From an uncultured Clostridia bacterium (lineage in GTDB: Bacteria > Bacillota > Clostridia > Oscillospirales > Oscillospiraceae): a DNA stretch of 45,191 nt. The notes beneath the pieces were generated by a model. It was not told the origin of the DNA, did not search any database, and saw nothing but the letters and a program-made list of their open reading frames with translations. Below are positions 1 to 45,191 of the stretch, one piece after another. The number at the start of each line of letters is the position of its first letter. Position 1 is the first letter of the stretch. The DNA lies in assembly GCA_946407675.1 (NCBI GenBank), contig CAMJPK010000004.1, positions 1-45,191 on the forward strand, in the 5' to 3' direction. Made by a program: the position numbers and the translations under genes.

Positions 1-684
1 GGGCGCTACACCTTCGCCATGGAGCGCGCCGCGGAGGAGGAGCTCATCCGCCTGCCCGGGTTCGGCGACGTGGAATGCCGACGGGTCCGCTGGCCGCTGA
101 GCGTGCTGCGTCTGCGCGGCGCCGATCCGGCGCGCCTGACCGCCGCTGCGACCGCCATTCTCGCGCATTGGCGCGCGTATTCCGATCCCGCGGCGGACAT
201 CCTCGCGCAGACGGACGCACCGCACAACACGATCACGCCCATCGCCCGCCGCCGCGGCGCGCGCTATGAGCTCGATCTGGCGCTGCGCAACAACCGCACC
301 ACGGCGGAGCACCCGCTCGGCATCTTCCACCCGCATGCGCAGTGGCATCACATCAAGAAGGAGAACATCGGCCTCATCGAGGTCATGGGCCTGGCCGTGC
401 TGCCCGCGCGCCTGGACGCGGAGCTGGACGCCGTGGCAAACGGCATTTTGACCGGCGCGGACCTGCGCGCCGACGCGATGACGGAAAAGCACGCCGACTG
501 GGCGGAGACGCTGCGCGCGCAGTGCGCCGGGCTGGACTTCGCGGCGACGCGCCGCGTGCTGGAGCAGGAGGTCGGGCGCGTGTTCGAGCACGTCCTCTCT
601 GACTGCGGCGTGTTCCCCTACACCCCCGCGGGCGACGCCGCCTTCGCGCGCTATATGGACGACCTGACGGCTTACCTTCGCTGA
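1..684 (+). CDS. galT: UDP-glucose--hexose-1-phosphate uridylyltransferase, class II, 3' part (5' end outside window)
   Basis: Frame open from base 1; HNTITPIARRRG..YELDLALRNNRTTAEHPLGIFHPHAQWHHIKKENIGLIEVMGLAVLP is characteristic of class II GalT. Confidence 0.93.
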   Translation, partial: GRYTFAMERAAEEELIRLPGFGDVECRRVRWPLSVLRLRGADPARLTAAATAILAHWRAYSDPAADILAQTDAPHNTITPIARRRGARYELDLALRNNRTTAEHPLGIFHPHAQWHHIKKENIGLIEVMGLAVLPARLDAELDAVANGILTGADLRADAMTEKHADWAETLRAQCAGLDFAATRRVLEQEVGRVFEHVLSDCGVFPYTPAGDAAFARYMDDLTAYLR

Positions 685-696
685 CGTTTCAACACA

Positions 697-726
697 AATA
701 CCCCCGACCATCCGGCCGGGGGTATT
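697..726. terminator. Bidirectional Rho-independent terminator between convergent galT and GH36
   Basis: AATACCCCCG / CGGGGGTATT, 10-bp stem with 10-nt loop, between two stop codons. Confidence 0.8.
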
Positions 727-741
727 ATAAATTTAATGCGG

Positions 742-3099
742 TTATTCTTCCTGCGCCTCGATGAAATAAAGCCGCGAGAAGAAGTCCGGATAGAAGCGGA
801 CGCGGTCATCGTAGCCGGTCGCGGCAAAGGCCGGGGCGAGCTTGACGCCGGCGTGCATCAGAAGCGCGCCTGAGGCCTTGACGTCCTCGGTCTCGCCGGG
901 CATGCGCACCACGCGCGCCACCACGTCGTGCACGAGGGAATCCTGCCGGATGTGGAAGGGCGCGATGGCGTTGACGAGCGTGCCGAAGCGCTTGACGTCC
1001 ACCGGGCGGGGGACGTTGGTAAAGCGGTATACCGTCTGTTCCTCCAGCCCGCAGGCGAAGAAAATGTGGTTGGGGTCGTTCGGGATCATCAGCTCGCGCA
1101 GCATCAGCCCGACGGCGCGCTTTTGATCGGGTGCGACGCAGCACCACTGCCGGTCGTTGCCGCCGCGCACGCGGTAGAACTGCCCCCACTGCAGCACGTC
1201 GCGCCAGCGCTTGTAGGTGTCGATCTGGTCCTTCAGCTTTTTCCGCTTGCCCGGGGAGAGGTCGCGCAGGTCATACTCATAGCCCAGAAGCCCGAAGGCC
1301 GCGACGTTGAGCCGCGTGTCCAGCGGCGTGTCGCGCAGGGTCTGGTGGTTGGGGCAGGAGGAGATGTGCGCGCCGATGCAGCTTTGCGGATAGCCGTAGC
1401 TGTACCCCTCCTGGATGTCCGCGCGCGCCAGCGCGTCCGTATCGTCGCTGGCCCAGATCTGCGGGAAGTAGGACAAAATGCCGAGGTCGAAGCGGTTGCC
1501 GCCGGAGGCGCAGCCCTCAAAGAGGATGTCGGGGAAGCGCGCGGTCAGCGCAGCCATCACGCGGTAGAGCCCGAGGATGTAGCGGTGCGCCGTCTCGCCC
1601 TGCCGCGCCGCCGGGAGATACGGGGAAAACACGTCGGAGAAGTTGCGGTTGTAGTCCCACTTGACATAGCTGATCTCCGCGCTGGAGAAGACCTCGCTCA
1701 TCTTGTCGATCAGGAAGTCCTGCACGGCGGGGTTGGCCAGGTCGAGCAGGCGCTGGCTGCGCCCCTCGCTGTGGGGCTTGTCCGGGATCGCCATGGCCCA
1801 GTCGGGGTGCGCTTCGTAGAGACGGCTGTTGACGTTCACCATCTCCGGCTCCACCCAGATGCCGAAGTCCATGCCGAGCGCCCTGATCTTCCGGCACAGC
1901 CCGTTCAGGCCGCCCGGCAGCTTCTTTTTGTTGGGCTCCCAGTCGCCGAGGGAGCGGGTGTCGTCATTGCGCTCGCCGAACCAGCCGTCGTCCATGACGA
2001 ACAGCTCGATGCCGATGTCCTTCCCGGCCCGCGCCAGGGATACGAGGCTGCTTTCGGAGATGTTGAAATAGCAGGCCTCCCAACTGTTGAGCAGCACCGG
2101 CCGGGTCTTATGCTTCCATCTCCCCCGGACGATGTGCTCCCGCACGAAAAAATGCAGATTGCGGCTCAGGCCCGCGAAGCCGTCCGCGGCGTAGCTCATC
2201 ACGGCCTCGGGCGTCTCGAAGGTCTCGCCCGGCGATAAGTGCCAGCGGAAGCCGAGCGGCTGAATGCCGGAGACGATGCGCGTCTTGCCGAAGGGACTGA
2301 CCTCGACGGCGCTGTAATGATTGCCGCTGTATACGAGGTTGAAGCCCCAGCAGTCGCCCGCCTGCTCCGTTGCGTCGCCGGCGTGGACGATGAAGAAGGG
2401 GTTGCAGCGGTTGGACGAGCTGCCGGAGCGGGATTCCACCGTGTACTTCCCGGCGGGCAGCGCAACGGTGTGCTTGCCCATCTCGCGCGCCCACGCGCCG
2501 CGGAAGCTCGTGACGGACAGATCCGCGCGCGGCAGATCGAGCTGCGCGGACAAAAGCCGCTCAATGTCCACGGGCGCCTCGGTGCCGTTGCGCAGGACGG
2601 CCTTGCGGCAGATGCAGTCACAGTCGGCCCAGACGTAGTAATGCGTCTCCAGCGTCAGGCCGGTGTTGCGGTCGCGGTAGGTCACGCACAGGTGCTCGGC
2701 CTTACCGTCCTCGGCATAGCTGCCCGGCAGGGGCGTCTGCGCCGGCTGGGCATCGTCGATGGCGTGGGATTCGTAGAGGAAATCGCTCGTGCGGCTGCCG
2801 TCGGCGTTCACGAGCTCCAGCATCGGCTCGCGCAGATCGCCCTTGCCCAGCGAGGAGAACTCCAGACAGACGTCCTCCAGCGACAGCTCCGGGTGATGCG
2901 CGTCATAGCTCAGCGAATTGCCCGGTGGGAACGCGCGCCGTTCCGTGACGGCCGCAAGCGACGCCTCGCTGTCCAGCGGCAGCTTGCGTCCGTAGTAGAG
3001 CTGCTCCGGCTGAAGCGTCGGCAGCATGCGGAAGCAGTAGGTCGTGCGCGCGGTCTCCAGCACGAAGGCCGGGCGCTCGGTTCCAAATGCGCGTATCAT
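742..3099 (-). CDS. Alpha-galactosidase, GH36 family
   Basis: 785 aa; FVMDDGWFGERNDDTRSLGDWEPNKKKLPGG, GIWVEPEMVN, YVKWDYNRN and FEGCASGGNRFDLGILSYFPQIWASDDTDA motifs of GH36. Confidence 0.95.
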   Translation of the reverse strand: MIRAFGTERPAFVLETARTTYCFRMLPTLQPEQLYYGRKLPLDSEASLAAVTERRAFPPGNSLSYDAHHPELSLEDVCLEFSSLGKGDLREPMLELVNADGSRTSDFLYESHAIDDAQPAQTPLPGSYAEDGKAEHLCVTYRDRNTGLTLETHYYVWADCDCICRKAVLRNGTEAPVDIERLLSAQLDLPRADLSVTSFRGAWAREMGKHTVALPAGKYTVESRSGSSSNRCNPFFIVHAGDATEQAGDCWGFNLVYSGNHYSAVEVSPFGKTRIVSGIQPLGFRWHLSPGETFETPEAVMSYAADGFAGLSRNLHFFVREHIVRGRWKHKTRPVLLNSWEACYFNISESSLVSLARAGKDIGIELFVMDDGWFGERNDDTRSLGDWEPNKKKLPGGLNGLCRKIRALGMDFGIWVEPEMVNVNSRLYEAHPDWAMAIPDKPHSEGRSQRLLDLANPAVQDFLIDKMSEVFSSAEISYVKWDYNRNFSDVFSPYLPAARQGETAHRYILGLYRVMAALTARFPDILFEGCASGGNRFDLGILSYFPQIWASDDTDALARADIQEGYSYGYPQSCIGAHISSCPNHQTLRDTPLDTRLNVAAFGLLGYEYDLRDLSPGKRKKLKDQIDTYKRWRDVLQWGQFYRVRGGNDRQWCCVAPDQKRAVGLMLRELMIPNDPNHIFFACGLEEQTVYRFTNVPRPVDVKRFGTLVNAIAPFHIRQDSLVHDVVARVVRMPGETEDVKASGALLMHAGVKLAPAFAATGYDDRVRFYPDFFSRLYFIEAQEE

Positions 3100-3127
3100 G
3101 TGGCATCCTCCTCTTTCTTCTTGCGTT

Positions 3128-3865
3128 CTACATGACCGGGCGGTAGGAAATGTTGCCCTGGCGCAGCGTCATACGGGGACGGTCGGACACGGAGTGATAT
3201 GCGCCCGGGAAGGTCTCCGACGTCGGAAGCGGCTCATCGGGGGCAAATCCGAAGAGCTCCGCCTGGGTATCGTTCCAGTCCTTCAGGTCTTCCTCGGTCC
3301 AGCGGCCTTTGTACAGCTCGCTGCTGCGGCAGGCCACATAAAGCCGGACCGTGATGTTCTCATTGGAGATCGCCTGCGCTGCATAGGCGTCCATGTCCGC
3401 CAGGTCCACCGGCAGGACAGGGCCGAGGCAGGAACGCTCCCACGGCCATTCTTCGCGCGGCGTCTCCCACGGCTGTGCGTAAAGCGTCATGCGGCAATCC
3501 GTCAGGCAGTCGTTTGTGTTCAGGCCGAGCTGCGATGCGAGCAGCGCCCCGCAGGACGCGGAGAACTCCGGCATGCGCTCGGAGGTGTAGAGCGCCCCGG
3601 TGACCGTGTTGACGGCGAAGTCATAGCGCACGCCGTCAATACGGAAAACTCCCTTGACAAAATCCGAGCTGACGGCGTTCATCCCCTCCGGCCGCAGCAT
3701 CTCCACATAGCACTCCAGGATCTCCGCACTCCGGCCGGAGAGATACTTCCGTATGATCTTCCGCCCTGTCTTCAGCTCCGAGCCGCCGCCGCAGCCGGTC
3801 AGCGTGAGCAGCAGCGCGAGGACAAGCAGCGCGGAAGCGAACCGTCTTGCTCTGCCAATGCCCAT
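3128..3865 (-). CDS. Hypothetical lipoprotein upstream of GH36
   Basis: Signal peptide with lipobox-like LLTLTGCGGG when started at internal Met 31 of the ORF; same strand and 28 nt from GH36. Confidence 0.7.
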   Translation of the reverse strand: MGIGRARRFASALLVLALLLTLTGCGGGSELKTGRKIIRKYLSGRSAEILECYVEMLRPEGMNAVSSDFVKGVFRIDGVRYDFAVNTVTGALYTSERMPEFSASCGALLASQLGLNTNDCLTDCRMTLYAQPWETPREEWPWERSCLGPVLPVDLADMDAYAAQAISNENITVRLYVACRSSELYKGRWTEEDLKDWNDTQAELFGFAPDEPLPTSETFPGAYHSVSDRPRMTLRQGNISYRPVM

Positions 3866-3904
3866 AAGCGCCCGACGCTCCCTTCCAGATTGTTTCTTTC
3901 CTAT

Positions 3905-3934
3905 ATTATAACGGCGCCCCTTCCCGCTTGTCAA
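3905..3934 (-). promoter_or_regulatory. Sigma-A-type promoter for the lipoprotein-GH36 unit
   Basis: Minus strand TTGACA-(18 nt)-TATAAT. Confidence 0.7.
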
Positions 3935-3957
3935 AGCAAATATCGCCCCTTCCATGC

Positions 3958-3986
3958 TTGCAAAACCAAGGGATCAATGATAAAAT
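3958..3986 (+). promoter_or_regulatory. Sigma-A-type promoter for the GPH transporter
   Basis: TTGCAA-(17 nt)-TAAAAT upstream of the 4024 start. Confidence 0.55.
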
Positions 3987-4023
3987 ATATGTATTATTTA
4001 TAAAAAGAAACGGAGTGGAATGC

Positions 4024-5517
4024 ATGGAGGATCAGAAAATCGTCAAGAGAAACCTGATCATGTTCCCCATCGGCACCGTCGGCAGAGATATGATGTACAA
4101 CCTCGTCACCAGCTACCTGCTGACGTTCGTGCTCTTCACCCACAAGCTCACCGCCGCGCAGCTCACCGCCATCACCGCGATCATGGTCGCCGCCCGCGTG
4201 TTCGACGCGCTGAACGATCCGATCATGGGCAACATCATTGAGCGCACCCGCACCCGCTGGGGCAAGTTCAAACCCTGGCTCGTCATCGGCATTCTGACCA
4301 CCGCCGTGGTCATTTATCTCGCGTTCAACGTCCAGCTGCAGGGCTGGGCCTTCGTGTGGTTCTTCGGCATCATGTACTTCCTGTACTCCATCACCTACAC
4401 CATGCATGACATCTCCTACTGGGGCATGGTGCCCGCGCTGAGCTCCGATGCCGACACCCGCAACAAGTACACCTCCCGCGCCACCCTCTTCGCCGGCATC
4501 GGCGGCGTGCTGGCCGCGTCCTTTATCCCGATGTTCACCGCCGGCGGCAACGCCATCGGCGGCAACGCGGTGACGGCTTACGGCCGCGTCGCGCTGATCA
4601 TCGCGATCCTCGGCCCGGTCTTCCTCGCCTTCACGGTTTTCGGCGTCAAGGAGACGCGCAATTACAACGACGATCCCGTGCCCCCGATCAGCTTTAAGAA
4701 GATCATCACCACGATCACCGGCAACGACCAGCTTTTGTGGATCGCGCTGATCTTCCTGCTGCAGCAGATCGGCAACGGCATCGTGATGGCCGGCGTCGGC
4801 CAGACCTATATCTACGTCGAGTATGGCTATGAGGGCGGCTTCTTCACGCTGTTCCAGATGCTCGGCATGATGGTCACGGCCTTCCTGATGCTCTTCTATC
4901 CGGCCATTTCCCGCAAGACCCCGCGCAAGAAGCTGATGCATCTGCTGATGATCATTTCCGTCATCGGCTATGCGATCATGCTCGTGCCCAGTCTTGTGAT
5001 GACCACCGGCGCGATGAAGGTCGCCGGCTTCGATATCAAGTTCCTGCTGCTGACGCTGGGCTACATGGCCGCCAACTTCGGGCAGTACGGCTTCTATCTC
5101 ATCATGATGATCTCCATCATGAACACCGTCGAGTACAACGAGTACAAGCACGGCACCCGCGACGAGGGCATCGTCTCCTCGCTGCGCCCCTTCCTTACGA
5201 AGCTGGCCTCGGCGCTGACCGTCGCCATCGCGAACGGCACCTACATCATCTTCAACATCATCCACTACACCAACGGCATCGCAGACCTCGAGCAGGCCGC
5301 CAGCACCGGCGAGATCACCGCCGAGCAGAAGGCCGCCGAGATCGACACGCTGCTGTCCGGCGTGCAGCACGGCCAGTCCCTCGGCCTGCTGCTCGTGATG
5401 ACCGTCCTGCCCTGCGTGCTGATGTTCCTGTCCTACATTCTCTACCAGCGCAAGTACAAGCTGGATGAGGACGAATACAGCCGCATCTGCGCGGAGCTGG
5501 AGCAGCGCAAGGCGTAA
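4024..5517 (+). CDS. GPH-family sugar:cation symporter (MelB-like, MFS)
   Basis: Start chosen at MEDQKIVKRNLIMFPIGTVGRDMMYNLVTSYLLTF; DALNDPIMGNIIERTRTRWGKFKPWL is the GPH signature; 12-TM-like hydrophobicity. Confidence 0.92.
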   Translation: MEDQKIVKRNLIMFPIGTVGRDMMYNLVTSYLLTFVLFTHKLTAAQLTAITAIMVAARVFDALNDPIMGNIIERTRTRWGKFKPWLVIGILTTAVVIYLAFNVQLQGWAFVWFFGIMYFLYSITYTMHDISYWGMVPALSSDADTRNKYTSRATLFAGIGGVLAASFIPMFTAGGNAIGGNAVTAYGRVALIIAILGPVFLAFTVFGVKETRNYNDDPVPPISFKKIITTITGNDQLLWIALIFLLQQIGNGIVMAGVGQTYIYVEYGYEGGFFTLFQMLGMMVTAFLMLFYPAISRKTPRKKLMHLLMIISVIGYAIMLVPSLVMTTGAMKVAGFDIKFLLLTLGYMAANFGQYGFYLIMMISIMNTVEYNEYKHGTRDEGIVSSLRPFLTKLASALTVAIANGTYIIFNIIHYTNGIADLEQAASTGEITAEQKAAEIDTLLSGVQHGQSLGLLLVMTVLPCVLMFLSYILYQRKYKLDEDEYSRICAELEQRKA

Positions 5518-5530
5518 TCAGACAAGCATA

Positions 5531-5557
5531 ACCGCCCCGGCTTTCGGCCGGGGCGGT
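5531..5557 (+). terminator. Rho-independent terminator after the GPH transporter
   Basis: ACCGCCCCGGC-TTTCG-GCCGGGGCGGT, 11-bp stem. Confidence 0.75.
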
Positions 5558-5628
5558 CTTGCGCTCGCAGGGCGCGATGCCCACATCGCGCCGCATCATA
5601 TCTGCGCGGGAAAAAGGAGAAAACGTAA

Positions 5629-5964
5629 ATGAACGATTTCATTGCATATTGCGGGCTGGACTGCGAGACCTGCGAGGCGCGCATCGCCACGGTGAACAAC
5701 GACGATAAGCTGCGCGAAAAGGTCGCGAAGCTCTGGTCGGACTTAAACGGCGTGTCTATCACGCCGGACATGATCCACTGTGCCGGCTGCCGCGTGGACG
5801 GCGTGAAAACGCCGTACTGCGATGCACTCTGCCCGATCCGCCGGTGCGCGCTCAAAAAGCAGGTCGAAACCTGCGGGGACTGCCCGGAAATGGAGACCTG
5901 CGAGAAGGTCGGCATGATCCTCGGCAACAACGCCGATGCCCGCCGCAACCTGCTTCAAAGTTAA
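5629..5964 (+). CDS. DUF3795-type Cys-rich small protein
   Basis: 111 aa, YCGLDCETCEARIAT...CAGCRVDG...CDALCPIRRCALKKQVETCGDCPEMETC spacing typical of DUF3795. Confidence 0.75.
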   Translation: MNDFIAYCGLDCETCEARIATVNNDDKLREKVAKLWSDLNGVSITPDMIHCAGCRVDGVKTPYCDALCPIRRCALKKQVETCGDCPEMETCEKVGMILGNNADARRNLLQS

Positions 5965-6062
5965 GCGCAGATAAAAAGAAGCAAAAAATGTCCGGTATCG
6001 TGGCAGACTCCATAACGAAACACACCCCAAGGGGAGCCCCTGCAAACAATAAACCATTGACT

Positions 6063-6095
6063 GAAAACGGCGTGACCGTGTGTTACGCCGTTTTC
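6063..6095. terminator. Inverted repeat, likely terminator
   Basis: GAAAACGGCGT / ACGCCGTTTTC, 11-bp perfect stem, 11-nt loop. Confidence 0.6.
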
Positions 6096-6182
6096 TCATT
6101 CCTGCTGTGCTCCATGCTAAGCTCGAATCTTTGCGAATCCATTTATTGATTATGATTTTGAGTGAAACGCAATAAGGTCTAT

Positions 6183-7382
6183 TCACGGCTGTCGGGTTAA
6201 CCAATCCGCTGCATCCACAATCTGGATTCCCTCATACTGCCACGCTGGCTGATAAGTCCGCGCAATCATCATTTTTGGATACGCATCCTTGATGCGCAGT
6301 AGGGGATCGACTTCCCGTTCAAAGGTTTTCCTGTCGGAAATATCATACGCGACCTGAATATAGAGCCGTTCCCCTTGCTTTGTGCATACAAAGTCGATCT
6401 CTTTCTGATACAGCACGCCAACATAAACTTCATACCCGCGACGGAGCAATTCGATCGCCACGATGTTTTCCAGGACGCGACCATAATCCATGTTTTTCGT
6501 GCCGAGACGCGCATACCGAAAGCTTTGATCCGACAGATAGTATTTGTCCTCAGATTGCAGATACTTTTTTCCCTTTATGTCGTATCTACGGATGCGATAA
6601 AAGGCGAAAGCCCGGCACAAATAAGCGATATATTTCCCGACGGTTTTATGGTCGGTCTTCATGTTGTTCGACGCCAGTGTATTCGTGATGGTTCGAACGC
6701 TTGTCACACTTCCGATGTTATCCATGAGAAAATCAATCAGTTGGTGCAGCAGGGGCTCATTGCGGATTTTGTTCTTCCTTACAATGTCCCGGACGATTAG
6801 CGCGTTGAGGACCTCGTTGTTGATATACCGGTATCTCTGGCTTTCGCTTTTGTACAGATAGGAGCCGGCCATGCCGCCGTCTGTGATATAGCTTGTGAGA
6901 CTGCCATAGATGTTTTCGGAGGGGAAATAGGTCAGGTACTCACGGAATGAAAACGGAAAAACCTGAACTTCGTAGGTTCGGCCGACAAAGAGCGTCGCCA
7001 GATCGCTGCTCTGAAGGAAGGCGTTGGAGCCGGTAATATAGATGTCGTACTTTTCCCTCGCGTGCAGGCTGTTGACCGCTTTCTCAAAACCGTCGCACAT
7101 TTGGATTTCATCGATCAATAAATAGTTGCTTTTCCCTGCCATATAATGTGCTTCAGCATACGCTTCCAGCGCGTGGTATTCCAGGATATCCTCAAAATCC
7201 GTCAGATTGTAATTCACATGGATGATATTTGAGTTCGCATCATTTTCACGGATCAGTTCTTCAAGTGAATCCATCAATTTCGACTTTCCGGAGCGTCGGA
7301 CACCTGTAATGACCTTGATATCAGGTGTGTTTAGGAGGTCCTTCAGCTCTTCCAGGTATGCAGTTCTTCTAATCAGTTTCAT
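6183..7382 (-). CDS. ATP-binding protein, AAA_14 / DUF4143 type
   Basis: MKLIRRTAYLEELKDLL...GVRRSGKSKLM (Walker A)...YLLIDEIQMCDGFEKAVN (Walker B)...YITGSNAFL...FPFSFREYLTYF; C-terminal EIDFVCTKQGERLYIQVAY nuclease-like domain. Confidence 0.9.
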   Translation of the reverse strand: MKLIRRTAYLEELKDLLNTPDIKVITGVRRSGKSKLMDSLEELIRENDANSNIIHVNYNLTDFEDILEYHALEAYAEAHYMAGKSNYLLIDEIQMCDGFEKAVNSLHAREKYDIYITGSNAFLQSSDLATLFVGRTYEVQVFPFSFREYLTYFPSENIYGSLTSYITDGGMAGSYLYKSESQRYRYINNEVLNALIVRDIVRKNKIRNEPLLHQLIDFLMDNIGSVTSVRTITNTLASNNMKTDHKTVGKYIAYLCRAFAFYRIRRYDIKGKKYLQSEDKYYLSDQSFRYARLGTKNMDYGRVLENIVAIELLRRGYEVYVGVLYQKEIDFVCTKQGERLYIQVAYDISDRKTFEREVDPLLRIKDAYPKMMIARTYQPAWQYEGIQIVDAADWLTRQP

Positions 7383-7406
7383 GAGCATTTCTCCTTCTCT
7401 AAAGGC

Positions 7407-7457
7407 ATTATAAAACAACCATTCCCCAAAATCAATATTTTCATACTTTTGGGGAAT
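7407..7457 (-). promoter_or_regulatory. Promoter plus 11-bp perfect inverted repeat upstream of the AAA ATPase
   Basis: Minus strand TTGATT-(17 nt)-TATAAT; ATTCCCCAAAA (7421-7431) / TTTTGGGGAAT (7447-7457) flanks the -35. Confidence 0.6.
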
Positions 7458-7535
7458 AGATATTCTGATGATCGGCTTTCAATGTTCTGTTATGCCTTCC
7501 CGCATAGCGTACTGCTTCATCTCGGCTGATACAAA

Positions 7536-7579
7536 GGCCGAAGGGAGATAACTTCCTCACGAAGTGTCTCCCTTCGGCC
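7536..7579 (-). terminator. Terminator of the GH2 / GT-like unit
   Basis: GGCCGAAGGGAGA / TCTCCCTTCGGCC 13-bp stem with secondary inner stem ACTTC/GAAGT. Confidence 0.7.
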
Positions 7580-7602
7580 GAATGTTTTTGGTTCTGCCGT
7601 TC

Positions 7603-9069
7603 TTATTTCTTCAGCCCCATCGCGAGCTTGACGACGTTGTAGGCCCCGTCGTAAAGCCCGACGGCCTTGTTGACGCAGATGGCCTCGCACATGGCGCGCA
7701 GCGTCGTGTCCTCGTCGAGGAAGAGGTCCAGCATCTGGATCGTGTGCGGGATGTCCTCGCACTCCAGCGTGCCGTCGCCCATCTCGGCGGAGTGGATCGC
7801 GCCCCACTTTTCGTGGCCGCCGATGCGCTGGATGAAGAGCTTCGGGATCGGGTAGAAGGCCAGCTCGCTGGGCTTTGTCACCAGCACGTCCGCCGAGCGC
7901 ATCAGCGCATTCGTGCAGTAGACCGCCTCGAAGATATCCTTGTGGCAGAAGACGTGCACGCCCTCCACCGGCCCCTCGATTGCGTCCTCGGCAAAGGCGC
8001 GCGTTTTCTCCCACTCGTCAAAGCGGACGGTGCTCAGCGCCTCCAGCCCGGGGACGGCCTGGCAGAGATAGTCCCAGACGTTGCGGTAGTCGCCGATGTT
8101 CACATATACCGCGGCGCGCTTTTCCTTGATCGCGGGCATCAGGTGCTGCAAAATCGCGGCGAAGGTCTCCTTCTGCGCGCCCGCGCCGCCGATCGTCAGT
8201 AAAAAGCGCATCGGCGCGCCCTCCGCCTTGCGGCGCAGACGCATCTCACAGTCGGCCTCGATGTTGGCGACCAGCTCGTGATCGATGTAGTGCCCGGTGT
8301 AGACCAGCGCATCCGCGGGCATCGGGCGCAAAACGTCCTTGCCGCGCATGCCGTTTAAGATGCGGTAGCCCTGATAGGACTGGCGCGTCTGGATCGTGTG
8401 GACCGCGCCCTCGGCCAGGTGCAGCGCCATCGGCCAGTTGTCCGGGATCGCGTTGACGACGTAGCGCATGCCGGCGTGGTTCGCGGCCTGCGCGGGCCAG
8501 ACGTGCGTGCCGATGACGGGGATCTCCTTCGGCACGTTGCGGAACACCGGCGCCATCAGCTCGGCGTTCTTCTGGTCGGAGGCATTGTAGCTGAGCTTGC
8601 GGAAGCCTTCATAGTTCATCGGCTCCCAGAAGAGCTTGTTGAAGAGCTTGGATTTCTGTGACAGACGTGAGCCCATCGAGTACAGGTCGTTCTGCGCGCT
8701 GATGACCTTGGTGCAGGTCGTCTGCGGGTAGCCGTTTAAGTCCATCCAGTAGGGCTTATAGCCCAGCGCGTTGGCGGCGGAGGCCATCGCCATGGAGATA
8801 CGGTAATGGCCGAAGCCCATGCGGATGTTGCCGACGATGATGCCCTTTTCCAGATCAAAGGCCTCGCCCGCGCCCTCCTCCAGCCGGATGTCCGAAACGC
8901 CGAGGATGTCCCGGAGGCAGGCGTTCGGTACGATGCGTACGGGATAGTTCACGTCGGCGTCGTCGCCGAACTTTTTGGCATACTTCGCTTTGCTGGCCGC
9001 GGCCTTGCGCAGGTCCTTTGCCGCGATCTCATTGCCGAAAATCTCCTTGGAGCGGTCGATCATTTCCAT
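7603..9069 (-). CDS. Uncharacterised GT-B glycosyltransferase-like protein
   Basis: 488 aa; IIVGNIRMGFGHYRISMAMASAANALGY resembles the N-terminal region of MGDG-synthase/MurG-like GT-B proteins; RFLLTIGGAGAQ and later VLVTKPSELAFYPIPKLFIQ; no family I can name firmly. Confidence 0.55.
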   Translation of the reverse strand: MEMIDRSKEIFGNEIAAKDLRKAAASKAKYAKKFGDDADVNYPVRIVPNACLRDILGVSDIRLEEGAGEAFDLEKGIIVGNIRMGFGHYRISMAMASAANALGYKPYWMDLNGYPQTTCTKVISAQNDLYSMGSRLSQKSKLFNKLFWEPMNYEGFRKLSYNASDQKNAELMAPVFRNVPKEIPVIGTHVWPAQAANHAGMRYVVNAIPDNWPMALHLAEGAVHTIQTRQSYQGYRILNGMRGKDVLRPMPADALVYTGHYIDHELVANIEADCEMRLRRKAEGAPMRFLLTIGGAGAQKETFAAILQHLMPAIKEKRAAVYVNIGDYRNVWDYLCQAVPGLEALSTVRFDEWEKTRAFAEDAIEGPVEGVHVFCHKDIFEAVYCTNALMRSADVLVTKPSELAFYPIPKLFIQRIGGHEKWGAIHSAEMGDGTLECEDIPHTIQMLDLFLDEDTTLRAMCEAICVNKAVGLYDGAYNVVKLAMGLKK

Positions 9070-9075
9070 CTCTCC

Positions 9076-11532
9076 TTACTGTGTTTTGATGATAAAGCGG
9101 AACGCCACGGGCTCCGTCTGCTCGGTTTTCAGCCAGACGGTCGCCTCGCCGGGTTCCCCCGTCGTTTTCAGATAGACGCCGCCGAGCCCGCCGCGCAGCG
9201 TCGCGCGCTGCGGACCGATGAGCGCCAGCGGGCCGCTGACCTCCACATCGACCGCGCCGAAGAAGAAGGGGACGACGTTGCCGAACTGGTCGGTGACGGC
9301 AAGACGCAGCAGCGCCACATCGTAGGTCGCGCCGTGGCGCAGCACCGTGTGGCTGGGCGTGACCGCGAGCTTCAGCGCCGTCACCGCGCTGCGGCGGACG
9401 CTCTTCACGACCGCGCCGTTTTTCACCGCGTCGAAGCGGAATTCCGTCGCGCGCGCGCCCCAGTCGCCGATGTACTTGCCGTAGAGCGCGTAGGCGTCCT
9501 CAAACTTCATGCCGTAGCGCGTCATTAAGATTCCCGCCTTTGCCATGATGTGCGGCGGCAGGTGCGCAAAGCCGAAGCGCGCGGAATAGTTCAAAATCTC
9601 CTTTACCAGCTTTGCCTGCTGCGGCGGGAAATGCTCCTCCACGGTCAGCTGGTCGCCGATGAAGTCGTCGATCTCGATGGGCGGGCGCTCCATGTGGGGA
9701 TAGGGGGAGTCCTTGTGCGTATAGCGGCGGATGAAGCGGTCGTTTTTGTACAGCCGCAGCTCGTCAGCGTTCGTCATGACGAACACGCGGCCGCGGTTGC
9801 TCGCCGCCTGCTCGCCGAGGTCCATCGCCGAGGTGACGCACAGCACGGGCGTTTCGTCCTGCCGCGCGGCATAGATCGCCGCGGCGACCTTTGGGTTGCG
9901 GAACATGTCCATAACGCCGTGGTAGCAGATGCGGTCGCCGCTGCCGAAGTCCTTGTGCGTGTTGTAGTCGAACATGCACCAGCCGAAGGAGCCGGCGATG
10001 TCCTCCTGCGCCGCCACGGCGTCCAGCACCGCGGCGTGGCGGAGCGCGTGCTCGGTGCGGTGCGCTTCGCTGTCAAAGGTCTTGGTCGGGAACATGTGGC
10101 CGCAGTACTCCGTGACGAGATACGGCTTGGCCGCGTCGGAGGTCACGGCCTTCTTCTTTTCGCAGCCGGGGCTCTGCCCGTCGTGCACAAAGTCGTTGTA
10201 GGTGTAAACGTCCTCAAGTAAATTGCTTTTCTTGATGCAGCGCACGCCGCCGGTCGCGCGCGTCGGGTCGAGGGTGTGCGCTGCGGCGTTTGTCGCGGTA
10301 TAGAGCGCGTCGTCGTCCGCCGATTCGTTGATGCGCACGCCCCAGAGAATGATCGAGGGGTGGTTGCGGTACTGCCGTACCATGTCCTCCGTGTTGCGCA
10401 GCGCCTGATGCTTCCACGCATCGCCGCCGATGTGCTGCCAGCCGGGGATCTCCGTGAAGACGAGCAGCCCCAGCTCGTCGCAGCGGTCGATAAAGTGCTG
10501 CGACTGGGGATAGTGGGAGGTGCGCACGGCATTGCAGCCCAGCTCGTTTTTCAGGATTTCGGCGTCCAGCCGCTGCATGGAGCGGGGCATGGCGTAGCCG
10601 ACGTAGGGGTAGCTCTGATGGCGGTTGAGGCCGACGAGCTTCAGCTTGCGCCCGTTGAGCCAGAAGCCGTCCTGCTTCCATTCGGCGCGGCGGAAGCCGA
10701 TGCGCGTCTCCACGCAGTCCAGCACCTCGCCGCCGCGCAGCAGCGCGGTCTCCAGCGTGTAGAGCCGGGGGGCATCCACGTCCCAAAGCCCGACGTCCGG
10801 CGCGGGAAAGTCAAAGCGTTCGCCGTCGCCGCCGCGGACGGGCGCGAGCTGCTCCGTCACGAGCATGCCGCCGCCGTCGCGCAGACGCCAGCGCAGGGTG
10901 CAGCCCTCCGATGCGCCGGTCAGCGTCACGGTCCCGGTGACGGCGCCGGTGAAGCGCTGCTCCACCGCCAGCGCGCGGCGCACGTCCCGGCGCCGGCTGC
11001 TGCCCAGCAGCGGGAGGGACGCCGGCACGGACGGGCAGGCGAAGACATCCGCAATGGAGACGGCCTCGCAGACGTCCAGCCAGACCTCGCGATAGAGGCC
11101 GCCGTAGGTCATATAGTCGATGACAAGGCCAAAGGGCGGCAGGTCAAGCGTCTCGCGGCTGTCCACGCGGATCGCCAACAGCGCGCTCCCGCCCGGCTCC
11201 AGCGCCTGCGTGAGCTCCACGCGGAAGGCGGTGTAGCCGCAGGCATGCGCGGCGAGCTTTTCCCCGTTTACGAACACCTCGGCGGCATGACCGGCGGCGC
11301 CCACATTCAGCCAGACGCGCTTGCCGCGCCAGGCCTCCGGGACGTCGATGCGCCGGCGGTAGCCGCAGTCCATCTGATAGATGTGCTCGTCAAAATAGTC
11401 ATAGGGCGTTTCGGCGCAGGTGTGCGGCAGCGACACGCGCACCGTGTCCGCAAGCGCGTCGCCGCGCGCGAACGCCGTGCAGAAGCGCTGCGTGAACTCC
11501 CAGTCAAAATTGCAGTCGATCCTTTGACGCAT
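9076..11532 (-). CDS. Glycoside hydrolase family 2 (beta-galactosidase-like)
   Basis: Start at MRQRIDCNFDWEFTQRF; GLNRHQSYPYVGYAMPRSMQRLDAEILKNELGCNAVRTSHYPQS, ILWGVRINES, LVTEYCGH motifs. Confidence 0.92.
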   Translation of the reverse strand: MRQRIDCNFDWEFTQRFCTAFARGDALADTVRVSLPHTCAETPYDYFDEHIYQMDCGYRRRIDVPEAWRGKRVWLNVGAAGHAAEVFVNGEKLAAHACGYTAFRVELTQALEPGGSALLAIRVDSRETLDLPPFGLVIDYMTYGGLYREVWLDVCEAVSIADVFACPSVPASLPLLGSSRRRDVRRALAVEQRFTGAVTGTVTLTGASEGCTLRWRLRDGGGMLVTEQLAPVRGGDGERFDFPAPDVGLWDVDAPRLYTLETALLRGGEVLDCVETRIGFRRAEWKQDGFWLNGRKLKLVGLNRHQSYPYVGYAMPRSMQRLDAEILKNELGCNAVRTSHYPQSQHFIDRCDELGLLVFTEIPGWQHIGGDAWKHQALRNTEDMVRQYRNHPSIILWGVRINESADDDALYTATNAAAHTLDPTRATGGVRCIKKSNLLEDVYTYNDFVHDGQSPGCEKKKAVTSDAAKPYLVTEYCGHMFPTKTFDSEAHRTEHALRHAAVLDAVAAQEDIAGSFGWCMFDYNTHKDFGSGDRICYHGVMDMFRNPKVAAAIYAARQDETPVLCVTSAMDLGEQAASNRGRVFVMTNADELRLYKNDRFIRRYTHKDSPYPHMERPPIEIDDFIGDQLTVEEHFPPQQAKLVKEILNYSARFGFAHLPPHIMAKAGILMTRYGMKFEDAYALYGKYIGDWGARATEFRFDAVKNGAVVKSVRRSAVTALKLAVTPSHTVLRHGATYDVALLRLAVTDQFGNVVPFFFGAVDVEVSGPLALIGPQRATLRGGLGGVYLKTTGEPGEATVWLKTEQTEPVAFRFIIKTQ

Positions 11533-11631
11533 ACGATCACCTCTGATCGCAATTATACCGGACCTGCCGGGAAAAGGCAATGCGTCAAGCGCGAAAACGG
11601 GCGCCTTTTCGAAGAAAATGGGGCGGATTGC

Positions 11632-11660
11632 TTGACAAAGCCCCCGCACGCGGCTATACT
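11632..11660 (+). promoter_or_regulatory. Sigma-A promoter for nhaC-like gene
   Basis: TTGACA-(17 nt)-TATACT. Confidence 0.8.
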
Positions 11661-11707
11661 CTAGTGCATCATTAACGCGCTAAATTATCACACCGGGAGG
11701 GTTCCAT

Positions 11708-13255
11708 ATGGTAGGTACATTTTGGGCGCTCGTTCCTCCGATCCTCGCCATCGTTCTGGCGCTGATCACCAAGGAGGCCTATTCCTCGCTGTTCATCGGC
11801 GTGGTCGTGGGCGCGCTGTTCGTGTCCGGCGGCTCCGTGGTTGGGGCGCTGAACGCGCTTATCAGCGACGGCGACGCGCCCGGCGGCATGATCGCCGCCG
11901 TGGCCGGCAACGCCGGCATCTTCATCTTCCTCGTCCTGCTCGGCATCATCGTCGCGCTGGTCAACCAGTCCGGCGGCTCGGCGGCCTTCGGGCGCTGGGC
12001 GGAGAAGAACATCAAGTCCCGCGTCGGCGCCATGCTGGCGACCTTCTTCCTCGGCGTCCTGATCTTCATTGACGACTATTTCAACTGCCTGACCGTCGGC
12101 TCGGTCATGCGTCCGGTCACGGACAGCCACAGGATCTCCCGCGCAAAGCTGGCCTACCTGATCGACGCGACCGCCGCGCCGGTGTGCATGATCGCCCCGG
12201 TGTCCTCGTGGGCGGCGGCGGTGTCCGCCACGGCGGACAAACTGGGCACCGGCATCTCCGGCATCCAGCTTTTCATCCGCGCCATCCCCTACAACTTCTA
12301 TTCGCTTTTGACCTTCGTGTTCATCATCGCCATTGTGTGCATGAAGTTCGACTACGGCCCGATGAAACTGCACGAGATGGCCGCGCTGCTCGAGGGCAAG
12401 CTCGGCGAGCAGGAGGGCGGCGAGGAGAGCAAGGGCAACCCGAAGGGCAGGGTCCTCGACCTGATCCTTCCGGTCGTCGTCCTCATCATCTGCTGCACGC
12501 TCGGCATGCTCTACGTCGGCGGCTTCTTCGGCACCGACTGGTGGGGCGGAACGGACTGCGCCGGCGACTTCATCGGCGCCTTCGGCAACACGGACGCCTT
12601 CGTCGGCCTGCCGTGGGGCTCCATCATCGCGCTGGTCGTCATCGTCATCTATTATCTCTGCCGCCGCACCATCTCCTTCAAGGACGCGATGGCCTGCGTG
12701 CCCAAGGGCTTCATCTCGATGGTCCCCGCCATGACGATCCTGACGCTGGCCGTCTCGCTGAAGAACATGACGAGCGCGCTCGGCGCGGCCGCCTTTGTGA
12801 AGGGCGTCATGGAGGGCGCGGCGTCGGGGCTGTACAGCATGCTGCCCGCCGTCATCTTCATCGTGGCCTGCGTGCTGGCCTTTGCCTCCGGCACAAGCTG
12901 GGGCACCTTCGGCATCCTGATCCCCATTGTCACCGCCGTCTTCCCCGGCGACAGCAAGCTGCTGATCATCGGTATCTCCGCCTGCCTCGCCGGCGCCGTC
13001 TGCGGCGACCACTGCTCGCCCATCTCCGATACGACCATCATGGCCTCCGCCGGCGCGCAGATCGAGCACATCAACCACGTGTCCACACAGCTGCCCTACG
13101 CGATCACCGTCGCGGCGGTCAGCTTCGTGACCTACATCTTCGCGGGCTTCATCCAGAACGCGATCGTCTCGCTTCTGATCGGCGTTGTGCTCACGGTCGC
13201 GACGCTGTTCGTCATCCGCAGCGTCACGAAGAAGAAGGACGCCGCAAAGGAATAA
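11708..13255 (+). CDS. Na+/H+ antiporter, NhaC family
   Basis: 515 aa multi-TM; FIDDYFNCLTVGSVMRPVTDSHRISRAKLAYLIDATAAPVCMIAPVSSWAA and CGDHCSPISDTTIMASAGA are hallmark NhaC-family segments. Confidence 0.9.
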   Translation: MVGTFWALVPPILAIVLALITKEAYSSLFIGVVVGALFVSGGSVVGALNALISDGDAPGGMIAAVAGNAGIFIFLVLLGIIVALVNQSGGSAAFGRWAEKNIKSRVGAMLATFFLGVLIFIDDYFNCLTVGSVMRPVTDSHRISRAKLAYLIDATAAPVCMIAPVSSWAAAVSATADKLGTGISGIQLFIRAIPYNFYSLLTFVFIIAIVCMKFDYGPMKLHEMAALLEGKLGEQEGGEESKGNPKGRVLDLILPVVVLIICCTLGMLYVGGFFGTDWWGGTDCAGDFIGAFGNTDAFVGLPWGSIIALVVIVIYYLCRRTISFKDAMACVPKGFISMVPAMTILTLAVSLKNMTSALGAAAFVKGVMEGAASGLYSMLPAVIFIVACVLAFASGTSWGTFGILIPIVTAVFPGDSKLLIIGISACLAGAVCGDHCSPISDTTIMASAGAQIEHINHVSTQLPYAITVAAVSFVTYIFAGFIQNAIVSLLIGVVLTVATLFVIRSVTKKKDAAKE

Positions 13256-13305
13256 ACCCGCGTCACGGTCCGGCATGCAGACAAAGTGTCGACAGCTTGA
13301 AAACG

Positions 13306-13337
13306 TGCAGCGCCCCGTCGGGGCGCTGCATATTTTT
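13306..13337 (+). terminator. Terminator after nhaC-like gene
   Basis: TGCAGCGCCCC-GTC-GGGGCGCTGCA followed by TATTTTT. Confidence 0.8.
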
Positions 13338-13356
13338 GCGTCGCATGGAAATACTA
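13328..13356 (+). promoter_or_regulatory. Candidate sigma-G-like promoter of spoVAC
   Basis: GCATAT-(16 nt)-AATACTA resembles forespore sigma-G elements (GCATRA / CATACTA); overlaps the terminator 3' arm. Confidence 0.35.
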
Positions 13357-13379
13357 GGCGCAAAGGAGTTGGTAGTTCC

Positions 13380-13814
13380 ATGCAGATGTCCAACGAGGAA
13401 TACGCCGCGCTCGTCCGGGCGCGGATGCCCCAAAGCCCGTTCTGGCCCGACGTGGGAAAGGCCTTCGTCATCGGCGGGCTGATCTGCTGCCTCGGGCAGG
13501 GGTTCACGGAGCTGTACAAGGCGCTGGGCGCGACGGCGGAGGACGCGGGGGCGTGGTGCAGCGTCACAATGGTGTTCCTCGGCGCGCTGTCCACCGGGCT
13601 CGGCTTCTATGACGACCTCGCGCGCCACGGCGGTGCGGGGACGCTGGTGCCGATCACCGGCTTCGCCAACGCCGTGGCCAGCCCGGCGCTGGAGTTCAAG
13701 ACCGAGGGCATGGTCGCCGGGCTCGCGGCGAAAATCTTCATCATCGCCGGGCCGGTCATCACCTTCGGCATCCTCGCCAGCGCCATCTACGGCGTGATAT
13801 TGCTGTGCATCTAA
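13380..13814 (+). CDS. spoVAC: Stage V sporulation protein AC (SpoVA family)
   Basis: FVIGGLICCLGQG...VFLGALSTGLGFYDDLARHGGAGTLVPITGFANAVASPALEFKTEGMVAGLAAKIFIIAGPVITFG. Confidence 0.9.
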   Translation: MQMSNEEYAALVRARMPQSPFWPDVGKAFVIGGLICCLGQGFTELYKALGATAEDAGAWCSVTMVFLGALSTGLGFYDDLARHGGAGTLVPITGFANAVASPALEFKTEGMVAGLAAKIFIIAGPVITFGILASAIYGVILLCI

Positions 13815-13856
13815 TGAAACCGCATCCCGCAGCTTACGCTGCGGGATGCGGTTTCA
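13815..13856. terminator. Bidirectional terminator between convergent spoVAC and thioesterase
   Basis: Perfect 19-bp stem TGAAACCGCATCCCGCAGC-TTAC-GCTGCGGGATGCGGTTTCA. Confidence 0.85.
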
Positions 13857-13858
13857 AC

Positions 13859-14572
13859 TTATTTGCGCAGCTCCATCAGCGTGCAGACCGTTCCGTCCGC
13901 CGCGGCGATGGTGAAGCGCCAGCCATCCTCTGCGGCGGCGCGCCGGATCTCCGGGCGGCTGTCCGCGCGGACCGGGGCGCGGTAGACGATCCGCAGACAG
14001 CGGAAATCGTCCGCGCGATAGGCCGCCTCCGGCAGCGCTTCGAGCGCAAGGGAGATATAGCGCGTATTGTGCACGTGCCCGTTGTAGTCGATGTCGCTGC
14101 GGCGCAGCGCGACGGGCAGCACCACGTCGTACGCCTCCGGCTCGCGCAGCCGCGGCGCGTCGTCGGGGAAAACGCGCTCGGCCTCCGGCTCATAGGCGCG
14201 CGTCAGCTTGTCGCTGATGCGGACCATCTTCTGCGCCCGGACGTCCACCAGCGCAAAGCGCGCCGTTGCGCGCAGGAACTCCTGCCCCTCGCCGTCCGTG
14301 ACGAGGAAATCGCGGTCGGTCGTGACCGCGGAGGCCTTTCCGCGCGACCAGGTCCGCAGGCGCAGCGGTACAAACGGCGCCGGACGGCGCGTGACGGCGA
14401 CGCGCCAATCCAGCAGCATCCAGGCGACGCCGCCGGCGGCCACCGAATCGGATACGCGCATGGCGTGATGCGCTCCGATGTTCTCCAGAATCTGCAGGAT
14501 CGCCTCATAGGACAGGCGTCCGGCGCGGTCGTAGTCGTCGAGCCGGGGCAGGTATTCTTCCGTGAAAAACAT
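13859..14572 (-). CDS. Acyl-ACP thioesterase (FatA-like, double hotdog)
   Basis: 237 aa; GRLSYEAILQILENIGAHHA, RLRTWSRG, DFLVTDGEGQEFLRATARFALVD, DIDYNGHVHNTRYISLALEALP. Confidence 0.85.
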   Translation of the reverse strand: MFFTEEYLPRLDDYDRAGRLSYEAILQILENIGAHHAMRVSDSVAAGGVAWMLLDWRVAVTRRPAPFVPLRLRTWSRGKASAVTTDRDFLVTDGEGQEFLRATARFALVDVRAQKMVRISDKLTRAYEPEAERVFPDDAPRLREPEAYDVVLPVALRRSDIDYNGHVHNTRYISLALEALPEAAYRADDFRCLRIVYRAPVRADSRPEIRRAAAEDGWRFTIAAADGTVCTLMELRK

Positions 14573-14581
14573 AGAAACCCC

Positions 14582-15267
14582 TTATTCGCTCATCAGGAAG
14601 GTCGCGCAGCCAACGTTGTAGGCGCGCAGGGGGGTGCCGCGCATGTCGCAGGGCTCCCACGTGACCTGATGCGCGAGCATGCGCTCCGCGCCGAGGGCCA
14701 GCTTTGCGATCTGCGCCGGCTCCACCGGAAACGCGCCGTGGGCGGGCCAGATCGCGTCGAACTCGCCGGTGCGCCGCTGGAGCTTGCGCAGACTGTTCAG
14801 GTATTGCCGCAGGTCGCGCCCCGGGCCGAACATGAAGATGCGCCCGGTCTGTATGGGGTCGCCGCTGATGAGCGCGCGGCGGCTGCGGTCGAGCACGGCG
14901 ATGCTCCCCGGCGTGTGGCCGGGCAGCTCGATGATCTCCAGCGGACGGCCGCCGAGGTCAAGCGTGTCGCCCTCGCGCACGGGGACGATCTCGCCGCCGC
15001 CGCCGAAGGCGTGGTAATTGTCCGCCTCGTCGGGGTGCATGTAAAACGAGGGAAAGGCGGCGTTGCCCGCGATGTGGTCGGGGTCGCCGTGGGTATTCAG
15101 CAGCTTCACGGGCTTGTCGGTGAGCCCCTCGGCGATCTCGCGGGCATTTTGTAGCGTCATGCCGGTGTCGACGAGCAGCGCGCTGTCCGTGCCGGCGAGC
15201 AGGTAGCAGCGCACCATGCCATCCTCGATGCGCCAGGTCTGCGCGTCAATTGGAATGATCTCGGGAT

Positions 15268-15271
<4 letters not shown>
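14582..15271 (-). CDS. MBL-fold metallo-hydrolase
   Basis: [42 protein letters not shown]...[24 protein letters not shown]. Confidence 0.9.
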
Positions 15272-16392
<1,121 letters not shown>

Positions 16393-16398
16393 ATCTCT

Positions 16399-17469
16399 TT
16401 ACCCCCTCGGGTCCTTGGAATGACCGCCGCTGCGTCCGATCCGGCGCACACGCTGTTGATCTCGCCAGTCGAGGAGCGCCTCCTTCGCGCCGTGTCCGCC
16501 GCGCTTGAGCAAAGCGGCTGCGCGCCGCAGCAGCACGCACAGCGCGCCGACCAGCAGTACGGCCGGCCAGATGAAGCAGAAAAGCGCGCCGCCGCGCGCC
16601 AGCGCGCACCAGGTCTCCGCCATGATCGCCGCGTTTTCCCACGGGGGGAACGCCACGGCCGTCGTCCGGGTGCCGAGCGAGCCGATGCCGCGCAGAGCCC
16701 GGAGCGAGGCGGAGAAGCGGAAGCGGTCCGTGTTCTCTACAACGAGCCCCTGCTTGGCAAAGAGCCCCTCGACCACGCCCTTCGCAAAGCCGTTGACCGG
16801 GTCCGGCAGCACGACCTCGTAGCAGACCGTACCGCTGTCGCCGAGCGCCTCGCGGGAGGCGTAGTTCAGATAGATCGTCGGCGTTTTGCCGCCGGCGGCG
16901 CGGGAGAAGCGATCGTCGGGCTGCGCCACGACGCCGGCCACGAAAAACTCCAGATTCCCGATCTGTATGGTCATCCCGGCCACATCGCTGCTGCCGAAGA
17001 GCATCCAGGCAAGCTGCTCGTCGAGCACCACGCGGTCCTTCATCAGATCGGACTCTCCCAAAAACCCGCCGCTGCACAGCGTCATCGGGTGAAAGGCAAA
17101 GAAGCGGCCGCCCACAGCCAGCGCCGCGGCGTCGAAGCTGCCGCGCGGACCGCTGACCTTCAGCGTCCCCGCCGCGCTCCACGCGTCACAGATGGCGGCG
17201 CTGCCGTCCGTGATCTCCAGATCGGTCTCCGAAAGCTTTTTCAGCACGGTTTCCCGAAAGCCGTAGATCGTGTTCATCTCCAGGGTGAGGCCGGGGGAGA
17301 GGACGCAGGTGAATTGCCGGAAGCGTTCCCCGCTTTCGCCTGCCCAGCGCTCTGCCTGATGCTGGCTTTGCAGCGGCTTCGGCAGCGCCGCCGCGGTCAG
17401 CAGCAGCGCGATCCCCAGAAGGAGCGCAACGCCGCCTGAAATCAGATTGCCGCATTTCAGGAGCTTCAT
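16399..17469 (-). CDS. MacB periplasmic-core-like membrane protein with apparently only two TM segments
   Basis: GGRFFAFHPMTLCSGGFLGESDLMKDRVVLDEQLAWMLFGSSDVAGMTIQIGNLEFFVAGVV resembles MacB_PCD; one N-terminal and one C-terminal hydrophobic segment, no ATPase motifs. Confidence 0.6.
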   Translation of the reverse strand: MKLLKCGNLISGGVALLLGIALLLTAAALPKPLQSQHQAERWAGESGERFRQFTCVLSPGLTLEMNTIYGFRETVLKKLSETDLEITDGSAAICDAWSAAGTLKVSGPRGSFDAAALAVGGRFFAFHPMTLCSGGFLGESDLMKDRVVLDEQLAWMLFGSSDVAGMTIQIGNLEFFVAGVVAQPDDRFSRAAGGKTPTIYLNYASREALGDSGTVCYEVVLPDPVNGFAKGVVEGLFAKQGLVVENTDRFRFSASLRALRGIGSLGTRTTAVAFPPWENAAIMAETWCALARGGALFCFIWPAVLLVGALCVLLRRAAALLKRGGHGAKEALLDWRDQQRVRRIGRSGGHSKDPRG

Positions 17470-17529
17470 CCGCACTCCTCCTTTCCTTGCAATCAAACCT
17501 TGCGAAACCTGTTTCGCAATCGAAGAAAT

Positions 17530-19623
17530 TCAGTTCATATCCGCAAGCCGGACCTGATCGCCGTTCTTGATCGGCGCGTTGCCGCTGCTCGTCGTGATCA
17601 CGCTGTCCATATTGCTCAGCGCGCCCTTGACGGCGGTGTTGTAATCGTCGGAGGCGACGACCTCCACATCCACGCGCGTCGCAAAATAGCGGTTGCCGAG
17701 CGGGCTGTTCTTCGCCGTGATCATCAGGACGAAGCTGCCGTTTGTGTCGCTGCGCACCGCGCTGTTCGGCACGACCAGATCATAGGAGGCGTTCTTTTCC
17801 CCGATGGAGAACGAGATCTGATCGCCGGCGTTCACGTCGCCCGCAATGTCGAAGCTCAGCACCCGGCTCGTGCGCGGGTCCTTGGGGTCGGGCTGCATGG
17901 AGGACAAAACCGCCGTGGTGCGGCTGCCCCAGTAATAGTTGCTGATGTTGGCCGTGTCGCCGACGTGCAGAAGCCGCGCCTGATCGGTGTTGATCGTCGC
18001 GGTCATGGTGTAGCCGAGATCCTTGACCTCGATGGTCGCGAGCGGCTTTTCGGCCTCTGCCTTGTGCCCTGCGCTGACGGAGATCGAGGCGATGGTGCCG
18101 TTGACCTTGGCCCGGACCTCCGTGACCGTGCTGCCGGACAGCTCCTCGATCTTCTTTTCCTGGTCGGCGATGTTGGCCTGCAGCTCCTCGCGGGCAATGG
18201 CTTCAAGCGCCTGACTCTTTCCGTCCGCCTTCTGCTGCTGCGTCAGGGAGAACAGCAGATCCTCCAAACTGCGCTGCGCGGTCTCGGCCTCGGTCTGCGC
18301 GGCGGCGTAATCCGCCTCGCGCGCGGCCTTGTCGGATTTGAGCTTTTCCTCCTCCGCCTTTGCCTTCGTCAGCGCTTCCTCGGCTTCGGTCTGCCGCTCC
18401 TGCGCGTTCTCCAGAATGGGCTGCAGGCGCGTGACCTCTTTCTCCCAATAGCTGTGGGGCTTGTTGTTGTAGTAAACGTCGCCGTCGTATGTCGCAGAGC
18501 TGTTCGCGTCCGCCAGCGCGCTCTGTGCGTTCTCCAGCGCGGCGGCAGCCGCGTCATAGGCGTCCGCCGCCTCCGTCACCTTGTTGTAAGCGGCGAGCTT
18601 GGCCGATACAACGGGATAGGCCGGGTCGGCCGCCGCCACGTCGGCGTATTCCGCAGCCTTCAGGCTCATGTAATAGGGCATGAGCCCCAAAAAGGTCTGC
18701 ACCGCGGCGTCCGCGCCGGTCACCGGCGAACCGTCGCCCGCTTTGGCGACGCTGTCCAGAACGAGTCCCGGCAGAGTCTTGACCGGCTTGAGCCGCTCTT
18801 CCACGGCGCCGATGACAAACGCCTTGTCGTCGTCGTTCATCGTGACGCCCTTCGCCGCCAGAATGTCGTTCAGCGCGTCGAGCATGAATGCGTTGAAGTT
18901 CGCGTCGTAATTCAGGTGCGCCGCCCGGAGCGCGTTGGTCGCATCCGTCAGCGCGGCCTGCGCCGCGACAACCTGATTCTGCAGCGCGCCGGTCGAGCCG
19001 CCGGAGTAGCCGCTGCCGGTAGAGGAATGTTCAAAGCCGTACTGGGCATCCTTCAGCTCCTGCGCCGCCTTCTTCACGGCGGCCTTGGCGCTTTCCAGAG
19101 CGTCTTCCGCCTGCGTGACCTTTGCCGCGGCGGCGTTCAGGGCATCCTCGCCGATGAATACGATGCCGTCCAGCTTCGCCTGCGCCTTCTCCAGCGCGGC
19201 GCGCGCCAGCGCGATATCGCGGTTTTCGCGGCTGTAGTCGGCGTCGGTGCCGGTCAGAAGCGAGCGCTGATACTCCCGCTGCAGCCGTTCCAGCTCCTTC
19301 CGCGCCTCTTCCAGCTCTTCGCTTTCGCTGGCCTCCAGCGAAAAGAGCAGGTCGCCGGTGCTGACCTCCTGCCCCACCTTGACGTTGACCGCCGCGACCT
19401 TGCGCGTCTGGTCGATGATGACGTCATAGTTCTCGCGGGCGGAGACCGTGCCGGAGATGCGCACCTTTGCGTCGATGCTGCCCGGCTCCACATAGCGCGT
19501 TACGACCTCGGGCAGCGTGCGGTTCAGAATGGTATTGGAGAAGAAGGTAAGCACCAGCATCACCGCGAGGAAAATTATCGCGGCGTTCTTGACCCAGTCT
19601 CTCTTTTTCACTTTTTGTTCCAT
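17530..19623 (-). CDS. HlyD/MacA-type periplasmic adaptor-like protein with long coiled coil
   Basis: Single N-terminal TM, RISGTVSARENYDVIIDQTRKVAAVNVKVGQEVSTGDLLFSLEASESEELEEARKELERLQREYQ; beta-barrel-like C-terminus. Confidence 0.82.
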   Translation of the reverse strand: MEQKVKKRDWVKNAAIIFLAVMLVLTFFSNTILNRTLPEVVTRYVEPGSIDAKVRISGTVSARENYDVIIDQTRKVAAVNVKVGQEVSTGDLLFSLEASESEELEEARKELERLQREYQRSLLTGTDADYSRENRDIALARAALEKAQAKLDGIVFIGEDALNAAAAKVTQAEDALESAKAAVKKAAQELKDAQYGFEHSSTGSGYSGGSTGALQNQVVAAQAALTDATNALRAAHLNYDANFNAFMLDALNDILAAKGVTMNDDDKAFVIGAVEERLKPVKTLPGLVLDSVAKAGDGSPVTGADAAVQTFLGLMPYYMSLKAAEYADVAAADPAYPVVSAKLAAYNKVTEAADAYDAAAAALENAQSALADANSSATYDGDVYYNNKPHSYWEKEVTRLQPILENAQERQTEAEEALTKAKAEEEKLKSDKAAREADYAAAQTEAETAQRSLEDLLFSLTQQQKADGKSQALEAIAREELQANIADQEKKIEELSGSTVTEVRAKVNGTIASISVSAGHKAEAEKPLATIEVKDLGYTMTATINTDQARLLHVGDTANISNYYWGSRTTAVLSSMQPDPKDPRTSRVLSFDIAGDVNAGDQISFSIGEKNASYDLVVPNSAVRSDTNGSFVLMITAKNSPLGNRYFATRVDVEVVASDDYNTAVKGALSNMDSVITTSSGNAPIKNGDQVRLADMN

Positions 19624-19629
19624 AGCTCT

Positions 19630-20505
19630 TTACCCCTTCACGCTTCCCTGATGTGCGATGCCCTCCACCAGATATTCCTCACCCTTCAGGAAGATCAGCA
19701 GAGACGGGACCATATAGATAACGGCCATTGCGAAGGCCAGACCGATCTCTCCGGCGTTGATGGAGGAGAGATACACGCTCAGCGGCTGCTTTTCCGCGTC
19801 GCTGAGCAAAACGATGGGCTGCTCCACCATGTTCCAGTAGTCGATGAACACGAGGATCGCGATGGAGAACAGCGCCGAGCGGCACTGCGGCAGACAGATC
19901 CGGGTGAAGATCTGCCACTCGCCCGCGCCGTCGATCTTTGCCGACTCGATGAGCGCGTAGGGGATGCGCCGCATGAACTTGGTCAGCAGAAACACGGAGA
20001 ACGGGGCGAAAATGCCCGGCAGGATGATGGCCCAGCGGGTGTTCAGCGTCCCGAGCTTCTCCGCGACGAGATAATTCGGCACCAGCGTCACCTGATAGGG
20101 CATCAGCATCAATATCACATAGAAAAAGAAGATCAGACTGCGCACCTTGCCGCGCCAGCGGGTGAAGCTGTAGGCCGCCACCGCCGCGATCGCCACCTGA
20201 AAGACGACGATCGGCGCGACGAGGATCACGCTGTTCCAGAATTTGATGAGGTAGGCCGGGGACTTGACGAGCCCGGTGATGTATTGCGAAAGCGTGACCT
20301 TGTCCGGAATGAATTTCAGATTGACGTGCTTCGACACGTAGCCGCCCGTGGTGGTCTCAAAGACCATGCCGTAGTTGGAGTTGATCTCCGATTCGCTCAT
20401 GAAGGAGTTCGTGATCGTCAGCACAGTGGGCAGCAGAAAGGCCACGGCGAAGACAAGGCACAGGAGGAACATGACGCCGCGCCCGAAGTAGTGCTTTTTC
20501 TTCAT
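19630..20505 (-). CDS. Carbohydrate ABC transporter permease (MalG/UgpE type)
   Basis: Start at MKKKHYFGRGVMF; MPYQVTLVPNYLVAEKLGTLNTRWAIILPGIFAPFSVFLLTKFMRRIPYALIESAKIDGAGEWQIFTRICLPQC (EAA loop). Confidence 0.93.
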   Translation of the reverse strand: MKKKHYFGRGVMFLLCLVFAVAFLLPTVLTITNSFMSESEINSNYGMVFETTTGGYVSKHVNLKFIPDKVTLSQYITGLVKSPAYLIKFWNSVILVAPIVVFQVAIAAVAAYSFTRWRGKVRSLIFFFYVILMLMPYQVTLVPNYLVAEKLGTLNTRWAIILPGIFAPFSVFLLTKFMRRIPYALIESAKIDGAGEWQIFTRICLPQCRSALFSIAILVFIDYWNMVEQPIVLLSDAEKQPLSVYLSSINAGEIGLAFAMAVIYMVPSLLIFLKGEEYLVEGIAHQGSVKG

Positions 20506-21377
20506 CCCTCCACGTCCTTTCCGAACCAGTCCTCCACTGCGAACAGCAGCGCGATCAGCGCCACCATGCATACGGCCATGATCAGCGCGGCGGCGGAGAG
20601 CTTCTGATAGTCCAGCGCGTTGAACATGTTGTTCATGAAGTGCTGGAGCGTGTAGAGCGATTCATAGGGATAGTTGCCCGCCAGCAGGTAGACCTCGCGG
20701 AAGATCTTGAAGGAGTTGATGAGCGAGAGGATCGTGACGAACAGCACGGTCGGGGAGAGGTAGCGCAGCTTGATCGCGAAGAACTTGTACGCGCCGCTCG
20801 CGCCCTCCACGTCGGCCACCTCCAGCAGCTCCCGCGGGATGTTCGCAAGCCCCGCCATGAACAGAATCATGTTGTAGCCGAGGTTTTTCCAGAGGAACAG
20901 CAGCACGACCACCAGCGGCGCTTTGTCGCTGTTCAGCCAGTCGATCGCCGTCTTCCCCATGGCCGTCAAAAGGACGTTGACCGTCCCGTTGTAGCTGAAC
21001 AGCACCTGCCAGATCAGCACGATGGACGCCACGGGCACCATCATCGGGCTCAGGAAAAAGCTGCGGAAGTAGCTCTTCATCGGGATGCGGCACTCCAGCA
21101 TCAGCGCCAGCACGATCGCCAGCGCCACGCTCAGCGGCACGGCGATGGCGGAGAAGCGCAGCGTGTTGCCCGCCGCCATCTTGAAGATCGGGTTTTTCAG
21201 CAGATTCACAAAGTTCTGAAACTGCACGTTTTCCCCGGCGGCGTTCGTAAAGGCGTATTTCACCACGACGGCGAAGGGCAGGATAAAAAACAGGAAAACG
21301 CCGAGAAAGCTTGGGCATAAAAAGCACAAGCTTCTCGCAAAATCCTTGAGTTTTCCGCTTCGTTCCTTCAGTCGCAT
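20502..21377 (-). CDS. Sugar ABC transporter permease (MalF/UgpA type)
   Basis: 291 aa, LFFILPFAVVVKYAFTN; MAGLANIPRELLEVADVEGASGAYKFFAIKLRYLSPT (EAA loop); ATGA overlap with the next gene. Confidence 0.93.
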   Translation of the reverse strand: MRLKERSGKLKDFARSLCFLCPSFLGVFLFFILPFAVVVKYAFTNAAGENVQFQNFVNLLKNPIFKMAAGNTLRFSAIAVPLSVALAIVLALMLECRIPMKSYFRSFFLSPMMVPVASIVLIWQVLFSYNGTVNVLLTAMGKTAIDWLNSDKAPLVVVLLFLWKNLGYNMILFMAGLANIPRELLEVADVEGASGAYKFFAIKLRYLSPTVLFVTILSLINSFKIFREVYLLAGNYPYESLYTLQHFMNNMFNALDYQKLSAAALIMAVCMVALIALLFAVEDWFGKDVEG

Positions 21378-21421
21378 GGCGTTTTTCGCGGCACAAGGGG
21401 AGCGGAGCTCCCCTTATGCGT

Positions 21422-24019
21422 TTACCTCTGTTCGTTGATGTAGATGTTCATTTTGCTCTGCAGCTGCCGCACGACGTCGTCCAGCGACTTCTGTCCGGCG
21501 AAGTAGGGCGCGGTGTCCTGCGTGATGATCTGCATGAGCTCGTCGCTGCTCTCGTCCTGCACGCGCACGGTGGTGTCGATGAGCTCGAGGATCTGATCGG
21601 CCTCGGCCTGCGTCAGCGCGTAGAAATCGACCGTCAGGGAGCCCCAGCCCCAGCCGCCGCGGCTGATCTCGATCTTTTCGCCGTTCTCGTCGAGGATGTA
21701 GTTGCCCTTTTCATCCTTCTGATACTCCGGCGTCATGGCCTCCTTGAGGCGCTCGTCAAAGGCGGCGCGGTTGGAGGGGAAGCCCCAGCCGTACTGCGTC
21801 TGGTAGTCCTTCGTAAAGCTCTTGCGGACGAACTGCCACGCGGCCTCGGGATGGGCGCACTTGGCGGAGATGGCGTAGCCGCCCTCGCTGGGCCGCAGCG
21901 CGTTGCCGACGCCCTCGCTCACCGGGTAGCCGACGAAGGTCGCCTCGCCGCCGAACATGGCGTTGTACATCTGGATGGTGTTGATGTCGTCGAGATAGAC
22001 CTGCATGAGCATCTGCTTGCCCGTGGCGATGCGGTTGGGCTCCTCGTCGTCCTCGGTCCAGACGTGGTCCTCGTCCCTCTCATATTCCTCGGGGAACTGG
22101 GCGGCGAACTCCAGAATGTCCCGGAAGACGGGAGAATCGAAGTAGCACTTGCCGGTGTCCCAGTCCACCAGCTCGCCCATTGCCATCTGCAGCATCTGGT
22201 TGAGAATGACGTCGCGGGTCACCCATACGTTGAAGGGCGTGCAGCCCTCGGGCATACGGGCAAGCGCCTGCTTGAACTGCGCCAGCGTCCAGCCGGGGTG
22301 CTCGCCCACGACGCTTTTTGCGCCGACGACGGAGATGATCTGGAAGCCGGCGGCCGTGCGGTAGAGGTGACCGTCCTGCTCCAGCGCATTGAGGACGCTC
22401 GGGAAGATCGCGTCGCGGCTGAGCTCGGCGTCGCTGTCCAGCATCGGGTAGAGGTCGGCCAGCAGGCCGCGGGAGGCCAGCTTCTGCACGGGGATGCCGG
22501 TGAGGTCGAGGATGTCGGGCATGTTGCCCGCCATGATCTCCGTGGTCAGCTTCGTGAGACCGGCGGAGTAATCGTCCTCGGTGTTGTATTCGCTGTAATC
22601 GTGCAGCTCGATGCGGTATTCGTCGCTCTTGCGGTTGAACTCGATGATGGCGCTGCGCGCCTGATAGTTCAGGTTCTGCGTCGCAAAGATGAGCTTCGTC
22701 TTCTGCGGGACGGAGGACGCGGGGACCTTCTTCAGGAAGACGAGGCGGATATCCGCCTGGGTGTAATCCTTGTTCCACTCATATTCGACCGTCATGATGC
22801 GCCCGTCCGGCAGGACGAAGGTGTTGTTGGCGTTGTCGTTGTCGATGTCGCTGTTGATCCAGTTGAGGATCTTCTCCGACTTCCCCGCGGCCAGAGAGTA
22901 GCCCATGAAGTTGCTGCCGTCGGTGTAGCAGAAGTCATAGTCGCCGGCGAGGTTCTGCGCCATGTTCCACATATTGTTGGGGACTTTGACCGGCTCGCCC
23001 AGCGTGAGCTTGTCCGGGTCGACGACGGCCATGCACTGGCCATCCTCGCCCCAGAACACCGCGGCGACGCTGCCGTCGCCCAGCGCGACGAGCTGATCGT
23101 ACCACTGGTCGCCCTCGATCTTGCCGATGGGCTTGCCCTCAGGGCTCAGGATGTGGATGGTCGTGTCCTGCGTGCAGTAAAAGCGCCCGGCGCCGTCCGC
23201 GAGGATGGAGTTGACGTAGAAATTCATGCCCTCCTCCATGCCTTCCTTGAGCGCGTCAAGGTCGAAGCGGGACTTCTCCGTGCCGTCGGCGTTCAGCATG
23301 CGCACGACGGTGCGCTGCTCGTTGTGCATGTACTGGTTGTAGTTGCCGGACCACCAATCCTCGGAGTACATCTCCACGTCGTCGTCCGGGCCGTCGTACC
23401 AGTTGCGGTAGACCTGTTCCACGGTGATGATGTCGCCGGCCGGGGAGAGCAGCATGCGCTGCATGTAAGCCCCGCCGTTGTCCTTTTCATTGTAGCCCGG
23501 CGCGATCATCTTCGTGGCGATGACCGGCGCGGCGGTCGGCGCGGGCGCGTCGCCGCCCTCCTCCGGCTCCGGCGCCTCGGGCGCCTCGGACGCGCCGTCC
23601 CCCTCGCGGGGGATCTCGACCAGATAGTCGAGCGGGGTGTAGCCGGTGATCTTCTCCAGCTTGCCGTCCAGCGAGAGCCAGTAGAGCTGCTGTCCCCAGA
23701 TCCAGTTCTGGCCCTCCCATTCGAGGACCTCGCCCTCTTCCAGCTCGCGCTCGCCGATCTTGCCGTACATGCTGGCGAGGAAGCGGTCGCCGCTGAAGAC
23801 CATGTTATCGAAGCTGCTGCTCAGCTCCCCCTCCACCTTCACGTATTCCGGAACGTAGACGAACTCGTTGTCGGAAACCTCGGTCTTGCCGGGCTCGGTG
23901 CTGGGCTTGCCCGGATCGTCGGTTTGCTTCTTTTGATCGCCGCAGCCCGCAAGAGACGCAAAGAACGACAGGCACAGCGCGAATATCAGAATATAAGACA
24001 GGATGCGTTTTGCTTTCAT
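21422..24019 (-). CDS. Large (about 865 aa) solute-binding lipoprotein: N-terminal propeller-like region plus SBP_bac_1-like domain
   Basis: Lipobox FFASLAGCGD; N-terminal half has repeated beta-rich segments (LYWLSLDGKLEKITGY, IHILSPEGKPIGKI, VLPDGRIMTVEY); SBP part begins near KTKLIFATQNLNYQARSAIIEFNRKSDEYRIELHDYSEYN. Confidence 0.85.
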   Translation of the reverse strand: MKAKRILSYILIFALCLSFFASLAGCGDQKKQTDDPGKPSTEPGKTEVSDNEFVYVPEYVKVEGELSSSFDNMVFSGDRFLASMYGKIGERELEEGEVLEWEGQNWIWGQQLYWLSLDGKLEKITGYTPLDYLVEIPREGDGASEAPEAPEPEEGGDAPAPTAAPVIATKMIAPGYNEKDNGGAYMQRMLLSPAGDIITVEQVYRNWYDGPDDDVEMYSEDWWSGNYNQYMHNEQRTVVRMLNADGTEKSRFDLDALKEGMEEGMNFYVNSILADGAGRFYCTQDTTIHILSPEGKPIGKIEGDQWYDQLVALGDGSVAAVFWGEDGQCMAVVDPDKLTLGEPVKVPNNMWNMAQNLAGDYDFCYTDGSNFMGYSLAAGKSEKILNWINSDIDNDNANNTFVLPDGRIMTVEYEWNKDYTQADIRLVFLKKVPASSVPQKTKLIFATQNLNYQARSAIIEFNRKSDEYRIELHDYSEYNTEDDYSAGLTKLTTEIMAGNMPDILDLTGIPVQKLASRGLLADLYPMLDSDAELSRDAIFPSVLNALEQDGHLYRTAAGFQIISVVGAKSVVGEHPGWTLAQFKQALARMPEGCTPFNVWVTRDVILNQMLQMAMGELVDWDTGKCYFDSPVFRDILEFAAQFPEEYERDEDHVWTEDDEEPNRIATGKQMLMQVYLDDINTIQMYNAMFGGEATFVGYPVSEGVGNALRPSEGGYAISAKCAHPEAAWQFVRKSFTKDYQTQYGWGFPSNRAAFDERLKEAMTPEYQKDEKGNYILDENGEKIEISRGGWGWGSLTVDFYALTQAEADQILELIDTTVRVQDESSDELMQIITQDTAPYFAGQKSLDDVVRQLQSKMNIYINEQR

Positions 24020-24283
24020 TTCTTTCTTTTTCCCTCCGTAACACCGGTTTTGCCGCACAAAAACAAACGCCGGAAACCGCCGCTTGTTGTTTTGACGCAT
24101 ATTTCGCTGTTTTGTTCCCTCAAGATGCCACATAAATGCATCAAAATTTCATCAGTCGGCGAGATTGTGCCGCTTCCGCGCGAAAAAGCGCAAAAACGCG
24201 GTAGCTTTTTCCCGGTCCGTGATGTAAACTGAAAACGGAAAGCGGACAGTACCACTATATTTGGATCGACAGGAGGACAGACC

Positions 24284-26680
24284 ATGAAAAAGATGCTAGC
24301 CCTGCTCCTCGCGCTGGCCATGTGCCTTGCGCTGTGCGCCTGCGGCGGGGAGAAGCCGGCCGAGACCCCGGCACCCAGCGCCGCCCCGGGCGGCGTGATC
24401 CCCAAGAGCGGCGGAGAAACGCCGACGGAAACGCCCACGGCCACGCCGGAGCCGACGCCGGAACCGACGCCGGAGCCGGTGGAGATCGAGATCGCGGACC
24501 TGTGCGCCGAGAGCGGGACGGTCATGGAGGCCGGAATCTATCCCGTGACCTACTCGTATACGCTCCCTGCGGTCTCCGGCCCCGAGACGCCTTACATCGC
24601 GGAGCTCAACCGGACGGCGCAGGCGCTCTATGACGACCTTGTGAAGGGGGCGTGGAGCAGCTACGAGGAATACGGCAGCCTGTCGCATTACTGCGCGGCC
24701 TACTATACCGGCGCGCGCGACGGCGTCAACTCCATCCTCATCACCGCCGACAGCGACATCGATATGGACGAATTCTGGTGCTTCAACTTCGACGACGCCG
24801 GCAACGAAGTCGACAACGCGGCCGTGCTGCGCGCCGCCGGCGTGACGGAGGCGGCGTTCCTTTCCGCCGCGCGCGACTATCTGGAGGACCTTACGGACCT
24901 CTCCGCATACTTCGGCGACGACGACGGGTGGAAGCAGCTGCAGAAGGACACACTGGATGAAAAGAACCTGAACGCCGGCATCCCCATGGCCATCCTGCCC
25001 GACGGCAACCTCGGCTTTGTCGCCACGGTCTTCACGCCGGCGGGCGGCGGCGAATACCAACAGGTGCTGGAGCTTGAGGAGGACGGAAGCGTCTCCCCGG
25101 CGGAGCTCGGGAGAATCGTGCGCGACCAGCTCGTCGGCACCTTCCTGGAGATGCCCGACAGCAACGATCCGAACGCGGCCGAGCAGGTGTTTTACGAATT
25201 CTTCCCCGTCGGCGACGCGCTGACGATGGAGGCCACGTATTTTGACACGGATGCCGGCGACGTCTATTCCTACTGGGCCGTGGACATCATCCCGGACGAT
25301 CCCGCGGCGCTTCTGCGCGCGGACAACGGCGGCACGCGCGTGCGCGTCATGTCCCATTGCCCCGACGTGTTCGGCGGCAGCTATTTCGGCGAGCCGGGGT
25401 ATTACACCCTGTATACCTTCGAGGGCGGCGTCGTCTTTGCGGACTTTGAGGGCGGCACCTCGCTCAACGGCTCGGACGACGACGTGTACCTCATCCGCGC
25501 CTACCGCGACGATTACGGTCTGGAGAATCCCACGCCCGACACGGACTACGACCGCTTTGACTACGACGCCGCAGAGGCGGCCGGTCTGGCCGGCGTGTGG
25601 AACGGCGCCTACCGGGATGCCGATTATGCCCTGCACGCGCTCACGCTGGAGATCACGAACTGGGGCGAGCTGAAACTGCGCGACTGCGTCGAGGACGGGA
25701 TCCCGCGCATTCTGGCCGGCAGCTACTACATCGCGCAGGCCGACGACGAATCCGGCGCGCCCGAGGGCGCGGTGGTGTTCAACCTTGTGCGCGTAGGCGG
25801 CTACAAGATGCCGGTCACCGGCTACTGCGACATGCTCGTCGACGAGGACGGAGATCTGCTGATCCAGGAGGATGATGAGAGCTGGCTTGACACGCTGACG
25901 CAGTGCGGCGAGGACCAGTGTGCCGTCCTGCACCGCGCGGCGGACGTCCGCCGCACCGTCGAGCCGGCGGTGTTCGCGCTGGAGGAAAACGAGCGCGTCC
26001 ATGTGGACATCGACGCCGACGGGACACCGGAGGAGCTCGGCTGCTACTTCGAGCGCGACAGCTATGACGCGATCGACACGGCCGTGTTCGTCGTAGAGGG
26101 CGAGGAGTATACCCTCGGCGACATGGGCGTTTACGATGGGGACATCTATCTGATGGTCCCGCCGACGAGCGGCGCGGTGTATTTCTGGATCGACGGACTG
26201 AGCGACAACGATTACCACGTCCTCACGGTCGTCGGCGTCAGCCAGGACAACGTGTGGTACGTCGAAGACTTCCTCGCCGGCTTTGCGGAGACGCCGACAG
26301 ATCCGGAGCAGGTGCAGTTGCGTGTCCGGACGCAGATCCTGAGCACCATGAACGGCGTGCGCACCTACCGCGTCGGCGGAAGCGGGCTGCCGGAGGCGAC
26401 CGAGCCGTTCTACCATATGAACAGCGACCTGACGCTCACGGTCCAGCAGGACGTGGACTGCTGGGTGGTCTCGCCCGACAGCGGCGAGACGATCGACACC
26501 GCGACCCTGTCCGCCGGTGAGAAGGTCAAGCCGCTGCGCACGGACGGCAGCAGCTTCATGGACCTGCAGCTGGAAAACGGCGACGTCCGCCGCGTCTGGA
26601 TCGACATGAGCGACTGGCCGCAGACCATCGACGGCAGCAGCATCTCGGATATCTTCGACGGCGTACGCTTTGCGGGATAA
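24284..26680 (+). CDS. Acidic lipoprotein with Thr-Pro-Glu-Pro linker; N-terminal half DUF3298/RsiV-like
   Basis: LALCACGGE lipobox; TPTETPTATPEPTPEPTPEP linker; YPVTYSYTLPAVSGPETPYIAELNRTAQALYDDL... Confidence 0.7.
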   Translation: MKKMLALLLALAMCLALCACGGEKPAETPAPSAAPGGVIPKSGGETPTETPTATPEPTPEPTPEPVEIEIADLCAESGTVMEAGIYPVTYSYTLPAVSGPETPYIAELNRTAQALYDDLVKGAWSSYEEYGSLSHYCAAYYTGARDGVNSILITADSDIDMDEFWCFNFDDAGNEVDNAAVLRAAGVTEAAFLSAARDYLEDLTDLSAYFGDDDGWKQLQKDTLDEKNLNAGIPMAILPDGNLGFVATVFTPAGGGEYQQVLELEEDGSVSPAELGRIVRDQLVGTFLEMPDSNDPNAAEQVFYEFFPVGDALTMEATYFDTDAGDVYSYWAVDIIPDDPAALLRADNGGTRVRVMSHCPDVFGGSYFGEPGYYTLYTFEGGVVFADFEGGTSLNGSDDDVYLIRAYRDDYGLENPTPDTDYDRFDYDAAEAAGLAGVWNGAYRDADYALHALTLEITNWGELKLRDCVEDGIPRILAGSYYIAQADDESGAPEGAVVFNLVRVGGYKMPVTGYCDMLVDEDGDLLIQEDDESWLDTLTQCGEDQCAVLHRAADVRRTVEPAVFALEENERVHVDIDADGTPEELGCYFERDSYDAIDTAVFVVEGEEYTLGDMGVYDGDIYLMVPPTSGAVYFWIDGLSDNDYHVLTVVGVSQDNVWYVEDFLAGFAETPTDPEQVQLRVRTQILSTMNGVRTYRVGGSGLPEATEPFYHMNSDLTLTVQQDVDCWVVSPDSGETIDTATLSAGEKVKPLRTDGSSFMDLQLENGDVRRVWIDMSDWPQTIDGSSISDIFDGVRFAG
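24443..24478 (+). repeat. Three tandem 12-bp units ACGCCGG(A)(G/A)CCG encoding TPEP x3
   Basis: acgccggagccg acgccggaaccg acgccggagccg, read directly. Confidence 0.9.
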
Positions 26681-26771
26681 AATAACCCGTGCATTTTTCC
26701 TTTTCGTATGATACAATGCTACTACCATACGGACATACGAAGCACGTTGAATAACAGGAGGGGGAAGCGCC

Positions 26772-27311
26772 ATGAATGTTGAAATGACGATCCAGCGTAT
26801 GTTTGACAAGTTCCCGCGGCAGTTCAAGAACCGCGCGGACTGCTACAACAATCTGTTCTGCAAGCCGGGCAACGCCTATGCGTGGGACCACGGCCAGCTT
26901 GTTCCCATCGTCGTTCTGGAGAAGGAGTACACGCCCGAGGAGATCGAGCGCGTCGAGAGTAAGTGCAAAGCGCGCTTTGTCAACGGGAAGGCGTTCCAGC
27001 ACAAGCTGATGAGCATCCGCGACGAGATGATCACGAACGCCATGGAGAAGATCCGCGAGGACCCGTCCTACGCCTACAAGGTGAACTGGAAGGCGATCGA
27101 CGAAGCGCCGGACGACAGCTATCACCGCCGCGAGCGGGCGCGCCGCTGGTACTTCTACAACGACGTGTACAATGAGGTGGACTTCTGCGCCGACCGCGTC
27201 AAGCTCTTCAATTATCCCGACGACATCCAGCCGGACTGGCTGGCCGCCATCGAGGAGTGCAAGCAGATGCTGCGCGAGGACGGATACGACGTCGACAGCG
27301 TGAAAAAGTAA
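26772..27311 (+). CDS. Conserved-looking hypothetical protein (179 aa)
   Basis: RBS-like aggaggggg upstream; MNVEMTIQRMFDKFPRQFKNRADCYNNLFCKPGNAYAWDHGQLVP; terminator follows. Confidence 0.75.
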   Translation: MNVEMTIQRMFDKFPRQFKNRADCYNNLFCKPGNAYAWDHGQLVPIVVLEKEYTPEEIERVESKCKARFVNGKAFQHKLMSIRDEMITNAMEKIREDPSYAYKVNWKAIDEAPDDSYHRRERARRWYFYNDVYNEVDFCADRVKLFNYPDDIQPDWLAAIEECKQMLREDGYDVDSVKK

Positions 27312-27330
27312 AAAAGCAAAGAGAAAAGCG

Positions 27331-27362
27331 TCCCGGGCCCCGCCGCTGTGCGAGGCCCGGGA
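27331..27362. terminator. Rho-independent terminator
   Basis: TCCCGGGCC / GGCCCGGGA then TCATCTTTTTT. Confidence 0.75.
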
Positions 27363-27379
27363 TCATCTTTTTTCATTTG

Positions 27380-27673
27380 TTACGGCTTTTTCCACCGCTC
27401 CGCCGCCATGCGGAAGAGCCCGGCGAGGCCGCCGCCACCGGTGAGGCCGTCGTCATTGTGCCCGATGCGGCCGATCCGGTATGAGCGCCAGCTCTGCATG
27501 AACCTTGCCCGCGTCATGTCCGGCCGCCGGTCCTTCACCATGCGGTACTGCAGCTCCGCCTTCGGATCGAAGGCGATCAGCTTTTCCGCCGTGAAATCGT
27601 TCGGGAGGTCCGGATAGTCCGGACTCGGCTCCACGCCGCGGCGCAGCGCCTCCTGCATTTCCTTGATATCCAT
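27380..27673 (-). CDS. Hypothetical protein (97 aa)
   Basis: RBS gaaaggag; MDIKEMQEALRRGVEPSPDYPDLPNDFTAEKLIAFDPKAELQYRMVKDRRPDMTRARFMQSWRSYRIGRIGHND; 14 nt after GH13. Confidence 0.7.
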   Translation of the reverse strand: MDIKEMQEALRRGVEPSPDYPDLPNDFTAEKLIAFDPKAELQYRMVKDRRPDMTRARFMQSWRSYRIGRIGHNDDGLTGGGGLAGLFRMAAERWKKP

Positions 27674-27687
27674 TGCCCGGTCTCCTT

Positions 27688-29343
27688 TCATGGGTTCTCG
27701 GTCCGCCAGCGGTAAACGCGCGTTTCGTAGGGGCGCGTCGTGAGGACCGCCGCATTCGGCGTGCCGACGGGATAGTTGGAAAACAGCAGCTCCGCCGCGC
27801 CCGCCGCGTCCGGCAGCCGGAAGCGGCAGGGCTTGTCCGTAAAGCTGCACAGCGCGAGCAGCGTTTCCCCCTCGTAAGTGCGCGTGTAGACATACAGATG
27901 CGGATGCGCCGGGCACAGCTCCCGGTAGTCGCCAAAGCGGACGGTGCGGCTGCCGCTGCGGAAGGCAATCAGGGCGCGGTAGAAATTGAGTAGGGAGTCC
28001 GGATCGTCCTCCTGCGCCTGCGCGTTGATCGCGGGGTAGTTGGGGTTGACGGGGAACCACGGCTCGGCCGTGGAGAAGCCGGCGTGCGCCGCCGCGCTCC
28101 ACTGCACCGGGGTGCGGGCGTTGTCCCGCGTTGCCTTTTGGATCAGGGACAGCACCTTGTCGGCGCTCCGGCGCTTCACGCCGTTGTAGTAATGCTTGAG
28201 CGCCTGGCAGTCCCTGTAGTCCTCGATGCGCGGCAGGGTGATGTTGGTCATGCCGATCTCCTGCCCCTGGTACACGAAGGGCGTCCCCTTTTGCAGCAGG
28301 TAGCTCACGGCCAGCATCTTGCCGCTTTCGTCGTGATAGCGCTCGCTGCCGTAGCGGGAGATGACGCGCGGGTGGTCGTGGTTTTCGAGATACAGCGCGT
28401 TCCAGTCCAGCGCATACTGCCAGCGCGAAAAGGCGCGCTTGAGCTTGCGCAGGTCAAAGGGCAGGGGCATGTACTCGGTGAAGAAGCAGTCCGCGGCCAT
28501 GTGCTCAAAGTGGAACATCATGTCCAGATCGGGGTGCGCGCCGGCAACGTAGGTGCGTGCCTTCTTCACGGTCATCATCGGCGCCTCGCCGACGACGAAG
28601 CAGTCGTAATGATCCAGCACCTCCGTCCGAAACTCCTGTAAGTATTCGTGGATATGCGGCCCGCTTTCAAACAGGCGCATGCCCTTCACCGCGATGCTCA
28701 GCCGGTCGTCCGGAAGCCCCTCCGGCTTGGAGATGAAGGTGATCACGTCCTCGCGGAAGCCGTCCACGCCGAGGTCCAGCCAGAAGCGCAAAATGCGCTT
28801 GACCTCCGCGCGCACCGCGGCGTTGTCCATGTTCAGGTCCACCTGCTTGCGGTGGAACAGGTGCAGATACCATTCCCCGGAGCGCTCGTCGAAGCTCCAC
28901 GCCCCGTTCTCAAAAAAGCTGTCCCAGTTGTTGGGCGGCTTTCCGGGCCGCTTTCCTTTTTTCCAGAAGTACCAGTCGCGGTAGGGGCTGGATTTGTCGC
29001 GGCTTTTCCGGAACCATTCGTGCTCGTCGGACGTGTGGTTGACCACAAGGTCCATGATGATCCTGATGTCCAGCGCGTGCGCCCGGTCGACCACCTTTTT
29101 GAAGATCTCCAGATCGCCGTAGTCCGGGTGGATCGCGCAGTAATCCGAGATGTCATAGCCGTAGTCGGCGTTGGGCGAGGGGTAGAGCGGAGAGAACCAG
29201 ATGCCGCCGATCCCCAGCGATTTCAGATAGTCCAGCTTGTCGTACACGCCGTACAGATCGCCGATGCCGTCGCCGTTCCCGTCGCAGAAGCTGCGCGGCC
29301 AGATCTGATAGAACACCCTGTCCTTGTACCATTGCGTGCCCAT
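27688..29343 (-). CDS. GH13 alpha-glucosidase / oligo-1,6-glucosidase-like
   Basis: VFYQIWPRSFCDGNGDGIGDLYGVYDKLDYLKSLGIGGIWFSPLYPSPNADYGYDISDY; IIMDLVVNHTSDEHEWF; GVDGFREDVI; ENHDHPRVISRYG. Confidence 0.94.
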   Translation of the reverse strand: MGTQWYKDRVFYQIWPRSFCDGNGDGIGDLYGVYDKLDYLKSLGIGGIWFSPLYPSPNADYGYDISDYCAIHPDYGDLEIFKKVVDRAHALDIRIIMDLVVNHTSDEHEWFRKSRDKSSPYRDWYFWKKGKRPGKPPNNWDSFFENGAWSFDERSGEWYLHLFHRKQVDLNMDNAAVRAEVKRILRFWLDLGVDGFREDVITFISKPEGLPDDRLSIAVKGMRLFESGPHIHEYLQEFRTEVLDHYDCFVVGEAPMMTVKKARTYVAGAHPDLDMMFHFEHMAADCFFTEYMPLPFDLRKLKRAFSRWQYALDWNALYLENHDHPRVISRYGSERYHDESGKMLAVSYLLQKGTPFVYQGQEIGMTNITLPRIEDYRDCQALKHYYNGVKRRSADKVLSLIQKATRDNARTPVQWSAAAHAGFSTAEPWFPVNPNYPAINAQAQEDDPDSLLNFYRALIAFRSGSRTVRFGDYRELCPAHPHLYVYTRTYEGETLLALCSFTDKPCRFRLPDAAGAAELLFSNYPVGTPNAAVLTTRPYETRVYRWRTENP

Positions 29344-29379
29344 CTCCCGCACCCCCTATGCAAACTGTATTGCAGATAT

Positions 29380-29405
29380 TATACCATGTCTGTGGACATG
29401 GTATA
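29380..29405. repeat. Perfect 11-bp hairpin 1 of an intergenic three-hairpin cluster
   Basis: TATACCATGTC-TGTG-GACATGGTATA. Confidence 0.85.
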
Positions 29406-29407
29406 TA

Positions 29408-29455
29408 GCCATGTTTCGCGGTTCCGCCCGCAGGGCGGGAGCGAAACGGCGATCA
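29408..29455 (+). repeat. 48-bp dispersed palindromic repeat, copy 1
   Basis: GCCATGTTTCGCGGTTCCGCCCGCAGGGCGGGAGCGAAACGGCGATCA; 47/48 identical to reverse complement of 45138-45185. Confidence 0.92.
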
Positions 29456-29457
29456 GA

Positions 29458-29482
29458 ATAATGACTGCTTTGCAGTCATTAT
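29458..29482. repeat. Perfect 11-bp hairpin 3 of the intergenic cluster
   Basis: ATAATGACTGC-TTT-GCAGTCATTAT. Confidence 0.85.
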
Positions 29483-29542
29483 ACCACGGAAAACCAGCTT
29501 TGGACGAAAAATATATACCCGCATCGCGAATTATGATCATGA

Positions 29543-29571
29543 TTGACAACGCGGCGGCGGCATTTTACAAT
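29543..29571 (+). promoter_or_regulatory. Sigma-A promoter for FAH-family gene
   Basis: TTGACA-(17 nt)-TACAAT. Confidence 0.75.
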
Positions 29572-29620
29572 GAATCCGTTCATTCATTCACACGCTGTGT
29601 AGGGAAAGCGAGGGAACCAT

Positions 29621-30268
29621 ATGCTCTGTGAACCGACAAAGATCCTCTGCGTGGGGCTCAATTACAAAAGCCATGCCGAGGAGACCGGCGGGGAGGCCCC
29701 GAAGGAGCCGGTCATCTTTTCCAAATTCAACGACGCGCTGGCCGAGGACGGGCAGGAGATCGTCCTGCCGCCGTGGCACCGCTGCTACGACTATGAGGCC
29801 GAGCTCGTCGCCGTCATGGGAACGCGGCTGTACCACGCGCAAAGCGAGGAGGAGGCCCGCGCGGCCATCGGCGGCTATACCTGCGGCAACGACTTGAGCG
29901 CCCGCGACTGCCAGTTCCGCTCCAACCAGTGGCTCATCGGCAAAAGTCTGCCCGGCTTTGCCCCCGTCGGGCCGTGGATCGTGCCCGCGGAGCAGTTCGA
30001 CCCGTGCACGCCCCACCGCATCACCTGTGCGGTGAACGGCGTCACCGTGCAGGACGACGATGTGACGAACATGATCTTTTCCTGCGCCGCGATCGCGCAG
30101 TACATCTCCCAGTTCATGCCGCTGGAGCCGGGCGACCTGATCTTCACTGGCACGCCCTCCGGCGTCATTCTGGGACAACCCAAGGGACACCGCGTCTGGC
30201 TCAAGCCGGGGGACGAGGTGGCCGTCTCCATCGAGGGCATCGGGACGCTGCGCAACAAGCTGGTTTGA
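29621..30268 (+). CDS. Fumarylacetoacetate hydrolase-family protein
   Basis: ILCVGLNYKSHAEE...YDYEAELVAVMG...GNDLSARDCQFRSNQWLIGKSLPGFAPVGPWIV...GDLIFTGTPSGV. Confidence 0.94.
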   Translation: MLCEPTKILCVGLNYKSHAEETGGEAPKEPVIFSKFNDALAEDGQEIVLPPWHRCYDYEAELVAVMGTRLYHAQSEEEARAAIGGYTCGNDLSARDCQFRSNQWLIGKSLPGFAPVGPWIVPAEQFDPCTPHRITCAVNGVTVQDDDVTNMIFSCAAIAQYISQFMPLEPGDLIFTGTPSGVILGQPKGHRVWLKPGDEVAVSIEGIGTLRNKLV

Positions 30269-30295
30269 GCGCCCCGGAACAACCGCAAAGCGAAG

Positions 30296-30337
30296 AAAAA
30301 CGCCTGTACCGCGGCCATGCGCGGCACAGGCGTTTTT
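30296..30337 (+). terminator. Rho-independent terminator after FAH gene
   Basis: AAAAACGCCTGT / ACAGGCGTTTTT with inner CCGCG/CGCGG, T-tract. Confidence 0.85.
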
Positions 30338-30445
30338 TCGCGTTCAGGGTAGAAACTTGGCAAAAGATGTGATATAAATATTAAATCCATATCCGTATCT
30401 GCTTTGATGCGCACCCGCATTGCGCCGAGGAAAGGTCAAACCGTC

Positions 30446-32629
30446 ATGGGCATTCGGACAAGCATCCATACGAGCAAGCGCCGCTTCCGCCGCGTCGGCA
30501 GGATTCTTCTGCTGGCGCTTTGCCTGCTGCTGCTGTTTACGGCGATCCCCCTGCCTGCGGCCGCACAGGAGACGGCGCACAAGACCGTGCGCGTCGGCTG
30601 GCATGAGGAGCCGTATTTCATCACGGATTCCTATGGCCGCCGATCCGGGTATTCCTATGAGTACCAGTGCAAGCTTGCGGCCTATACGGGCTGGACCTAC
30701 GAGTATGTGGAGGGCACCTGGCCGGAGCTGCTGCAAATGCTCAAGGAGGGCAAGATCGACCTGCTGAGCGACGTGTCCTACATGCCCGAGCGCGCCGGCA
30801 GCATGCTGTACGCGTCGCTCCCGATGGGCACGGAGGCGTACTATATTTTCGTCGCGCCCGACAACACTCAGATCAAGGCCGAGGATTTCACGACGCTGGA
30901 CGGAAAACGCGTGGGCGTTTCGAAGGATACCTTCCAGAACGATCTGTTCCGGAAATGGACGGAGGCGCGCGGGATCCAGATCGAGCTTATCGAGACGACG
31001 AACACGGACGAGCAGTCGCTGCGCCTGCTGGGGACGCAGTTCGACGCCTTTGTCACGATGGACGTCTACGGCGATCCGGAGATCGCCGTGCCCGTCTGCA
31101 AGATCGGCGGGTCGGATTTCTATTTTGCGGTCAGCACGACAAGGCCGGAGCTTCTGATCGAGCTGAACGCCGCGATGAACCGGATCCAGGACGAGAATAA
31201 ATACTATAACCAGCAGCTGCACGAGAAGTACCTCAGAAACGGCGGCGCCGATCTGTACCTCAGCGCCAGAGAGCTGGCGTGGCTGGACGCGCACGGGACG
31301 ATCCGCGTGGGATATCAGGACAACTATCTGGCCTTCTGCGCCAAGGATGAGACCACGGGAGAGCTGACCGGGGCGCTGAAGGACTATCTGGCCTATGCCG
31401 CCACGTCGCTGGAAAACGTGCAGCTGGACTTCCAGGCGATCGCCTATCCCACCGCCGCCGCCGCGATGGAGGCGCTGCAAAACGGCGAGGTCGACTGCGT
31501 GTTCCCCGCCAACCTGACCGACTACGACAGCGAGACGATGGGCGTGGTCATGTCGCCGCCGCTGATGCGCACGGAGATGGACGCGGTCGTCCGCGCGTCG
31601 GAGCAGAAGGAATTCGTCGTCAAGGAAAACGTCACCGTGGCCGTCAACCAGGGAAACACGAATTACGATTTGTTCCTGGCGGACCAATACCCGACGTGGA
31701 ACCGGGCGTATTACCCGGATACGTCGGCTGGGCTGGAGGCCGTGGCCAAAGGCGAAGCGGACTGCGTGATCATCAGCAACTACCGCTACAATAACATCTC
31801 CAAGCAGTGCGAAAAGCTGCATCTGACCACCGTGTATACCGGCGTGGACATAGACTACTGCTTCGCCGTGAAGCAGGGCAATACGGAGCTGTATTCCATC
31901 CTCGCCCGGGTGGTCAACGCGGTGCCGGACGCCCCCGTCCACACGGCGCTGACCTACTATTCCACAGAGGATGTGAAAACCGGCGTCCTCGATCTGATCA
32001 AGGACAACCTGCTGATCGTGATGACCGCGGTCACAGCGATCCTGCTGCTGTTCGTGATTTTGCTGCTGCGCAGCATCCGCGCGGAGAAGAAGGCCCGCGA
32101 GGAGCAGCACATGGTGGACGCCTTGAACAAGCGTGTCTTTATCGACGCGCTCACGTCCGTCCGGAACAAGAGCGCCTTCAACGACTGCGTGCAGGAGCTG
32201 CAGGACCGGCTGGATCAGGATGCGTCGATGCGCTTTGCGATCGGCGTGTTCGACTGTGACGAGCTCAAGAAGATCAACGACGAGCACGGACACGACAAGG
32301 GCGATCTGTACCTGAAAACGGCAAGCCGCCTCATCTGCGAGGTGTTCCGGAACAGCCCCGTGTTCCGCGTCGGCGGAGACGAATTTGCCGTCGTTTTGCA
32401 GGAGGACGATTTTGTCCGGCGCGAGGAGCTCATCGTCGCATTCGAGCAGCGGCAGAAGGAGATCTGCGCGGCGGCCCAGAACGCGTGGGAGGAGGTGCGC
32501 GTGGCGCTGGGCGTCGCGATCTACGATCCGCAAAACGATCAATCGGTCAACGATACGGCGCGCCGTGCGGACAAGATCATGTATGAGAACAAGCGCATCG
32601 GGAGAGAAAAGCGGCTTGCGCAGGCGTGA
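30446..32629 (+). CDS. Membrane diguanylate cyclase with two periplasmic SBP_bac_3-like domains and GGDEF
   Basis: Signal peptide; VRVGWHEEPYF...and IRVGYQDNYLAFCAKDETTGELTGALKDYL...; TM LLIVMTAVTAILLLFVILLL; VFRVGGDEFAVVL. Confidence 0.9.
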   Translation: MGIRTSIHTSKRRFRRVGRILLLALCLLLLFTAIPLPAAAQETAHKTVRVGWHEEPYFITDSYGRRSGYSYEYQCKLAAYTGWTYEYVEGTWPELLQMLKEGKIDLLSDVSYMPERAGSMLYASLPMGTEAYYIFVAPDNTQIKAEDFTTLDGKRVGVSKDTFQNDLFRKWTEARGIQIELIETTNTDEQSLRLLGTQFDAFVTMDVYGDPEIAVPVCKIGGSDFYFAVSTTRPELLIELNAAMNRIQDENKYYNQQLHEKYLRNGGADLYLSARELAWLDAHGTIRVGYQDNYLAFCAKDETTGELTGALKDYLAYAATSLENVQLDFQAIAYPTAAAAMEALQNGEVDCVFPANLTDYDSETMGVVMSPPLMRTEMDAVVRASEQKEFVVKENVTVAVNQGNTNYDLFLADQYPTWNRAYYPDTSAGLEAVAKGEADCVIISNYRYNNISKQCEKLHLTTVYTGVDIDYCFAVKQGNTELYSILARVVNAVPDAPVHTALTYYSTEDVKTGVLDLIKDNLLIVMTAVTAILLLFVILLLRSIRAEKKAREEQHMVDALNKRVFIDALTSVRNKSAFNDCVQELQDRLDQDASMRFAIGVFDCDELKKINDEHGHDKGDLYLKTASRLICEVFRNSPVFRVGGDEFAVVLQEDDFVRREELIVAFEQRQKEICAAAQNAWEEVRVALGVAIYDPQNDQSVNDTARRADKIMYENKRIGREKRLAQA

Positions 32630-32646
32630 TGCCGCAGATATAGCGA

Positions 32647-32678
32647 AAGCGGCGCCGCCCCTTGGGGTGGCGCCGCTT
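32647..32678. terminator. Terminator between the convergent GGDEF gene and the MoxR-cluster membrane gene
   Basis: AAGCGGCGCCGCCCCTTGGGGTGGCGCCGCTT, near-perfect hairpin then TCCGTTTTCC. Confidence 0.75.
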
Positions 32679-32717
32679 CCGTTTTCCTACGTCCGCAAAG
32701 GACGCTAAATGGCTGCG

Positions 32718-33953
32718 TCAGACCTTGCCGCGGCTGCGGATGGCGTCGAAGCTCGCCCTGGCGGCGGCGACGTCGTCCTCGGTCACGTTCGCGGCGCCGT
32801 AACGGGCCTTCAGATAGACGCGGCGCAGCGTCTCTTCCTCCGGCATGCTCGCCCCCGACATGCGCTCCGACTCGGTCAGGATCTCCTCCGAGGTGTCCGA
32901 GGCGGTGCGCTGCAGGCCGTTTTCGCGCAGATAGTCCAGATAGTCACGGTAGATCTTCCGGACGGTCTGCGCCCGGCCGTGCACCGCCTCCGGCTTGGCC
33001 TTGCGCCGCTTGCGGTCAGGCGTGTAGGCCTCGGTCTGCTCGTATTCGGCGCGCTCCGCCGCAAGGGCCTTGCCGCGCCGGGCGAGCTTCACGATCAGCC
33101 ACACCGCGGCGAACAGAAGCACGCAGATGATGAGGAACGCGCCGACGGTGAGCGCCTGATCCGTAAAGCGCGTATCCTGATGGATTTCCGGCTCCTCCTT
33201 CGAAAACGTCTCATCGGTCGCGACGTACATCGTCCCGGTCGGAAGGATGTCAATTTTCGCTGTCGGCGCCGGCGTGTGGATGGGCGCCTCCACCGCGGCG
33301 TCAAAGCGGAACAGGCCGAACAGCCACCGCAGGAAGCGCCGCAGCGGCGAGACCAGCAGGAGCACGAGCGGCCGGCTGTGCAAAAACAGCTGATACAGCA
33401 GCAGGGACACGCCAACCGCCAAGAGCAGCGAGCAGGCCACCGCGATCACGTTGGCCGTGTGCCAGCGCAGGTCCATTTTGGCGTTCATCTGCATACCGCG
33501 CATGGCCACGACGCCCAGCAGCATGAACGCCGCCAGATAGCCCAGAGATTCCAGCGGGAGGGCCGCGCCGTTGAACAGCGTAAAGCTGATGGAGTGGACC
33601 GCGATGACAAAGGCGCTGATGAGCAGCATCCAGCGATAGGCGGAGCGGTAGTCGTAGATCGCGATGCCGAAGCGCCCGATGGTGAGATACAAGATGAAAT
33701 ACAGCCATGCCAGGCCGGGGAGGATCAGCAGCGTGCTCAGCTTTGTGAAGGCGAAGCAGGCGCCGGGCAGCAGGGAGAGCACAAGCCGCAGCGGGAGACT
33801 TTGCACCCCGACGGCGACGAGCCCCACGAGCAGGCAGGCCAGCGCGAAACAGGCCATGGGGAGCGCCCACGGCTGGAAGATGGGAAAAAGACTCAGTATG
33901 GAAAAGTAGAAGCAGATGTCTCCGGCGATCCGGAGCGCGGCGGTTCGTTTCAT
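32718..33953 (-). CDS. Multi-TM membrane protein of a MoxR/DUF58 cluster (DUF4129-like C-terminus)
   Basis: Start at MKRTAALRIAGDICFYFS; several TMs; C-terminal IYRDYLDYLRENGLQRTASDTSEEILTESERMSG; 4-bp overlap with DUF58 gene. Confidence 0.65.
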   Translation of the reverse strand: MKRTAALRIAGDICFYFSILSLFPIFQPWALPMACFALACLLVGLVAVGVQSLPLRLVLSLLPGACFAFTKLSTLLILPGLAWLYFILYLTIGRFGIAIYDYRSAYRWMLLISAFVIAVHSISFTLFNGAALPLESLGYLAAFMLLGVVAMRGMQMNAKMDLRWHTANVIAVACSLLLAVGVSLLLYQLFLHSRPLVLLLVSPLRRFLRWLFGLFRFDAAVEAPIHTPAPTAKIDILPTGTMYVATDETFSKEEPEIHQDTRFTDQALTVGAFLIICVLLFAAVWLIVKLARRGKALAAERAEYEQTEAYTPDRKRRKAKPEAVHGRAQTVRKIYRDYLDYLRENGLQRTASDTSEEILTESERMSGASMPEEETLRRVYLKARYGAANVTEDDVAAARASFDAIRSRGKV

Positions 33954-34996
33954 GTGCGTTTCTCCTCTCCGAACAGAACACAGAGCTTGGTGTCGGAATA
34001 CGCCTGCAGCCGCCGCAGCGCCTGCTGTCCCGCCCCGCTCAGCGCGGGCGTGACGACGATGTAGCTGTCCGTGCCGCTGCGGTGGGCGATGCACCGGTCC
34101 ACAAGCGCGGAAAAGGAACGGTAACCCGCCAGCCGGGAAAGCCCGATGCGGCGCAGAATGAAAAACAGATGGCTGCGGCCCAGCCCCTCCGGCAGAGACT
34201 GCATATCGCCGTTGGAATAGAACGCGTAGGGGATCTTGCGTGCCTCAAGCTGCTCACAGACCATGCGCGTCAGGGTGAGGCACTGTTCGGAAATGCGGGG
34301 GCTCGACGCCTCCATGTTGAGCAGCAGCGTGACGTTGTGCTCCACCGTGTGGTCAAAAACGCGCACCGTCAGATGGCCGGCCTTGGCCGTCTGGAACCAG
34401 GAGATCTGCTTCATGGGCTCGCGGCCGGTATAGTCCCGATAGCCGAGCAGCATGGTGGGGTCCTCGTGGATAAAGCGGCGCACGGACACATTGCCGAGGA
34501 AGCCGCCGAGCGTCTGCAGCTTTTCCAGCGGGCAGCGCCCGGCGGTGCAGACGACGCGCACGCCGATGTCCCGGGTACGCACCGCGGGCTTCAAACCGAG
34601 CAGGTCGCTCGTTTCCAGATAGCACTGGCCGAGGTCGAACACGCCGCGCCGTTTCATCGAAAGGTGGACGACGCCCGAAAACCTGCGCCGGGGCAGCAGA
34701 TAGAAGTGGTGATCCACGCACATGCCGGTGAACGACCGCGAGACATGGCGCGCCGACCATTCCGCGTCCTCCCGCACGGCCACCGCGTCGTTGAGCTGCA
34801 GGCCGAAGCCGACGTAAAGCAGGGGGAAGCGGCTGGTGTTGCAGACCGTATAGCGCAGCGTGATGATCTCGTCCGGCTCGACCAGGTCCATGTCCGCGCT
34901 GAACGTCACATACAGCCGCCGCAGGTCGTCGCGCCGGCTGAGCTTTTCCATGACGGCGATCAGGATGAGAGAACAGATAAAGACGAAGAAGATCAT
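33950..34996 (-). CDS. DUF58 domain-containing protein
   Basis: DPTMLLGYRDYTGREPMKQISWFQTAKAGHLTVRVFDHTVEHNVTLLLNME; adjacent MoxR. Confidence 0.85.
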   Translation of the reverse strand: MIFFVFICSLILIAVMEKLSRRDDLRRLYVTFSADMDLVEPDEIITLRYTVCNTSRFPLLYVGFGLQLNDAVAVREDAEWSARHVSRSFTGMCVDHHFYLLPRRRFSGVVHLSMKRRGVFDLGQCYLETSDLLGLKPAVRTRDIGVRVVCTAGRCPLEKLQTLGGFLGNVSVRRFIHEDPTMLLGYRDYTGREPMKQISWFQTAKAGHLTVRVFDHTVEHNVTLLLNMEASSPRISEQCLTLTRMVCEQLEARKIPYAFYSNGDMQSLPEGLGRSHLFFILRRIGLSRLAGYRSFSALVDRCIAHRSGTDSYIVVTPALSGAGQQALRRLQAYSDTKLCVLFGEEKRT

Positions 34997-35934
34997 AGCT
35001 TTTCCAGCGGCACGGCCACGTCGCTGAGCATGTTCCCGATCAGCTTTTCCGCGCTGAGGTGGCTGTCCTGTATCACCGTGAGCCGGTGGGGCAGCACGAA
35101 GGCCGCCTCCTTCTTCACGTCCTCGGGGATCACGTAATCCCGCCCGTCCAGCGCCGCCGCGATCTGGCTGGCGCGGTAGAGCGCGAGCGTGCCGCGGGCG
35201 GAGACGCCGCAGGTCAGAAGCTGGCTGGCGCGCGTGTATTCCACCAGGTCCATGATATAGCCCGCGATCTCGTCGCTGACGCTGACGGCGGGGAAGTCGG
35301 CGCGGAGAAGCGCCAGCTCCTCATCGCTCACCACCTGCGAAAGTCCGGCGAGGATCGTCTTGGAATCCGGCCGCCGCATGACGCCGATCTCCTGCTCGCG
35401 GGTCATGTAGCCCAGCGACAGGCGCATGAAAAAGCGGTCCATCTGCGCCTCCGGCAGGGGGAAGGTGCCGAAGGATTCGACGGGGTTCTGCGTCGCCATG
35501 ACCATGTAGGGCTCGGCCATGGGATAGCTCGTCCCGTCCACGGTGATCTGGTGCTCCTCCATGACCTCCAGCAGCGCCGACTGGCTGCGGGGCGTGGCGC
35601 GGTTGATCTCGTCGGCCAGCACAAGGTTCGTAAAGAGCGGGCCGGGGCGGAATTCAAATTCACCGAGCTTCTGGTTGTAGAAGTGGATGCCGGTCAGGTC
35701 GGAGGGCATCAGGTCGGGCGTGAACTGTATGCGCTTGAAGCCGCTGCCGATGCTTTTGGCAAAGGCGCGCAGCAGCATGGTCTTGCCCGTGCCGGGCAGG
35801 TCCTCCAGCAGGATGTGGCCCGAGGCGATCAGGCAGATGATGATCTGCTCGACCGCGTCCTCCTTGCCGACGATCACCCTGGCGCAGTTATCCGTGATTT
35901 TTTGCTTGAATGTGGTAAAACGCGTGGTATCCAT
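34993..35934 (-). CDS. MoxR-family AAA ATPase
   Basis: GHILLEDLPGTGKTMLLRAFAKSIG; RIQFTPDLMPSDLTG; LVLADEINRATPRSQSALLEVMEEHQITVDG. Confidence 0.96.
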   Translation of the reverse strand: MDTTRFTTFKQKITDNCARVIVGKEDAVEQIIICLIASGHILLEDLPGTGKTMLLRAFAKSIGSGFKRIQFTPDLMPSDLTGIHFYNQKLGEFEFRPGPLFTNLVLADEINRATPRSQSALLEVMEEHQITVDGTSYPMAEPYMVMATQNPVESFGTFPLPEAQMDRFFMRLSLGYMTREQEIGVMRRPDSKTILAGLSQVVSDEELALLRADFPAVSVSDEIAGYIMDLVEYTRASQLLTCGVSARGTLALYRASQIAAALDGRDYVIPEDVKKEAAFVLPHRLTVIQDSHLSAEKLIGNMLSDVAVPLEKL

Positions 35935-35963
35935 GGGAGTGCTCCTCCTTCGTTTTCGAAATG

Positions 35964-38822
35964 CTAGATGGCTTGCTGCGCCTGCGTCTCCGCTTCATAG
36001 ATCAGCTCGGCGAGCGTCTGGAACAGGTGGTCCGAATCGACGGGCTTGCTCAAATGCGCGTTCATGCCGGCCTGCAAAGAGCGCTGCACGTCCTCGTCGA
36101 AGGCGTTGGCGGTCAGCGCGATGATCGGGATCGTCTTGGCGTCCGGACGGTCCAGCGCCCGGATGGCCGCGGCGGCCTCCAGGCCGTCCATGACCGGCAT
36201 GCGCACGTCCATGAGGATCGCGCTGTAGGTCCCGGGCGCGCTGGCGGCGAACTTGTCCACGGCGATTTTTCCGTTTTCGGCGTGGTCGGCCTCCATGTCC
36301 TCCAGCGAGAGGATGTCCATCATGATGTCCGCGTTGACCTCCATGTCCTCTGCCAGCAAAATGGAGCGTCCGGCCAGCGGCGCGCGCTGCTTTTCCTTGA
36401 ACAAACTCATGTTGCTGCGTCGCGCGATCCGCTCAAACTCCCCGATCACGTTGGAGGCGAACAGCGGCTTGGCGAGGAAGCTGTCCACGCCGGCGTCCAG
36501 CGCCTCATCGAGGATCTCATCCCAGTTGTAGGCGGTCAGAATGATGACCGTGGTCTCGCTGCTGTAGCGCCTGCGGATCTCCTTTGTGAGCGCGATGCCG
36601 TCCATATCGGGCATCTTCCAGTCCACGAGCACCAGGTTGTACGGCGCCTGCTTCGCGTGCTGCAGCTCCAGCATGTGGAGCGCCGCGTCGCCGCCGGCGC
36701 AGGCGTCGGCCCGTATGCCCATTTCGTCCAGCACCGTTCTGGCGTGCTCCGCGGCGATCTCCTCATCGTCGACGACGAGGACGTGCAGCGACGAGGGATC
36801 GATCGTGCTCTCATCGGGCAGACCGGAGCGGCCGCTGTCGCGCAGCGTGATCACCACGGTGAACTCCGTCCCGACGCCCTTTTCGGATTCCACGGAGATC
36901 GTGCCGTTCATCATCTCCACGATGCGCTTCGTGATCGCCATGCCGAGGCCGGTGCTGCCATACTTGTTCTTGCGGCTGGAATCCTCCTGCGAGAAGGCAT
37001 CGAAGATCTTCGGGATGTAGTCCTTGTCCATGCCGATGCCGGTGTCCTTGACGCGGAAGCGCAGCGTGGACTGGTCCTCAAACTGGGCGGTGCGCTCCAC
37101 GGTCAGCGTGACGGAGCCGGGCGCCTCGGTGAACTTGATGGCGTTCGACAGGATGTTGATCAGGACCTCCTTGAGCTTCAGATCGTCGCCGATGTAGTAG
37201 TCGTCCACCCGGCTCAGCATCCGGCATTCGTAATGCAGGCCCTTGTCGCTGCACTGGCTTGTGACCATGGTGTTGATCTGCTCGAGCATCGCCGCGAAGG
37301 AGAACTCCTCCCGCCGCAGCACGATCCGCCCGGATTCGATGCGGCTCATGTCGAGGATGTCGTTGATCAGGTCCAGCAGATGCTTCGCGCTCTCGCCGGT
37401 CTTTTCCAGATACTCGCGCGTCTGCGGCGTGAGCGTCGCGTCGCGCAGCGCGAGATTGTTCAGGCCGATGATGGCGTTCATCGGCGTGCGGATCTCATGG
37501 CTCATGCTCGAGAGGAACGCGGTCTTGGCCTCGTTTGCCGCCTCCGCCATGTCCAGCGCCTCCGCCAGCGTCTGGTTCTTTGCCATGGTATCGCGCATCT
37601 CCGCGTCGATCGTCGTGAAGCCGAGGCCGATCGCGTGGACGATGTGGTCGTCGCGGTCCTCCGCGCGGCGGACGCCCGCAATGCGGAGCATCTGATAGAA
37701 TTCCATGCCGTCGCGCCGCGCCAGAAAACGGTAGGCGATGAGGGGCTGCGTCGCCAGCGCCGCGCGGACGTTGTCCGGCTCGATGAAGCTCAGGAAGCCC
37801 TCGCGGTAGGCGTCGGTGACGCTGTTGCGGGCATAGCGATCAAACAGCTCGCGGTAGGAGAAGTGGTCGCCTTCCCCAAAGGGCCGCTTATAGCTGTGGT
37901 CGATGCGGTAGCACACGCAGTCGTCCGTGTCCAGATTGGCATAGTATACGCTGCTGTAGTCCGAGGCCATGGCGGTGATCATCGCGTTGGCCTGCGTGGT
38001 GGAGTGCGTGATGTAATCGCGCAGGGCATCGCGCAGCCCGGAGATGCGCCTGCCCACCGCCTGAATATCGTCCGTCTGCAAATCCGGGACGGGCGCGGCG
38101 CCGCCCCCGGCGTATTCCCGGGACAGCGAGGCCAGATCCCCGGCCAGATCGTTCAGGTCCCCCCGGATCGTCTGCATCTCGCGGCTGTACCGTCCGGTGA
38201 GGAAGAAGGTGATCGCGATGCTGATGAGCAATATGACCGCGCAGCCGATCAGGATCGTCTGCTCGTTGCGGCGGATCTGGTCCTCATACCAGGTGGCGCT
38301 GAAGTCCGCGGCGACCACGCCGGCCACCTTTCCGGCGGAGTCGAACACCGGACTGAAAGCGCTGTAGAAGCGGCCCCATTCATCCTCATAGGGCGTCTCG
38401 TCCACAGACGCGACCCCGCGGCTTGCGGCCAGAAGCGCATCCGTATAGACCACGGGGGAGCCAAACTCGCCCGGCGCGACGGGGTCCGGGTCGATGCCGA
38501 AGGTGAAGGTTCCGTCTCCTATGTCGCGGACGTAGTAGATGTAGTCCAGATTGATGTTGTCCAGGAAGCGCGCCAGCGTGTCATAGACCTCCTGATACTC
38601 CGGCGTTCCCTTGTCCTGCGCCGTCAGCCGGCCCAGCACGTCGCCGTCGAGCATGGCCGCCGCCGTGTTGACGACGTCCAGCATGCTCTCATTGATCTGC
38701 GTTTTCGTCGCGGTGCGTGACTGCCGTGTCAGTACGGCGCCGAGCGCGAGATTTGTGATCAGCATAAACAAGGACACCAGCGCGATCGCCCGCGTCCGCA
38801 TGCTCAGCTTTTTCCGGCCCAT
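35964..38822 (-). CDS. Hybrid sensor histidine kinase with extracytoplasmic sensor and two receiver domains
   Basis: FLSSMSHEIRTPMNAIIGLNNLAL; NILSNAIKFTEAPGSVTL; RFRVKDTGIGMDKDYIPKIFDAFSQEDSS; VLVVDDEEIA..VLVDWKMPDMDG and ILLAEDMEVN..ILMDVRMPVMDG. Confidence 0.95.
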   Translation of the reverse strand: MGRKKLSMRTRAIALVSLFMLITNLALGAVLTRQSRTATKTQINESMLDVVNTAAAMLDGDVLGRLTAQDKGTPEYQEVYDTLARFLDNINLDYIYYVRDIGDGTFTFGIDPDPVAPGEFGSPVVYTDALLAASRGVASVDETPYEDEWGRFYSAFSPVFDSAGKVAGVVAADFSATWYEDQIRRNEQTILIGCAVILLISIAITFFLTGRYSREMQTIRGDLNDLAGDLASLSREYAGGGAAPVPDLQTDDIQAVGRRISGLRDALRDYITHSTTQANAMITAMASDYSSVYYANLDTDDCVCYRIDHSYKRPFGEGDHFSYRELFDRYARNSVTDAYREGFLSFIEPDNVRAALATQPLIAYRFLARRDGMEFYQMLRIAGVRRAEDRDDHIVHAIGLGFTTIDAEMRDTMAKNQTLAEALDMAEAANEAKTAFLSSMSHEIRTPMNAIIGLNNLALRDATLTPQTREYLEKTGESAKHLLDLINDILDMSRIESGRIVLRREEFSFAAMLEQINTMVTSQCSDKGLHYECRMLSRVDDYYIGDDLKLKEVLINILSNAIKFTEAPGSVTLTVERTAQFEDQSTLRFRVKDTGIGMDKDYIPKIFDAFSQEDSSRKNKYGSTGLGMAITKRIVEMMNGTISVESEKGVGTEFTVVITLRDSGRSGLPDESTIDPSSLHVLVVDDEEIAAEHARTVLDEMGIRADACAGGDAALHMLELQHAKQAPYNLVLVDWKMPDMDGIALTKEIRRRYSSETTVIILTAYNWDEILDEALDAGVDSFLAKPLFASNVIGEFERIARRSNMSLFKEKQRAPLAGRSILLAEDMEVNADIMMDILSLEDMEADHAENGKIAVDKFAASAPGTYSAILMDVRMPVMDGLEAAAAIRALDRPDAKTIPIIALTANAFDEDVQRSLQAGMNAHLSKPVDSDHLFQTLAELIYEAETQAQQAI

Positions 38823-39049
38823 AAACCGTCCCTTTCTTTTCGGCGTGAGATTGCCATATCCCTAAGATACTATTTTACCCTGTCGTCCGCCGGAAATCAA
38901 TATGCAGACCGCAATGGAACTGCTTCTTTCCGCACATCCGGCGATGGTTTTTTCCCTTTGCAAACGGCCGACCGGCGTGGTATGATCGCCTTATGGAATC
39001 TGCCGCGCTGTGTCCGGCGCGCAAAGCAAAACGGAGGGGTTGGCTCGCT

Positions 39050-39238
39050 ATGCTGGAATTGCTGCTGTTTACGTATAAAGACATGTTCGGGGAGGACTTC
39101 CCGCTTGCGCAGTTTGAAGGGCGGCCGGAATATGAGGTCCTCAACATCCTCTACGACTGCGTACAGAGCAATCTTCCCTACGATCCGAACCGCAAGGTGG
39201 AATTTCGGATCCACGACGCCCCGGGCATGCCGCAGTAG
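39050..39238 (+). CDS. Small hypothetical protein (62 aa)
   Basis: Upstream cggagggg; MLELLLFTYKDMFGEDFPLAQFEGRPEYEVLNILYDCVQSNLPYDPNRKVEFRIHDAPGMPQ; terminator follows. Confidence 0.55.
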   Translation: MLELLLFTYKDMFGEDFPLAQFEGRPEYEVLNILYDCVQSNLPYDPNRKVEFRIHDAPGMPQ

Positions 39239-39270
39239 CGGCCCGCGGTACCCGCGGTAAAGGAATAGAG

Positions 39271-39294
39271 AACGCCGCCCGATCGGGCGGCGTT
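39271..39294. terminator. Perfect palindromic terminator between convergent genes
   Basis: AACGCCGCCCGATCGGGCGGCGTT followed by TTCTAT on the + strand. Confidence 0.75.
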
Positions 39295-39310
39295 TTCTAT
39301 ATAGGCCGGT

Positions 39311-41785
39311 TCAGAAGGCCATCTCGGTGCGGGAGATCAGGTCGTCCTGGCAGTTCTTGAAAACCTCGACGAAGTAGGCCGAGAAGCCCGCCACGCGCAC
39401 GACGAGGTCGCGGTAATTCTCCGGGTGCTTCTGCGCGTCGCGCAGCGTGTCGCCGGAGACGATGTTGAGCTGCAGCTCCATGCCGCCGCGGTCGAAGTAG
39501 GTCTGCATGACGCCCTTGAGCTTTTCCAGACCGCCCGCGCCGCGCAGCGCCGTGGGGTGGAACTTCATGTTGCACAGCGTCCCGTTGCCGTAGAGCCCCT
39601 GGTCGAAGTTCAGCACGGAGTTGATGAAGGACAGCGGCCCGCTCTTGTCCATGCCCTGCACGTTGGAGATGCCGTCGGAGAGCGGATCGCCGAATCTGCG
39701 TCCGTCGGGCGTGGCCCAGGTGAACCAGCCGAAGATCACGTTGGCGGTGACGGGGTAGCAGCCCGCGGCGAAGCCGCCGCGCGGGCCGGTCGCCCGGTTG
39801 ATGGCCTTCGCGTAGGTGCTGGCGGTGAAGTCGACGTATTTGTCGGCCTCGGGGTTGCCGTTGCCGTAGCGCGGTACGCGGCCGTTGATGAACTGGCGCA
39901 GGTCCTCGTAGCCCTCCCAGTTGTGCATAATGGCGTCGTACAGCTCGCGGGTGGTGGCGAGCTTCTCCCGGAAGCAGACGTAGTCGATGATGTTCAGGCT
40001 GTCGGCCACGTTGCCCAGACCGATGCAGGAGTTTCCCGTGGAGTTGTACTTCGCGCCGCCCCACATGACGTCCTTGCCGGACTCCATGCACCCTTCCATC
40101 GTCGCGGAGACCATGGGCAGCGGGTTGTGGAAGGCGGCCATGCTCTCCCACATGTTGATGTTCGTGCACTGCCACTTGCAGAAGAAGTCGAACTGCGTCT
40201 TGACCGCCGCCAGCACCTCGTCCATGGAGTTCATCTCGTACAGGTAGCCGGTGGCCGGGCCGGTGCGGTGCGCCTCGGCGCTGTCGCCGGCGGCGCCCTT
40301 CTCGCCGTCCCCGGTCAATAGCATGTTGCCGGACTTCGGCATGCCCATCGGATTGATGCCGTTGTTGATGGCAAGCAGCATCGCGTTGGCGATGTTCAGG
40401 TAGCTCTCGGTGCCGGTGCCGCCGGGCTGCGCCCACTCATAGCCGCCGATGCCGGGCTCCACGCAGCCGTGCAGGCTGTAGTTGCGCGCATCCTCCAGCG
40501 GGATGCCGCGGGCCATCAGCGCCTTGATGATGATTTGGTCGGACTCGAAGGTCGGCACGCCGCCGGCGCGCTTCGTCGTCTCAATGGCGGCTTCCCACAG
40601 CGCCGCGGGCGTGCCCGGGTGGACGCGCAGGGCCTGCGGCGGGTCGTGCAGCACGAGGCGGCCGGAGGACTGGAGCATCATGTAGGTGACGGGGTTCGTG
40701 GCGTCGTTGCCGTCGCGGTCCACGCCGCCGAGCGTCATGAGCTGGCCGGAGGTGTAGCCCGGGCCGGACTTGGTCGCGCCCTCGGACCAGATCTTGTTGC
40801 ACTCGGCCACCTTCAGATAGAAGAGGTCGAGGAGCTCCTGCGCCCGCTCCGGCGTGATCGCGCCGCTGGCGATGTCCTGCTCGTAATACCGGCCGAGGTA
40901 CTGGTCCACGCGGCCGTAGCTGATGCCGTGCATCTGCCCGTCCATGCACATGGCCAGCTGGTAGAGGTAGATGCACTGCACCGCGTCGTGGAAGCCGCGG
41001 CAGGGGTTCTTCATGATCCAGTTCAGGCAGTCGGCCATCTCCAGAAGCTCCTGCTTCCTTGCCGGGTCGGCGCACGCCGCCGCCTGCCGCGCGCACTCCG
41101 CGGCGTAGCGCTCGGACCAGTGGATGATGCCCTCGCTGACGATGGAGACGGCGCGGTAGAAGTTATACTTGTTGTTGTCGCTGCCGAAAATGCCGGCCTC
41201 CTCCATCTCGGCCATCTTCGCCTCGGCCTCGCGCTGTATGGCGCCGAAGCCCTTTTGGGTGGCCGTCCAGAAGTTGGCGGTGAAGTGGCCGACGGGGGAC
41301 TGGCAGTTGTCCTTCGGGCCGAAGAACAGCACGCCGTTGCCGGTCATGTGGTCGCGGTGGTAGCGGGGCATGTACTCGTCCACGATGGCCGACATGGCGT
41401 TCTTGTCCCAGAAATCGCCGGTCTCCAGCAGGTATTTCTCATCCTCCGGGTCGATGTCATAGGGGTCCTGCTGGCGCTTGGGGATCGTGCCGGCGCGCAA
41501 TTCCTTCATAAACCAGTTGAAGCTCGTCTCCGGGTAGAGCGCGCAGCAGCGGTAGGTCGTGCCCTGCCAGCCGACGATGACCTCGTCGGGATTGACCAGC
41601 ACGGGCATGTTTTCAAAGAGATTGCGCAGGTTCTTCGCGCGCTTGAGGATGCCCGTCAGCTGCGGGTTTTGCATATAAAACTCCGTGACGAGCCGATAGC
41701 GGTTGATATCGATGCGCGGCCGCGTGCTGCGGTATTTCTCGCGGATGCGCTGTACCCGGTCGGTGACCGGCTTCCATTCAAACAT
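39311..41785 (-). CDS. Glycyl radical enzyme, pyruvate formate-lyase superfamily, subtype unassigned
   Basis: 824 aa; active-site YSLHGCVEPGIGGYEW (GCVEPG at 40451-40468); glycyl-radical VRVAGFSAYF (39371-39400); N-terminal PFL-like domain. Confidence 0.92.
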   Translation of the reverse strand: MFEWKPVTDRVQRIREKYRSTRPRIDINRYRLVTEFYMQNPQLTGILKRAKNLRNLFENMPVLVNPDEVIVGWQGTTYRCCALYPETSFNWFMKELRAGTIPKRQQDPYDIDPEDEKYLLETGDFWDKNAMSAIVDEYMPRYHRDHMTGNGVLFFGPKDNCQSPVGHFTANFWTATQKGFGAIQREAEAKMAEMEEAGIFGSDNNKYNFYRAVSIVSEGIIHWSERYAAECARQAAACADPARKQELLEMADCLNWIMKNPCRGFHDAVQCIYLYQLAMCMDGQMHGISYGRVDQYLGRYYEQDIASGAITPERAQELLDLFYLKVAECNKIWSEGATKSGPGYTSGQLMTLGGVDRDGNDATNPVTYMMLQSSGRLVLHDPPQALRVHPGTPAALWEAAIETTKRAGGVPTFESDQIIIKALMARGIPLEDARNYSLHGCVEPGIGGYEWAQPGGTGTESYLNIANAMLLAINNGINPMGMPKSGNMLLTGDGEKGAAGDSAEAHRTGPATGYLYEMNSMDEVLAAVKTQFDFFCKWQCTNINMWESMAAFHNPLPMVSATMEGCMESGKDVMWGGAKYNSTGNSCIGLGNVADSLNIIDYVCFREKLATTRELYDAIMHNWEGYEDLRQFINGRVPRYGNGNPEADKYVDFTASTYAKAINRATGPRGGFAAGCYPVTANVIFGWFTWATPDGRRFGDPLSDGISNVQGMDKSGPLSFINSVLNFDQGLYGNGTLCNMKFHPTALRGAGGLEKLKGVMQTYFDRGGMELQLNIVSGDTLRDAQKHPENYRDLVVRVAGFSAYFVEVFKNCQDDLISRTEMAF

Positions 41786-41819
41786 CTTGGTTCCTCCTTC
41801 CAGGGCGTGATCGGCGCGG

Positions 41820-42104
41820 TCAGGCCTCGTACTTTTCGAGGACCAGATCGCGCACGTATGCTTCCTTCAGTTCGACCAGCCGCGCCGTGTGCGCCTGCCG
41901 GACGTGTGCGGTGACCGCGTCGGCGTCGGCGTACTTTTCCACAAGGAACAGCTCGTCGCCGCCGTCGGCGGGGATGTAGAAATCGTAGGCGCGGTTTCCC
42001 GCCTCGGCGCGGGCCGCGCCGTCGATCCCCTCCGCCTTGATCTGACGCAGGAATTCGTCCCGCATCCCCGGCTTGCATCGGAATGTCACATTGAATACCA
42101 GCAT
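41820..42104 (-). CDS. Antibiotic-biosynthesis-monooxygenase (ABM)-fold small protein
   Basis: 94 aa; MLVFNVTFRCKPGMRDEFLRQIKAEGIDGAARAEAGNRAYDFYIPADGGDELFLVEKYADADAVTAHVRQAH. Confidence 0.8.
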   Translation of the reverse strand: MLVFNVTFRCKPGMRDEFLRQIKAEGIDGAARAEAGNRAYDFYIPADGGDELFLVEKYADADAVTAHVRQAHTARLVELKEAYVRDLVLEKYEA

Positions 42105-42135
42105 GCTTCCATCTCCACGGATCGTGCAATACGCA

Positions 42136-43638
42136 TCACAGCGCGTGGTCGTAGAGGATGAGATCGCCCCAGGCGTCGAAGCGCGCCCGGTTCGGGTCAC
42201 GCAGCAGCGTGCAGGTCGTGTCGATGCGCATGGCGCAGCGCGTCTCGCGCGTAAACGGCTCCCAGTGCGGCCCGACGGCGGCGTTGTTGGGATCGCCGGT
42301 GCGGGCAAAGGCCGTGAACGCGCCATGCAGCTTCGCGTGGATGTCCTGCTGCACCTCCATCGGCGTGCCGTTGTAGAAGGACATGGGGGAGGGATCGTAG
42401 GTGTCCAGTCCGGGCGCGATGTCCATGGAGTGCGTCGCGCCGACGCCCATCTGGGCGCACATGGGCGGGACAAAATCAAAGCGATAGGCGTATACGCGGT
42501 TCCACTCGCTCTGCGCCAGCGCGCAGCGCGTGGCGTCCACCCAGAACATGCGGTCGGTGCACCAGGCCACGGCGGCCGCGGGCTCCGGCATGTCGCCGTA
42601 GACCTTGCGGAAGGCGTCCAGATGGTCCAGCCCGCCGCCCAGACGCAGGCAGGTTTCGATGTTCGCCCAGCTCTTCGGGACGTTGCCCAGCATGCAGAAC
42701 AGTCCGCCCTCGTCCCGGCAGGTGCCGACGAGCAGCGCAACGTCCTTCGCGTTGCCCTTTGCGAGCATCCGCCAGGGATAGTCCGGGATCAGATCGTCGA
42801 TGACCGGGCCGGTGAGAAAGATGCCCTGATGCGCGTCGTTGTGCTTCGCCATGACGGCGCCGCCGCCGCGGACCAGCTCCGCCACGGGCATGGTCTTCAG
42901 CGTTTCCGCCGCCTGCGCCGGCGTGAGACCGAGCTCCTCGAAAAACAGCGCGTTGTTGAGTTCATGGACATAGTGCGGCGTCGCGTTGCCGGAAAGCCCG
43001 CTCATGGGGATGGCCTTCTGGAAATAGCCCTGCGCCGCCGGGGAGGCCAGCAGGCAGTAGACGCCGGTGCCGCCGGCGGACTCGCCGCAGATGGTGACGT
43101 TGCCGGGGTCGCCGCCGAAGGAAGCGATGTTCTCATGCACCCATTTCAGCGCGGCGATCATGTCCGACACCGCGCAGTTGGAATCAAAGCCCTCGCCGAG
43201 GTCGGAAAAATCGTAGAAGCCCAGCGCGCCGAGGCGGTAGTTGAAGCTGACGCCCACGATGCCGTCGCGGGCGAAGGCGGAGAGGTCGTGGGCCGGCGCG
43301 GCGGATTCGCCCATGTGGTTCGCGCCGCCGTAGATGTAGACGAAGACCGGCGCGCCCTCGGCCTGCTCGGGCGCCCAGACGTTCAGATAAAGGCAGTCCT
43401 CGCTGGCCGGCGCATGCATCACCAGCAAATCCGCCATGGGGCCTGCCGCGAACTGGACCGACGAGTTGCCCATGGCCTTGCAGGGGCGCGCCTGCGTCCA
43501 GGGCTCCGGCTCCTGCGCGCGGCGAAAGCGCTTATCCCCGACCGGCGGGGCCGCAAAGGGGATGCCGAACCAGCGGCGGATGCCGCCCTCCGCAAAGCCC
43601 TCGACCGGGCCGTATTTTGTCTGTGCGATCAGATTCAT
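42136..43638 (-). CDS. Type B carboxylesterase/lipase family protein
   Basis: Start at MNLIAQTKYGPVEGF; FGIPFAAPPVGDKRF; DCLYLNVWAPE; VYIYGGANHMGES; FGGDPGNVTICGESAGG. Confidence 0.93.
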   Translation of the reverse strand: MNLIAQTKYGPVEGFAEGGIRRWFGIPFAAPPVGDKRFRRAQEPEPWTQARPCKAMGNSSVQFAAGPMADLLVMHAPASEDCLYLNVWAPEQAEGAPVFVYIYGGANHMGESAAPAHDLSAFARDGIVGVSFNYRLGALGFYDFSDLGEGFDSNCAVSDMIAALKWVHENIASFGGDPGNVTICGESAGGTGVYCLLASPAAQGYFQKAIPMSGLSGNATPHYVHELNNALFFEELGLTPAQAAETLKTMPVAELVRGGGAVMAKHNDAHQGIFLTGPVIDDLIPDYPWRMLAKGNAKDVALLVGTCRDEGGLFCMLGNVPKSWANIETCLRLGGGLDHLDAFRKVYGDMPEPAAAVAWCTDRMFWVDATRCALAQSEWNRVYAYRFDFVPPMCAQMGVGATHSMDIAPGLDTYDPSPMSFYNGTPMEVQQDIHAKLHGAFTAFARTGDPNNAAVGPHWEPFTRETRCAMRIDTTCTLLRDPNRARFDAWGDLILYDHAL

Positions 43639-43712
43639 GTTTCTGCTCCTTTCCGATGTGTCGTATCTGTCGATGGATCTGTCCATGTGTTTTTGTACCG
43701 TTTGCCGCGCGC

Positions 43713-44807
43713 TCAGATGACCGGGGCCGTCGCGCGCAGGGCTTCGGCCAGCGAAAACTCCTTCGCTTCTTCTTCCCCGCGCAAAATGCGTAGGCCGCCC
43801 TCGGCCAGCGCCTGCATCTCGTTTTCGCCGGGGAAGACGTGGATCGGCGCGAGGAAGGCCGTGTAGTCGGAGATCATCTGCGTCATGCGCGCGCTGTACG
43901 CCAGCCCGCCTGTCAGCAAAATCGCGTCCGTCCGTCCCTTGTGGACGATCGACAGCTCGCCGATCGACTTGCTGATCTGATAGGCCTGCGCGCGGTAAAG
44001 CAGCTTTGCCTTCTCGTTCCCGGCGTCGATCATCGCCTCGATCTCGCGGGCGTCCGAGGTGCCGAGATAGGCCTTCAGGCCGCCGTTGCCGCGCATCTTG
44101 TCCTTCATTTCCGCGTAGGTGTATTTTCCGCTGTAACAGAGCTTCACGATCGGGAAGATCTGCGTAAAGCCGCTGCGCTCCGGGGAAAAGGGCCCATCGT
44201 CGTCGCCGATGGAATCCACGATCTGTCCGCCCGCAAAGGCCGAGGTGGAGATCCCGCCGCCCATGTGGACGACGATCAGCCGCAGCTCGTCCAGCGCCCG
44301 GCCCTGCTCCTTCGCAAAGCGCATGGCCGTCGCGCGCATGTTCAGCACGTGGCAGCTCGAGTTGCGCACGATGTCGGGGAAGCCGGTGATGCGCGCAAAG
44401 TCGGGGAGCGACGCGGCGGTCACGGCGTCGTAGATGTAGGCGCGGATGCCCGCCTCATCCGCCAGCGTTTTCCCGATCACGCCGCCGAGGTCGGAGGCGT
44501 GCGGCGAGGTGTAGTCCTCGTTGAGCAGCGCCGCGGCGAGCGCGTCGTTCACGCGGTAGCCGCCGGTGCGAAGCCCCCACAGCATCCCGCCGCGGCACAT
44601 GATCGCGTCCAGCTGCGACAGCGCGACGTTGTGTTCGCGCAAAAACTGCCGCACGCTCTCCGTCCGCGCGCTCAGCTGGGCGGCCAGTGTCTCGCCCGGC
44701 GCGGCCTGATACGGCTGCGCGCCGGAGGCCAGCATCTCCTCGTTCTGATAAAGCGCCAGCTTGGTGCTGGTGGAGCCGGGGTTGATGATGAGCTGCAGAT
44801 AGGCCAT
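43713..44807 (-). CDS. buk: Butyrate kinase (or branched-chain fatty acid kinase)
   Basis: LIINPGSTSTKLALYQNEE; MCRGGMLWGLRTGGYRVND; HASDLGGVIGKTLADEAGI; VVHMGGGISTSAFAGGQIVD; ILLTGGLAYS. Confidence 0.93.
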   Translation of the reverse strand: MAYLQLIINPGSTSTKLALYQNEEMLASGAQPYQAAPGETLAAQLSARTESVRQFLREHNVALSQLDAIMCRGGMLWGLRTGGYRVNDALAAALLNEDYTSPHASDLGGVIGKTLADEAGIRAYIYDAVTAASLPDFARITGFPDIVRNSSCHVLNMRATAMRFAKEQGRALDELRLIVVHMGGGISTSAFAGGQIVDSIGDDDGPFSPERSGFTQIFPIVKLCYSGKYTYAEMKDKMRGNGGLKAYLGTSDAREIEAMIDAGNEKAKLLYRAQAYQISKSIGELSIVHKGRTDAILLTGGLAYSARMTQMISDYTAFLAPIHVFPGENEMQALAEGGLRILRGEEEAKEFSLAEALRATAPVI

Positions 44808-44837
44808 GGTGTTTCTCCCCCAAGACGGTATGATAGA

Positions 44838-44866
44838 ATTATAACATGGCGCGCCCGCCGAGAAAA
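44838..44866 (-). promoter_or_regulatory. Promoter for the buk-led unit
   Basis: Minus strand TTTTCT-(17 nt)-TATAAT. Confidence 0.6.
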
Positions 44867-44963
44867 GAAAAACTTTGCCCGCAGCCGCTTGCCTCTTCAA
44901 ATTCCGGACAGGGTATGATACAATCAAGAAAAATACGGCAAAAGTGTAGGGGAGGCAAAGCAA

Positions 44964-45140
44964 ATGGGCCTGCTCGATTTTATGAAGCGGAAAAAGAAAC
45001 AGCAGGAGACCGCGCCGGAGGCGCTGATCGACATCGGCAGCGCGGACCTGTCCGGGATCGAGCCGCCCGAGACCCGCTATACGCAGGAGTATCGGGACTT
45101 CCTCGCCTCACAGGAGATAGCCGAAGCGCCCGATACTTGA
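44964..45140 (+). CDS. Small hypothetical protein (58 aa), not in supplied ORF track
   Basis: RBS-like ggggagg; translated MGLLDFMKRKKKQQETAPEALIDIGSADLSGIEPPETRYTQEYRDFLASQEIAEAPDT*; upstream TATGATACAAT promoter-like motif (44914-44924). Confidence 0.6.
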   Translation: MGLLDFMKRKKKQQETAPEALIDIGSADLSGIEPPETRYTQEYRDFLASQEIAEAPDT

Positions 45141-45185
45141 TCGCCGTTTCGCTCCCGCCCTGCGGGCGGAAGCGCGAAACATGGC
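45138..45185 (-). repeat. 48-bp dispersed palindromic repeat, copy 2 (opposite orientation)
   Basis: Reverse complement GCCATGTTTCGCGCTTCCGCCCGCAGGGCGGGAGCGAAACGGCGATCA; one mismatch to 29408-29455. Confidence 0.92.
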
Positions 45186-45191
45186 AATTTG

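Follow-up and report, generated by a model that had tools for sequence, protein, structure and literature searches.

The locus analyzed here raises the question of how a glycyl radical enzyme (GRE) can function when no activating enzyme is encoded next to it, which kind of substrate such an enzyme might act on, and whether the genes that precede it belong to its pathway. GREs catalyze anaerobic reactions that are out of reach for most other enzymes. Many of the GREs that are abundant in the gut have no known function (PMC11574389). The window, that is, the whole stretch of 45,191 nucleotides that was analyzed, is contig C4 of a 2.12-Mb metagenome-assembled genome (MAG; 193 contigs, 85% complete). 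Four genes follow each other on its reverse strand: butyrate kinase (buk, 43713..44807, TIGR02707 383 bits with a cut-off of 289), a type-B carboxylesterase (42136..43638, 500 amino acids from the best start, PF00135 E 5e-91), a 94 amino acid ABM-fold protein (41820..42104, PF03992 E 8e-12), and the GRE (39311..41785, 824 amino acids). A preliminary description of the locus gave these genes, their positions, and intergenic gaps of 74, 31, and 34 nt, and all of this is confirmed, the gaps exactly. The promoter proposed there upstream of buk is plausible with respect to an extended -10 element (TGTTATAAT, 44838..44846, reverse strand, read by eye), but the -35 element is poor and the promoter is missing from the output of a consensus scan. 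A 10-bp GC-rich hairpin directly 3' of the GRE stop codon (39271..39294, reverse strand), a likely terminator based on sequence and fold, folds better than shuffled sequences (z -3.5), and the transcript therefore probably ends with the GRE. A hybrid histidine kinase is encoded shortly beyond the GRE, also on the reverse strand (35964-38822), and a MoxR-like ATPase is found beside a DUF58-like protein and a membrane protein (32718-35934).

The reading frame of the GRE is intact and contains a PFL-like domain with the Cys loop (residues 8-686, E 1e-166) and a Gly_radical domain with the C-terminal RVxGF/Y glycine loop (residues 703-806, E 7e-30; both Pfam), as expected for the GRE superfamily. 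Both previously noticed signatures are present: GCVEPG, with the Cys-loop motif Cys441-Val-Glu443 (40457..40465, reverse strand; Cys and Glu are conserved in 73 out of 73 clade members), and VRVAGFSAYF, with the glycyl radical site Gly800 (39386..39388, reverse strand), which is common to every aligned GRE of the loci studied. A Cys-x-Glu motif defines the CxE eliminase class of GREs (PMC8473560). The window GRE carries this motif in place of the adjacent Cys-Cys pair of PFL and scores 107.5 bits against the PFL equivalog (cut-off 994), which agrees with its earlier assignment to the catabolic, eliminase-like GREs and not to PFL itself. Its scores are below all NCBIfam equivalog cut-offs, the best being that for sulfopropanediol dehydratase (566 bits, cut-off 1000), followed by CutC (457, cut-off 1050), HypD (437, cut-off 1100), indoleacetate decarboxylase (346, cut-off 1100), and 4-hydroxyphenylacetate decarboxylase (319, cut-off 1150). 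An AlphaFold2 model built from 49 relatives (mean pLDDT 90) was compared with solved structures using Foldseek; diol dehydratases take the top ranks (TM about 0.9, 30-34% identity), and the CutC, hydroxyproline-type, anhydrohexitol, isethionate, and sulfopropanediol enzymes show 27-32% identity. In a tree of 97 GREs, which was made by a quick method and has long branches, the window GRE is located inside a fully supported clade of 84 rows, and the seven references (glycerol dehydratase [GD], two propanediol dehydratases [PDs], CutC, the N-methyl-hydroxyproline dehydratase 8id1, YbiW, and PflD) are all outside this clade; HypD, IslA, HpsG, HPAD, and BSS were compared by NCBIfam score and/or structural identity only. 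The comparison with known subfamilies that the preliminary description had called for thus places the GRE outside all characterized ones that could be tested by cut-offs, tree, and structures, and on this sequence evidence it is a member of a new, uncharacterized eliminase subfamily outside every solved subfamily. Nearly all relatives with at least 55% identity belong to MAGs of Oscillospiraceae and Lachnospiraceae from the rumen and animal guts; the sole cultured species among them, Acetitomaculum ruminis (L059, 59% identity), carries a linked activase.

No activase was detected in the window, as had been noted before: a tblastn search with two clade activases returned nothing significant (best E 6) and no activase remnant downstream of the GRE. 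The description as an orphan GRE holds locally, but the unlinked state is untypical since an activase of about 319 amino acids lies directly downstream of the GRE in 15 out of 20 close orthologs with at least 74% identity and readable downstream DNA (L020-L027, L029-L032, L034, L036, and L065). These neighbors are GRE activases of the TIGR02494 type that keep the CxxxCxxC motif, and the one that was tested (L021) matches none of the specific activase equivalogs. The downstream activase is missing in the window and in L019, L028, L072, and L074. The window GRE pairs in the tree, on a starred branch, with L019, its ortholog from a sister genome (93% identity), and the next relative (L020, 91% identity) has the activase; over the whole clade tree, activase adjacency changed state at least 13 times. 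Judged from this distribution, the missing activase is a derived state that arose by loss or relocation in this genus, on the common branch of the window and the sister. Loss on that branch is what would be expected if the window GRE were a decaying gene that is no longer activated, but the intact frame, the presence of all catalytic residues, and a dN/dS of 0.11 between the two activase-less orthologs make such decay very unlikely. The dN/dS value indicates that the GRE stays under purifying selection despite having no adjoining activase.

The source of activation was sought in the rest of the genome. Contig C9 of the same MAG ends inside a GRE gene (L094, G000:C9:1-987) that is 91% identical to a GRE on contig C163 of the sister genome, and both genes diverge from the same ABC transporter. 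Downstream of the C163 GRE, at a distance of no more than about 35 nt, the sister encodes a clade-type activase (69% identity to that of L021); the next genes there code for an OYE-type flavoenzyme, an FAD protein, a 2-hydroxyacid dehydrogenase, and a nitroreductase. Because C9 is syntenic with C163, the activase of this paralogous GRE locus most likely lies just beyond the C9 break, and supply of the activase in trans, as first suggested in the preliminary description, is the most likely arrangement. The glycine loops of the two paralogous GREs are nearly identical (VRVAGFSAYFVEVFK and VRIAGFSAYFVEVYK) and differ only by conservative changes, which makes activase sharing plausible. A genome-wide search for activases returned a single match above the TIGR02494 cut-off (L103, C29:6706-7590), which is not beside a GRE. 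This only complete activase of the assembly might itself activate the window GRE and all other GREs of the genome, and relatives too have far fewer activases than GREs. However, it shares only 43% identity with the clade type, the sister has both an activase of this 43% class (C19) and the clade-type activase beside the C163 GRE, and the C9 locus follows the C163 arrangement up to the assembly break, so that C29 as the shared activase is unlikely. The surroundings of the C29 activase gene include a URO-D-like gene and a TctA-type transporter.

The assembly contains about 12 GRE places, several of which are fragments at contig ends. Two clade GREs (L094 and L095, the latter at G000:C70:9764-10630) are cut within the gene by contig ends; conserved paralogs may therefore break the assembly, and GRE and activase counts in this MAG are unreliable. 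The orphan status of the window GRE is accordingly real at the locus and partly an assembly effect at the level of the genome. A further contig of 7.7 kb carries two adjacent GREs that are 38% identical to the window GRE (L093, G000:C103:1858-6808) and no activase. Among related genomes, the sister has 11 GRE loci and three strong activases, G003 has 16 GREs and six activases, and G006 has about 25 GRE loci and four strong activases within 2.2 Mb, with counts that include distant types such as PFL and are affected by MAG incompleteness. Six clade GREs stand in tandem on one strand within 18 kb of the G006 genome, which also holds L037 (C16:71622-89582), an arrangement found in part in L052 and L091, and up to 23 Gly_radical matches per genome occur in the family to which the window belongs. 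These genomes clearly do not follow a pattern of one activase for each GRE. A literature search on GRE expansions or shared activases returned nothing specific.

The genes upstream of the GRE had been interpreted as parts of one pathway, in which the esterase frees a substrate, the GRE converts it, the kinase makes ATP from the resulting acyl phosphate, and the ABM protein acts as a helper. Four genes on the same strand with gaps of 31-74 nt and a plausible promoter before buk agree with this interpretation, as does the fact that the sister genome keeps an esterase ortholog less than 6 kb from its GRE. The sister esterase (80% identity, 5.5 kb from the GRE) is, however, encoded on the opposite strand, buk and ABM are missing from the 29 kb read around the sister GRE, and none of the three genes was found beside GRE orthologs of 74-91% identity, which have genes for OYE, URO-D-like, LarC-like, DUF169, and FAD oxidoreductase proteins upstream instead. 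Among the genes of the run, neither a phosphotransacylase nor a CoA-acylating enzyme was recognized. A conserved buk/esterase/ABM operon was rejected on the synteny in the sister and the orthologs, and the ester-to-acyl-phosphate pathway is not supported and improbable; the three genes probably adjoin the GRE through rearrangement. Elsewhere in the window, a 798 amino acid lipoprotein-like protein (24284-26680) and a 175 amino acid protein (26784-27311) have no Pfam match, and the latter resembles a protein encoded near the GRE of the sister genome (L019_15).

Conserved partners of the wider subfamily were identified by comparing genes within two genes of a GRE with those at a distance of at least four genes. 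Clear enrichment was seen only for activases (36 near, 2 far) and OYE-type flavoenzymes (18 near, 3 far), the latter with a p value of 6e-4 that is optimistic because the loci share ancestry and are not phylogenetically independent. A URO-D methyltransferase-like gene occurs beside several GREs (L022, C9, and C70) but was rejected as a partner (3 near, 4 far, p 0.78). Fe-S flavoenzymes of the OYE-type family act as reductases of bile acids, heme, and flavonoids (PMC11574389). Together with the enrichment, this suggests that the wider subfamily couples elimination to a subsequent reduction. No flavoenzyme is encoded beside the window GRE, and its genome lacks a close counterpart of the flavoenzyme that accompanies the 80% orthologs (identity to the L026 enzyme reaches 37% at best).

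The substrate pocket was examined by mapping residues through PMC8473560 and aligned structures. A Gly (Gly347, 40745..40747, reverse strand) occupies the beta3 position of the substrate-packing aromatic residue (GD Y339, CutC F395, HypD F340) in 73 out of 73 clade members; an aromatic residue at this position is typical but not universal for CxE eliminases, being found in GD, both PDs, CutC, 8id1, and YbiW, with Gly in PflD. The second aromatic position (GD Phe333, CutC Phe389) is Gly in the window GRE and mostly small elsewhere in the clade, and the position of GD Asp447 is Thr in the window GRE and never acidic in the clade. Conserved in the clade are His167 on beta1 (41285..41287, reverse strand; 73 out of 73 members), equivalent to GD His164 and HypD His160, and the beta2 His equivalent to GD His281. 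GD residue numbers beyond those of the published mapping follow the GD structure and were matched to the alignment numbering. A change from Ser282 to Gly was dropped as a unique pocket feature because CutC likewise has Gly at this position. The replacement of the aromatic residue in all 73 members and the absence of the Asp447 equivalent indicate that the pocket is probably larger than in the C2-C3 diol or choline enzymes, as far as aligned residues can tell, since other loops could fill the space; a larger pocket would in turn suggest a bulkier substrate.

Taken together, we consider it reasonably probable that the window GRE is a functional eliminase with an enlarged pocket from a new subfamily that has multiplied in Oscillospiraceae and Lachnospiraceae of the rumen and gut, that it is activated in trans through a C9-type locus, and that the upstream genes are unrelated to it by pathway. 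In the proposed mechanism, the adjacent activase was lost or moved in this genus, and the GRE would be switched on by the activase of the paralogous locus, with the radical parked on Gly800. A thiyl radical on Cys441 would abstract a hydrogen from the substrate, Glu443 would assist the 1,2-elimination, and water or another leaving group would probably be removed from a bulkier hydroxylated or ring compound of plant origin. In the wider subfamily, the product may then be reduced by the BaiCD-like Fe-S flavoenzyme. More tentatively, the radiated subfamily could represent a substrate-diversified catabolic toolkit for bulky plant compounds in the rumen, served by a few shared, promiscuous activases and Fe-S flavoenzymes. 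If true, this would mean that these GREs use radical chemistry to strip hydroxyl or other groups from molecules such as alicyclic or phenylpropanoid compounds, a chemistry so far undescribed for GREs; quinate or shikimate as the substrate found no support in the literature and is speculation only. The wide distribution of the subfamily in rumen and animal-gut MAGs, its distinctive pocket, and the repeated decoupling of GRE and activase make shared activation and substrate radiation directly testable.

Among known systems, the diol dehydratases (GD 1r8w; PDs 9rco and 5i2a) share with the window GRE the fold (TM about 0.9), the CxE Cys loop, the glycine loop, and the beta1 and beta2 His residues. 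As they are the closest solved structures (32-34% identity) and the equivalents of GD His164 and His281 are conserved, the window GRE might be an unrecognized glycerol or 1,2-propanediol dehydratase. This is very unlikely: GD Asp447, Phe333, and Tyr339 are replaced by Thr, Gly, and Gly, sequence identity is 34-36%, and the window GRE does not group with GD and the PDs, which are 58% identical within their own clade. The choline TMA-lyase CutC is likewise a CxE eliminase (TM 0.90) but is 32% identical and differs in Asp216, which is His in the window GRE, and in Phe389 and Phe395, which are both Gly. The isethionate lyase IslA (29% identity by structure) has Gln193 where the window GRE has His167, an equivalence taken from the published mapping, which equates the IslA site with HypD His160 (PMC8473560). 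The anhydrohexitol-6-phosphate dehydratases PflD and YbiW are not in one clade with the window GRE (29-30% identity), and in contrast to these systems no PTS genes were noticed beside the window GRE. Both are, however, eliminases for larger substrates, a hexitol phosphate in the case of PflD (PMC12441222; structure 8id0), and PflD carries Gly at the aromatic site as the window GRE does.
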